Below, piece after piece: positions 1 through 64,000 of a stretch of DNA of 64,000 bases (position 1 is the stretch's first letter; the number at the start of each line of letters is the position of its first letter). The notes beneath the pieces were generated by a model. It did not search any database. It was given only the letters and a program-made list of their open reading frames with translations, and had not been told where the DNA came from. The translations under genes were made by a program, and so were the position numbers. The DNA is from Cylindrotheca closterium (taxonomy: Eukaryota > Bacillariophyta > Bacillariophyceae > Bacillariales > Bacillariaceae): positions 186,001 through 250,000 of the forward strand of contig CAKOGP040001881.1 of the NCBI GenBank assembly GCA_933822405.4, in the 5' to 3' direction.

Positions 1-1349
1 TGGTTGTGATAGTTCGCGGACTCTAGAAACAGTTCTACTGCGGGAGTGACATTTGGTGCCAGTACTTGTCGTAGCCGTGGTTGCAACTTGTCCGCTTCTG
101 GTTTTGGATCTGCTCCAGAGACAACATCAATCAATCTTTCTCTCCATCCCTCCTCAGTCATTTGAAAAACATGCACGGGGAGTGCGTCAATGAACTCTTG
201 TAATACCATCATCACAGGCAAATCCCTGTCTCGTTTGAAACTAAAAGATGAAAAGTCGGCATGCCACTCTACTCGGATTGAAAACTTCTTCGTTGGGCTA
301 TTTTTGTCTGTCTTTGCTTCTTTCGTTTCGTCCTCCTCCCCTTTGATAGATGGAGGGTTCACAAAATCGAAGTCCACCAGCTCCCCTAACGCATTTTCTA
401 GCGCCTCTTTTTGCTGCCGCCTTAATTCAAGAGACGCTTCGACAAGGTGAATGGAGTCAATTGCTTCCCCAAAATCGGACAATTTTGAAGATGTAGCAAG
501 CTGGACTATGTCTGAAATGAGTGTTCCTCTCCCAGGACCTAGTTCGACAAGTTGGACCTTCGAAGGCTTTTGCAACGACTGCCACTGCGTAACTAGCCAA
601 ACGCATATACAGTGACCGAAAACATGAGAGATTTCAGGTGCAGTAACGAAATCACCCTTTGATCCGAAAATAGTTGAGGCATCCTTAGTAGAATCATCAG
701 TAGACTGTTCGGCAACATCGTCCTCGCTGTCACTCCAGTCATCATCATCTAACTCTTTTTCAAGCGTCGTCGCCGGTCTTGTGTAGTATCCATGCATAGG
801 GTTAGTGAGGCAGTGACGCATATATTCGGCGGTAGTGATCTGGCCCGAAACTCCAATCCGCTGGAATAGAAACTCAGACAATGGTGTAGCAGCCTCATAA
901 CCTTTCCAGTCCTGTGGTGCATATGGTAAATGAATCGCTGGATCGAACATTGCTTCTTTTTCGAAGGAAAGCTGATCCGGCTGATCCAGTCTATCCAAAA
1001 TCTTGTTCGATCGCCACCCATCATCTTCAAGCCCATGTGAAAAGTCAATCATTGAATGAGACTTAGGCGACTCTGCCTTTAGATTCGAAAAAGCTGAAGA
1101 GTAACCTGTAGAAGATTCCATGACTTGTTTCTCACTCGTGAATTGAGCAGAGGTCGCGTCGCGTTCCGAAGCTGCTTGCGATGGTTCACCGTCCGCTGAA
1201 GTTTTCTCCATTTGTCGCTTCATTGCACCTTTCTTTCCAGTCTTTGATGATGATACCAAAAACCGACATTCCACGGAATTGCAAAGCTGGTTGGGGAGCC
1301 GCCTTGTAGGGAAAAGCCGTCTACCCAAGGTCGCACTGGATTGCAACAT
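1..1349 (-). CDS. NDUFAF7: Complex I assembly methyltransferase NDUFAF7 (MidA family), C-terminus missing
   Basis: The frame is open from an ATG at 1349 to the left edge, so the 3' end lies outside the window. The first ~40 residues are rich in Arg, Ser and Leu and nearly free of acidic residues, as in a mitochondrial presequence. After a low-complexity stretch comes the family signature: ITTAEYMRHCLTNPMHGYY, then GDFVTAPEISHVFG, then the SAM-binding segment VELGPGRGTLISDI, and further on VMMVLQEFIDALPVHVFQ. In the family this enzyme dimethylates an arginine of NDUFS2 during assembly of respiratory complex I in the matrix. An acidic insert (DDDDWSDSEDD) separates the first two motifs. No intron was needed. 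Another complex I gene, NDUFA6, lies 6.4 kb away on the same strand. The family call is firm. Confidence 0.88.
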   Translation of the reverse strand, partial: MLQSSATLGRRLFPTRRLPNQLCNSVECRFLVSSSKTGKKGAMKRQMEKTSADGEPSQAASERDATSAQFTSEKQVMESSTGYSSAFSNLKAESPKSHSMIDFSHGLEDDGWRSNKILDRLDQPDQLSFEKEAMFDPAIHLPYAPQDWKGYEAATPLSEFLFQRIGVSGQITTAEYMRHCLTNPMHGYYTRPATTLEKELDDDDWSDSEDDVAEQSTDDSTKDASTIFGSKGDFVTAPEISHVFGHCICVWLVTQWQSLQKPSKVQLVELGPGRGTLISDIVQLATSSKLSDFGEAIDSIHLVEASLELRRQQKEALENALGELVDFDFVNPPSIKGEEDETKEAKTDKNSPTKKFSIRVEWHADFSSFSFKRDRDLPVMMVLQEFIDALPVHVFQMTEEGWRERLIDVVSGADPKPEADKLQPRLRQVLAPNVTPAVELFLESANYHN

Positions 1350-1600
1350 TGTGGTTCAAATCAATGTGATGAAACTGTTTTCGAGAATTGAACACTGAAC
1401 ACATCATCACAACATCATTCATTCGTCCATTCCACGAAAGGTTGTGACGACTGACTCGTTCGACTACTATACTTGAAGCTATGAATGGGGACAGACGGCT
1501 CAGGTACTGTACAATACATTATTGTTTTGAGTTACCGGTACTGCTATAAAGACTTGTTTGGTTTGTTTCAGCCTATCTTAAAATGGTTAGTATTTCATGA
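1350..1600. other. Intergenic, NDUFAF7 promoter side
   Basis: This gap holds the upstream region of the NDUFAF7 gene and the 3' side of the next minus-strand gene. It contains one copy of the palindrome TACCGGTA (1533-1540) that recurs in other non-coding gaps of the window. No gene is seen. Confidence 0.5.
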
Positions 1601-3897
1601 CTACTGATGCTTCTTGAGCTCCATGTCGATCCGCTTTCGTACTTGCCCTAAATCAAGGCTCACCATAGCCCACCATGCCGCAACTAGGAGGCATAAGAAG
1701 AGGTTCGGAGTAAGTCCAAATACACTGGGGTCTGCACCCAGAGTTGCAAGTCCCAACCACAGGAACGCTTTGTTCACTACCGATACACAGAAGGAAGCAC
1801 TTCCTGCTCCCCACCTATTTGCTAGAGTGTCGACAATGGGCTTGGCTTCGTACCGTGCCTCATTAGAGAGTCCCCTCCAAAGATTCTCCCGCACAGGTTT
1901 TGCCACAGCCAGATTTATGACACGTGTACATTCGTCCAACATCAAGAACAAAATTAGGTTGGGTGCTTGGCCATTGGACACCCTGTGCCACCATGTGAGA
2001 CCAATGATTCCGACCAATCGCACTGCAGGCATGAGAGAAAGGGTACCCTGAGAACCAAGTCTTTGTGCAATCCCCGCCCCGATCCCGCTTGCTTGAAATA
2101 CAAATACAGCCATAGAACTAGCGATGTTGATGTTTGCCAAGAAAGCCGTGTCTGCGCTGACGGTAGTATCTGATTTGCGGTTTGCAATCAATTCAGCTCG
2201 TTGGAAACTCAGCAAGGTGCTAGTACTTGCGAAAAGTGCATTATATGTGAAAATTGCCATCAACAGCCGCGACTTCAAGATGGTAGTGATGCCTCGTAGC
2301 AACCGTTGCGTAAACGTATCAATATTTTGGCCATCGTCTTTTGGTGGTGCTTGGCTCGGTGGAGCTTTGTCAAGGTCGCTTAGAGACTTTGTCGATGATG
2401 ACTGGCTCATTGAATCTTTGGATGAAACCTTCTTCATCAGACTATTTCCTGAAGCGACCCGCTTCATGCTTCCCAGTGAAACTGACCGCTGCATGCTTGC
2501 ATCCAGGCTAGCAAGATCCTGCGATGACCTAAATATCTGCTGTTCTTCCCAGTGCTTCTTCATGATAAAGCCCAATTCGATTGAAAGTTCCGCTGAGATT
2601 TCCAACAAAAATGCGGAGACGATAAGCAGACCCGAAACTCCCAAAGTATTTGCCATCGACGACGCCAAAACACTAAGACGGCCATCAAGCAAATAATTAG
2701 TTTGATAGTACTCTCGATGTTGTCATGGTCAAGCTGAACAGCAACTTACCTCCCCCAAATGCCGCCAAGTGTGCCTCCGAAACCAACCATTGCTAGCCTC
2801 TGCAAACGTGTTCTCTTAACCTTAGGCCTCGGTCCCAATTTCCGTTCTTGACCTTTGCGTGCGACATCTTCATATTCCATAGCTTCTGTGGTCACTCCCC
2901 ATACAAGTGAGATCGAATGTAGCTTCATCAAGTGAACAACCAAGAAGAAAGCTATGTACATGGCTTTCCCCAGTTTCGAAACCAAAAAAGGGATCCAGTC
3001 CCAGATTGTCACAAGATCTGATTCAGAATCCAATGCCTCTGCTCCCAGCCAGCTAGGGATTGGTAACCACGAAAGCTTTCCGTCTCGCAACCAGTCCATA
3101 ATTTGAAACCCAGCGGCATAGCTCAAAACAGAAAGCGCGAAGAACCTGTAGAATAGCGCCAGACTCGTCCCCTGCGTTTCTCCGCGCGTCAAACCCATTT
3201 TCTTCCATAGTTTCCGTCTGCCTGGGTCTGGCGCTTCAAACAACCATCCAATCGGTACACTTGACAGGAACGCTAAGACACTAGAAGCCAAGGTCAATTT
3301 GGGAATATTCTTCACACCAACTTGTAGTGCAACAGCATCTCGCATGGGAGATAGAACATAATTGGCGCATGTGACATTGTGCAATGCCCAAAACCCCATC
3401 CAAGTGGCAACTGCGAAATCTTCCTGCTCAAAACACTTTGTGGAAATCCAGAACACAAGCCTTGTCGCTGGATAGCATGGAACAAAGTATGCCTTCTTTT
3501 TTGTAGCCTCTTCTTCCTTTTCGTTCTCTCCATCCGATACAGTATCAGGTCTCTCCTGTGAAATCTCATTTTCTGATATTTGCCCCAACAGGTGATAAGC
3601 TTGACCTGTGGGATTCGAAGAACCGGCAGGACGTATTGGTTCAGGTGATCCATGGAAGCTCTCTGGTAATGTGCCGTGCCTTGGAGGCGAATGAATCTCG
3701 CTTGGGATCAGTGGAAACTGTTGTTGTGTGTTTATCGCCGTTGCCATCATTGACTTGTTCTGAGCTGCATTTCCTTTGAACAATGGATTTTCTGGCGTTA
3801 TGTGACCTGTAGATGACGAGCTAGAGCCGATATCCTCGAGAAAAACACCGGCTACCTCATCTTCGTCAATTATTTGTTGGGATTCGTGTATTGTCAT
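1601..3897 (-). CDS. Multi-pass membrane protein related to MFS-type ATP:ADP antiporters
   Basis: Two exons, 3897-2750 and 2672-1601, with a 77-nt GTAAGT...CTTAG intron, give 739 residues. The start is the ATG of MTIHESQQ. Residues 1-140 are acidic, Ser-rich and probably cytosolic. The rest is hydrophobic and reads like bacterial and plastid-type nucleotide transporters of the Tlc/AAA family: LSPMRDAVALQVGVKNIPKL matches the PvRDamG..gGV.nLPwL block, and SVLASSMANTLGVSGLL spans the splice. Later come STLLSFQRAELIANR, LDECTRVINLAVAKPVRENL and ARYEAKPIVDTLANRWGAG, which correspond to the R.lnyalarPaRe.Lf and KYKAKsfIDtfvyRgGD blocks. A linker of Ser/Lys repeats (about residues 420-490) divides the two halves. 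The family relation is seen; whether it moves ATP, another nucleotide or something else is unknown. No plastid-type N-terminus is visible. Confidence 0.7.
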
Positions 3898-4348
3898 TGT
3901 GGGTGGCTGTCTCCGAAAACAAACGTACTTCAACACGACTGGTTTTCAAGAGCAGTTTCAAACGTGGACTTTTTCCTTTTTGTTGGAGGAGAAGCTGAAA
4001 GAGTTGTAGCTTGACCAACACACTTCTTTGTAAGTCCCTGTATTACTCCACCGGTGTTCAACGACTCAACTTTGCCTTTCAATATGATAGTCCAAGATTG
4101 ATTTTTTGTTCTGGCAACAACTGCAAGCAGGCAGAACAAAACCGGGAATTTTGCGCATGCATGATGGACGGACGTACATTTATTAGCTACGACTAGTACG
4201 ACTAAAGAGATCAGGTAATATTGATCATGATAATTGCATTTTGGTTTCAGGTGGCCAGTAAGATATTACAGAAGCCTATGTATTCTTTCTTCTGGTAGCT
4301 AGTAAGATGTAACACAAGCTTATGCATTCTTTCTTCCGGTGGCCATCC
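3898..4348. other. Intergenic stretch, no gene seen
   Basis: Upstream of the transporter-like gene and downstream of the next minus-strand gene. It contains a near-duplicated segment (acaagcttatgcattctttcttc-like text around 4270-4290 and 4313-4335) but no convincing reading frame. Confidence 0.4.
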
Positions 4349-6268
4349 TTACACGTCGAAGGACTTTTTCTGCGAAGCGTTCATTCTCCTAGCTGAAAGT
4401 TGCGGCCTCCTCGGTCGATTCCTTTTCATGGGTGACGACGTACGCTTGGGTTTCTTGTCGCCAACGAGGGAAAGTAGGGAAGGGGGTTCCTTCTTTTCCG
4501 CTGGCTCCTCAACTGGAGCTGGTTTCGTTTTTCGTGCCATTTGTTGCTTCTGTGGCAAATCCTCGGGCCAGAACAAAAACGAGACAACTGAAGCCAAAAA
4601 GATTACGCCTCTCGGTGTACCTGGGGCGCTGATGTTACCACTTTCCCCCATAGATAACAAGCCCGCAAGTAACTGAATGACCTGTTCGTCTGCGTTGTTT
4701 CGTCTTGCCAGAGTTGTAGTCGTGGGTCCTTGCTTTCCCAAAATGTGTGTGGAACCGCCGAAGTTTATGCTTCGCTTCACCTTCTTATTGTAGGCAGCCA
4801 ATGCTGATGATACACTTTTCCTATTCTGCAGTTTGCGAATGCTTGGGGAATAGACGTTGGAGGGTTTCGCTAGCTTGGTCTGATTGGCCTCTGAGTTCGA
4901 CAGATGGATAATACGAGGTAGGGAATGGGAATATTCGTCGACATCAGTAATTAACGAGACGGAATCATGTGAAGCATCCACATGTACACTTGATTGCGGT
5001 GCGTTGCTAAAGGATGTATCAGTGTCTGCATTGACTGCGTCTGCCTCTGCTGCCTCTGCTGCCAAGGCTTGTGCCTCAGCAAGCACTTCCATCGCAACTT
5101 CTTCCACAAACTTCTTTGTCTCCTCATCCTCTGCCCCTTGCGAAGAAGCAGATTCTTGAGAATTGGATGGCTCCTCAGGGATTGTTGGTGGAACGGCAAT
5201 TGTCGATGCTCCGAAACCTGATGTGGATACTGAAACAGCTTCTTGGGTTTTGCTGATCTTGTTAGACGGGGTCGTTGACACTGTTGGTGTTGGGACTTCA
5301 GGCTTAGAAGTATTGGGTATCAACGTTGCATCCTCAGGCATTGAGATTGTGGAAGCAGCTTTCAGTCTCAAGGATCTTAGTTCTCGAGCTTCTATTGTCG
5401 AAACTTGAGGCTTTGAAACTTGCAAGGTCGTATCGTCAGTCGTTGAATCTTCATTCTTTGACATTGCAGTCTCAGAAGTTTCCGAAGTAGAAGCTTCGGG
5501 ATTTTCTTTTGTTGCGCTCTTCGCCAGTGACGGCGAGTCTTCGGTAACAATCTTGTCGCTGGTAGTCTCCCCACTCTTGTAAGGGCGACTGCTGTGTTTC
5601 TTGCTATTGCTGGAAGTACCTCCAGGGTTCAGGGTCTGAAAGATGCTCTTTTCTCGCAAGAGTTGCACTGGATCGGGCATTTGCTCTCTCTTTGTGGGTC
5701 TCTTTGTGACCTCTTCGTCAATGTTTGACTTCTTGTCGCCGCATATAGCAATCTCCACAAGATTAAAGATGTAGTCCAGTGTATCATCTTTCCTGTCCAT
5801 TACTGGTTTCTTTCGCTCTTCTTTACTAGCAACGGCTTCAGGGTTGCAGTCCAAAGAGAAGTGAACACATTTCTCTTGCTTTTGGCTCTCGCCCGCTTCC
5901 CTACCGTTCTCAGTTTGGCGCTTATGTTCCTTAACGATCTCCGCTATATCTTCGCGAATACTGTTGAGGTCCATCTTCATTTCAGCTGATGTTCTTGGAG
6001 TGCACGACCTTTCATCAAATGGGACACATGTTGGCTCGTCGAATGGGGTGCATGCCGCCAGTGGCTGGGAACAGTCAGCATCATCACGAGCTTCGGATAA
6101 TGACATCCCCTCATTAGATTCAGAACGCCCCTCTTCCAATTCCATTTCAAGTTTGGGCTCTTCCGTTTCAGAAGCTTTGGATGCTTCAGATCCATCATGC
6201 TTGCCAACGAAATTTGATATCAAAGCATTCCAAGAAAACTGCTGCTCTGCAGGAGATTGAGCCACCAT
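4349..6268 (-). CDS. Hypothetical Ser/Thr/Glu-rich protein with one C-terminal membrane segment
   Basis: A single open frame. I start at the ATG at 6268 (context AACACCATGG), giving 639 residues. The frame stays open 51 nt further upstream but without an ATG, so a spliced upstream exon is possible. I do not recognise a family. Residues 10-430 are low complexity, rich in Ser, Thr, Glu and Lys. An Ala/Glu-rich stretch (VAMEVLAEAQALAAEAAEA) should form a helix. The segment NRKSVSSALAAYNKKVKRSINFGGSTHILGK looks more ordered. A hydrophobic stretch (GVIFLASVVSFLFWP, about residue 555) could be a tail-anchor membrane helix. It is followed by a very basic C-terminus (KRNRPRRPQLSARR). The layout suggests a tail-anchored or nuclear-envelope type protein, but that is inference. 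Confidence 0.6.
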   Translation of the reverse strand: MVAQSPAEQQFSWNALISNFVGKHDGSEASKASETEEPKLEMELEEGRSESNEGMSLSEARDDADCSQPLAACTPFDEPTCVPFDERSCTPRTSAEMKMDLNSIREDIAEIVKEHKRQTENGREAGESQKQEKCVHFSLDCNPEAVASKEERKKPVMDRKDDTLDYIFNLVEIAICGDKKSNIDEEVTKRPTKREQMPDPVQLLREKSIFQTLNPGGTSSNSKKHSSRPYKSGETTSDKIVTEDSPSLAKSATKENPEASTSETSETAMSKNEDSTTDDTTLQVSKPQVSTIEARELRSLRLKAASTISMPEDATLIPNTSKPEVPTPTVSTTPSNKISKTQEAVSVSTSGFGASTIAVPPTIPEEPSNSQESASSQGAEDEETKKFVEEVAMEVLAEAQALAAEAAEADAVNADTDTSFSNAPQSSVHVDASHDSVSLITDVDEYSHSLPRIIHLSNSEANQTKLAKPSNVYSPSIRKLQNRKSVSSALAAYNKKVKRSINFGGSTHILGKQGPTTTTLARRNNADEQVIQLLAGLLSMGESGNISAPGTPRGVIFLASVVSFLFWPEDLPQKQQMARKTKPAPVEEPAEKKEPPSLLSLVGDKKPKRTSSPMKRNRPRRPQLSARRMNASQKKSFDV

Positions 6269-6523
6269 GGTGTTAAGAAAATCCAAATAAACCTTTGGGA
6301 TGGTGCGATATGCTTTCAATGACCAAACGTAATCTCGTTAGTTTGACCGTGCGTTTGGTTCCATATCAATACTGCCGCCATCCTCTCTCTAGCGAATATG
6401 GGAAAAGGCTGTTTAGATCCAAATGATCGCAGATTACACGGCAGGTGCATGTGATGGCTGACGTTCAACGGATGATTCGCAAACCTGGAGAAGTCGAAGA
6501 AGTCGAACAACACCTGTTGATGC

Positions 6524-6541
6524 GGCCGGCCGCGGCCGGCC
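6524..6541. repeat. 18-bp perfect GC-only palindrome
   Basis: GGCCGGCCGCGGCCGGCC reads the same on both strands. It stands out as an all-G+C island in otherwise AT-rich intergenic DNA, about 250 bp upstream of the Ser/Glu-rich gene. Function unknown. Confidence 0.85.
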
Positions 6542-6586
6542 TGGCTTTTATACTATGCTGGTGCAACTATTTATACTAAATCCCCC

Positions 6587-6664
6587 GGGGAAAAAGAAGG
6601 GGGGAAGAGGAAGAAAAAGGAAAGAAAAGAAAACGAAGAGGAAAGAAAAGAAAAGAGGAGAAAG
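6587..6664 (+). repeat. Polypurine tract of 78 nt
   Basis: The + strand is purine only except for one C at 6634, built of GGGGAAAAAG, GAAAGAAAAG and similar units. Such tracts can adopt triplex or unusual helix forms. It lies between the GC palindrome and the LRR pseudogene. Confidence 0.85.
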
Positions 6665-6959
6665 CAACAGGATTGCAATAAAGTGTCTTTACATTACAGC
6701 ACTGGCCTCATGCATACCGTCGCAAGAATATATGCTCTATGATCCTGGCTCTAGCCAGGATTTTGACGGATTTTGAACAAGGTAACAATGACTGTTTGAT
6801 GTATGTTGACCGATGCCTCTGAAACTTTTGAAATGAGATTTTTTTAAGTTGCAAAGCAACCGAAGATGGAAATGTATTCGATTATAAGACACTGGTACGG
6901 CAACGGCTTTCACGACCAAAATTTCTCTGCATATCTCAACTTTGAAATGCAAAGCTTTA

Positions 6960-7440
6960 ACGCAGTGACATACTTAAAATCGAGGATGGAAGTCGATTCG
7001 AGCATGGTGCTGGTCCGAAGTTGGTGGAATGCATTAAAAGAAACAAAAGCCTGGAAAATTTGACCCTAGTTGAGTCTAATCTCAGTACAGTAGCCAATGA
7101 TGTCAATTCTTTGGGCACTGTCTGGTGATGGCACGATCCGGAAACTCTCGACTTTGGGGGTCGATCTCTGACAAGAGAGCGATTGAACAAACCTATTGAC
7201 GAAACTGATGTCTAGTAACACCTGTCACTTGGAAAATCTCATCATTAGAAGAGCACTGTCAGACTCACTAGAGGCAATTCTCATCTTTCGGACTGATGTT
7301 TTTCAAAGAGGCAATGTCAACTAAAACTTTGGATCTTTGCATACTAAATCTGTTCAGTTTGATGACTCCTATTTGGCAACTGTACTGCCAATGATGCCCA
7401 ACTTGTTGCATCTTGATTATTAGTCTGCTTGTGTTCTATC
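6960..7440 (+). pseudogene. Decayed leucine-rich-repeat gene remnant
   Basis: Short stretches with clear LRR rhythm appear in different frames, broken by stops. Around 7005-7125 the frame reads GPKLVECIKRNKSLENLTL, then VESNLSTVANDVNSLG and a stop. Around 7120-7320 another frame reads TIRKLSTLGVDL, stops, then NLLTKLMSSNTCHLENLII. Around 7320-7430 frames read TKTLDLCILNLFSL and VLPMMPNLLHLDY followed by a stop. No single frame is open for more than ~65 codons. Diatom genomes carry many LRR genes of this E-N-x-S-L-E-x-L-x-L style, so a dead copy is the simplest reading. Introns cannot explain all the breaks because stops fall inside repeats. Confidence 0.6.
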
Positions 7441-7787
7441 TGATGTATCTGATATTACACAGGTTGTAGATCACTTGCGTCACGCTAGCGCCAATGTGAG
7501 GTGAGGGGAGGGAGAGAGAGAGTTGTCAATCCTATTGATTGCATTACAATAAACTGTCTACATATTCCATATTGGTATTAGTCTCAGTTGTATTGATAGC
7601 TATCAATGAAGAGTCAAACTTAGGGGGCGGTGATTGCATTTGGAATGAAACGAGATTCGAACAACATTTTGTTCTCAATTCGCAATAAGTTGAATAAGAA
7701 AAAGCTCATTCGAAAAGTATAAATTCTGTTCTTCTACGATCAGTAGTAGCATCTACAATCCTAGTAGCGCGTTCATCAATCGAGGAT
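7441..7787. other. Intergenic stretch, no gene seen
   Basis: A (GA)n-rich patch (gaggggagggagagagagag, about 7502-7521) and AT-rich sequence downstream of NDUFA6. Nothing else is recognised. Confidence 0.4.
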
Positions 7788-8270
7788 TTAATTTCGAGCG
7801 AATTGATCGTCAATCGATGCATCCGCATCCAAACGCTTGCGTTCCGCCTCCATCGGAACTGTGTATCCTTCTAGAAAGTGCATCAAATGCGCCTTTTGTT
7901 TGTGCTGCAACATGGTGGTTTCCAAACTCATGTAACCCTTTTCCACCAACATTTCCGCAATTCGAGCATCCTTGATATCCTTTTGCTCGTAGAACTTTGT
8001 TCGAATTGAAGCACGTACGTCCTCTAGAGGCATGTCAATGTCGTAGATCATCAAAATTCGGGGAATTTCACTATACAGGTTGTATTGTATGAAGCAGTAG
8101 TGAAGAAAGTTGGAAGAAAGAAATCAGAATGTAAGTGCGAATCGAGATGGACATACGCCAATACTCCTTTGAGTTGATCTTACTTACCGAACAATTTTCT
8201 TGTACAACATGGCTGGTCTACCGATGACGCCCATTTGGCGGGCATGCTTTGAGAGTTGCAAGGATGCCAT
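7788..8270 (-). CDS. NDUFA6: Complex I subunit NDUFA6 (B14, LYR protein)
   Basis: Two exons, 8270-8188 and 8070-7788, separated by a 117-nt GTAAGT...TATAG intron that splits an Arg codon. The product has 121 residues, close to the usual 120-130. The N-terminus carries an LYR-like motif (MLYKKIVREIPRIL). The body matches the family pattern: IRTKFYEQKDIKDARIAEML, then EKGYMSLETTMLQHKQKAH and MHFLEGY. In other eukaryotes this accessory subunit docks the acyl-carrier protein on the matrix arm of complex I. An in-frame ATG at 8402 would add 44 residues, but the shorter form fits the family. The gene is divergent from myosin A. Confidence 0.9.
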
Positions 8271-8706
8271 TTGAGTTTTGCTGCTGACTGTTGAGAAGCA
8301 ACTTGAGGACAACGAGGTTGTGTTTGCCTCTTGCGTTATTCCAAACATGCAGCAAACAGAATCGCGCAGACGGTGCGGTGTAGATTGAGTCGAGTGAATC
8401 ATCCTTTAGCAATCCGACTAGTCCGAGACATTGAAATGACTCTGCCTGCAGTTTTTTGTTGATGACCTTTTTCTCGGTGGCACGTATGGTAGTTTCTACA
8501 GCGACACCAGTACTGGCACCTTCGGACGTCTCGCGGAAAATGTGGATCTTCATGGGGCTCGGTCACAACAGCAAAATAAACAGCTCGACTCGGAAGGAAG
8601 TGAACGTGATCAATCTTCGCAACTCTCAATACTATTAGTGAGGTTGCTTTGCAAACTTAGATCGGGGACTTCTACTTTCGTACATCGTTAATTTCAAGTC
8701 TCAAAG
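8271..8706. other. Divergent promoter region between NDUFA6 and myosin A
   Basis: This 436-bp gap holds both promoters. On the minus strand an ATG-started frame of 111 codons (8553-8218) runs into NDUFA6 exon 1 in another frame. It has no family resemblance and is more likely leader sequence than a gene. Confidence 0.4.
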
Positions 8707-11700
8707 ATGGCTGACGGAGGAGGTACCTCGAATAATGTCTACATTCGTTCCGACGAATTTGCATGGATTCCAGCTCGTTTGGTTTCCCAAGACAAGGATA
8801 CAGCCAAGGTAGCCATTCCACAATATGAAGCTGAGGAATTCATCATGAGTGATGGAGGAAAAGGAGCTGTTGGTTTCAAGTCTGCTGTAGTTAAGCTCAA
8901 GGATTACCCAAACCACACTCTTCCTCTGCAAAATACTGGAAAGGATGGGGCCCTCTTGGAAGTTGATGATATGGTTGACTTGCCTTATTTGCATGAGGTG
9001 TGTATATATGTCTGATATTGCGAGGTCATTCAATCCGAGACAATTTTGCTGAAGTGTTGTTTCTACTGTGCTAACACTGCATCTCTCTGATTTCGGATCG
9101 ATCTTTTATTTTAGGCTGCAATTTTGTTCAACCTGAAAGCTCGCCACGTTAAAGCTCTTCCATACTCTCGTGTGTCTGATATTGTGATTGCTGTCAATCC
9201 ATACCAATGGTTGACGGAATTGTATGCAGACAGTGTTCGTATGCACTACGCCAAAAAGATTGTGTGGGAGAAGTCAGACCGTGATCCCAGAATCGGACTT
9301 CCTCCTCACATCTACGAGGTGTCTTCGCTATGTTACAAGGGTTTGGCGTTGAATAAGGAGAACCAATCCATTCTTGTTTCTGGTGAATCTGGAGCTGGAA
9401 AGACTGAAACCGTGAAGATTTGCATGAACCACATTGCCACGGTGCAACAAGATCCAAACAACAAGAGTGATGAGGAATCTCTTGTTGTCAAGCGTATTCT
9501 CGACTCCAACCCCTTGCTTGAGGCTTTTGGAAACGCCAAGACGAGACGTAACGATAACTCTTCTCGTTTCGGTAAATACATCATGCTTCAGTTCAATCAC
9601 ATTCCAGGAAAGGATGGCAACCCCCCACGTGCTGAGATGGCGGGTTCAATATCGGAGGTTTACCTCTTGGAAAAGTCTCGTGTTGTTACCAATGAAGATA
9701 TCGAACGTACTTACCACGCCTTCTATCAGCTTCTTGATTCCGCCGATGATGTGAAGAAGGAAATTTGGAAGGGACTTGTTGGAAAGAACGGAGAGTCGTT
9801 CAGATACGTTGGGCCAGCTCCTGAAGTTTTGGTCGATAAAATGACCGATGCTCAATGGTTCCCAATGGTTAAAGAAGCTCTTGCCCTTGTTGGTATTAAG
9901 GGTGAATCCTTTTTGACCCTTTGGCGTTCAATTTCCGCCTGTCTCCAATTGGGTAACTTGGATTTTGCCCCTGATCCAAGTGATGACGAAAAGACTGTGA
10001 TTACATCGAAAACAGAATTCACGGACTTTTGCGAATTGGTTGGTTCTGACGAAAAGCTTATGGAACTTGCCTTCACCGAGCGTACGATTAAGACAAGAGG
10101 TGAAGAGTACAAGGTGCCTTTGAAACATGATATTGCAAGGGAGTCTGCTGATGCCTTTGCCAAAGAGATTTACGCCAAGGTTTTCCTTTGGCTTGTGCGA
10201 GCAATCAACGACGCAACATGCGCAGAAAACAATTACCCAGGTGGTGCCAACCTCACTTACGGCTTGATCGGTCTTTTGGATATTTTCGGATTCGAGTCTT
10301 TCCCCATCAATGGATTCGAACAGATGTGTATCAATTACTGTAACGAAAAGCTTCAGCAAAAGTTCACCAAGGATATTTTCGCAGCCGTTGTGGAAGAATA
10401 CAAGCAAGAAGGCTTGAACTTGGCAGATATCAAATATGATGACAACTCTGATGTTTTGGGTCTCATCGAAGGAAAGCTCGGTCTTATCAAACAACTGAAC
10501 GAAGAGTGTGTCCGTCCTAAGGGTAACGACGGTGCGTTCGTGAGCAAAGCACTCAAAAGTAACAAGACCGTTCCTTGTTTGATCCAAAAGAGAACTTTCG
10601 GTCCCCTCGAATTCGGAATTCACCACTACGCTGGTCCAGTTATCTACCGCGCCCAGGACTTCGTTACTCGTAACACCGATACATTGCCAGGAGACATCAA
10701 GAAGGCAGCCGAAGCCTGTAAGAATGAGATCTTGGCGAAGCATCTGAGCAACAACTCCTCTACGAATACGACGAGCGCCAAGGCAACTGACAAGGGGCCA
10801 AAGCGCGCAAGAAGTAACCTTAGCGCCGATACTGTGATGACACAGTTCAAGAACCAGCTTACTTCCTTGATGACGGGACTTGAAACGACTAAGTCTCGAT
10901 ACATCCGTTGCGTCAAGCCAAACACAGTAAAGAGAAAGCTTGTCATGCAACACATCACTACACTTGAACAGCTTCGATGTGCTGGTGTGGTCGCTGCTGT
11001 TACAATTTCTCGTTCTGCGTTTCCATCCAAGTTGAGTCACGATGAGTTCAAGAACCGATACCACATGCTTAACGAGGCCAAGAAGAAGGGTGGGTATGCA
11101 TCTAAGCAGGAGGAGATTGAGCACATCTGTGAACAGTTGTTGAAGACATTCGAGACGACAAGAAAGGACGGTACTATCGCCAAGGGTTTTGCAATGGGTA
11201 AAACAAAGATTTACTTCAAGGCTGGATGTCTTGAAAGGCTTGAAGGTTCGTTGGCTTTGATTTGGGATAAGTGGGCCATCAAATGTCAAAAGATTGCCCG
11301 TATGTTCCTTGTCAAGAGAATGATCCTCCGCAAGAAGTACGAGAAGTTTGCTTCTGCTGTTCTTCCCATCCAATGTCTGTTCCGTGCTGCCATATCGAAG
11401 AAGAAAACCGCAACTCAGAAAAAGGACAAGAAGAGACTGAAGCGTTTGGGCAAGAAGTCGAAAAAGGCCGCAGTCCGCATCCAAGCTCTTCTCCGCGGAG
11501 CTATCCAACGCCCTAGATACAAGCAAGCGTTGCTGAAGAAGAAGGAGGAAGAAGATCTTGCAAATCAACTCGACAAGATGAAGGATGAGCTCCAACAAGC
11601 TGAAGATAAACGCAAGGCTGAGCTTGAGGATGCTAAATTCCAATTCGAACAGGAAATGGAGGAGTACAAGGAGAAGCTAGAGGATCAATTGCGTGCTGAA

Positions 11701-12300
11701 GCTCAGAAGGTCAACAAGTCTGCGCAACAACAGACTCTTATCGATGAGAGTGGAAAGATTATTGAATACTTGCGAAAGGAGAACATGAAGCTGCGACAAC
11801 AGTGCGAGACCATGAAGAGGGATTACAAGTCGTTGAAGGAAAATAACGCACGATTGATGGAGGCCAATGCTTCTGCCAGCAACTCTTTCAATCAACTGAA
11901 CGAGCACGCAAAGGGATTGAATGCAACCAATGCTCGTTTGATCAAGAATGTTGATACATACAAAAAACAATTGGTCAAGATGAAGGAAGATCTTAAGAAT
12001 CGCCAAGCATTTTACCTTGCAGAAGCTCATGCTCGTGTTGCTTACCAAAAGACACTTGCGCGTATTGTCGCCCAAGTTCAAGACAAATCCAGAGATGCTC
12101 AGTTGGTTGAGGATGTTGTTATTTGGGCCTTGGAGTGTGAAGCCGAAGCCAAGAGTGAACGTGCTGCTTTGGAGAACGCAGGTCAAGCTGCACCTCCAGG
12201 TGCGATTGGCGGAGCCATGCCGGCTTCAGGTGGGGCCAAATCAGGTGGAAAGAAAAAGGCTGATGATTCGGACTCTGACTCGGACTCTGATTCCGACTAA
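8707..12300 (+). CDS. Unconventional myosin heavy chain (myosin A)
   Basis: Exons 8707-8997 and 9115-12300 with a 117-nt phase-0 intron give 1158 residues. An N-terminal SH3-like region (about 15-70) precedes the motor. The P-loop GESGAGKT is at 187-194, switch I NDNSSRFGK starts at 243, switch II DIFGFESF starts at 486, and the actin-binding side has YIRCVKPN. Two to three IQ-type motifs follow (about 815-900, for example AAVRIQALLRGAIQ). Then comes a charged coiled coil (about 905-1060) and a conserved tail piece, AYQKTLARIVAQVQDK...LVEDVVIWALECE. The chain ends in a DSDSDSDSD tail. Myosin B in this window has the same architecture and the same intron position. The motor looks complete, so it should be an actin-based ATPase. 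The cargo is unknown. Confidence 0.95.
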
Positions 12301-12542
12301 ACTTATTAACAATGATGGCGCAATGGAGCCGTATAGTGGTGTTAGCGTAATCTCAAGTAGTTATTATCAATTATATGTCAATTGAACATAGGTTTGTAGC
12401 TGTTTTGAGTAGCGATATCTACTTCCTACTGTAGTTTGCGCTTTGAAGCAATTCGCTACCGGTAGATCGCTTTTTCGATTTTGCTCCATTTCTCCATTTC
12501 TGTATTTTCTTTGATACCACCCAACCAACCACCACAAACAAG

Positions 12543-14949
12543 ATGAATCGATTCTTTGTAGCTTTGGTGATACTTCTTCGATGTTGTTTGGTCGGTGCTT
12601 TTCTTTTTCCTAATCTAGATTCGCCTGCCAGCAGAATTGCTCAGAACAAGGCATACACAACGGCCTTATCAGCGACATCATCTTTGCTTCCACCAGCTAT
12701 TTCGATTGAAGACCTCAGTTGCACACACAATGGTGGAGAGACATGGCAACTGAAGGACGTATCTTATGTCTTGCCACGTGGTGCAAAAACTGCTTTGATA
12801 GGACGAAACGGTGCAGGGAAATCAAGCTTTCTTCGGATTCTAGCTGATTGTTGTAGAGATCGACAAACAGATGAAGTAGACTTCAAGTATACAGGAAAAG
12901 TGAGCCCAGCTAGGGATGCGCGCGTTTCCATGGTTGCTCAAGAGCCACCAATGCCCAGTGATGTGAGAGTTTCTGATGCAGTGCTGGGTATTGAGCGTAC
13001 AGACGATTCATCAGATGGTAGATCAAAGAACGTTTATGAAGTTGTTCGTAGGTATCGAATGGCGATGCGAAAGGTAGAAGAAGATCCTGAAAGTGATCAT
13101 GGATTCGCCGAAGCATCAGCAGCCATGGATGAAAGTGATGGATGGGGTGTATTAACAAAGGCTGATGAAGTGGCAACAAAACTTAGAGTCTATCACCTGT
13201 ATGACCAACCTCTTAACCAACTTTCGGGCGGCGAAAGGAAAAGAGTGGCGCTTTGTGCGGCCCTCGTTGAAGAGCCTGATGTATTGTTGCTCGATGAACC
13301 AACAAACTTCTTGAGCCTTGCTGGCGTTCAATGGCTAGCAGATTTGTTGAAGTCTGATACAAAGATGACGATACTGATGGTGACACACGACCGCGCATTC
13401 ATGGAGGAGGTTTGTGATCGAGTACTGGAGTTAGATCGAGGGTCCCTTTACGAACACGAAGGTTCGTTTGCAAGCTTCCTTGAGGCCAAAAATGCGAGAC
13501 TGGTAGCGGAGGATGCGGCTGTCCAGGCTGCAAAGGCTAAGTACCGTGTTGAATTGGACTGGATGCGTCGTCAACCTCAAGCTCGGCAGAGCAAATCAAA
13601 GGCACGTATTGATGCTTTCTACAAGCTGGAGAAGGCGACAAAGCCACGAGCTATAGACCCGAACTTGGCTCTTGGCAATGATGGTCAGAGTCGTTTGGGG
13701 ACAAACATCTTATCGGTGAGTCAAACGTCCCCTTTCCATTGTTTCTTTATTCCCTCAATTAACTAACAATATTGCGCTTGCGAAATACTAGATGAAGAAT
13801 GTGTCTTTGAGATTTGGTGATCGTATTATGCTCGATGATTTTTCGTATGACTTTTGTCAAGGAGATAGGATTTGCCTTGCTGGTGCAAATGGTGTCGGTA
13901 CGTACTATCGAATCAATCGTTTGGTAGTCTTACAGGTGCTTGCTTCAATTGTATTGTGTTGACAAACGTCTTATTTGTTTTCCTAGGCAAGACCACATTT
14001 GTGAAGCTTCTTACTGGTGAGAATACCCCAGACAGTGGTGTCATCGAAATCGGTGACACTGTTGTTTTGGGTGTCTACGATCAGCTAGGACTCAAATTTG
14101 AGGACGGAATGGAGCAGAAAACAGTCTTGGAATTCGTTATGGATCAGGTTCAGTCAAGCCAATCCAATGCGCTGTCTGAGGATCCAGCTGAAGCCCGAAA
14201 ACTATTGAAACAATTTGAATTTCAAAGAAGCCGATGGAATGAACGCGTTGTCCTCCTGTCTGGAGGCGAACGTCGGAGGTTACAGCTGCTTAAGGTACTT
14301 ACCCACGTAAGTTGGGGTGCTTTAGATCTTTGTATTGTTGCAAGTGGTAAATCACATCTCAGTTTGAATTGCTCTTCAGAAACCGAATTTTTTACTTCTT
14401 GATGAGCCGACCGTGGACTGTGATCTTGATACTCTTTCAGCGTTGGAAACATTCCTACTATCTTTCAAAGGAGTCCTTTTGACAGTTAGTCACGATCGAT
14501 CTTTTGCGGACAAGGTTACAGATCACTTGTTCATCTTTGAAGGTGATGGTGTAGTTAAGGACTTCCAAGGAAGCCTCAGCGAGTATGCGTCGTGTCTAGT
14601 TGAACTTGAGAATGAAAAAATCCAGAATCAGAATACTGATAGCGACAACGGAAAAACTCAATCAAATGCGGATTACAAACAAAGCAAAGAGGAACGGAAT
14701 AGAATCCGCAACTTCATCCGCAAGGCAAAGAAAGACATGAACAATCTAGAGAATAAGATGGAAAAGTTGAAAGTTGAGGCTGTGGAAATCCAAATGGAAC
14801 TCGACAACAGCAGCGAAGAAGGTTGGACTGTTCTGGCGGACCTTACAGCAAAGCTTGACGGGGTGAACTCAGATATCGAAGAAAAAGAAATGAAATGGCT
14901 AGAACTTGCAGAAGAACTGGAAAACGTAGAGGAATATGCCGATGCCTAA
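12543..14949 (+). CDS. Plastid-targeted ABC-F ATPase, Uup-like
   Basis: Four exons: 12543-13715, 13792-13897, 13987-14306 and 14380-14949, all GT-AG, giving 722 residues. Residues 1-20 form a signal peptide ending in VGA followed by FLFP, the A-F junction of a bipartite plastid presequence. Two ABC cassettes without membrane segments follow. The first Walker A is GRNGAGKSS (~87), with LSGGERKR and LLLDEPTNFLS. The second Walker A, GANGVGKTT, is split by intron 2; the second signature is LSGGERRR, with LLLDEPTVD. The linker LDWMRRQPQARQSKSKARID is typical of the Uup branch, as is the C-terminal coiled coil (about 600-700). ABC-F proteins act on ribosomes, so a role in plastid translation or ribosome rescue is likely but inferred. 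Confidence 0.9.
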
Positions 14950-15364
14950 AACAATAACATCTGGAACTGACGTTTGCTGTGTATATAATGTCGTATCTTC
15001 TAAATTGAAAATGGGTTATTTCACACCTATGGCGGTCCGGCGAGTCGAGGTATATTCATGGTAACCCTCTTCCGAATAACAACTTTCCTTTTCAGTGCAA
15101 TGCCTGTTCCATGGGATGGTGCAAAACGTCCATGCAAGAACGTAGACACAGTATTTTCAAATGTCTGAAAACCTCTTTCAAGGCTGTTTCATGCTGTACT
15201 GTATTTTTCTGATGGAACGAGAAGACGTGGCCTCAGGAATTCTGTTTGAGGCGAGTGGATTTACAGTCAAAGCAGTACCCTCCAGAGGGTACTAATTTGC
15301 TTGGGGGTCAGGGTTCGTTTGGGTATCCGAGGCAAGGGACATCCTGTATGTTGTTGGAACAACT
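14950..15364. other. Convergent 3' gap, no gene seen
   Basis: The 415 bp lie between the 3' ends of the ABC-F gene and the bZIP gene. They hold only 3' flanking sequence as far as I can see. Confidence 0.4.
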
Positions 15365-16439
15365 TTAGCTGCCAATTCTCATTCGCTTTTTCCGAGGAGT
15401 ACATGGCCCATCATCAATGAGGTTAAAGTTGGGTATCTCGTCCACCGAACCAGGGATCGATACCGAGCCAGGTGACGACATTGGAGTGACACCTGCACTT
15501 GGCTCCAAGCGCAGCTGAATGAATTCTTGCAGGATCTTCTTCATTCGACCATTTCTTGATTCGAGCTTTTCGATTGTCTTTTCAATCGATGAAATGAAGT
15601 TCTTCTTGCGATCGCGAGTCATTTTGGCGTGCATTCGATTCCGTTCTCGTCTTTAGTGTCAGGAAAAGAGAAAATATGTTAGTATTTGGCATCTATCGAT
15701 TAACATCGTAGAGCAGGAAAGAGACTTACCGCAGACTTTCGAGATCCTTGTTTGACAGTTGAATCTGACTTCCATGCTCGTCACTGTAGACCCCGCTCTT
15801 CCAGTTAATGTGGGTACGACCACCACCAATCGTGGCTGTTCGACCATTTATTTTGATGGTCAAGGCTTGAGGAATTTTCTCAGATGTGTCGGAGACGAAT
15901 CGCTTACGTTTTCCTCCAACAAGTCTAATGGCATCTGGTTCATCATCTCCTGAAACCTCGTTTACCAACTCATCTACCATCTTATTATTTTCCCCTGAAG
16001 CAAGGCCAACAAGAATAGTAGCGATACTGCATTCTTCCAAGCTCTGCTTGAGGACGTTACTTTCGGCTTGTAACCCCTTTACCTTGGATTGCAACGCTTC
16101 AAGTTGCGCCTTTTTTCGTAGACGAGTTCGGCGCGCATGTTCTCGATTTCGCTCCCGACTTCGTGCCATACGCTGTTCGGCATCTTCGTGATATTCTTTT
16201 CGTTCATCATCAGAATGATCCAGGTCTGATGATATCGTTGACTTTGGTTTCCGTGTTGGTAGACGGTACTTTCTCACGATGGGTTTCTCGATGCGAACCG
16301 CCTCAACGTCAGAAGAATTCACAGACGCGTCCGCATTGTAGGCAAAGTCATCGGCCTTTGCAAGCTCAGCAGCCGCTGCTAGGGCTGCAGAGAGATGATT
16401 AACATCTACTACGAATGGGAATTGTGATGTCATCGTCAT
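15365..16439 (-). CDS. Protein with two bZIP basic regions, probable transcription factor
   Basis: Exons 16439-15730 and 15650-15365 with a 79-nt intron give 331 residues. The start is the ATG of MTMTSQFP. The first basic region is RERNREHARRTRLRKK (N-x7-R rule met), followed by a leucine-spaced helix LEALQSKVKGLQAESNVLKQ. About 100 residues later a second basic region, RERNRMHAKMTRDRKK, also meets N-x7-R and is followed by another heptad-like helix (FISSIEKTIEKLESRNGRMK). The intron lies exactly at the start of the second basic region and splits an Arg codon. The joined reading LESLRRERNR supports the splice. The C-terminus is Ser/Pro-rich. Expected role: nuclear DNA binding as a dimer. No LOV or other sensor domain is visible. 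Confidence 0.85.
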
Positions 16440-17417
16440 CTGTCTACAGCACTGTAACAATTTTAGAATGATAGGATTATGAATGAGAAAGCAGTGCAAA
16501 AAAATGCGGAAATGCTCAAAATTGAGACGTATCTTGGAATTCCTGCGTCACACGGCAGATTGCTTTTGTTCTTTGGGTCACGACTGCGTTGTTCGCGGCA
16601 GATGCAGGTTCACTTTAGCCATATGGCACCAGCTTTTTCGTGTGTTCCTCAATTTTTCATTTGGTCCCTGGTCAGAACCTAACATCATTGCTCTATTCGA
16701 ACTTTCTGGCCGAATACCTGGTCGTGCGTACGACGATTTTATGGCATTGATACAAAAGAAAATGCAATAGACTTCACAGTATTAATAGTTACTGTACTGT
16801 GACGATGTAAACAGCTGACGACTTGACAAGTTGGATGGTCTTTTCCTCCACTGCCACATCTTGAGAACATCCATGTTTTGTGCATGCTTGCCCTTTTGGA
16901 CATTCAGGCAGGCCAATACTACAAGGTATCAAAAGACTACTAATAGTACTGCTGACTAGAAAGCGCTACTAGGAACTAGGACTATTGAAAGCATTATAGC
17001 TGGTGCTGAACATAAAATAGTTCCTGGAGTTTCATCAGCGCTGCATACTGTAGATTTACCCGTATACCGGTAGAATGACTTTACCAGCAACCATAAGAGG
17101 GAATCGGGCACTTTTAGTAACACGTACCGGTACTTTCTTCGGGAGTTGCACCATCTGCTTTTTTATGAGATAGTGGAGGAGCCTTTTTTGCATGCGAAAC
17201 GAAGAATGAACGAATGTGAAATGTTGACGTTGAACTTTTCATCTCCCCAAAATTGAAATATCCAGTAGATTTCCAACATTTGGAAGTGGTCTGGCACCGC
17301 CCGTGGTGTTCCAGCTGTACATTCGTAAAAAAACAATCGTCATCTCCCTTCGCCCATCACCCAGTACAGTATCAACCTTCCTAAGCTTTATTCTGCTGGT
17401 TACGGAATCCAGAGAAC
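16440..17417. other. Divergent intergenic region, no gene seen
   Basis: Nearly 1 kb between the bZIP gene (minus) and tatB (plus). It contains two copies of TACCGGTA (17065-17072 and 17125-17132) upstream of tatB, plus several actgtactgt-like elements. An open frame at 16483-16770 is short, lacks family resemblance and is probably chance. Confidence 0.45.
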
Positions 17418-18697
17418 ATGGTGGCAAATAAACAATTAAAGCGGTACATGTCGTCAGGTATTGTTGCCCTTGCTCTTCTAGCGTCACACTGCACAGAAGC
17501 ATTTGTTCCTTCGGCTCCTCGTCTGGCAAGCAATTCGCTGGAAACTAGTCATGTTGTAGCACCTAATGTGATGGGTGTGGCAGTAAGGAAAAAGGAGACT
17601 CAACTGGACATGTTCATGGGATCTGACGGTGGCATTCTGGGAATTGGAACGCCGGAGCTGGTAAGAACAAATATTGTGCAACAACTGACAAAAGATGAGA
17701 ATGTCAACCCGTTTTCTGACATTTGAATGTTCTTGAAACCAACAATACTATAAAGTTTACAATCTTATTGGTTGGTTATTTCGTCCTGGGACCATCTGAC
17801 TTGTACAAAGTCACTAAGGAGATTGGAAAATTTGTTCAGAATGTCAGGTCGTTTTCGGCAGATGCTACTGCTACCCTTGAGAACAATCTCGAGAGTCAAT
17901 TGCAACTTGACGAGATCCGAAAAGCACAAAGGGAATTGAATGATGCCTTTAGCTTTCGACGATCCATTAACGTGGACTCAGATTCCGAGGCCTTTGAGGT
18001 AAATGCTAAATCACCGCGACCGGAAGAGCCAGAGCCCTTAGCAGCTTCAGTTTCCGCTCCGAATGAAACTGGCACACCGAAAAAGAAAATCCGCAGACGA
18101 CGAGTCAAAAAGAAAAAGGCTGTTGACGAGGAACCCTTTTCCATGGAGAATGTCGATAGCAACATCACCCCGAATGTTCCCGACCTAGACATGGACGCGG
18201 AGATGATGGAATCGGAGGAACGGATGATGGCATCGTTGTCTGGGGCAAACGAGGAGCTTCGTAACGAGCAAATGGAGGATGACGCCGCAAAACTCCGTAA
18301 GGAACGAATGGAACGGCTGCAAAGCGGGAGTACGGAATCTGAAATGGCCGAACAGGAGATGGCAGCTGAAGGATACGATATGCCTTCAATTCCTGATGGT
18401 GTCGCCCAAAACCGTTTCCAAGCACAGCTCAATAAAAATTGGAACGAACAAATAATGTCCAAAGAGGACGAACTTGGGCCTGTGGCAGACATTATGAAAC
18501 GACTTGCCATTTTGGAAGAAGAGAAAATTGCAGTCGACAAGCGCTTGCAGGAAGAGTTCAAGCTACGTGAAGAAAATGAAGAACGATTCTACCGGGAAAA
18601 ACGTCAGCTATTGGAAGATGCGGCGGCACAATTTCAAACTGAAGCCTTTGCTACAACCGGACCTTCTTCCACCCCAAACAACAGCACACAACAATAA
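17418..18697 (+). CDS. tatB: Plastid TatB/Hcf106-like twin-arginine translocase subunit
   Basis: Exons 17418-17660 and 17756-18697 with a 95-nt intron give 394 residues. The signal peptide ends CTEA and continues FVPSAPR, an A-F plastid junction. The mature protein begins near GILGIGTPEL. After the splice it continues FTILLVGYFVLGPSDLYKV, the short TatA/B membrane helix with the GP hinge. The amphipathic helix GKFVQNVRSFSADATATLENN and QLQLDEIRKAQRELNDAF are typical of TatB rather than TatA. A long acidic and coiled-coil C-terminal extension (about 170-394) goes well beyond bacterial TatB. Expected role: receptor complex with TatC in the thylakoid membrane for folded Tat substrates. Confidence 0.88.
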
Positions 18698-19560
18698 AAT
18701 GAGAACTAGCCAATTGTACAAAAGAGCATCATACAGATATTAGTAGAAAGCAGTAGATTCATAGTCTACATTCAAGAAAACGAGATCGTTGGCCTTCTCA
18801 TTTGGATCAACATGATGGTATCAGTGAAAATAATGGTATATTTCCTGGGTATTAGTCTCCGTTCACCGTACACCGTGCATTGTTCATACTTTCAACAATT
18901 GATCGTCAAATCCTTCTTCTCTTCAACTATGAAATTGACAAATTTTTAAAAAAAGTTCTGTCACTGTCAGAACTATGACGACCGGTAGGCGCTACTTGCT
19001 CAAGTACGGCCGCGCAAAGCGCACACCTCATTTTACTGACAGGCATCTTTGATTCGGTCTGTTCGAAAGTGAAGTATTGTGCTTACATCCAACATCAATT
19101 GTTGTTGCACACTCAACAACAAAGAAGGGCAAATTTATACTGTGAGTAAGAAGATGTACACAGGTTGCCAGAGGAGTTTGAAATTTGAAATATGGTTGTG
19201 AAGAGATTTGTGAATCGAATTTGCAATCTCGGTTGATGGAATGATGTTCAACCCGTAGGATTCACGTTGGCACAGTAGTATCTTTTCGCTTCACAGAAAT
19301 GCTCAGATGACATTGTTTGGGATTTCCGTTGTCGGAACTTACATTTTCTTTTGTTTACACAATTATACCACTATATTCACATTTCATCTTGCAAACTCCA
19401 TTGGTTTACCCTGGTTCTCATGGTTCTCACATTGCTCTATTTACAGCCCCTACAGTAAGACCCCTTATCACAGAATTTATTGTGACAGCGGACCCTCGAA
19501 AAGAGTTTCGTACGAGGAGACGCAATCAAAAGTGGAACAACAGAGGAGGTCACTGTCACC
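18698..19560. other. Intergenic region, promoter side of the MYB-HDAC gene
   Basis: 863 bp with AT-rich sequence. Short open frames near 19307-19592 overlap the next gene's start in other frames and look like leader sequence. No gene is recognised. Confidence 0.4.
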
Positions 19561-22500
19561 ATGGAAGAAATGACAAACGGTGCAGCGGCTAGCAAGCATA
19601 CGCAATTCTTAGATCTCACAAATGGTGCCGGAGGAGAAACCTCGCAGGACGATGATTCGATGTCTAGTCCTCAACAGAGACCCATAGCAACACCGACAAA
19701 GAGTGGTGGTGGAAGCGCTGGACGGCTAAAGCTTGATCCAAACACTCCAGGAAGAGTTGTAGAAACTGGGCAAGAGCACACAGGAAGATGGACCAAGCTA
19801 GAGCACGAAGCGTTTCTGAGTGCCTTGCAAATGTATGGCAAGGAATGGAAGAAAGTTGCGGCAAAAGTAAAGACGAGAACCGTAGTGCAGACAAGGACTC
19901 ACGCACAAAAATATTTTCAGAAGCTTGCCAAGGTTGTAGAATCAGGGAAAGGGGACCATGTCAGTCACGTTGATATGGGGATTGCGGCAGAATCCAGCAG
20001 AAAGATAACCCCCAAGCAACCCAAGAAGCCCCGACTAAATGCAAGTGCTACAAAGGTACAAAGACAAGGCAGTGTTACATCCGCAGCTCAAGTTATTTCA
20101 AATTTATCTGGAGCAGATGGTCCGCCTGCTTTCCAGTTGCCGGCAAGTTCCCTACCTCCAGCAGCATTTGCCAATCCAAAGCCTACCTCGGCAATGAATG
20201 GACTAGCGCAACCTGCTCCAATATCCTCGCACGGATACAACAGTTTTAATGCCCCTACTGTTGGTGTAAAGGAACCTATTTCAGATGGTATGAATTATGG
20301 GGCGCCCAAACCTGCTTCTAGCTCATTTGCAATCAAGATTACAGCACCGGAACATGACGTTGCAATGAAACGTGGGCGATTTCCAGAGCCATCTCCAGCA
20401 GCTTCCGGGAAGCGGAAACTTGCTGAAATTGCGGCTGCTAGAATGTTAGCTGGTGTTGCAGCAGTTCAGGGCAAGCCAATGCTGGCACCAATGAGCGAAG
20501 ATGGAGCTGCTACTCCACCGCCAACGGATGACACCAAAATGCAGGTACCTGCACCCGTGTCGGTCAACAACGCGGATACAGAACAACAAAGAAAGCCGAC
20601 CGGTTTGTCCTTGCAGATTGTGAATCCCGACTCCTTGGGTGTTTCATATGATGAACAGAAACGTCGAAGAGGAGGCGATTCTCCACAGACGCCATGGGAG
20701 GGAGATCTGAAGGCCTTGATGAGGTATGTTCGACAGTTTTATTCAACATCACTCTTTCTGTTCTCACACTAATTCTCTCCCAATTTCAGTGAGGAGAAAA
20801 AGAAGGCCCCAATAGGTGTACCTGAGTCTTTGCAGATGCCACAAGCTCCTACAATGGGTATATTTGCAGCAAGCAACAGCCTTCATCCAATATGTGGTCC
20901 GAGTGGTGCATATGGTCGTAGCCCTCTTCACAAAGCTGTTTGTGAGATGGATCTTGCGGTTGTCCAAAGCGAATTGACTTCTAGAACCAAGGATTTTCAG
21001 AAGCAAGATGAAAAAGGATTTTGTCCCATGCATTCAGCTTGTGCTCTCTGTATGACTGATCTTCAGAATTCATCGATAGCAACCGACCTTGTTCGCGCTT
21101 TGATTGCCGCTGGTGCTGATTCTTCTGTTTGCGACGAAGAAGGTAATTCTCCCCTTCACTGGGCCGCCAGAGCGGGTGATGTAGGTACTGCAGAACTTTT
21201 GCTACTTAAAAACTGTCCCAAAGATGCGACGAATAAAAAGGGCGAAACTGCACTTCATTGGGCAATGAGAGCAGGACGAGTTGGAATGCCCGTGGTGTCG
21301 ATATTGTTGGAAAATGGCGCCAAACCATCGGTTTGGAATAAAGAATTCAAAAGACCACTTGATATAGCGGCTGATGGTTTTTTCGACCAAGGTGACAACT
21401 CAGTTATTGAATTGAAGAAAATCGCGGAAGCCCGAAAAAGGTTGAGTAAAGAACAGAGACATGTACTAAAGGAAGCTGCCGACGAAAGGAAACGAGCGCG
21501 AGAGCATCTTCTGCGTTTGTCAGTGCAGTCCAGAACCCTTGTCTTAAACCATCCGGAATGCTTAGAACATCATCCAAAGTCGTCGAGTGATTGGGAAGCC
21601 CCAGGACGTGTCATAAGTATCATGGAAAAGATTCTTGGGACAGACCCAAAAATGCAAGCGATACACACACACGAGATCACAGTCTCGCAAGATTTCGATC
21701 GTGCAAGCCTCGATTTGCTGAGACGGATACACAGTGCGGATTACTTGAGTTTTGTAAACGATCTCAGTAAGGAGCTGGAGAAAAAGCACAAAGAGGAGAA
21801 CGAAGCCGACGCTTCGAGGAGTGCACCTACAGTTGTTCCCTTTACTCCTATGGTATGTGGAATGCTTTGCCATACTCTTTCTTTTGTTCTTGATGCATCT
21901 AACACTGTTGTAGGTTCAAAGATCAATTGTCAAGGTTTCTGAATCCAATGTGAAACAGCATTCCGACACATCCTTTAGTGTTGGGTCACTTCGTGCTGCT
22001 CGGCGAGCTGCGGGTGCTGTCCAACATGCAGTTGATTGGTACGTGAAGATAAAATGATGTTCACCTTTTCTTAGACGAATTACTCATGCGAACATTCGCT
22101 TAGTGTTCTGGTCGGGAGAACTCGAAATGCGTTTTGCGTTGTTCGTCCTCCAGGCCATCATGCCGGTATTAATGGGCTCCTTGATGGTGGCGAGTCGTGT
22201 GGATTCTGTATTTTCAATAGCGTTGCTGCTGGGGCAATGCATGCGATATCCGACGAAAGGCTGCTTTGTGAACGTTGTGCAATTGTTGATATAGATACTC
22301 ACCATGGCAATGGAACTGAAGAAATTGTGCGCAAATATCATGACCCGAGCAAACTCTTCTTTTTCTCAATCCACTTGTATGACAATGATGAAAAGAAGAG
22401 AAAACGAGAATCCAAGTCTTTTCAATACAAGTTCTACCCCGGAACAGGTGAGGAAGATGATATTGCCCTAAACATCATTAACGTGCCAATCACGCCTTTA

Positions 22501-23127
22501 TGGAAAGAAAAGCAGGCGAATGCATCGGTTTCCCATAGCACGAGAACCAGAACTAGGACCAAACGATATTCTGATGATGGAGACTCGTCTGAGAATGGAA
22601 CACCAAGAGCCAACGATGCTGTTCCAAAAGCCAGTGATGGGGAAACAGAGACCAGAGGATCGGGCTCCGTTCCTTCAACACCAACATCAGCTGGCCCGAG
22701 TACGAATGCAGGGCGCCACGCCTACCGAAAAGCAATCCAGAATCGTTTGCTTCCAGCACTACGAGCATTTAATCCAGACATCATTCTGATCAGTGCTGGT
22801 TTCGATGCGTGTAAAGGTGATGTTGGAAATGCGAAGCACGAATTTGGTGGAAAGGAAAAGATGGGAATGGATCTTGAGCCAGAAGATTATGCCTGGACGA
22901 CTCGCAAGATCCTGGAGATTGCCGACATTTGCTGCCAGGGGCGTGTCGTCTCAGTGCTTGAAGGTGGGTATGGTCGATCACCTCCAGCCACTGCAGGTGT
23001 TCCTGCTGATGGATCGAACTCCCTGGACAAGTCTGCCTTCAGCGAATGCGCTATGCGACATGTTCACGCAATGATAGATCCTTATGATGTCGAGAAAAGA
23101 TTCAAGTCATCCAAAAGCGATCCTTAA
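19561..23127 (+). CDS. MYB (SHAQKYF) + ankyrin + class II histone deacetylase fusion protein
   Basis: Exons 19561-20723, 20790-21852, 21914-22038 and 22104-23127 join in frame at three GT-AG introns and give 1124 residues. The ATG sits in CACCATGG context. Residues ~76-125 are a single MYB repeat of the SHAQKYF class (GRWTKLEHEAFLSAL, then RTHAQKYFQKL). Residues ~434-590 hold ankyrin repeats (GRSPLHKAV, GNSPLHWAARAGDV, GETALHWAMRAGRV). Residues ~640-1124 are a class II-type deacetylase: NHPECLEHH, then RPPGHHAG with His802/803, DIDTHHGNG with Zn ligands Asp848 and His850, SAGFDACKGD with Asp1018, and EGGYG with Tyr1073. All catalytic positions are kept. A low-complexity loop (~925-990) interrupts the HDAC domain. 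The first splice links an exon coding only the MYB half to the ankyrin half, so two adjacent genes must be excluded by transcript data. Confidence 0.82.
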
Positions 23128-23260
23128 AGACTATCTGTTATAATTAGAATTTTCAGTCTGAATCTAGTTGCTGTGAACTGTTTTCTATACTGACCAGTCA
23201 CTTCCAATACCAGTCTACTATCGTCTAGAGCTACCGGTATCCAACAACGACCAGAGAGCT

Positions 23261-24958
<1,698 letters not shown>

Positions 24959-26993
24959 ATGTCGCAAACAATAGCACCCACTGGAGTCTCTCCGCCTCCT
25001 TCCATCACTCTGGCTAGAAGTCTCGCTACTGGAGTTGATGAGCTTTCTGGAATGGGACCTTTCGATCTTTACAAAGAGCAAATGGACAACGGAAATACAG
25101 AAGCAAAAGTTGATGCAATGAAACGTTTGCCTGTTGTGGCATTCGCTTTGGGCTCGGCTAAGATGCAAAGCGAGCTTTTGCCTTACTTGAAGACAATTGC
25201 TTTGGCGCAGCCTCCCATCGAAGACGAGCTTCTTTTGTTGATGGCCAAGCAAATGGAGACCTTTGTGCCTGCCTTGCTAAGCGACGCTAAGGAAATTCTG
25301 GAGTTGGTACCAATTGTAGAACGCCTTGGATCAATCGAAGAGACTGTTGTGCGGAATCAAGCTATTGCACTTATGAATCATTTATGTGAAAGTTTGGAAA
25401 AGGTACTTCCCTTGGACCCTTCTATTGTTTCTTCACTCGTTAGCATGTCAAAGCGACTGGTGGGAGCCGATTGGTTCACTGCTAAAGTTTCCGCCGCTGG
25501 TATGCTCCCAGCATTGTACACCGTCAGCGACCACGCAGATCTACCATACCTGTACAAAGAGCTTTGTGTCGATGAAACACCAATGGTTAGACGAGCGGCT
25601 GCTGAACACCTAGGCAAAATGTTGAAAGCTCTTGGAAACAAGGACAAAGCAAACGAGCTCATCCCCGTCATGCAACAACTTGCACGGGACGAACAAGATT
25701 CTGTCCGAATGCTTGCTCTTGCCTCCATGTCTGATGTTGGAGATGTCTACTGCGATGTTCCCGAATGGACCAAGGAATTTATTTTGCCTTTGCTGAAGGA
25801 CGCTTCCACCGATTTGAGTTGGTAAGTTTCAGCAACTACATTATATTGTACAGTATTGTTCAGTATGATACTGTACGACTTTACTTTACTTTACTTTACT
25901 TTGCCTCAGAATGCAAATGACTTACACACGCATCTTTCTTTCCATTTGTAGGCGTGTCCGTCACCATCTGTCAAAAGTGTTTGGCAAGGTCGCTCAGTCT
26001 CTAGGCTTTCAGGGGAAGCCGAAGTTTATCAATGACCAATCCCTTGTTATGGCGTGCTTTGTCTCGCTTTTGGCAGATGTAGAAGCCGAAGTTCGTGCCG
26101 CGGCTGTTGGGCACTTCGCAACAATGGTTCACTGGGGGGGAAGCGATCTTTTCGTCAACCATCTCTTGCCTTTGCTTCCTGCCTTGGCCGATGATGTTGT
26201 GATGGAAGTTCGAAGCAAATGCGCTTTGGCCATTATGGAATCAAGTGAAGGAGGAACCTTGGAGGACACTCTCATCGTTCAATCATTTGGACCTCTCATC
26301 GAGGGTTTCTTGCAAGATGAATTCCAAGAAGTGCAACTACAAGTACTTGGAAACCTCCACAAGCTTTCACATTTGCTACACGGTATGAATGGGGTTGTTT
26401 CATCGATCCTCAACATGTCAAAAGCTACCAACTGGAGAGTGAGAAGAGGGGTAGCTAAGCTCTTGCCTCACTTGGCAGAAGCACGGGGACTTGACTTTTT
26501 TGCAAATGTGTTGATGGAGCCTGCATGGCTGGTGTTGCTGCTGGATCCAGTAGCATGTGTCCGTGTTGCCTGCGTGGAAGGAATGTCCGTCCTTGTCAAG
26601 GTTGCTGGCCAAGAATGGATGAGCCAACAAATTATGCCTCAGCACGTGAGGATTTACAGTAATGCCGAAACTGGGTCATATTTGATCAGAATTACCATAT
26701 TGCAGGCTCATGCAGAAACCGCGAAGGCCGTGCAAGAAAACCCAGGAAGCGGTGGCAGTCTATGGATGGACTGTGTCACCCATATTTTGAAGGGAATGGA
26801 GGACAAGGTTGCAAACGTTCGAATGGTTGCAGCTCAAGGACTGGCAAAGGTTGTGACTGCCGATGACGCGGATCAAAGGGCAGTCATCGAATCGCAAATC
26901 ATCCCTGCGTTGGAAAAGCAATTGGCCGACGAAACCGATATGGATTGCCAAGCCGCGTGTGCCGAAGCCTTGGAAGCTGCTCAGTCGAAATAG
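24959..26993 (+). CDS. PPP2R1: Protein phosphatase 2A scaffold subunit A (PR65, HEAT repeats)
   Basis: Exons 24959-25821 and 25952-26993 with a 130-nt intron give 634 residues, slightly longer than the usual ~590 because of an N-terminal leader. The chain is built of HEAT repeats throughout. Recognisable blocks are MKRLPVVAFALG near the start, DETPMVRRAAAEHLGKM, EQDSVRMLALASMSDVG, the conserved repeat joined by the splice (DLSWRVRHHLSKVFGKVAQ), ATNWRVRRGVAKLLPHLAE and DKVANVRMVAAQGLAKVV. The subunit bridges the catalytic C and variable B subunits. The intron contains five tandem ACTTT units (25878-25902). Confidence 0.95.
25878..25902. repeat. (ACTTT)5 microsatellite in an intron
   Basis: Five perfect tandem ACTTT units lie within the single intron of the PP2A scaffold gene, near its polypyrimidine region. 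Confidence 0.9.
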
Positions 26994-27267
26994 GGTTCAA
27001 ATAGTTGACTTAGCAAAAAAAATATTTCTAGTCGGTTACGTCAATGTGAAATGGAATGTTTGTGGTTACTTTATTTTAAATTGTTTCCTTGCGATGAATT
27101 GACAACTCTTTGTCATTTTATATAAAAAGCAAATAGAACTGGAATGGCCTCTCGCAAAATTCGGAGCCTAGAATACAGTAGGACTACATGCTGATTCCTC
27201 ATCATATATACTGTAGATTTATCGTCATATAGTACTATCGTCGTTATCATCCTCATCCACAGTCAAA

Positions 27268-28647
27268 TCATATATCTTCTTCATCATCATCCACAGTCAA
27301 CACTTTGGCAGTTTGAACATTGATCACAATTGGATCAAACGATACAGGAACCAAGTCGAAGAGTTGCTTGGTCGTTGTTGTGCTTAGGTCACTCAAAACA
27401 AAGGTGTGAAAGGATTCCTTTTTCCGTTCATCCCAGATCACGCACTGAATCTCAACTTCGTTATTCTTAATTTCCTCTTCAATTTCCGGGGGAAATTCCT
27501 TCACTTTTGCTTCATCCACCTGGGGATTGGTGTAGAATGCTTCTTCCAGAGTAGCCGTTTCCGAGACTGGCACTGTCAAATCAATGAATTTACCACTGGA
27601 AACGTTATTGACTCGGAGCTTGGGTGGAAAGCTCTGAAGTGTACCATCTTCGGTAGGAGGAAAGGCTCCCGTTTTCGGTGTTTTCCCACCAAAGTGCACG
27701 GATTCTATGGTTTTGGGGTTCAGTTTGGGTGGCAAATCGGCCAGAGCCGCCCATGACTTGGGATCCCCATCCTGAATGCTCCAGATTTCAAAGCACCATT
27801 TGTCATTTATTTTCGTTTGTTTCCAATAGTCCACAAGATAGAGGTAGTGTTCCACAGTCAAAGCATGAAATAGTTCGGAATTGTCATTGTAAAAGGATCG
27901 CTTGACGAATTCTTCCACTCGTAAGTAGGATGCTTGTCGATTTCCTTCCTTGAATGTGGCATTGTAATTGGTGGATTGCGCGGTACTGAAGGTTTGATCA
28001 TCACTAGGTCCGCCTCCATTGTTATTATGTTTATCCCCTAGCCTCTTTTTGCCACGGATTTTGTGAACCATTTCTGGATCGACAGTGGTCACTCTCCAAG
28101 AAGTATTCTTGGCACCATCTGCATCCTGTAGCTGCAGCTGGTCCATTTTTATGTCGATATCAAAATAGTCTGTCGCTACCCGCTTAATGAGTCCAACAAC
28201 GAGAGGGACCAATAGACTTCCACGGCGTGAATGGTAGTGAACAAGGATAGCACCTTCCTCCTCGTCGTCATCTTCGCTCCAGAATACGGGAGCGACAAAG
28301 CCTTCTGGATAGGCCGCTTGCAGTTGATCATGAAGCGAGTTCAGGTTGGATAACCAATCTCTGAGATTTCCACCAAGGCATTCGAGAACAGAGGAATATC
28401 CGTTGTCTCGTACATAAAAGATGAAAAAGTCACCGAATGCGTATAAGACATCATCGACGCTGGCGCCGAGGACTTCCGATGCCGCCACCACGAGGTCGAC
28501 GGTCTCCTTGTCATGGTAGTATTTGTAACGGAGGAAACCACCATCTGGAGTATTGCAATTAGCCTTCTCTTTGATCTTGTGCCATGCCTCCGGGCCATGT
28601 TGGGTTAAGACCAGGCATTCTACGCAATCATTGATCCAGCCAAACAT
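27268..28647 (-). CDS. H-NOX haem gas-sensor protein with a C-terminal module shared with the neighbouring kinase
   Basis: One exon, 459 residues. The start is the first in-frame ATG (MFGWINDC), which matches the family's M-Y/F-G start. Residues 1-190 are a haem-NO-binding domain: CVECLVLTQHGPEAWHKIK, DLVVAASEVLGASVDDVLYAFG, and NLNSLHDQL with proximal haem ligand His106. Pro114 follows in AAYPEGF, and the propionate-binding Y-x-S-x-R motif is Tyr138, Ser140 and Arg142. The pocket position that is Tyr in O2-binding H-NOX appears hydrophobic (Leu149 or Pro148), which favours NO over O2; this is inferred from a hand alignment with a one-residue insertion. Residues ~343-450 form a module homologous to the three repeats of the divergent kinase gene (IQCVIWDERK, then TTTTKQLFDL). 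No cyclase or kinase domain is attached. The protein is probably cytosolic. Confidence 0.9.
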   Translation of the reverse strand: MFGWINDCVECLVLTQHGPEAWHKIKEKANCNTPDGGFLRYKYYHDKETVDLVVAASEVLGASVDDVLYAFGDFFIFYVRDNGYSSVLECLGGNLRDWLSNLNSLHDQLQAAYPEGFVAPVFWSEDDDEEEGAILVHYHSRRGSLLVPLVVGLIKRVATDYFDIDIKMDQLQLQDADGAKNTSWRVTTVDPEMVHKIRGKKRLGDKHNNNGGGPSDDQTFSTAQSTNYNATFKEGNRQASYLRVEEFVKRSFYNDNSELFHALTVEHYLYLVDYWKQTKINDKWCFEIWSIQDGDPKSWAALADLPPKLNPKTIESVHFGGKTPKTGAFPPTEDGTLQSFPPKLRVNNVSSGKFIDLTVPVSETATLEEAFYTNPQVDEAKVKEFPPEIEEEIKNNEVEIQCVIWDERKKESFHTFVLSDLSTTTTKQLFDLVPVSFDPIVINVQTAKVLTVDDDEEDI

Positions 28648-29125
28648 CTTATGGTGTCGTTTTAGAGCAGTCGGTGGTGTGTGTGTGCGTGTATGGAGGT
28701 TTCTGGAAAATGGTGTGGAGGTGATAGATTTTTCGGGATTTTCCAATTTTTCCAATTAACTCAGAGATATTGTGTACCATAAGTATGAATCATATTTCGG
28801 AGTAATACAATCCACCCGGTGATCTTGAAATTAATTAAGGCCGCATTTCTGATCGGAATAGTTGCGCCATTGAGGTGGTACAAGCCCACGCACATTCATT
28901 CTGCCGCCACCGAAGCGAAGAGCTCAACGAAACTCGTTCGGCACACACACGCGAAAAATCAGGCAGTAAAAGGGATTAGAGCAGCAATCTAAAATCTCAC
29001 ATTCTCTCTCTCTCACTCACTCAATCACTCACACACACACAAACACACCCACACCCACATGAAGGATCAGAGTCCATTTTAACTGTCAATTTTATAAACA
29101 GCAACCAAAATACAACATTTTTAAA
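28648..29125. promoter_or_regulatory. Shared divergent promoter region of the H-NOX and kinase genes
   Basis: 478 bp between two divergent start codons. It holds gt-rich sequence next to the H-NOX start (about 28677-28692) and a CT/CA-rich simple-sequence tract (29001-29059). Shared regulation is inferred from the arrangement; no specific factor site is recognised. Confidence 0.5.
29001..29059 (+). repeat. CT/CA simple-sequence tract
   Basis: Runs of TC, then CACT, then CA and CCCACA follow each other in the 5' leader zone of the kinase gene. Confidence 0.85.
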
Positions 29126-32100
29126 ATGACGACATTCCCCGTTCGAATTACCAACGAAACGTCTGGAAGGTGGTTCCAATTGATGGTTGATGCTTCCGAC
29201 GAAATGACTATATTTGATGCCATCTACGATCGTCATGAGCTCAAGACAAATCATGTGCGGAAATGGAATTCAGACTTGATGAGGGGAATCAAAACAGGCG
29301 CTGTGGAAATATTTATCGAGGTTGTCGACGAGCAATCGTTAATGGCAGTCGAATCCTTCTCCATTGACCAAATGAAGACGACCAACACGAGGGAATTACT
29401 CAAATTCTCTAATGGTGTTTCCAGAACGAGCAACGTGGTCAACCTCCTTCTTCGCTGTCAACAGACACCAGGGGACCAAGCAATGGAAACCACAACAAAC
29501 ACCACAAATACAGCTACCAAAACAGATCCACATCCACTGCACCGCACGTTGCGACCGAAAGAATTTGACGTATCGCTGTCTCCCATGTCGACTGGTGGTG
29601 CGAATCATTTGCGAATTCGAATGACCGCCGATGATTTGAAAAAGGGCATTCTCAAACCCACGACCTCTGACGAATCAATAGAAACTTCGCAACCTTCCGT
29701 TGAGTCGTCTGGCAAGATTAGTGGTACGGTCCGTGTCAGAATAGAAAACGAGAGATCGGGCAGGTCCAAGTATCTACTGGTCACGGTGAACCAAAAACTG
29801 AATCTTTTCGATGCCATTTACAACCACAAAGATGTCAAGAAAGCTAATGTTCGAAAATGGGGAGCGGAAATTGCCAAAGCTGTCAAGTCCAAGACTTCCG
29901 AAATCAGATGCCTACTTTGGGATGAATCCATCCAAGAACCATACCATTCCTTTTCGATAGACGACTTGAAAACCACAAGTACAAAGCAACTGCTTGAGAT
30001 TGCAGCAGAACCAGCGGGTGTCATCAAACTTGTTTTGCGCTGCTACGATATAAACGTTGCTGCTGGCAATAATTCTTCAAGCCAAGCAGGACCATCGCTA
30101 CTGGAAGAAGCTCCTGACGATCAACTACTTTCTTCCATTCGGCGGTCACAATCTACGTCAACAGTTGGGTCAATAGCAGAGGAGGTAGCATCGGTGAAGT
30201 CCAAGAGTCTTGCAGAGCTAGATCTGTTGACACAAGAGAAACGGGAGACGAGGTCTGCCTATTCTGCGAGTCTGGATGATTCTAACCATAGACACTACGC
30301 TGCGAGTCTAGATGATTCACAACAAAGAAACAAGGAGACTATGAGAGTCCGAGTCGTGAACCAGATATCCAAACGACACAAAGATTTGATTGTAGATGTT
30401 AGAGAAGATTTGACCGTCGATAATGCAATATACAACAATCAAGGTGTGAAGCGCGCCAATGTTCGAAAGTGGACTTCGGAAGTAGTGCGCGACGTCAAGA
30501 AAGGAATCCTGGAGGTGCAAATGCATGTTTGGGATTCTGCGTTGGATTCGGCTCGTAAGGTATACACGACAAACGAGCTGTCCTCGCTTAGCACGAGAGA
30601 CCTTCTACAGTCTTCTCTCGACACGGATGATCTAATTGAGCTTCGATTGGTATGCGTCCGAAAGGCGGCGGTGAATGGCAAGGGGGGGTTGGGGCTACTA
30701 CCTACGGATCGACAAACCTCCATGTCGACTCTTGGAACTGATTCCGACGTGAACAGTTCACAAGTACCTCCTTCTCCGACTCTGAACATGCCAGCACGTC
30801 ATATGAGCCTTGCTCACATGAGTACTGGTAATCTCTCGTTGTTGAAAAATGGGTTGGAGCGATCAGTTTTATCTGCAAAGGACCTTAGAAACAATGGGTC
30901 ATCGTCTGCAAAAGACTTGACGAATAATCAACTATTGTCCCACAACAGACCCAGACAGAAATCGAACAGTGCAGTGAATCTCCAGAATTCATCGGGCCAA
31001 CAGGATATCCATAATTTGTCTGGTCAAAAGAATGCGCCATGGTCTCTTCCCCAGAAAACAAAAAAACGAACGCAATTATTCTCTGCTCAGCTCAACGATA
31101 GTCTCTTGATGATGGGGAAAAGTTTACACAAATCATTATCCGACCTTGAGGACGACTTTTTAAATAGGGAATGGGCGGGAATGGGTTCGTCTGGAAGCTT
31201 ACCGAGCCCTGAAGTCGCAAAGAAAAAGCATAGATTCTTGCATCTTTCGAACTTGCCCGGTAAAGGTGAAGCTAAAGTGCTAGAAAAAAAGAAATCTTGG
31301 CGCCGGAAAACTCAAGAGAGGGGCGGGGACTCTCTACTTCGTCAGCTCGTTGACCTTGAAGCTACAAAAAAGGTTCCGCCGAAATTGTCCGATTCCGTCC
31401 ATGCCTCGGCATTCAACCGTGCAGACCAAGCAAAGAAGTTCTGGAAGCTGTGTCAATCCAAAATGATCGTTGAAATGACGGAAGAAGAGGAGAACGAAGT
31501 AACCTTTTCCCAAGAGCTGAAAGAAGATCCAGCCGACTCCCCAAGAAATTCGCTTCCTCGTTTTCCTACAAACGACAGGAAGCCTCCTCACGTTCCAAGT
31601 GGGAAAGTGGACAAGTCAAGAGACTCAAGCGAGAAACGTGTGACTTCGGAAACATACAGGCTGCAACGCTTCTTATCCAGGCCGAATGAAGACTTCGCTC
31701 CACCGGAGACGTCGAAGGCACCAAAGCAGACACAATTTGATGCTCCTCCTCTTATGGAAATTTCAGTGGTGACGAATGGGCACACAAATCAACCTATTCC
31801 ACCTGCTCCAGCTACCGGTCCACCAGGAATCTCCCTTTCTCCTGATGTTGTCAAGGAAGTCTTCCCCTATCATGTTGTCCTTGATTCCGACTTTCGTATT
31901 CTTCAGGTTGGGAACAGTCTGCCTCATCTATTTCGAAGTTTAGACGAGACTGAACCGCCCTTTAACTTCATCGGCCGAATCGTCAGTGATGTTCTCATGT
32001 GCACAGGGCCAGTTCCGATGTACGGGAAATGGGATTGGTCGGTGCTTGAAAAGATGAGAGACAAAACACTTTTCTTTGAATCTGTTCTGACAAACTCATC

Positions 32101-34153
32101 ACGGAACAAAGCAAACCTGAAAGGGACAATCATTGAAGTTTCAGAGTCACCTCATCAGATAATGCTTTCTCTCCTCCCCAACGTCAAAAATCTGACTGAG
32201 CTATCCAATATGGATCTGTCGATGGGAGACTTGCCACTACACAGTTGTCAAAGAGATGCCGTTCTTCTCGGCGAGCATAGCGCATCCGAAGTTAAGTTGA
32301 CCAATCACCTTGACAAGCTTCACAGGGGTCTAATCGACTCCATGGAACAACAAATCAATGACAGAACGGCGGAGCTAGCTATGGCAAATGAAAGTTTGGA
32401 GGAAGCTAACAAGCAAATCCAGAAACAGTCGGCAAGACAACTCGAACACTTTGCTTGCATGTCGCACGAAATTCGAACACCACTCAACTGTATTGTTGGG
32501 ATGTCTTCCATTCTTCTAGAGGAAACCCATGCGAAAGTTGATCCTCCGCATGCCGAATCTATTCAAATGATATACACCAGTGCAGAATTGTTACGGGCAG
32601 TTGTCGACGATGTCCTTGATTATGCAAAGCTTGAGTCTGGTAGTTTCGAGGTGGACATTGGTCGTATTGATCTGCAAGAGAGCCTCGCTGGGGTCGCGCA
32701 TTCGATTTCGCAGAAGATCCAAGAAAAGAATATTAGACTGCGGTGCCACTTTTCACCTGACTTGCCAAGACATACTGAGACTGACTCACGAAGGTTGCAG
32801 CAGGTTCTTTTCAATCTCTTGGGTAATTCTGGCAAATTCTCTAAGAGGAACAGTGTAATCGATCTCAGTGTGGAACTAATAACTCGAAATCACAAAGGGG
32901 GCGTCAAGCGGGATTGCAGGGATTCAGCCATCGTTGATCTAGAAACTTGTGATCTACTTCGATTCTCCGTGAAAGATTATGGAAAGGGGATTGAAAAAAA
33001 GGACTTCGAGACGATTTTCCAGCCCTTTTCGCAGGCAAGCAAGCACACAGCAACTGTTTACGGTGGAACAGGTCTCGGGTTGAGCATCACTTCGCAGCTC
33101 GTGAAACGACTTGGTGGTAGAATCTCTTTGGATTCTGAAGCAGGGAAATTTACGGAGTTTGTTGTAGAGTTACCGTTCGACGGTGTTTTTGTAGACAAGA
33201 AAGCAATACAAGAGAACATGAAAAATGTGGTCATTATTCTTATTCAACCAGCGGAGATCTACGACTACTCGTTCACTTCATATCCACTAATCGATGAACC
33301 CAATCCATTTGGAGACCAAGTTATGGATTATTTCGGCTCACGGGCGGTTTCCTTTGCAAACTTGGAACAACTTCTTGAGCAATCAAACCATTTGAAAACC
33401 GGAAATCGAGATTGTCACTTTGCTCTATTGGTAAACGAAAATTTGTACGACGATCAGTTGCTAAATCTGGTCAAAGGAAATTTGGGAGACCATGATTGTA
33501 CGACGATGACGTTTGGACCAAAGTATGATGTTGAGAGCACAAAAGATGCACATGTGAAGTCAATACGCGGGGTCTTTCCTTGTATACTGCTAGATTTCAT
33601 CTCACAGAATGTGTCAAAAACGAAACAAAATGGTCCGAGGCTCATTAATGACAACTCCCCAGCTGCTGCAGAGATTCCCGTTCAAAGTGGCGACAAGAAG
33701 ACCAACACTATAGCTGGCACCAAAAATAGCCGTCAAGGGAGCAGTAATGCATCGAAAATACTCAAAGAGAATACGAATGAAAATAGTGGAAGTCTGAAGG
33801 TGCTCTATGCTGAAGACAACAAAATTAACCAAAAGGTTCTGACGAGAGTTCTGAATCGAGTTGGTGTCATGGATGTTACAATTGTTGACGACGGTCTGAA
33901 GGCTGTCAATATATCAGAAACTACTGCTTTTGACATAATTTTTATGGATATGCAAATGCCAGTGATGGATGGTATCGAGGCCTGCAATCTCATCATTGAA
34001 AGAGACAAAAATGCAAAGGTAGTCTTCGTTACTGCACATGCTTTGGATGAATTCAAGAACAAAGCCAAGGCAGCAGGGGGCGTAGGTTTCATATCCAAGC
34101 CATTCCGAGTGGAAGATATCAAACAAATACTGCGGCAGTTTAATTTTGAGTAG
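29126..34153 (+). CDS. HNOBA-containing hybrid histidine kinase with three N-terminal repeats shared with the H-NOX protein
   Basis: One exon, 1675 residues, no signal peptide or membrane helix. Three copies of a ~105-residue module occupy about 6-111, 202-308 and 405-513 (conserved DAIY...VRKW, then WDE...HSFSIDDLKTT). After a Ser-rich linker, residues ~895-1030 are a HNOBA domain (FPYHVVLDSDFRILQVGNSL, PMYGKWDWSVLEKMRDKTL), the partner domain of H-NOX in soluble guanylate cyclase. A signalling helix leads to HisKA with SHEIRTPLN (phospho-acceptor His1114). The HATPase_c domain has N-box QQVLFNLLGNSGKF, G1 DYGKGIEK and GGTGLGLSI. Residues ~1365-1500 look like a degenerate receiver. The true receiver spans 1557-1673 (EDNKINQK, phospho-acceptor Asp1608 in FMDMQMPVMDG, and SKPF). 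This is a gas-responsive phosphorelay component by inference. It is divergent from the H-NOX gene. Confidence 0.92.
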   Translation: MTTFPVRITNETSGRWFQLMVDASDEMTIFDAIYDRHELKTNHVRKWNSDLMRGIKTGAVEIFIEVVDEQSLMAVESFSIDQMKTTNTRELLKFSNGVSRTSNVVNLLLRCQQTPGDQAMETTTNTTNTATKTDPHPLHRTLRPKEFDVSLSPMSTGGANHLRIRMTADDLKKGILKPTTSDESIETSQPSVESSGKISGTVRVRIENERSGRSKYLLVTVNQKLNLFDAIYNHKDVKKANVRKWGAEIAKAVKSKTSEIRCLLWDESIQEPYHSFSIDDLKTTSTKQLLEIAAEPAGVIKLVLRCYDINVAAGNNSSSQAGPSLLEEAPDDQLLSSIRRSQSTSTVGSIAEEVASVKSKSLAELDLLTQEKRETRSAYSASLDDSNHRHYAASLDDSQQRNKETMRVRVVNQISKRHKDLIVDVREDLTVDNAIYNNQGVKRANVRKWTSEVVRDVKKGILEVQMHVWDSALDSARKVYTTNELSSLSTRDLLQSSLDTDDLIELRLVCVRKAAVNGKGGLGLLPTDRQTSMSTLGTDSDVNSSQVPPSPTLNMPARHMSLAHMSTGNLSLLKNGLERSVLSAKDLRNNGSSSAKDLTNNQLLSHNRPRQKSNSAVNLQNSSGQQDIHNLSGQKNAPWSLPQKTKKRTQLFSAQLNDSLLMMGKSLHKSLSDLEDDFLNREWAGMGSSGSLPSPEVAKKKHRFLHLSNLPGKGEAKVLEKKKSWRRKTQERGGDSLLRQLVDLEATKKVPPKLSDSVHASAFNRADQAKKFWKLCQSKMIVEMTEEEENEVTFSQELKEDPADSPRNSLPRFPTNDRKPPHVPSGKVDKSRDSSEKRVTSETYRLQRFLSRPNEDFAPPETSKAPKQTQFDAPPLMEISVVTNGHTNQPIPPAPATGPPGISLSPDVVKEVFPYHVVLDSDFRILQVGNSLPHLFRSLDETEPPFNFIGRIVSDVLMCTGPVPMYGKWDWSVLEKMRDKTLFFESVLTNSSRNKANLKGTIIEVSESPHQIMLSLLPNVKNLTELSNMDLSMGDLPLHSCQRDAVLLGEHSASEVKLTNHLDKLHRGLIDSMEQQINDRTAELAMANESLEEANKQIQKQSARQLEHFACMSHEIRTPLNCIVGMSSILLEETHAKVDPPHAESIQMIYTSAELLRAVVDDVLDYAKLESGSFEVDIGRIDLQESLAGVAHSISQKIQEKNIRLRCHFSPDLPRHTETDSRRLQQVLFNLLGNSGKFSKRNSVIDLSVELITRNHKGGVKRDCRDSAIVDLETCDLLRFSVKDYGKGIEKKDFETIFQPFSQASKHTATVYGGTGLGLSITSQLVKRLGGRISLDSEAGKFTEFVVELPFDGVFVDKKAIQENMKNVVIILIQPAEIYDYSFTSYPLIDEPNPFGDQVMDYFGSRAVSFANLEQLLEQSNHLKTGNRDCHFALLVNENLYDDQLLNLVKGNLGDHDCTTMTFGPKYDVESTKDAHVKSIRGVFPCILLDFISQNVSKTKQNGPRLINDNSPAAAEIPVQSGDKKTNTIAGTKNSRQGSSNASKILKENTNENSGSLKVLYAEDNKINQKVLTRVLNRVGVMDVTIVDDGLKAVNISETTAFDIIFMDMQMPVMDGIEACNLIIERDKNAKVVFVTAHALDEFKNKAKAAGGVGFISKPFRVEDIKQILRQFNFE

Positions 34154-34252
34154 TGGAAATGGATCGACTCGATAGACATACCATTTTTCAATTCTGCATT
34201 TTATAGTCCTAGGATGAATAAAGTCGTTTTTAATGTTTCAAAAGTTAACGTT

Positions 34253-37031
34253 CTATCGATTATAATGGTTTCCCATCTTCAGTCCATGGCTGTTTTTCCC
34301 TTTGTATTCATGAACTGCAGTTTCAAATTGCTGAACTGGCTTTCGGACTACTACCAATTTCGTCTTCGTCGTCAAGTTAGCGGGAAAGCTGACAATCAGA
34401 AGAAGAAGCAAATAGAAATGAACCATACCAGTGAAGTATTGCTGTGACGAATTCGAGGTTACCCGCATCATAGGAGCGATTTCATCCAATTCTGTCGAAG
34501 TCGGCGTCTTTGTGAGAAATAGAATCAAGTTTCTGAGGATTCCACTGCTGCCGTTGTCTTCTTCTTCTTCTAGTAGTACTTCATTTGGTATCATCACGTT
34601 GCTCATGTTGCCGATGGATTTTGGAAGTGATGGAACAAGTGCTTTTTGCCCACGGGAATAAAACGAAGATGCAAAACCGGAAAGGTGCTTGCCAATCAAG
34701 TCACGACGTCGGTCCATTTCGTCGCCTAAGTTACGAGCTGCACCCCCAACCGATCGCATTGTATTTACGGCATTGTTTGTCAGTTCGTGTGCCCCATTAT
34801 GTACAAGTCCAGCAATATGCGAAGCTTGTGATGCAATTGCATCTCCGATACCCCCAAAAAGCTTGGCAACTTTGTGACTTGCCTGCGTCCTCTTGAAGTT
34901 CGAAGCTGGTTTCTTGAGACGTGGGGTGCCCACACCTCTGACTTGCGACAAAGGAGCGAGCAAAGATGGAAAGCCATCGGGTACATGGTCAAGGAAATCG
35001 TGTGACATGGGGTCATCGAGCCGTAGGTATTCGAAGAATATTCCAGCAGCAATATCGGGTCTATGGAATCTATCCATCAGATCACCATTCAAACGAATCT
35101 ATGCGTCCAAGGAGTGAGTTATCATCTACATGAGCGCTTCTCTACAAACATATACCAAACAATGTTACTTACCTCCAAATGCCCATCTTTGACCCATGTA
35201 AACACCAACTCGGTCCCTCTTGCACAACAAGATGGATCAGCAGCATACGATTCAGGGGCATTTTGGGCGCAAGAGCACTTGCTTGGGTTGTCCGCCGACT
35301 CGATTATTGACAGCATTCTATCTGATGCGGGCCGTGGTTTCATACTACACCCGATTAGAGTATCTTTGGCCTCCGACGTGAGGAGCTTCCAATCAGCTTG
35401 TAGACTATTTTGCATCGTATCCAGACCAAGCTGCATATTTGTCTTTATGAATAGCGTTCTATCGAAGCCGTTTGAATCAGGTTGGGATATCATGTGTCGA
35501 AGGGTTGAATAAAAATCATCACTCTCCCGTAGTTCTTCCGATGTGAGGCCGGCAAAGGGTACCATCGCCGGATCAGCAAGCACGTCTCGTTTTGACACGT
35601 AGAGAGCTACGCCATATACCTTTCGGGAAGGAGACAGAAGAAGAGGGTCAGCAATGAACGAAGGAGAGCAGATCACGAATTTGTATGAGTCATAGTTCTC
35701 ACCTTGATATTGAAAGCAGTTTTCATATACTGCCCAACACCAGTCAGCGTATGCCGACCAGCTTCTTTTCGATTGTATCCAAGATAGTTGCAAAGATCAG
35801 TGTGATAGACCAGCCCGGTTTTTGGATCCGTCCAGAGGTTGTCCTTGGAATTTGCAACGTATGGGTTCATTTGCATCTTAGGTAGCGTGGTGCCTGCATT
35901 CGGGATCTTCATTTCAATCTTTATTCTGTCGGTTCTTTGCCGGCTTTGCGCCGACGATTCCGTGTTGGCAAGGAGGATTGGGTTTGTATCGACAAGGAAT
36001 TGCAGCGGAAAACGTTCTTGTGTTGCTTCGGTAGCGGGTTCCTTTGGACGGGAGAGCGACGCCAACCGTGAAGCACCGGCGTTCAATTGAGCGTGGACTG
36101 CTGCACCTGATGCATGGATATGAGCAATATCAACATAGGATGGAGGATAATGTATGGGGGGCGTCACGTCCGTTTCATTCACATCGTCCACAACAGTGTG
36201 TTCTGCAGGTATTTCGTCGTCACTAACACCGTTCATTCCAAAAGACCTGGAACCACTTGACAAGGCTTTAACTTGTTGAACGACAACAATTTTAACAGCC
36301 CTTGTACCGTTCTTTGAAGTGCTAGATGCTCTCCCGTTGCAGGGGAATATTACTGCATCAGTTGAATTTTTCCCAACGCACTCCAATATTTTTTGCTTAC
36401 CAAGGAGTCGTTTTCCCTTTGGCGTTCCACGATTCTTGCTCTTTTTCTTTTTCTCAAAATATAATATTCCGTTATCATTGAATTGCCAAGACCACGATCT
36501 TTCTTGTATGCAGGGAGCAAGAATCAGAGTGTTGTCCTTTCGACTCCTCGTCAGACATTCTTTGTTGGCTATATCTTCCGAAACGTGATTCATCAACGGC
36601 TCAGACATATTAACTGTAGCAAGGAGTAGATGACTATAGCTATCTGCTGGCTGCAGGGCGTATCCATCTGGACTTGAATCCCTGTCGTATCCCAGCTCTT
36701 CTTCTGCCAACCTAAACCAATTCAGTCGGCTAGACTGGCGACGCCGTTTGGGAATAACGAACCAAAAGGTCGCATCGCCACATTCTGAGAAGACCCCCAT
36801 TGGTCCGAGACAAGTCTGATCTATTGAATCCTGAAGCCAGAATGGTTGATTCTGCGATCTTTGTTCATCATTTAATACTGACAAGGGATCAGAAACTTCC
36901 AAAAGAATGGACTGTGTGTTGACACCAAGAATCCCAGTGTCCCTCCATGTCGACGGGAAATGGGTTGATACTCCCAGGAGATGTAAAGAGACAAGAAAAA
37001 GCCGAGATGATCTTGTCTTCACCAGTATCAT
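34253..37031 (-). CDS. Secretory protein with a lectin-like region and a chalcone-isomerase-like domain
   Basis: Exons 37031-35703, 35619-35173 and 35098-34253, all phase 0, give 873 residues. The N-terminus is a signal peptide (RLFLVSLHLLGVSTHFPS). Residues ~154-240 resemble a ricin-type beta-trefoil unit (CLTRSRKDNTLILAPC, SWSWQF, then LECVGKNSTDAVIFPC). From ~428 onwards the text fits the chalcone-isomerase fold: TLTGVGQYMKTAFNIKVYGVALYVSK, then DRTLFIKTNMQL, GTELVFTW and DIAAGIFFEYLRLDDPMSHDF. The joins NIK/VYG and HLE/IRL restore this fold across both introns. A helical stretch rich in Ala and Gly follows. The apparent C-terminal membrane helix (FYLLLLLIVS, around 34385-34420) overlaps a pyrimidine-rich tract ending in CAG, so it could instead be an unrecognised short intron. 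CHI-like proteins bind fatty acids or flavonoid-type ligands; the ligand here is unknown. Confidence 0.68.
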
Positions 37032-37516
37032 ATTGATTGTTCGCTTCGCTTCTGTTTTGTCAAAGTTGACACCGGCTTTTCTCAGCTGTGCTATTCGTCA
37101 CCGACTCACTCAGATCAATCAAACACGAAACATAGAGAACTCAAGTAAATTGCGGTGATGTAAATATGTAATGTGTCAAATGTGTTGTTGCTCGATCCTC
37201 TTGTTTCGTCAATCCTGTTTTGAATTCCTTGATGTCATCGGCCCTGCAAATGTTGAAGATAAAAGGTTGGTGAGGGGTGAGGGTTGTCGCTTGCCAAAGG
37301 CAAAATTGGGCCACGTATGTGACGTGGAGTTGCTCTAATAAAGTTCAAGATGCACGAATCATCATTGATGCGCGGATATGCGCGTGAAGATATCGACCGT
37401 CCTCCAACCGCGCGTGCACAAAATCATATCACCTTGTCCTTGCTATTTATTACATTTGTCACAACATCCTCCTTCAGTGAAGAAAGACAGAAGAAATACA
37501 GTACCGGTACTGTGCG
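37032..37516. other. Divergent intergenic region
   Basis: 485 bp between the CHI-like gene and the VOC gene. A 16-bp perfect palindrome ends 3 nt before the VOC start codon. No further gene is seen. Confidence 0.45.
37498..37513. promoter_or_regulatory. 16-bp palindrome ACAGTACCGGTACTGT next to a start codon
   Basis: A perfect inverted repeat centred on TACCGGTA, ending 3 nt before the ATG at 37517. The same core occurs at five other non-coding sites in the window. It is a candidate dimeric-factor site or core-promoter element; function is inferred only. Confidence 0.4.
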
Positions 37517-38660
37517 ATGGAGATCAAATCGACCAGTCTTTTGATTTGCATATTTCTAAACAGCCTATGTGCCCATGCTTTTTTAGCGCATTCGGAAACA
37601 ATGGGATCTCCAGCCACTTCCATGAAGGCTACACGAAATGTCGTTGATGTATCGACGATGACGTTGTTGGAACATGTCAATCTAAATGTGCCTAGTCATG
37701 AGTACATTCTTCCATTCTACTTCGATGTCCTGGGTTGTGGTCTTGATCCTAGAAAAGCTTCAAATTTAGAACCTGATGCCCAAAAGAGAACAATCTGGGC
37801 AAATGCTGGCGCATCTCAGTTCCATTTGCCGTACGGCGATGTGGCTCAGAGAATACCGGGAAACATTGGGCTACGATATGATTCTTTGGATGCTTTAAAG
37901 TCCAGGGTTGTAGATTCGGACGCTGTAAAGAGCTACGAAATCGGAGTCGACCCCAGGAGCCAACGAGAATATGTCAAGCTTGTGGATCAATATGACAATG
38001 TGTTCTGGTGCAGAACTGGCGAGTCTGTCAACGAAGATAAGGTGCAGCCTATTATTGGCCCACAGGATACTGAAAAATGGGGATCATATGCGGAGAAATA
38101 TGGGCAAAAAGAGTCTGAGTGTCGGGGAATTGACTATGTCGAATTTGAGTGTCCTCCCAATAGTGCAGAAAAGATTGCTGTGGTGAGTTGCTTTCTACTG
38201 TGTTTCTAGACCATTTTGGAGTTTTTCCGTCCATGCTCGCTCACAAGCCGCACTTCAGTTTTACGAGTCCGTGTTTGACGCTACAACAACAGTTGTTGAC
38301 GTTGGAGGGGGGTCAAAGATAGCCATTATTGCTTTTGGCAAAGTGGACAATGCTGGAAAGGCCGACCAGTCTCTGCTTTTCAAAGAGACTACATCCACAC
38401 TCCCTCCATATGACGGGCATCACATCGCATTTTATGTAGGCGAGTCAGGAACTGACTTTGATGTTTGCTACAGAAATGCAGAGCTTGCCGGCCTAGTTTG
38501 GGTGAATCCTCGCTTCACGGATGACGCAGATACTCTGGACAAGGCCCGAAAATGGAGGCAGTTTCGAATGAAGGATATCGTTGACATGTCTAATGGAGAA
38601 ACGATTATGGAGTTGGAACACGAAATCCGATCAGTGGACCATGAATCATGGCCAGGATGA
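37517..38660 (+). CDS. Plastid-targeted VOC (glyoxalase/dioxygenase-fold) protein
   Basis: Exons 37517-38182 and 38259-38660, phase 0, give 355 residues. The signal peptide ends LCAHA and continues FLAHSE, an A-F plastid junction. Two VOC-type halves follow. The first is LLEHVNLNVPSHEYILPFYFDVLGCGLD with FHLPYGDVAQRIPGNIGLR. The second starts IDYVEFECPPNSAEKIAVFYESVFDATT, joined by the splice, and continues DGHHIAFYV. Possible metal ligands are His53 in the first half and the His pair of DGHHIAFYV, but a full H/H/E or H/Q/E set cannot be assigned by eye. The substrate is unknown. Confidence 0.75.
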
Positions 38661-38760
38661 TGCAAAATACTGAAAGGTTACAAAATTTTTATAATTATAG
38701 AGAAAGAAATACTAATAGAAGATCTATTGATAATTCTCTCATATTGGATTTGGATAAGGA

Positions 38761-41700
38761 TTATTTCACCTTTAGAGAAACAGGGATGGGAATGTATTCT
38801 TCCTGTTCTGCTTCAGTTCCTTGTCGATGGCATTCAACACAGAGCTCCCCCGCAACCCATTTGCTCTTCGTTGGCTGAGTTGCGCGAATGACCTTGGTAC
38901 CAATTGGTCTCTCTGTACCTACCTTCACTTTGTGCCACATCACGTTCTCAATGTGCTTGTTGCAAGATGTACAAACTGGAACAATACCAGAAGCATCTTC
39001 ATTTTTGATGTGGTAAATCAACATGGCAGTGCTATATTTTGCTCTCCTGAGAGTATTAAATTCCAACCGACGGAGTTGGGAAAGCTCGAGGAATGCATGT
39101 CGTGATTCTGCAATAGGAGAAGATTTCTTGGGAAGCGTTTCTTGTTCCGTGTTGAACGAACGAGTGTATTCTTCAAAGGCTTGAAGCTTTTTGGCCTCTT
39201 TTTCAGTCATTGTTGCCTTTGGAACAAGGGAGCATGTGAAAAGGGTGGTTCTGCGAGTACGGACAGACTCAGCGACATCTTCTCCAAGCCACGATTGCTG
39301 TCGCTTCTTGGGGAGCGTATCATCTTCTGCGGAGTCAATCGAGTTGCGACGCCTCTTGCGTGACTTCTTGCCTCCCGCCCGTTTTGGTGGTGTCGGAACG
39401 TTTTTGTGAACAAGCCAAAGATCAGTACCAACCATCCTCTGCTTGATTGCCTCGGAACTATCTTCCAAGAGTTCACATTTCTTACTCGGAAGTGGCTTCC
39501 TTCCACGGCCTCTTTTGGGAGGGACGATTTTCGCAGGAGGAGGAAGGGCAGGAGTACCAGGATTTTTCATTGAGACTGCGGCCTGCTCTGTCGTACTGGG
39601 AGAAGATGATTGCGCTGAGGACGTTGACACTGTTGATCGTGATCCATCGGACGAGCGATCGTCTTCGATCAAGATGCTCGAATTCTTGGGGTTTTGATGC
39701 TGAGGCATTTCCAGCACCACATCGAGGCTCATGCTCATGTTCGCGTATGATTCCCAGGATCGAGCGTCAGTGTCGTCTATGGCACTCCATATCTTCACAA
39801 GGGACGAGAGCTCTTGGAAAAATAGATCAAGCACTTCCGACGCTTTGACGCAAACAAAGTGCCCAGCAGGGTTGAATTTCATGGCATTGGTCACCATTAG
39901 ACGGACATCTTGGACAACTTCACTGAGAACTCGATATTCGCCAACAACACATCGCGAATAGATGGTACCAAGGTCCATGGGCTCTTTCACAACATCATGA
40001 TATTTGACGAGTTTCAGCGCGGCAGCATTGACTGGTCTTCGAAATGGAACTGATGATGGGTGCGTCATGACTCGATCCTTGACAAGCGTGGCCATTTGAA
40101 TGGACGGGCATGGGTCCAACTCTTCTGCTTTCAATGGCGTAACATGCCAGACGCAGACTTCAGTGGGTGATCGTATCTTCATGTTTCTAGAGATGCTGGC
40201 GTCGTGAAGACGAACAGCTTCTTCAATCCAGTAGTCGCCTTCGAAGAGGGGCGGGCACAAAACACGGCCACACGGTGTCCTATTGCCGCCTTTCATCAAC
40301 ATTTCCTCGAAGTCAGTTTCATAGAGACTCTTTACATCGGTAACAACTCCACAATCCACCGATTGACCCAACGCATTGTGGTACCAGGATACAAGGCGTT
40401 CCAAAGTCGGTGTCCTTTGCGAAGCTGGATGATTCCAAAATACAAACGAATTGCCGCGGGACGGTGGGCAAGCCCAAATTTGGGCAGTTTCGTATCCACG
40501 CTTGCGAGCAGTCGCAAGGTAAGACACAAGGATTTCTTGGTAGACTTGTGTTCTGCATTCACGAGGTCGAAAGTATTCCACAGAATCAATGTACGCAATA
40601 TAGACTCTCTTCGCATGACCGGCCTTGACTTTACCCCCCACGTCAGAGTCATATTCATCGTTCCCATCATATTCTTGTACATACATGCAGAAGACACACA
40701 CATCCAAACCATCAATTTTCTGAAACATTGTAATGGCTTTTTGCCGATAGGATACATTGACAGGTGGTGCCACGACTTCATCTGCTTCTGTCACCATGCG
40801 AAAGTGCTTTCGGATGACTTCGGGAACCTTGAAATGTCGATCAGTGTCGGATATAATTCGAATATTCACAGTCTTGCCTGCATTTGGTATTCCTTGGACA
40901 CAGTCACGGACTTTCTCTTGGATGAACGAAGAAATTGCACATTCTTGCAGAGATTCAGAGGAAAGTTCCACTTTTCCACTTGCAACATCTGAGAGGGGGA
41001 CTGGCATCTCTGATCCACTGACGAATGTGTAAGCATCTTGTAATCTACCTCCACTTGATGACTTATCCTTCGAGCACGATTCATCGGGTACACGACAGGT
41101 TGGGCAAGTGAAGGACTTGGGTGAATCAGCGGAGGAGTTATGCATTGCACAAACGATGTGAACTGAAACGCCACATGTTATGCAATCGACCCAGTCTTCA
41201 ACAATCTCCTCATTGTTCTTCCGCTTCAAGAGTGATTGCTTGTACAGAGGAGAATCGCTCGCGGAAGGCTGCGATAAAACAGGAGGGAGGCTTGTGAAGC
41301 ATCGCTCACAGTACTGCCGACAGCCGTCCGGAGTAAGATAATATATTGAACCCTTTCGAATCTTTGCCCCTCCGCAGTGCCTGCCTTGGCAGACAAGTAA
41401 CGTCGGCTCTTGTTTAAGACACCCTTGTTTGCACAGTGGACAAATCTTTCCCACGCAAGAATCGCAAGAGTGCGGCCCCATGAATGCCAAAGACATGCTA
41501 CTGGATCTTCGTCTCTTGAGAGGAGCTGATGGGGGCACACTTGGTGGTTGACTGGTCGGCTTATGGTTTTCGACCACTTTGCCTACAACGCATGCTGGCA
41601 AACCCAAATAATACTCATCGAATTGAGCCAAGAGCTCCTTGGCACATTTGTGTACTATATTGGGAGGCGGGTTGTACGTCATAGCGTTTGTGAAGACCAA

Positions 41701-42195
41701 TCGAATTTCTCGAGCCACCTCGCTTCTGGACTTATAGGACAGGCCATGAAGTCTGCGTTTCACTGTTCCGAGATCCATTGGCTCAGCGATGATTTTGTTA
41801 TAATCAACAAGCCCAAGGGCTTCGGCATCTACAGGATTGTTGAATAGGCCTTTCTTGTTGTGTTGCGGGTGGGAGATCAACCTGGCAAGAATCAATCTCA
41901 TGGGATACAAGTCAGCTTCTAATCTCAGTGAAGTAATGTGAGTTTCAAGCAGAGCAGGGTTATTCAATGGTCTTTCAACGGAGGTGCAATAAGCCATGGG
42001 CTCATCCTCTGTGATTTGTGAAACGCGACGAGCCATCCCATCAACACATCTTGGACTCTCAGGAAACATGATTGAATCAGCGCTGCCGAGTTTGTCTTGT
42101 GATACCAGTCGCGACAAAGGACGCTTTCGAATGCGACGGACAGAAGTTGCATCCGTTGCTGGCGGGCAAGAACCTGTGTAATTGTCAGCAGTCAT
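38761..42195 (-). CDS. CBP/p300-type histone acetyltransferase with two bromodomains
   Basis: One exon, 1144 residues, ATG at 42195. A bromodomain lies at about 95-195 ([19 protein letters not shown], then [10 protein letters not shown]). A Cys/His-rich zinc region follows at ~238-378 ([38 protein letters not shown], and [13 protein letters not shown]). The KAT11 acetyltransferase domain spans ~415-690: [31 protein letters not shown], then [26 protein letters not shown]-type text read as [19 protein letters not shown], and RLVSWYHN. A second bromodomain follows at ~702-805 ([25 protein letters not shown]). The last 80 residues have paired CxxC motifs (VCTSCNK and LCVECHR). Expected role: nuclear co-activator acetylating histones. 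No KIX or classical TAZ domain is evident. Confidence 0.93.
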   Translation of the reverse strand: [1144 protein letters not shown]

Positions 42196-43465
42196 GGTCA
42201 ACTGCGTTTGTAGCAGTGTCTAGGCCCAGTCTTGTTGAAAAGGTACAAAGCTGAAGTGGAAGGAAAAAAGGTGAGACTTGGTGTTTCCAAAGTCATTTTG
42301 TAAAATACGATTCGTAGAGTTCCGCCAGGGAGTCGAAGCACAGACGGAGTTCTTTTCCACTCGAAATCCGTGCAAAATCATCTGACACCAACAACACTGC
42401 AAGTGTGATGCATTCCCCACGGAATTGACAGCCATCAAGTGCAGCAGCGGATTGAAGGCATCGGTGGGGGGCTGCCTTGAGCAGAAAGAGGTTTTCGGTT
42501 TTTCACATTGCTGCCTGTGATGCCCATCAATCATGGCGCGCTGGCTCTCGTTGTCGATGACTCAATCCAACAAAAAACAAGCGTCGATTGGTGGCATTCC
42601 GCTTACTTGACTGCACTGAAAGATGATCTGCTTCATTCATCATTGCGTATGGTTCGGTTGCAGATTCCATGGTCCGATTTTTTTTACTTTCATGCGCCCA
42701 TATCCGTGTCATCGTCATGGGTCATGCCAACAGAGCGGAATCCATCAAGACAGAATCATCATCATCCTCCGGTGCCTGTCCGAGCTCCGCAAGGGGAATC
42801 GAAGTCGAGGCCTTTTTTGGAGGCACATTGCCGGTACGAGATTTTTACTTACATTTTAGGACAACAGGCACTTATTGCTCAAATTGGATTCCCAATTCCA
42901 TGGATTTTTGGGTCGTTTGGACCTCGCGGGGGTGTGGGACAAAAGTGTTTTCAAGCGCAAACGGAGAAATTGTGAAGGGTGGGTGGTTGTCATCAACTCT
43001 TGAATAAATCCAGAAGTACTGTCATTGTTGCGTACAAAATTTTCGTACAAGGAGAGTCAGCCTCCACTTGAATATTAGTACATTTTCACGTTAACATTTG
43101 CCAAGAGTTCGACAGAAGATTGGCACAAAATCAGTAGCCACCGTATCTTGACATTAATCCAGCAAATTACTTAGGGAATGATGTCGTAGGACGAATTTTT
43201 TACATCATTTACGATTAGTTAGACCCGACAGCCCAGCTTAACTACAGAGTGGATTATTGAGAATATTCGGATTTGATATAAATTGGTACGTCAGATTTCA
43301 CAGAACGGACCACCAAAAAATGTCATGGTTGGTCCGTCATACCGTACGTGTACGCTCTTAAAAAAAGGAGCGCCTGGCCGTCGATGATTCAGGTTTGTTT
43401 TTTGCGTTTTCTTCGAACCAAGAAGCCATGCATGCAAACCATCATCTTGCTAAAATAATACAACG
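42196..43465. other. Long divergent intergenic region, no reliable gene
   Basis: 1.27 kb between the acetyltransferase gene and the PPR gene. Frames around 42508-43007 are open on the + strand and could be joined by removing 26 nt at about 42834-42859, but such an intron would be far shorter than any other here and no family is recognised. The rest is AT-rich. Confidence 0.4.
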
Positions 43466-45731
43466 ATGAAACAATCATCTAGATATCAATCCATCAATCA
43501 ATGGCGGAAACTCTGTCAAACGACATTTCTGATATCAATGTGCTCACCATCAGCGTCGTTGTTGGTGAATCCACTGAACAGCAACCAGCATATTCATGGA
43601 GAACTTTCTGTTTGTCAGCTTGCCACCAACTCCAATCTACAGGATCCAGCGTCACGGTTTCATCGAGACATGTTGCGAGTTTTGGACTCACGACAAAATA
43701 TGTCACCAGCAGATCACGCATCCTCACTGCCAATTGAAAGGAAGAAACGACCAAACCTACTCACTAGTGACATTGATGGAGTTGAGAGAGTGGTTTCAAT
43801 GTTGGAACACATGGTGGAGATTGGAGTTGCCACAGAAGAATCCTTTCAAATAGCACTCGAGGGTTTGTCGAATAGAGGGAGATTAAGATGGAGACGCGCG
43901 AGCGATTCGGCAGTAGTTTGTGCAGCTGACGAGGTTGAACCACTATTGAAGAAGCTTTGGGATGATAAAAATGGAACCGTTTCTACAAAAACCTGCAACT
44001 TTGCTTTGAAAGCTTACGCAGCCTGCTCTACGCCACGTGGGGATAGGATGTATGCTCAAAAAGCAGAAGCTGTGGTAGTAAAAATGCAAGAGACAGGAAT
44101 CGACATCACAAGTGAAACATTAGCTCATTTGGTTCATGCATGGGCTTGGCAACAAGAAAACCGTGATTCTGGTGAGTGTGTCAAGAGGGCACAGCACTAC
44201 TTTGATGAAATGATGAAGTTGTCCCCAGACGAAGATACCGTTTTTAGAGGGTACGAATTGTTACTAGAAGCTTGGTCGAAATGTTCTTCCTCGTCCGCAG
44301 CGGAGTCGTCGGAGAGAATATTTTCCAAAATGAAGCAACTCCGAGGTGTAAATGTTGGTGCGCAGCAATATTCGAACGCTATTTTAGCGTTGGCGAAGCA
44401 AAACGGTGAAGAAAATGCAGAGAAAGCAAATTCTCTTCTGCTTCAAATGATTGATGAATACGAAGCAAGTGGGTATGGTGAGTCTACAAGGCCTGAACTG
44501 ATAGCAATCAATGGTGTTATTGCTGCATGGTCTCGATGTCGTCGGATAGATAAATCTGAAGAAGTGTTGTGGCTAGCGAGCGACCTTGGAAAGACTTGCG
44601 AGGATATATATCCCGATGTGGTTACGTTCAACGGTGTACTCCATGCATATATTCGTCATAGAGACAGGTCGAAATCTCTTGACAAAATGATCAAAATAAT
44701 TGATTACATGGAAGCAAACTCAAAAGAACATCCAGTGATGAAGCCAGATGGGTTCACATATAACACTCTTCTCAAGGTCAGTAATGTAATTTTGACGTAT
44801 AGCTGGTGTTTCATTTGTCTCATCCAGAAGGACTCTTTGAACTTCACAGGCTTGGGTTCAAAGCAATCGAAAGGATGCTGTGGAAGAAGCTGAAAAAGTC
44901 TTGTTCAGAATGCAAGAAGCTTCCGGTATTTTGCCTACAAGTCGCCATTACAATGTGGTGATTAATGCGCTGGCAAAATGCAGGAATCCTGATGCCCATA
45001 AAGCCTACAATTTACTCCGACAGCTACAGGCTTTGGATTCGTACACCCCGGATATTATCACCTACACTTCGGTAATTGAATGCTGTTCAAAGTCATCTGA
45101 CCCGCATGCGGCAGAGATAGGCTTAGAGTTATTCGAGGAGGCAAACGATTTGTACCGGGGGACTGGTGACAAAGGCATAATGCCAAACTTGTTTTCATAC
45201 ACAGTGACGATACGCGCATTATCCACTAATCCAACTCCGGAGAATGTTCGTATAGCTAGGGATCTTCTGGAGAAACTAGTGGCGACATACGCAGAGACTT
45301 TGGATGACAGCTTGTGTCCAACTACCTATCCATTCAATTACGTTATCAACTGTGCAGCAAATTGTGTGGGATCGCATGACGAAAAACTTCGAGCATTCAA
45401 GATTGCCGCAAAGACATACAACGAGATCCGAAGCTCAGAAATCATTCAACCAGACAGCTTCACATATGCCTTTTGGTTCAAATGCTGCAACAATTTATTG
45501 CCTGAAGGGGATATCAGAACGAAAGGGCTCACCTTCGCGTTTGAACAATGCAAGCGCTCTGGACTTGTCTCTTCAGAAGCACTGAGAAGATTGCTTGCGG
45601 GCACACCATCAAAGCTTGCAACTTCCTTGCTTGGCATCCCATTCAACACATCTCCGTTGGTTTACCGACAATACACTCTGGAGGACTTTCCACCTGGCTG
45701 GAGCAGAAATGTGCGAAAAGACTCCAACTAA
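43466..45731 (+). CDS. Pentatricopeptide-repeat (PPR) protein 1
   Basis: Exons 43466-44776 and 44850-45731 with a 73-nt phase-0 intron give 730 residues. The N-terminus is basic with a hydrophobic patch (TTFLISMCSPSASLLV) and lacks acidic residues, so organelle import is likely. Many degenerate PPR helical hairpins run from about residue 100 to 680. Examples are LIAINGVIAAWSRCRR, DVVTFNGVLHAYIRH, the splice-spanning GFTYNTLLKAWVQSNR, SRHYNVVINALAKC, DIITYTSVIECCSK and NLFSYTVTIRAL. Such proteins bind organellar RNA in a sequence-specific manner. The repeats are of the long, irregular type usual in diatoms. Confidence 0.88.
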
Positions 45732-45772
45732 CGAGAGCACATAACATCCTCGAGAACCATAGTCTATTGACT

Positions 45773-47414
45773 TTATTTCACACCATCGCTTCTTATTTTT
45801 CTCTGACGAGTACTTTCACGCAAGTTGCACACCCACTGCTCTGGAAATTTGTTGACAATAGTTTCATCGGATGAAATGCACGCTTCAGGAACCAATTCAC
45901 GAAAGACGTAGGAAGGGACTGCCTGACGCAGTTGATGGACAACTCCTACGCTGACTTGTCCACTTGCGCAGGCACTTCGAAATACTCTTTTTCCAAAATC
46001 AACTTGATCTGGTTCATCTAGGAATAAATTTGCAATCGCCTTTAGAACCGTACCATATGTTACATGATCAGGTGTGAGGTGGATATCCTGTGTCAATTGA
46101 TCATACAACGTCCGTACTATTAATGGCAGACTGGGCAGTCGTTCTCCTCGACCATCCTCCTCCACTTTGTTCTGTACTTGAATCGGGCAGGAGGTTGCAC
46201 AAGCGTTCAGAGCGGTGTTGTAGACTATAAGATTTGGACGCAGCCTTTGGTTTTCCTTCGCCAGTTTGTTCATTCGCTGAATCAACAGGAAGGATGAGTG
46301 GGCTTTGAGAGGCTCTGATTTAGCCAAAGCCAATGCATTAATAACGCTGGAATACGAGAAAAAGTCAGGCGACATGCTGGGCTCGTCCTTCGCAAGCTCG
46401 TCCATCTCTCGAAGCAGACTGTGTGCATGCCTTGTCGCGTCGTCGGCCGTCGATCGACTCCAAGCATGTATTACAGTGTTATACGCTTGAGATTCATCGT
46501 TATTAGTAACAAAGCTTGGCAGGTGGAGAATCCAGCAGGGCTCACTTACTTCTAGAGTTCGGTCTCACAGTGTTCATTGATCGAAGTATTCTCTCAGCGC
46601 GCTCGCCAGCATCGGGAACGTCGGATCTAGCCCATGCATGGAGCACGTTATTAAAACTTATCACATCAGCGAGGTCTCCCATTTCACTCAAAAGATTTTC
46701 ACAAATGAATGCACCCCGTTCACCCGCTCCGGCTTTCGCCCAACCATTAATTACGGTATTGTATGTGATAGTACTCGGAAGATATGCAATATCACCGGTT
46801 TCCTCATATTTGTCTTTGAGCTTCTCGAGCAATTCATGGGCCCGTTCAGCTGAGCTTGGATTGTTCTGTCGTGCAAACACATCCATTACTGTGGAGTATG
46901 TTCTGCAATTCGGTTTTATTCTTACTCTCGGTGCGCCCATTGATACTTCTTCGTCGTCCAAAGAGTTTTCGCTTAGACGTATGTACCATTCATCTTTCGA
47001 GTCACTCTGTTCCCTATTGAGACTCTCCATTTCCTCCAGCAAGACGACCGCTTGTATTACAGCATCTTTGTTGTAGGGGCTCGACGTCCTAGATAACGCT
47101 TTAAGCACGGAATTGTAGCCCACAGTGTCAGGGTGCTCTAGTGATCGGAGCAAATGAATCGCCTCCATAGCCGGTGCAAAATTTCTTCGCGAAGATTTGT
47201 TCGCAAACTCAGCAATTTGTAAATTTGCTCTGTACGTCTCGTCAGCAATTTCCAAGTGTTCTTTCATCGAAACAGAAAGGGAGACCTTCTTCAGCCTGAG
47301 GTTGTTTAAACAAATAGGGAAAGCTTCATTACAACTGAGCTGGAGTAGTGTTAAGGTAAGCAATAGGAGCGTATATTTTGTTTTTTTGGCTTTCCCAATG
47401 TTGTTTCCATTCAT
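45773..47414 (-). CDS. Plastid-targeted pentatricopeptide-repeat (PPR) protein 2
   Basis: Exons 47414-46550 and 46485-45773 with a 64-nt intron give 525 residues. The splice joins NSR to TYNTVIHAWSRS, restoring a PPR repeat. A start 18 nt upstream (ATG at 47432) is also possible. The signal peptide TLLLLTLTLLQLSCNEA is followed by FPICLNN, an A-F plastid junction. Repeats include DTVGYNSVLKALSRT, NCRTYSTVMDVFARQ, STITYNTVINGWAKAG, DVISFNNVLHAWARS, DFFSYSSVINALALA, NLIVYNTALNACA and DHVTYGTVLKAIANL. The C-termini of both PPR proteins share a similar ending (SGxVSxxxxxxLRxxxP, then a W near the end), so the convergent genes are probably paralogues of one subfamily. Confidence 0.87.
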
Positions 47415-47432
47415 CTCGTTGCAGTTGAACAT

Positions 47433-47801
47433 GGTGGATGTTAGATGGATTTGATTCATCCAAATGATCTTTTCCTTTCCGTTTGACACGCTCAACTTGT
47501 GACGCATGGTCTTACAAGTCGACTTTATATCGAACGCGTGGAAGGAAGCGGCAGACAGAAAGAAACTCAAATGGTACAGTACGATAACTTTGCTTCTTGT
47601 GGAAGAAGAAAGTTACTGCGTGTACTACCTTTTACTCCAACTCACAAAGCACATCATATAGAAACAATAATAACACTAAGTGACTGTCAAAACGCAATGG
47701 GACGATCCTATGTTATGAGCAGCTAGAAAGCCAACATCCAAATTTGGAACTGGAGCGACAAAAAGAATCTCTGCTGTACGTAGATGATTTCAAAAAAGCG
47801 C
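47433..47801. other. Intergenic stretch, no gene seen
   Basis: 369 bp upstream of PPR gene 2 and downstream of CHMP1. No supported coding or RNA feature. Confidence 0.4.
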
Positions 47802-48536
47802 TCAGCTCTTCAGATTGGCAAGTCGAGTTTCCAAATCGTCGGCTTCCGCGTTTGGCTTTGCTGCAAGAGCTGGAGTCTTCTTTCCGACAGGCCCTGCCTC
47901 TGAGAAGGCTTCCCCCAATTCCAAATTGTTCGCATCGGCCACTTGAGATATCAAATCATCTACTTGTTCAGCGGGTGTCGATGTTGCTGTCGTAGCATTC
48001 ATAGTACCCTCCATGTATTGAGTCTTGACATCCAAGTCTTCGAATTGCTGTTCGAATTTGTCCATGAGTTTCGAAATCTTTTCTATATTCATAGCAGACA
48101 AGCCCTTGTCCATGCCCTTGACAACCCCTTTCATTCCATCTGTCACTTGATTCATGCGCACCGCTGTTTCAATCCTCGAACTACACGCGTCAATCCTACT
48201 CGACATCCGTAAATGGTTCAAAGCCTGATTTTTTTCACGAATCGCGTCTTGTCCGTAAATCCGAGCACCCTCATGGTTTCCTTGTTGAATGGCCTAAAAC
48301 AATTGAAAAGAATGAGGAAAACGCAAGGTGCATCAAGAAACAGGTGATGGCAAGTGAAATAGAATCCAGCCGCGGCAAAAGGCAACACTTCCGGACACAT
48401 ATGAAATGCCTACCTTCTTCAGTTTTTCCAATGCTGCTTTTTCGTTCTTTTCACATTTCTTGGAAGACCGTTGCATCTGTTTGCTCACTATTCGCAAGTT
48501 GATCATTTCATCTTCGAGTGACACTTTATTTCCCAT
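47802..48536 (-). CDS. CHMP1: ESCRT-III protein CHMP1 (Did2/Vps46)
   Basis: Exons 48536-48414 and 48293-47802 with a 120-nt phase-0 intron give 204 residues, the usual family length. The basic N-terminal helix is INLRIVSKQMQRSSKKCEKNE. The core continues ALNHLRMSSRIDACSSRIETAV and MKGVVKGMDKGLSAMNIEKI, all close to CHMP1. The extreme C-terminus DDLETRLANLKS is a MIM1-type motif for binding the MIT domain of Vps4. The protein acts at endosomes and in abscission as a regulator of ESCRT-III disassembly. Confidence 0.95.
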
Positions 48537-48738
48537 GGTTGAATACTATCGTGGTTGTTTTTGTTGGCAAGAGTGAAGTGCAAGTCTGAGATCAACTTCG
48601 CTCATCATTGCAAGACTCAGAATCCGAAGTGGCCGTTGGGGTGCTTATTTAGTCTCATAGGAAGCAACGGAGAAATGAAGAAAAGAAAAATGAACGCTAC
48701 CGTTGGCTGACAATAAAAATGAATGACAGTAAAAGAAA

Positions 48739-50214
48739 ATGGATCACAGCGAACTGACATCTTCAACCCGAAGCGATGCCAGAGAAAGGCTGGCAGAAAA
48801 ATGGGCAAACAGAAGGAAGCAACAAGATGGTATCTCAACAAGGTCGATTCGTAGGACGACACCCCAGAAATCTGAGCCATTAACCTTATGCTTTGCTATA
48901 AGGAAAACATGGGATGATGCCGTCAGATCATTTATTCAGCCACGGCAGTCTAAGGAGAGAAATATAGACAAGAATTCAATAAGACGACGAACCCTTCCTT
49001 CAGTGATGAACATTTTACAAGAGCATGCGCTTAAAGACCAAATGGAGCAGTTTCAACTGAGTCTGCTGCCATCGGACTACGATTTTCAAAGAGCAATCCA
49101 CAACATGTCAGAATCTCGGTCTCGTGTCTTCCTACTCCTCGATCTTGCTGCAATCACGCAAACTCATGTTAGTTGTCGGAAACGATTGCCAAAAGTGAGA
49201 CTGATATATAGTACAAAGCATAATGCGAGCGCCAAGCTGCTTGCCGTCTTGGGACGGCTGGGGATGGACTTGAGGGTTGGAACAAATTTCGATATGGAAA
49301 CTTGCAGGAAAAATTGCAATGACATTCGACTTTGGGACGATCCTAGCTGCACAGGAAAAACGAATTCATATTACCGGCGTCTAATTCTCGATGTTTCCAT
49401 GAGTGTTGCTTCATCCACACCTCTGATCGTCGATGGACATGATGAGCTTCGCCGACTGGTATCAGCCATCACGCGCATGTCACAAAGGCGGCAAAAACAG
49501 CTACCTGCACTTTGTTTTATTATGAAAGTTGACGGTCTATCAGACGAATGGAAGGATGCCTTATCGACAACACACGCAGCTGCATCGAGCACTTCTCATA
49601 GGTTAGTTGGGATCAGCTTGGACCTTCTGGAACGCAAGACAACGTTGTCGAATAGTCTCGCGCTCCTCTCAGATGTTCTGGTTTATTGCCGTGACGAGCT
49701 TGGGATGGGTAATCCACAACTGCACTTGACAGCACCAGATTCAATAGACCCAATTCTGGCTGATTGGCTCTCGGAGAATTCCGAATGGCTCAGCTTGTGC
49801 ACTTTAGATATAAGTCACATCTTGGTGAAAGATGCAGGGGCAATATGTACTCGCATCATCGGAGTGAAGCAAAACCAAGCAAGCAAAATACATTACTACA
49901 TTGACGATGGGTGCTATGGATCATTATCGAATCACTCCAAAAGCACAGTCCCAGTTCCGCTAAAAGCAAAGGCGGATGACGGAGATGAACTTCTAAACTC
50001 CTCTCACGATTTGGAAGCGACTGTTTGGGGCCCCACTTGTGATGGGATCGACAAAGTTTGTGTGGGGAAACTTCCTAAACTTTGCAGAGACGATTGGTTA
50101 GTCTTTGGGAACACTGGATTCTGTGATGTAGGGACTACTTTCAATGGATTTGCACCACCTGACGTTGTGTACTGTGCTTTAGGAGGAGTGCTGTATCCTT
50201 CTGCGCCGAGGTAA
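48739..50214 (+). CDS. Ornithine-decarboxylase-like protein, probable pseudoenzyme
   Basis: One exon, 491 residues. The C-terminal half is clearly of the group IV PLP decarboxylase fold: HYYIDDGCYGSLSNH, then WGPTCDGIDK with the active-site Cys434, DDWLVFGNTGF and TFNGFAPPDVVYCA. The N-terminal barrel is recognisable (RLIYSTKHNASAKLLAVLGRLGMDL), and Lys160 sits at the PLP-lysine position. Other active-site parts are altered. The glycine-rich phosphate loop LDIGGGFP reads LDISHILV. The EPGRY motif is not found. The residue equivalent to the PLP-contacting Tyr of MGAYT is lost (NTGFCD). This pattern is like antizyme inhibitors, which are inactive ODC homologues, so a regulatory role is possible but inferred. 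The N-terminal ~110 residues are basic and unlike ODC. Confidence 0.75.
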   Translation: MDHSELTSSTRSDARERLAEKWANRRKQQDGISTRSIRRTTPQKSEPLTLCFAIRKTWDDAVRSFIQPRQSKERNIDKNSIRRRTLPSVMNILQEHALKDQMEQFQLSLLPSDYDFQRAIHNMSESRSRVFLLLDLAAITQTHVSCRKRLPKVRLIYSTKHNASAKLLAVLGRLGMDLRVGTNFDMETCRKNCNDIRLWDDPSCTGKTNSYYRRLILDVSMSVASSTPLIVDGHDELRRLVSAITRMSQRRQKQLPALCFIMKVDGLSDEWKDALSTTHAAASSTSHRLVGISLDLLERKTTLSNSLALLSDVLVYCRDELGMGNPQLHLTAPDSIDPILADWLSENSEWLSLCTLDISHILVKDAGAICTRIIGVKQNQASKIHYYIDDGCYGSLSNHSKSTVPVPLKAKADDGDELLNSSHDLEATVWGPTCDGIDKVCVGKLPKLCRDDWLVFGNTGFCDVGTTFNGFAPPDVVYCALGGVLYPSAPR

Positions 50215-50314
50215 AGAAGCGGTTTGTCGACCAGTTAGCAGGGATATTATCAATAGCAAGAACCTCAGTTATCTTATTACAATTATAAATACTAGTCGCT
50301 TTGTTAATGCAGTG

Positions 50315-51967
50315 CTAAATCTCCTCCTCATCTTCTGTTCCTGGATTTTCTTCTTCTGCTGTGGCAACTGGAATTTTTGCTGGAAGCTTTTCGAAACTCT
50401 TTGGGTCGTCTTCCTCCTCACCCTGTGTCTTGACTCGCTTTGCTTCCAATATCCAAAAGTCCAAGTTGTCTTCAATGATTGGGAGAATCTTTTCTTCCAC
50501 CTTCGGTATACATTTGCTCATGACCTTGAAAGCGGGCATAACAACATATTGGATGAAACCAATTTGACTTTCCGCTCTATCCGTGCTTTCACGGTCACAT
50601 AATGGGCTAATCGGCAAGCCCATTTTCCTTTCTTCATCACCTTGCCTAAAAAACTCATCCAGACATCTGTCGGTCCAGAGTTCGAACATAGGTCCAGGCT
50701 TGGCGGGATTTGAAATATCGGCCAAGTGTAGTAGGAAGTGTAAAATTGTCCAAGAATGATCAGTACCAATGAGTTCCTCGGTTGGGTTTGAAAGCATCAA
50801 ACCTTTCAACAAGTTGACGGATGCAAAGTGTTTGGTCATATCCGTGTGGAGAACAGCCTCAATCATCATCGATCTGACACTAGTATACTGCTTTGGTTTC
50901 ATCTTCTTGAATATATCGACAGCTGTGTTGCCCCCGTTTCCAAGCACCCTTGTGAATGCCTTGGACAAGTGCATGTTCTCTAAAATACTTTGATCGTTGT
51001 ACTGCAGGGCAAATTCGGATTTGGAGTGAATTTGGAAATTGTTGTTCTTTCCAGGATGGCCGACGTCGTGAATTACGGCTGCCAATAGAATGGAAAAGAC
51101 TTGGATTTCACCATTGGAAAACCTCTCCCCTCCCATCTGTAGTAAACTGTGCACAGATTGGGTGACATCTGCAGCATGGATACTGTTGTGGTACGGGTTT
51201 TCGTTGACATAGTCCTTTTGGATTGCTCTCAGAAAATTTACCATTGTTATTGCTGATATGTTCAGCTCTTCCAGGAATTTGTACCCTTTTATTTTGGACA
51301 CGTCCACCTCTGGAGCGTCTTCACCTAATACGCTTTGTTGCATGGCGTGTTGAGAGTAAGGGGATGACAAGATCCCGTAACCAATAAAGAGCAGAGCGTT
51401 GCCATTTGTCAGTTCATCGAGTTTAAATATATCAAATCCCCAGTCATCAAGGGACTCCTTGGAAAGCATTTCTGAAACCTGCCGCCGAGTGTCCACTTCC
51501 ATATCCTCCCATTCAGGTGGCAGATAAGTCCACATGAGATTCTTCTTAAACTTCGTTTCTGAGGAATCACCTCCAGTCAAGTTCCTTAGACCAGCGATGA
51601 AAAGATTCGCGTTGACCACACTCTTGAACTTTTGCTTCGCGGAGGTATGTGTCATCCCAGCAAACTGAGTCAGAAGATAAGCATCAATCGCGGAGTCTCC
51701 ATTGGCGCTCCGACGAAGTTCCGAAGGAAGATGGTATTTCCCATCATCCTCTCCTCCAGTTCCCAACAAGATTCCTCGAACATTTTCCAAGCCTTTTCGT
51801 TGTTGCGGTGTGAGCGCATCATGTGCGGCTGATCCAGGTTGCAAAATGTCTTGAATCACCGCCAATCCCTCCTCCCATTCTGATTTGTTTTGTCCGGAAA
51901 CTTCCGATAAGGATTCCATCATGAAGGAAAGCTTCTTCTTCGTCTTTGGAGAGAACGCGAGATCCAT
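50315..51967 (-). CDS. Class I 3',5'-cyclic nucleotide phosphodiesterase
   Basis: One exon, 550 residues, ATG at 51967. Residues ~200-520 are a PDEase I catalytic domain. It has NPYHNSIHAADVTQSVH with the catalytic and metal His residues, AAVIHDVGHPGKNN with the HDxxH metal signature, IEAVLHTDMTKHF, and LLHLADISNPAKP with the second metal Asp. QIGFIQYVVMPAF contributes the glutamine-switch helix. The N-terminal ~190 residues have no recognised GAF, PAS or membrane segment, so the enzyme is probably soluble. The very acidic tail ends EDEEEI. cAMP or cGMP preference cannot be read from the sequence. Confidence 0.95.
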   Translation of the reverse strand: MDLAFSPKTKKKLSFMMESLSEVSGQNKSEWEEGLAVIQDILQPGSAAHDALTPQQRKGLENVRGILLGTGGEDDGKYHLPSELRRSANGDSAIDAYLLTQFAGMTHTSAKQKFKSVVNANLFIAGLRNLTGGDSSETKFKKNLMWTYLPPEWEDMEVDTRRQVSEMLSKESLDDWGFDIFKLDELTNGNALLFIGYGILSSPYSQHAMQQSVLGEDAPEVDVSKIKGYKFLEELNISAITMVNFLRAIQKDYVNENPYHNSIHAADVTQSVHSLLQMGGERFSNGEIQVFSILLAAVIHDVGHPGKNNNFQIHSKSEFALQYNDQSILENMHLSKAFTRVLGNGGNTAVDIFKKMKPKQYTSVRSMMIEAVLHTDMTKHFASVNLLKGLMLSNPTEELIGTDHSWTILHFLLHLADISNPAKPGPMFELWTDRCLDEFFRQGDEERKMGLPISPLCDRESTDRAESQIGFIQYVVMPAFKVMSKCIPKVEEKILPIIEDNLDFWILEAKRVKTQGEEEDDPKSFEKLPAKIPVATAEEENPGTEDEEEI

Positions 51968-52610
51968 GATTGCCTACAGTTCTGTATTAATGCAGTTTGA
52001 CTACAATTTGAAATTGCAACCTTTTTGGAAATGATGATGTGATACTGGTGTTGTTGGATACTTGATCTGATCCAATCCTATTCAGCTCCAATTACAGTTT
52101 CAACTCAAGCAGCTGGAGTGAAAATAACTCTGTCCAATTTCAAATCTGTTTCTCTCCAACCTCGGCAGGTGAAGACCAGCTTGTTATTGTTTGTATGGTA
52201 GTGGAATTGGATTTTAATTCTACCGAGACACGGCAGTTCTTCCATACTGGCCTCCACTACCTGGTACTGCCGAGAAAGAGACCCTTTTACTCACTTCGCG
52301 CAACTTACGCCGTACAATACATACCTAATGATACGGTACTCGTACGGGGAAAAGCGGGTCATAATTACAAGTTCCTGTCCGTCGCGTCATACTGTAGGAT
52401 GATTCATTCTGACCAAGTCGATTCGTTTGTCAATGCTGAATGAAGTCTGCATTAATCTGGCTGCACTTACTCAGTCAAAACAGACGCTAACCTCAAGGAG
52501 AAGAGCAATCTAAAAGGCACAGCATCGCAAGGTGAAATCTTTGATTTGGACATATAGGGCACACGCTACCCCTTCATACATTCCAATAGTCCATCAAGAA
52601 CTAGTCAACC
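51968..52610. other. Intergenic stretch, no reliable gene
   Basis: 643 bp between the phosphodiesterase start and the next + strand gene. A small + frame at 52195-52443 has no recognisable features and is likely chance. Confidence 0.4.
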
Positions 52611-52940
52611 ATGGCCAGAAAGAAGAACAAGTCGAAATCATCCCATCCGTCATCACCAAAGTCTTCTTCTTCGACGACGACTACCAACCCACCTTCCCGT
52701 GCGGCGCCCCGAAAAAAGAGAAACTTGACCAACACAAACTCCGACAATCTTTGTAGTTACGATGGCCCAATCGGTGTTTGGATGTACCGGTTCAATCTGT
52801 GGACCGGTCTGTATATGTTGAATCCTACCGAACAAGTGCTCTTTCACATCATCTTTTGGTTTTCTATCGTTGTGTCACTGCTATATTTCTCTGTCTTTTG
52901 GAGCGGTTTCACGGAAGGTTTGCGGTCATCTTCCAGCTAG
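52611..52940 (+). CDS. Small membrane protein resembling the serine palmitoyltransferase small subunit
   Basis: 109 residues, ATG in AACCATGG context. The first ~45 residues are basic and Ser/Thr-rich. The rest reads WMYRFNLWTGLYMLNPTEQ followed by a hydrophobic helix (FHIIFWFSIVVSLLYFSVFW). This pattern (aromatic-rich helix, then LYMLEPWE, then a membrane helix) is the signature of the ssSPT family, which activates serine palmitoyltransferase, the first enzyme of sphingolipid synthesis in the ER. The family is so short that the call rests mainly on the LYMLxP block and layout. Confidence 0.65.
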   Translation: MARKKNKSKSSHPSSPKSSSSTTTTNPPSRAAPRKKRNLTNTNSDNLCSYDGPIGVWMYRFNLWTGLYMLNPTEQVLFHIIFWFSIVVSLLYFSVFWSGFTEGLRSSSS

Positions 52941-53621
52941 CGCGGGAGTTGCAAAGAAAGTCCCTCTGGAATGCACACGGAAGCAAGCTTTGGATTTTCA
53001 ACAGGGAAATATATGTTCCTCGATGTTACAAAACTACAACTTACAGTACCTACAGAAACAATAGACAATGATATTAATATGTTACAGTTTTATACCTTGG
53101 TTGGCGAACTGTTTTACCGGTTCAGGTCCAATGTTGTTGCACCAATGACAGGACTTCCTTGAGATCATTGGTTTGAAATTAATAGTACTGTAGTATCAAT
53201 CTACTATGCTATACACAGCACTGCACTCAATGGCATGGAACAAGCATATATGTGAACCTACTAGCTAATTTATGTTCCATGTCTCATCAGCCAATAATGT
53301 ATTCATACTGTACGATATCGTAATTGGAGCTTTGAGGCTTTGGCCTTGGGCCTTGGGCATCTATATTGGGGGAGAAATGGGGGAGAGTAATTTTGGGATC
53401 AATGGAGGTCAGTCAGTCAGTCTTGGTATTCCAACGGCTACATTTGCTTCGCTGCGCTTCGACAAAAATATGACTTCTGGCACGAACTGGATCCGATTTT
53501 TCGCAAGAGTCAACCTTGAATCTTCAGCTCGAGTGCCTTGATTGCCATCCAAGTCCATCCGTAAGCAAGCTTCATAGGGCATCAGAGAACTAAGCGTGTT
53601 TCAAGGTACCTAGTAGGAACG
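52941..53621. other. Intergenic stretch, no reliable gene
   Basis: 681 bp. Open frames at 52971-53162 and 53272-53541 are short and show no family pattern. The sequence is AT-rich with tactgta-like elements. Confidence 0.4.
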
Positions 53622-55907
53622 ATGGATAAGAACTCGTTATTGGCATCCTTGACGGGAGAAGCCGATTTCAATGGCGAGAAGACCGAGCAAGAACATGATT
53701 TGTTTGGAGATATCCCCGTGGAAGACGATCAGGATGCTGCTCTAGCTCCTCCTTTCGCTGTTGGTGGACAGCAACCTCCGCCAAATGGAGCTTCTCTGCC
53801 CCCACTGACATCACCACCTGGAGCCGTTCCTTCACCTGTGGTGAATGGTGGATCTATGTCTAAGAATGGAATGGCACCCGTCGCTCCTCAGCCACCACCA
53901 GCTGCACCAGCACCAGCTCCATCACTGCTGGCTCAAAGCGGATTGCTCGGAATAGCAGACTCCAGTGATGGAGATGGTGGTGGATTGTTTGATGCTGTAG
54001 ATGAAGAACAAGCCCAAAAGGAAGCAGAAGAACTCAGAATTCGTGAAGAAGCTGAACAAAAGCGGTTGGAACAACAGCGTGAAGAAGAGGAACGTCAAAA
54101 ACAAATTCAACTACAAAAAGAGGAAGAAGAGCGTCGTCGACGGGAGCAAGAGGAGCAATTGCGGCAGCAACAACAAAAACAGCAGCAGCAACAAATGCAA
54201 ATGAAGCAACAACAACAACAACAGAGGCAAATGCAACTGCAGCAACAACAGCAAATGAGCGCCTCGTATGCTACGCAGAATCATCCAATGGGACAATATC
54301 AACAACCACCAATGCAGCAGCAACCGCCACAACAGCAGCAGTCTGCTATGATGCAGAGCACTGTCATCCCTCCTCAACAGCAGCAACCTCAACAATTGAA
54401 TAGTCAAATACAAAGTATGACATTGAACGCTCAAACACCACAGGACGATGGAGGCTTTTATCGCGATCATGCTTCACCCATGGCAGGAAGCATGGTAAAT
54501 GGTGGACCTCCTTCAAACGTTGCCGTTGGTGCCGCGGTACCTACACTACAAGTCAACCAAGGGCAACCCCAAGGCAACAACTACTACTATGGGACTCAGC
54601 AACAACCTCAGCAACAGCAGCAGCAGCAACAACAAATGGCCCAGAGTCAACTTGGAATCACGACGGCAGGCATGCACAATGCCATGCCGGGTGCGGGTCA
54701 AGTGCGAAAGATGGTTCTTTCCAAACCGGATGATGTTACATCGCTTTACACTAAGATTGTTGTCTCGGAACCCATGTTGATTCAGACTCAGAACTTTTTG
54801 TTGAGTAGTCCGCCCTATTGGTCCTACCAAGTGACGAGCTCGTTGTCCAACAATCAAGGTACTTGGTTAGTTCGCCGTCGTTTCCGCCACATTGTGGCAT
54901 TGGAAGATCGACTTCGACAATCGTGTTTGGGATGCATTTTGCCCCCTCGTCCAGAAAAGCACGCCACTCGTGCTTTGGAAGAGGCCACCACCCAACAGTC
55001 GGCGGAATTTGCCATGCAACGTGCGAACGAAATGGAGTCTTACCTCAATTCTTTGGCCGTCCACCCAGTGGCAGGACAATCACAAGAACTGCGCTTGTTC
55101 TTGGGACTGCAAGATGACATTGGAACTGCTTGGTCTGAAGTTTCCAACAATGCGTTTACGCGATTGGGAGCCATGGGAGCCGGCATGTCCATGAAGGTTG
55201 CTGATACTACTTCTGCTTCGATCAATGCTCACGAGTGGGAAGACAATGCGGAATTGCTGGGCATGTGCAGTTCGGAAAACTTGCGCATGGGTGCTGTGGT
55301 AACGGCAGTTCCTAAACTAGAAGGGACGGCTGCCATTCTTCGCGAACAAGGTGATGCTTCTGGTGCAGTGGGTATGGAACTGTCCAAAGTTCCTAAGATT
55401 TCTGACGACTTGAAGATGTGCGATGTTCTCTCGAATGGCCTCTTGCGCAATGGCCGTCGTACCAAACGACTAGCGTTGGAGCTTTCGGCCGCGCTGGAAC
55501 CATTCATGGAGCAGTACAAGACGGTGCGCTACGAACGCTGGGCGATGCAAGATCGCAAAACGGCACTTCAACGCAGGTCCAAGGAACGCGGTCGAGCCGA
55601 CTCCAGAGCCATGTACTTGGCCCAACAGCAACGTCAATTGCAAGCATCGGGACAATTTGGACATCTGTCCCACTTGGAGCAATCTGCGGTGCAGGGTGAT
55701 CAATTCGCTCTTGGCGCGGTGGGTGAAGCCGACGAAATTGGTGCTAGATTGAAGTCCGAAATTAATCGCATTGCTGTTCAAAGACGGATTCAATGGAACG
55801 CCAGCATCAAGTCAATTGCGAGTAGCATGAAGGAAGCATCTAGCGAGCGCCATGCTATCTGGCAATCTACTCTTGAAGCCTTTCAAGAAAGCTTTCCTTC
55901 GTCTTAG
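53622..55907 (+). CDS. PX-domain sorting nexin with Q-rich N-terminus
   Basis: One exon, 761 residues. Residues 1-140 are Pro-rich. About 140-360 is a Glu/Arg helix followed by long Gln runs. The PX domain (about 376-498) has the phosphoinositide-binding RRRFRHIVALEDRL, then LPPRPEK and FAMQRANEMESYLNSLAVHP. The C-terminal ~250 residues are helical (WAMQDRKTALQRRSKERGRADS, then EINRIAVQRRIQWNASI), as expected for a BAR-type dimer region of the SNX1/2/Vps5 group. Expected role: endosomal membrane coat in retromer-type sorting. The CAG/CAA tracts coding Gln are likely length-polymorphic. Confidence 0.88.
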   Translation: MDKNSLLASLTGEADFNGEKTEQEHDLFGDIPVEDDQDAALAPPFAVGGQQPPPNGASLPPLTSPPGAVPSPVVNGGSMSKNGMAPVAPQPPPAAPAPAPSLLAQSGLLGIADSSDGDGGGLFDAVDEEQAQKEAEELRIREEAEQKRLEQQREEEERQKQIQLQKEEEERRRREQEEQLRQQQQKQQQQQMQMKQQQQQQRQMQLQQQQQMSASYATQNHPMGQYQQPPMQQQPPQQQQSAMMQSTVIPPQQQQPQQLNSQIQSMTLNAQTPQDDGGFYRDHASPMAGSMVNGGPPSNVAVGAAVPTLQVNQGQPQGNNYYYGTQQQPQQQQQQQQQMAQSQLGITTAGMHNAMPGAGQVRKMVLSKPDDVTSLYTKIVVSEPMLIQTQNFLLSSPPYWSYQVTSSLSNNQGTWLVRRRFRHIVALEDRLRQSCLGCILPPRPEKHATRALEEATTQQSAEFAMQRANEMESYLNSLAVHPVAGQSQELRLFLGLQDDIGTAWSEVSNNAFTRLGAMGAGMSMKVADTTSASINAHEWEDNAELLGMCSSENLRMGAVVTAVPKLEGTAAILREQGDASGAVGMELSKVPKISDDLKMCDVLSNGLLRNGRRTKRLALELSAALEPFMEQYKTVRYERWAMQDRKTALQRRSKERGRADSRAMYLAQQQRQLQASGQFGHLSHLEQSAVQGDQFALGAVGEADEIGARLKSEINRIAVQRRIQWNASIKSIASSMKEASSERHAIWQSTLEAFQESFPSS
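54171..54660 (+). repeat. CAG/CAA tracts coding poly-glutamine
   Basis: Several runs of mixed CAG and CAA codons (around 54175-54260, 54310-54345 and 54598-54640) lie within the sorting nexin gene. Confidence 0.85.
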
Positions 55908-56355
55908 ATACTACCAAGAGGATAATTTACCAATAACAAGTATTATAGAATTACAAAGTTTCGAATATCTTGGCTATGGAAAAGTCGTCTCCACTGGTTT
56001 TCTTTGAAACAAAAACTACACTACTCGTACACAAGTTCCAAAAACAAATTATCGTCTTCTTTGTATTTCTTTCCTTATTGCCTTGTAAATGTCTTCTTCT
56101 ACTGCTTGGAGGAATTGAACTTTATAGAATCGAATGCTCATGATCATCTTTGAGATGTTAGAACCAGTTGGGAGCGATGATACATTTAGTACTCTTTCTG
56201 TGATGCCTAGTACCTGGTACCGGAAGGTTTTCAGATGTCTGGAAATCTACGAATGAATTCATCTGTTGACGTACGGACAATAAATCGACCTCCCCACAGA
56301 TTCTTCACATGTTTGATGTGATGTTTGTGGAACATAAACTACATCGACCCTTCGT
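55908..56355. other. Intergenic stretch, no gene seen
   Basis: 448 bp between the sorting nexin 3' end and the aminopropyltransferase start. No supported feature. Confidence 0.4.
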
Positions 56356-57508
56356 ATGAGAGCTCTACATTTGTCGAAAATCTTTACTTTTACGAATCTA
56401 AGCGCTGTCCAAAAAGCCACAATAATGCCTGCCACTGAACAAACTATCGAAGATCAGCGAGCGAAAGCAGGATTTAACTTCCGAGAAGATATTGCTCCTG
56501 GCCTCGTGCTGGAAATGCCTTTGAACAGTATCCTCCATTCATCCAAATCAGAGTTCCAGCAAATCGATGTCATTGATTCCTACTTCGGTCGGACACTTGT
56601 GACGGATGGGAAAACCCAGAGTGCACAGGTGAGTGAAGGTTTTGGATAGACGAACAGTCAAAATTTGTTTCACTCATCTCATTGTTTCTATTGAGTAGTT
56701 TGACGAGTTTGCTTATCACGAAACCCTAGTCCACCCTGCCATTTGTACATACGTGCATAGAACAGGAAAAGCACCGAAAACTGTCTTTATTGGCGGAGGT
56801 GGTGAGCTTGCAACGGCAAGAGAGGTATTGCGTCACCCAGGGGTTGAACGTGTTGTGATGGTGGATCTCGATGGCGCTGTTGTAGATGTTTGTGTGAAAT
56901 ACTTGCCCGAGTGGGGTGGGGAGGCAGTCAAGTCAGATCCACGTCTTGAGTTGACGATTGGTGATGCCTATGCATACTTGCTTGATACAAAGGAGACTTT
57001 TGACATTGTTATTATGGACATTTCTGATCCAATTGAAGCTGGCCCTGGTATCATGCTTTACACCAGAGAACTTTATCAACATGTTGCTTCCCGCATGCCG
57101 TCAAACGGAGTTTTCGTGACGCAGGCTGGAATCGCGGATGCAGTGCCACCACCACATGTCGACGCTGGAGACAGGGATACAACTTGTTTTGGGCCTATTC
57201 GCAACACACTGAGTGAAGTCTTTGATGTCGTACTTCCATTTACACAAAGTATTCCTAGCTTTGGATCAGATTGGGGTTTCGTCATGGCGTTCAGTCCACC
57301 AAAAGAAGAATCCAAAGATTCTCCAATTCTTCCAATAAGTATAGTTGACTCTTTGATCGAGAAGAACATCAAGGGTGGGGCAGATTCCTTGAAGATGTAT
57401 GATGGAATAACTCATCAAAGGATGTTCCACTTGACCAAGGCAGTGAGAAAACAACTTGCTATCGACAAACGGGTTATGACAAAGGACAACCCTGTTTTCA
57501 TGTACTGA
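56356..57508 (+). CDS. Aminopropyltransferase, thermospermine (ACL5-like) or spermidine synthase
   Basis: Exons 56356-56628 and 56699-57508 with a 70-nt phase-0 intron give 360 residues. The first in-frame ATG is used; a second at 56425 would drop 23 residues. The N-terminal beta-strand domain includes QQIDVIDSYFGRTLVTDGKTQSAQ, joined by the splice to FDEFAYHETLVHP. The decarboxylated-SAM site is FIGGGGELATAREVLRHPGVERVVMVDLDGAVVDV, and the catalytic Asp region is DIVIMDISDPIEAGPG. The IEAGPGIMLYTREFY-like wording, instead of spermidine synthase's DPIGPAE...LF, fits the thermospermine synthase branch. It transfers an aminopropyl group to a polyamine in the cytosol. Confidence 0.88.
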
Positions 57509-57642
57509 ATAACAAATAAAACCATCAGTTCATAAATATTTGCAACATTTTAATTTACTTTCTCCTGGCGAATCTGTCTCTCACGATCAAGACAGCTGAA
57601 ATGCTTTCAGACTAGACTCGGGACGGCTGGTTGATGGTTGCT

Positions 57643-58758
57643 TTACCAGAATTGGTACCAAGGCTTCGCGATTGGGGAGACGGGGGCTCCGAGATGCAAG
57701 AGTTTGGAGAAAGCGGTGGCGAAATCCTGTAAATTGAAAAACGATATGGTCAGAAACAGAAACAAGTAAAATATATATAGCGAAACGAAATCTTGGAGAT
57801 TCTTGATACAAACCTTGAAAAAACGATCTTCGTCTTTGGCGTAGATCTCGACCCACTTTTTCAAGGCTGGGTCAGCGATAAGAGCCATATCTGATTGCAG
57901 CATCATTAGCTTTCCAGTGCTGTCTTCAAACTGATCAGGACCTTCCCATGGCTTTCCCTCGTGGGTAGTTTTTGGGCTCCATCTTTCTTCCAACAAGAGA
58001 CGGAAGTATTCATTGGAGAACGTAGTTTCTGCGTTGGTCCACGGTCCCCAGAACCCGCTTCGATCAGTGTGGCCTGAAGATAACGTGTGGGGCTGAGCCT
58101 TCCTGAAGAGATTCTACTGACACGGCAACCAAAATGACAACTTACAGCGTCCCATAGCATGAGCACCAAGTAGCGCAACCATTTCTTGGTCAGTGAAACC
58201 CATTCGACTGAAGACGAAACGAATGTGTTCAGTCACGTTTTTGAAGCTGCCCATGTGAGCGTTGGGTAAACGATCGTTGATGTCCGACCTGCCCCCATCT
58301 AGTTCATCGACTCTTCCAAGAGAGAATGGAATCTTGGGTCCTCCAGCTTCTTCTACAGCAACAACACCAGCATATGTGTACAAATCAGCATAGGAGAGGT
58401 CTGGGAACTCCTTTTTGATGGGTTCTAAAACAGATCGGGCCATGTCCAATCCAGCGTTGTTTCCATAGCTGGCTTCAGGCTTGAATCTCATACGAGCACC
58501 GTTGGATCCTCCGCTACCGTCCTTCTTGTCATAGGTACCGCATGCATGCCAGGCAAGTCGAATAAACGTTCCAGCCAACGAGGTGCCGTCTCCGCGTTTT
58601 TCCGCGTTGGCATCGACAAGATTCACAATGGAAGCCCTAACCTTATCGAGTTCAACAGCTTCCTTGGCGTGGGCATCTTGAATGGAATACAAGGATGCTC
58701 CGGTGATGGCAGCAGCTGGAGCTGCCATGCGCATGGCTGTAATTCTGGCTGCGTTCAT
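57643..58758 (-). CDS. Cytochrome c peroxidase-like class I haem peroxidase
   Basis: Exons 58758-58146, 58073-57814 and 57726-57643 give 318 residues. The second intron starts with an unusual GTTTGT donor. Distal site: Arg67, Trp70 and His71 in [10 protein letters not shown]. The proximal ligand is His200 in [10 protein letters not shown]. Trp216 in [13 protein letters not shown] matches the radical-forming Trp191 of yeast [40 protein letters not shown] and the short C-terminus also follow CCP and the CCP/APX hybrid group. The N-terminus ([19 protein letters not shown]) looks like a mitochondrial presequence. The role is H2O2 removal; the electron donor, cytochrome c or ascorbate, cannot be settled by eye. 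Confidence 0.9.
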
Positions 58759-59196
58759 GGTTCCTATGTTAGTCTAGCGTCGGTGAAATAGAGTTCGGAT
58801 GATCGATGGCAACAAGACGACGATGATTCATTCGATGACTTGATTTGGATACTGTACGATGATTTTGACAGATTGACGATGACTTATGTCCCCGACGGAT
58901 CACAGACGGAATTAAAACATAACACTGTTCACTTTCACACTTTGACCTTTACCACCCGGGACCGAGACCTTCAATCAATAACTTGAATTAAAGGACCGTC
59001 AGCTTGTTTGGAAACAAGGCGAGTATATTCTTATGCATACCGTAACACAACTAGGATAATGCTCCTCGCTAATATATTTCACAACTAGGATAATGCTCCT
59101 CGCTATTATATATTTCCCAATAAATTGTTTTATTTTGTTTACCATATACGATTAATGGGTGCCATAATGTTGGCAACAGTTTACTGCCTAATACAT
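58759..59196. other. Intergenic stretch with a tandem duplication
   Basis: 438 bp between the peroxidase start and the myosin B 3' end. It contains the 34-bp tandem duplication listed separately and no gene. Confidence 0.5.
59046..59115. repeat. Two-copy tandem repeat, 34-bp period
   Basis: The segment beginning CACAACTAGGATAATGCTCC occurs at 59046 and again at 59080, nearly identical over the full period. It is just downstream of myosin B. Confidence 0.85.
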
Positions 59197-62100
59197 TTAC
59201 ATGCCAGGGGCAGCAGCTTCGGCGGCAGCCAAGAGTGCCTTTGCCTCAGACTCGCACTCAAGAGCAACACAGACAACGTCCTCCACAAGGTCAGCATCTT
59301 TGCAATTGTCTTGGAAGACATCCAAGATTTGTGCCAAAGTCTTCTGGTATTGCAATCGAATTTGCGCTTCTGCGTTGTAGAATTCTTGCTTCTTCTTCAA
59401 GTCCTCTCGGAGTGAGGCGTTATCTTTCTTGTATTTTTCGATTTGCTTGTTGACGCCGGAAGTGTTGTTAGACATCTTCTTCGATTGATCATTCAACATT
59501 TCGAAAGATTGACCAGCCGATTCGTTGGATGCAACAAGCTTCTCGTTGGTCTCCTTGACCTTCTTCATCTCCTTCTTGGCCTTGTCGTTAGCGCTCTTCA
59601 ACTTCTTGTTCTCCTTTTGCAAGAACGCAATCAATTTTCCACTCTCTTCGAGCTTGGTCTTTTGGGCAGCAGCTTGCTTAGCTGGTTCTCTTGCTGCTGG
59701 TTTGATCTCATTCTCGAGTTTGTCGCGAAGTTCTTGAGCCTCAGTCTTGGCCGATTCAACACGTTCAACAGCCTCATCCTTGCGTTCCTTGAAGCGACCT
59801 TCAGCCTCCTTGATTTGCCCTGCGACTTCGTCCAAACGTTGATCGTACTTGTTGTATTCCTTTTTGGCAGAATACTCGCGATCCTCGATTTCGGCCTTCA
59901 ATTGCTGTTCGAAAGCCTTTTCTTCGGCTTCCTTGGCCTGCTTTTCGAGTCGCTTTGCTTGAACAATCTTCATCTTCTCGACCTCTTTCTTGGCCTCCTT
60001 CTTAGCCTTGACACAACGACAGAATCTCTGGATGATGAATACACCCTCCTTTCTGGCCTTGGCACTACCGACAAGCTTCTTGCGGGCCAAGAAAGTACGG
60101 GCAACACGCTGCATTTGGATGGCATGAACATCAAGTCCAGCAGAGCGGTGAGATTCAAGGAATTCCAAGGCTCCGAATTTGAAGTAAGACCTTGTCTTTC
60201 CAACACAGAAAATAGTGACTGGTTTGCCTGTCTTTGGATCATTCTCAGCAAGTGGTGCAAGTGCACAAGCCAATAAAGCCTGACAATCATGCTGAAGCTT
60301 GACTGGTTGATCCATATCCTTAGTTCCCTTAGATGGGAACTTCTCCTTGTCCCACATCTGCCAGAACTTGAATCGAACAACACTGTTGTCCATGCGGTTA
60401 GGGAAAGCAGACCGAGAAAGTGTGACAGCAGCGACAACACCGGCACAACGGAGCTGTTCAATGGTAGTGACATGTTGCATAAGAACGGGCTTCTTGGGCT
60501 TGTTTGGTTTGATACAACGGATGTAACGAGAGTTCGTTGTTTTCAACATTGCCATCAGCGATGCAAGTTGACCCTTGTATTTCGCCCACACGGTTGGCGA
60601 AACAAGATTAGACTTGGCTCTTCTTGGTGCACCACGCGAAGGTTCAGCGGCTGCAGCCTTCTTGTTGTCGAAGTTAGTACACGAGTCGTTGGTCATGTGC
60701 TTCGCAAGAATTTCGTTCGAAGAGAGAGAAGCGGCTTCAGACAAGTCGGCGGGAAGTGTCTCTTGGTTGGCACTGACGAATCCTTCAGCATCGTAAAGCA
60801 CCTTTCCAGCGTAATGGTGAATACCGAATCCACGTCTGTTGGTCTTGTTTGCAAACAAACAAGGGGACTTCTTGTTCGCAGCAAGAGCCTTGGTGACGAA
60901 GGCTTGATCTTCTCCCTTAGGACGGACACATTCTTCATTCAACATAGCAAGAAGACCAGTCTTTCCTTCGATCAAATCCAACACATCGGTGTTATCATCG
61001 TAAGAGATCTCATCAAGAGGAATACCCTCCTTCTCGTATTCCAGTTGCACAGAGCGAAAAATGTCCTCTGTGAACTTGGCTTGAAGCTTCTCGTTACAGT
61101 AGTTGATACAAAGTTGCTCGAAACGGTTGCGGACAAATGACTCGAAACCGAAGATATCAAGAAGACCAATGATGCCGAAATCCTTCATGGATCCCGACTT
61201 GTAGTTCAATTCGGCGGCAGTGGCATCATTAATACAACGCACAAGCCACAAGAAAGCACGACTGTAAATTTCCTTGGCAAAAGACTCGGTGGCTTCACGG
61301 GCGACCTTGGGGTTCAATGGGACCTTGTATGTTTCGTTACGGGTTTTCATGGTTCTCTCTGTGAAACAGACTTCAAGGATATTTTGATCGATGCACATAA
61401 GCTCACAGAGATCGGCAAATTCCTTCTTGCTGGAAACCTCGGACTTATCATCATCTCCTGCCTTCGGCTCGAAAGTGATGTTTCCCATTTGAAGCACCAT
61501 GATAATCGCTTGCATCAGGGTCATGAGTTGATCATCAACAACACCAACCTCACCAAGCGTTGTTACTGTGTTGGCAAAGTGATCGGCATCAGACATGCCC
61601 TCGATGGTGGTGGTGCAAGCTTCACCAACAAACATGAATTGTTCGTTGGTAGTTCCAGCAAGTTTGCTCCAGTAGGTGGTCTTATCCTTTGCAGCAATGA
61701 TTTGGTAGAAGATATGGTAGGTACGTTCACCAGGTCCGTGCTCAGAAATACGATTCTTCTCCAACAAGTAGGCTTCACACTTGGATCCGGCAAGTGTACA
61801 AGTGGCCTTGTCACGAGAACGGAATTCTTGCTCAGCCTTGGTACCCATATCAAACTGAAGCTGAATGTATTTTCCGAAACGAGAGGAGTTATCGTTACGG
61901 ACAGTCTTGGCGTTTCCGAAGGCCTCAAGGAGAGGGTTGGATCGGACAACACGCTCAAGGATGGGAGAGGTTTCCATGCTACCAGCATTAGGTCCTTGCT
62001 GACAACTAGCAATGTGATTCATGGCAATCTTCACAGTCTCGGTCTTTCCAGCACCAGATTCACCAGAGACAAGGATAGACTGATCCTTACCCCCAAAGGC

Positions 62101-62702
62101 AAGTCCAGTGTAACACAGAGAGGAAGTCTCGTAGACGTGAGGATCCACGTCATCACGAGGATCACCACCACCAGCATCAGGATCGTATTCCCAAACCAAG
62201 ATACGAGAATAACGATTTCGGACCTTTTCGGTGTAGATATCAGTGAACCATTGGAAAGGGTTGACGGCAATAATAATATCTCCAGTACGAGTGTAAGGCA
62301 ATCCCTTTCCGTGACGGTATTTCAAGTTGTACAAGATACCAGCCTGAAAAGATGAAGAATCATCTGTTAGAAAAGAAGCTCTCTCAAACAAAAAATCAGA
62401 AAGATCTGGGTGCATACCTCGTGCAAAAATGTGAGCTGACACATATCAGGGAAAGGCTTCAAGTGACCCGCTCCGTCAACGTTTTGCAAAGGAAGAACGC
62501 CCTTGTTGTAGTCCTTCAAGGGAACGCTATCTTCTTCCCATTCCTTGGCACCTGATCCACCGTCACAAAGAATCGATTGTTCATCACGATATTTTGGAAC
62601 CTTCACGAAAGCCTTTTTGTCGTCATTGCCAGTCTTGATGGCTGGGATCCATGCGTACTCCGGATCCCGGATGAAGACATATGATTCTTGATCACCACCC
62701 AT
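59197..62702 (-). CDS. Unconventional myosin heavy chain (myosin B), paralogue of myosin A
   Basis: Exons 62702-62418 and 62343-59197 with a 74-nt phase-0 intron give 1143 residues. The start is the ATG of MGGDQESY. The P-loop GESGAGKT is at about 189, switch I is NDNSSRFGK, switch II is DIFGFESF, and YIRCIKPN lies in the lower 50-kDa region. Two IQ-like motifs follow (VHAIQMQRVARTFLARKKL and VFIIQRFCRCVKAKKE). Then come a long charged coiled coil and the tail block QYQKTLAQILDVFQDN...LVEDVVCVALECESEAK, which is shared with myosin A. The intron follows the same Leu-His-Glu triplet as in myosin A. It lacks the DSDSD tail of myosin A. The motor looks complete. Confidence 0.95.
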
Positions 62703-63516
62703 TGTTGCTTTGGTTTGGATGTTGTATCCAGGTGAAAAGATTGCAACTATCTCCAAGAAGATACAGTATGACCGGTCTTTTGCATAGAAGTAGAAGTAGT
62801 ACTGTGTGTACGTATGGTAGAGAATTCATCGTACGATCAACTCATGTCTGTGACCTTGTTCAATGACCGTTAGTCGAACTAATCATTTCAATTTCGAAGA
62901 AGCGCCTGTACCGTACCGGTGGTACGTGTACGTTCAATGTGTAGAAACAAAGCGGTACTGTACCTGTCCAGTACCATGAACCTGTGCAGTATTTCGCCTT
63001 CCTCATCTGCATGTGCAGAATCAGTGGCGACTTCTTTGCTTCGAAGAAGACAGTTCTATTCGAAGAAGACAGTAGAACTAAATTGCCTTTGCCATGATGA
63101 GGTTTCAAATTGAAACTGGCTGCAGAACAGAGAAGTTGGAAAATCAACAAACTTCAATACTGTGTGCAGTTCTCAAGTTATTATGATGTGTACTGATTTG
63201 TAACAGGCACGGGTGCAAAATCCATCAACTATGCCGTCGTATCCATTTTTGTGGAGAGAGGTACATTGCTTTTTTCCCCAGCGAATTATTCTCTTCCGTG
63301 CATATGGCGTGTATTAACTTCATGATCGAGCTGTTGGGATATTCACAAACTAGAATAGGTACCAGGTAGGGTTAGAAATATAAGCTTCCAATCCCTTTTC
63401 TAAACATGTCGATCTATTTTAGAAAGATTCTATATATTATGATCATGGACTTTTGCCTTCTACTTTGCTAGACTACTGGTACGTGCACGTGTACGAAACC
63501 GCACAATTCTGGAAGT
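62703..63516. other. Intergenic region, myosin B promoter side
   Basis: 814 bp. It contains palindrome-rich text (accgtaccggtggtacgtgtacg around 62908, and tacgtgcacgtgtacg around 63480) and a 15-bp direct repeat TTCGAAGAAGACAGT at 63040 and 63059. No gene is seen. Confidence 0.5.
63040..63073. repeat. Direct repeat TTCGAAGAAGACAGT, 19-bp period
   Basis: Two identical 15-bp copies at 63040-63054 and 63059-63073, upstream of myosin B. Confidence 0.85.
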
Positions 63517-64000
63517 CTATTGCATATCTCTGGCGTTAAAATACCCAGCTTCATCGGCATCTTTTGCTTGCCAGCCGCGCTGTCCACCCTCACAGAATGG
63601 AACGACTCGGCAAACAATGTCTCTGACTTGCAGCTGCCTTCCTAAAGTAAGGCACTCTTCTCTTGGCCAGGTACCAAGACAGGACATGCCATTTTCAAAC
63701 GAAAATTGACTCAATTCAGTGGCTTCGTCCTCTGGCATCTCCAAGACATATTGTAGAGTATTGGAAACGTATGGAACAGTAATTTTAGGCTTTTCAAAAG
63801 TCTGTCCCAGCAGCAAAATGTGGTAGGGATCGTCCATTTCTCTCGACGCTTCGGCATCTTCCAACCACTCCAAGGGTCCCTTTGTACGTAATTCATCTTC
63901 AAAATTCTCTTCTTTGTCGCCAATTGAATCATCATCACCACCCTGTCGTCTTCTCGTCTCGCGTTCGATGTCTTCTTTGGTTGGCGCTTCTATCGTCACC
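63517..64000 (-). CDS. ClpS-like adaptor-domain protein, N-terminus missing
   Basis: The frame is open from the right edge to a stop at 63517, and no ATG start lies inside the window. The 161 visible residues begin with an acidic, Arg-rich segment (IERETRRRQGG, then DEENFED-like text). A ClpS-type core follows: DPYHILLLGQTFEKPKITVPYVSNTL, then MPEDEATELSQFSFENGMSCLG, WPREECLTLGRQLQ and CRVVPF. In ClpS this fold binds N-degron substrates and hands them to Clp unfoldases. The usual Asn-Asp-Asp after the first strand is replaced by GQTF, so N-degron binding may differ. Targeting cannot be judged without the N-terminus. Confidence 0.65.
   Translation of the reverse strand, partial: VTIEAPTKEDIERETRRRQGGDDDSIGDKEENFEDELRTKGPLEWLEDAEASREMDDPYHILLLGQTFEKPKITVPYVSNTLQYVLEMPEDEATELSQFSFENGMSCLGTWPREECLTLGRQLQVRDIVCRVVPFCEGGQRGWQAKDADEAGYFNARDMQ

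Follow-up and report, generated by a model that had tools for sequence, protein, structure and literature searches.

The window analysed here is a 64,000-nucleotide stretch of the genome of the diatom Cylindrotheca closterium, and the locus of interest within it is a divergent gene pair, the start codons of which lie 478 bp apart. On the minus strand, a single open frame (27268..28647) encodes an H-NOX protein of 459 aa; on the plus strand, another single open frame (29126..34153) encodes a hybrid histidine kinase of 1675 aa, and the intergenic stretch between both start codons occupies positions 28648..29125. The head-to-head layout of an H-NOX gene and a hybrid-kinase gene, as described in an initial sequence-only reading, is borne out by open frames that begin and end exactly at these coordinates.

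The H-NOX protein opens with the HNOB/H-NOX haem domain (aa 3-169; 28141..28641, minus strand), which is matched by Pfam PF07700 with an E-value of 3.7e-37. The haem site is complete, all of the residues previously named (His106, Pro114 and Tyr138-x-Ser140-x-Arg142) being found at the positions claimed, and in an alignment they coincide with those of the haem site in H-NOX from human, Manduca and Nostoc. In the same alignment, Leu149 occupies the position of a human Ile, presumably Ile145, and no Tyr is present there. O2-binding H-NOX proteins typically carry a distal Tyr, and its absence at the Leu149 position suggests that the pocket may be NO-selective. The haem domain is followed by a middle segment (aa ~243-345; 27613..27921, minus strand) with no significant Pfam match, to which similar stretches are found at two other places in the genome (C86 and C38), and by a C-terminal copy of a ~95-aa repeat (aa ~341-435; 27343..27627, minus strand), also devoid of a Pfam match.

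The hybrid kinase, encoded on the plus strand throughout, carries three copies of the same repeat, namely copy 1 (aa ~1-95; 29126..29410), copy 2 (aa ~201-295; 29726..30010) and copy 3 (aa ~403-497; 30332..30616). The PAS-like, H-NOX-associated HNOBA domain follows (aa 903-1078; 31832..32359; Pfam E 2.6e-18), and then HisKA (aa 1107-1172; 32444..32641; E 3.6e-14) with the phospho-acceptor His1114 in an SHEIRTPLN box, HATPase_c (aa 1220-1352; 32783..33181; E 2.4e-21) with its ATP-binding boxes, and a receiver of the Response_reg family (aa 1559-1669; 33800..34132; E 2.1e-24) with Asp1608. Thus, the protein has the HisKA His, the ATP boxes and the receiver Asp of a hybrid histidine kinase, and the assignment of an HNOBA domain, His1114 and Asp1608 to it holds both for the domains, by Pfam, and for the residues. 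Indeed, the profile searches proposed as a check (H-NOX, HNOBA, HisKA, HATPase and receiver) all gave matches, and every Pfam match in the two proteins exceeds the Pfam cut-off, while no Guanylate_cyc or phosphodiesterase domain is matched by Pfam in either of them. Among known structures, the window HNOBA gives a weak match (E 0.049) to PDB 2p04, a ‘signal transduction histidine kinase’, which we take to be the H-NOXA (HNOBA) domain of a Nostoc kinase.

That the pair resides in a eukaryote, as had been assumed, is supported by the content of the window, 9 of the 10 open reading frames scanned having Pfam matches that include two myosins, KRR1, a PP2A-type HEAT protein and a KAT11/bromodomain protein; the two myosin motor-domain genes lie at 9241-12300 (plus strand) and 59197-62415 (minus strand). 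The genome searched (a 47.6-Mb assembly of 572 contigs) is recognized as that of a diatom by its silicon transporters: the family is matched 12 times, nine of these matches spanning almost the whole profile, as opposed to none above the cut-off in 14 control genomes, one of which gave a sub-cut-off match. Bacterial contamination or transfer is rejected in view of the neighbouring genes, of relatives in the same genome and of the trees described below. Likewise, misassembly of a single fused gene was considered and rejected: each open frame is complete, with its own start, stop and extra domains, so that two proteins are encoded regardless of the local order, which is known from one assembly, as the pair is known from one species.

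The genome contains 15 HNOB matches, each with an HNOBA match nearby. At all 14 loci outside the window, the HNOBA match lies on the strand of the HNOB match and is followed by guanylate-cyclase and PDEase_I matches, so that a large family of H-NOX cyclase-phosphodiesterase loci emerges; HNOB and HNOBA share a single open frame at five of the 14, and fused cyclase chains in this diatom are inferred from the layout of the loci. The window is the sole locus of the 15 with HNOB and HNOBA on opposite strands, and its HNOBA is the only one with a kinase downstream. Within the cyclase-phosphodiesterase family, two nearly identical loci stand in tandem (C101:460731-469978; L035 and L037), and in two other H-NOX domains (C330:246092-246604 and 253811-254314; L042 and L038) the haem His is replaced (by Ile and Phe), which suggests that these may be haem-free, alpha-subunit-like partners. 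In other work on diatoms, a soluble guanylate cyclase is reported to be induced when the cells reproduce sexually (PMC5485032), and sex pheromone is reported to induce a guanylyl cyclase/phosphodiesterase that is predicted to be transmembrane (PMC4726125).

The kinship of the sensor domains was addressed with trees of HNOB (40 rows: the window, 14 diatom and two animal sequences, 22 of 80 bacterial loci after removal of near-copies, and Alr2278), of HNOBA (33 rows: the window, those 8 of the 14 diatom cyclase HNOBAs that could be read without interruption, three animal and 21 of 67 bacterial sequences) and of both domains concatenated (31 rows). In the HNOB tree, the window forms the sister lineage of all 14 HNOBs from diatom cyclases, the group formed by window and diatom cyclases being supported at 100/99, the diatom cyclases alone at 99/96 and all of these with the animals at 100/98. 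The HNOBA tree likewise unites window and diatom cyclases (100/99) and these with the animals (100/96); the diatom cyclases without the window reach only 80/92, which makes a sister as opposed to a nested placement less sure for this domain. The concatenated tree gives 100/100 for window plus diatom cyclases and 100/99 for the diatom cyclases alone. A group of all cyclases with the pair outside is rejected (AU p 0.0069 for HNOB, 0.00135 for HNOBA and 6.5e-5 for the concatenated set), as is a group of window and animals (AU p 0.0185 for HNOB and 0.0208 for HNOBA); the clades for these tests were picked after the first trees had been seen, and non-diatom cyclases are represented in the trees by two animal species. 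The placement agrees with features of the alignment, where the window and the 14 diatom cyclases share two features, one additional residue behind YxSxR-x and, following the haem loop, Phe-Trp (Tyr-Trp in one cyclase), neither of which is seen in the two animal and four bacterial rows. Between the kinase HNOBA and the 8 cyclase HNOBAs compared, identity is 37-45%. The trees thus place both sensor domains in the cyclase lineage, and neither trees nor AU tests yield a common descent with the bacterial pairs that leaves the cyclases out.

The kinase core has a different kinship: identity is 55% with the core of C551 and 49% with the cores of C478 and C457, three hybrid kinases of the same genome, compared with 30-39% for the seven HNOBA kinases from bacteria included in the tree. 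In a tree of 21 of 36 sequences retained after thinning, several of which have long branches, the window kinase clusters with C551, C478 and C457 (100/100) to the exclusion of the bacterial HNOBA kinases, while a fourth kinase of this genome, C533, is placed among bacterial rows. Uniting the window kinase with the HNOBA kinases of bacteria is rejected (p 6e-5); given the long branches and bacterial rows that do not themselves form a single group, the 100/100 grouping is the better evidence. The similarity to C551 starts at aa 1066 and the HNOBA domain ends near aa 1078, which puts the join between HNOBA and kinase near the helix that precedes HisKA. In the stretches fetched upstream of the C551 and C478 kinases, no HNOBA or other input domain was found above the Pfam cut-off.

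A free H-NOX next to an HNOBA-containing gene is familiar from prokaryotes. When bacterial and archaeal genomes were scanned with an H-NOX alignment, 98 relatives were confirmed, of which the best 80 were analysed; the set is biased towards relatives of the query, largely cyanobacteria, and gives no rate for all bacteria. In 73 of these best 80 loci, an HNOBA open reading frame (profile E <= 1e-3; some of them short or running off the contig) adjoins the H-NOX gene on the same strand, the seven loci without one being L071, L080, L097, L117, L125, L126 and L129. Pfam confirms HNOBA in all nine bacterial frames sampled, seven of which are histidine kinases and two GGDEF-EAL proteins (L052 and L092). 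The sequence-only reading had held that bacterial H-NOX-regulated kinases usually lack HNOBA, a premise that finds no support in this set, where HNOBA occurs at 73 of the best 80 loci. Since, in addition, seven of the nine frames sampled are kinases, the split H-NOX/HNOBA kinase as such is a known bacterial kind; Iyer et al. 2003 are said to have defined HNOB, HNOBA and their bacterial gene pairs. Published examples (PMC2576301) are a Nostoc H-NOX encoded in an operon together with a histidine kinase and, for a Nostoc kinase, the solved structure of H-NOXA (HNOBA). Variations on this theme are seen among the loci, with H-NOX lying between two same-strand HNOBA frames in two cyanobacteria (L050:5065-9989 and L052:4972-9991). 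The upstream HNOBA frame of L052 is an HNOBA-GAF-PAS-GGDEF-EAL protein by Pfam, the upstream HNOBA frame of L050 being recognized by profile, and one H-NOX may serve two outputs at these loci. At a Tolypothrix locus (L106:7350-11318), the partner of H-NOX combines HNOBA, PAS, GAF, HisKA and HATPase with two receiver stretches and an Hpt domain in a single chain.

The diatom pair can be set against three kinds of known systems. Like the cyanobacterial operon of the Nostoc Alr2278 type, in which a free haem-type H-NOX adjoins an HNOBA-HisKA-HATPase gene, it combines a separate sensor with an HNOBA kinase, and the receiver of the diatom kinase has equivalents in the bacterial HNOBA kinases L106, L107, L113 and L121. 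Unlike in the bacterial pairs, which lie on the same strand at all 73 HNOBA loci among the best 80, the diatom genes are divergent; HNOBA is internal (from aa 903) rather than at or near the N-terminus; the ~95-aa repeat is an extra feature; and the affinities of the domains are with eukaryotic and diatom ones. The animal and diatom soluble guanylate cyclases (HNOB-HNOBA-cyclase, here also with PDEase_I) are closest to both sensor domains, but differ from the pair, in which H-NOX and HNOBA are on separate chains, the output is a histidine kinase and cyclase and phosphodiesterase domains are absent. Finally, in HnoX-HnoK of Shewanella oneidensis and Vibrio cholerae, a free H-NOX also regulates a histidine kinase, which it inhibits when NO is bound (PMC8846402); in the text consulted, no HNOBA is mentioned for HnoK. 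In the literature searched, largely that available without subscription, no H-NOX/HNOBA kinase is reported for a diatom.

The ~95-aa repeat common to both partners, of which the H-NOX protein has one copy and the kinase three, was not part of the earlier description of the pair. It has no significant match in Pfam, and attempts at fold assignment gave no result. With one kinase copy as the query, at least 28 matches were found in at least 13 reading frames on eight contigs, and at least 11 frames beyond the pair carry it, so that it is not private to the two genes. By profile, it was found in none of the 14 cyclase loci fetched and in none of the 80 bacterial loci; viral contigs, searched for both H-NOX and the repeat, gave pattern matches but no confirmed relatives. 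With a typical diatom gene number of ~12,000, its presence in two neighbours by chance would be unlikely, about two in a thousand, an estimate to be tempered by the presence on C101 of four repeat-bearing frames inside ~20 kb, which shows that local spread occurs. A tree of 21 copies leaves the relations within the family without resolution; the closest row by path to the H-NOX copy is kinase copy 2, without support, and in a search with kinase copy 2 the copies on C101 and C39 outscore that of the H-NOX protein. It is possible that one ancestral repeat array was split between both genes. Elsewhere in the genome, open reading frames with one to seven copies and no Pfam match (L047, L048 and L049, on C101, C39 and C212, respectively) possibly represent a scaffold family of this diatom.

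The reading favoured here, with a probability of about 55%, is that the pair is an NO-responsive two-protein gas sensor, in which H-NOX binds to the kinase at HNOBA, and the layout of which re-arose from parts of the diatom cyclases and of the diatom's own kinases. For adjacent genes of this content, an H-NOX/HNOBA arrangement in trans is the natural reading, from which physical contact and an NO response of the pair may be inferred. The free H-NOX protein would, to judge by its residues, bind NO at the haem and dock on the kinase HNOBA in the way that the two domains cooperate within guanylate cyclase. Through the helix that connects HNOBA with HisKA, NO binding would then alter how His1114 is autophosphorylated and how phosphate passes to Asp1608, and the repeats on both proteins would probably tether them together or to a common scaffold. 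In the cyclases, the coiled coil straightens on activation. The H-NOX and PAS domains are reported to rotate at that point (PMC6839917), and by analogy NO-loaded H-NOX most likely acts on the kinase via HNOBA and the helix that follows. As a first guess, the effect of NO on the kinase would be inhibition, since NO-bound H-NOX inhibits the partner kinase in HnoX/HnoK.

As for the NO itself, three NO synthase matches, probably two genes, are found in the genome, which makes an internal source possible. NO synthase matches lie close together on opposite strands at C478:44786-52040, and C478 also carries a hybrid kinase (at 177 kb) and a repeat-bearing frame (at 202 kb). A single Hpt match is found, within another hybrid kinase, in a search from which introns and divergence can hide others.

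With regard to origin, both sensor domains would, as the trees support, have come from the guanylate-cyclase family of the diatom lineage and the kinase core from the diatom's own hybrid kinases, and the bacterial layout of a free H-NOX and an HNOBA kinase would have arisen anew from cyclase parts, neither inherited nor imported. Since bacteria fall outside, and cyclases are fused in animals and, as inferred from the loci, in diatoms, the simplest history would be that a cyclase-type H-NOX-HNOBA sensor was divided, its HNOBA half became part of a resident hybrid kinase and the repeats were added to both; independent cyclase fusions in animals and diatoms would be less simple. The diatom would thus seem to have invented the bacterial layout a second time, with parts of its own. 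A fuller version, in which a split cyclase sensor with one half grafted on a resident kinase makes a eukaryotic two-protein NO receptor, keeping the contact in trans, using the repeat as a docking module and converging on the bacterial layout, is advanced tentatively, at somewhat less than even odds.

The alternatives differ in which of these links they give up. The two neighbours could be unconnected, the H-NOX protein serving a cyclase-phosphodiesterase and the kinase HNOBA being a dimerization domain only. The two cyclase H-NOX domains without the haem His (Ile and Phe) could conceivably use a separate haem H-NOX, and adjacency is known from one genome only; moreover, the H-NOXA region takes part in guanylate cyclase heterodimerization and adopts a dimeric PAS fold in a Nostoc kinase (PMC2576301). 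Such a lack of connection seems rather unlikely, however, as adjacency, an uncommon repeat in common and matching tree positions tie both genes together, and every cyclase locus has an H-NOX domain of its own. The role of this region in cyclase heterodimerization (PMC2576301) and the 37-45% identity to cyclase HNOBAs noted above also lend something to the idea that the kinase HNOBA pairs with those of the cyclase-phosphodiesterases, the pair mainly linking NO-cGMP to two-component signalling, but this would leave the adjacent free H-NOX and the repeat in both proteins unexplained and is regarded as improbable.

Descent matters for a further possibility, a relic of, or transfer from, a bacterial H-NOX/HNOBA-kinase pair, the cyclases themselves having descended from such a pair. 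It would account for a layout that is the same as the bacterial one and would need no change of output domain in the window lineage; under the models used, it is nevertheless rejected by the trees through the three AU tests of the pair outside all cyclases, and with a kinase core that goes with diatom and not bacterial HNOBA kinases, and a divergent order where bacteria have the same strand, it must be considered very improbable. A sensor that responds to O2, CO or redox state instead of NO is a different matter, the ligand choice of H-NOX not being fixed by sequence alone, and bacterial O2-sensing and redox-responsive H-NOX proteins being reported (PMC9814294 and PMC7108781). The Leu149 in place of a Tyr at the human Ile position and the NO synthases in the genome speak against it, and its probability is judged to be low.

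Should the preferred reading of an NO-responsive H-NOX/HNOBA-kinase pair be correct, NO sensing in a eukaryote would feed not only into cGMP but also into a histidine-kinase phosphorelay, and the H-NOX/HNOBA contact would be an interchangeable part between two chains. Within one large cyclase chain this contact is difficult to study, and a pair split by nature opens it to direct testing; in the fuller version given above, the two proteins would offer a natural minimal system for how H-NOX communicates with HNOBA. For the diatom, which has NO synthase genes, the pair would be a second route for an NO signal.
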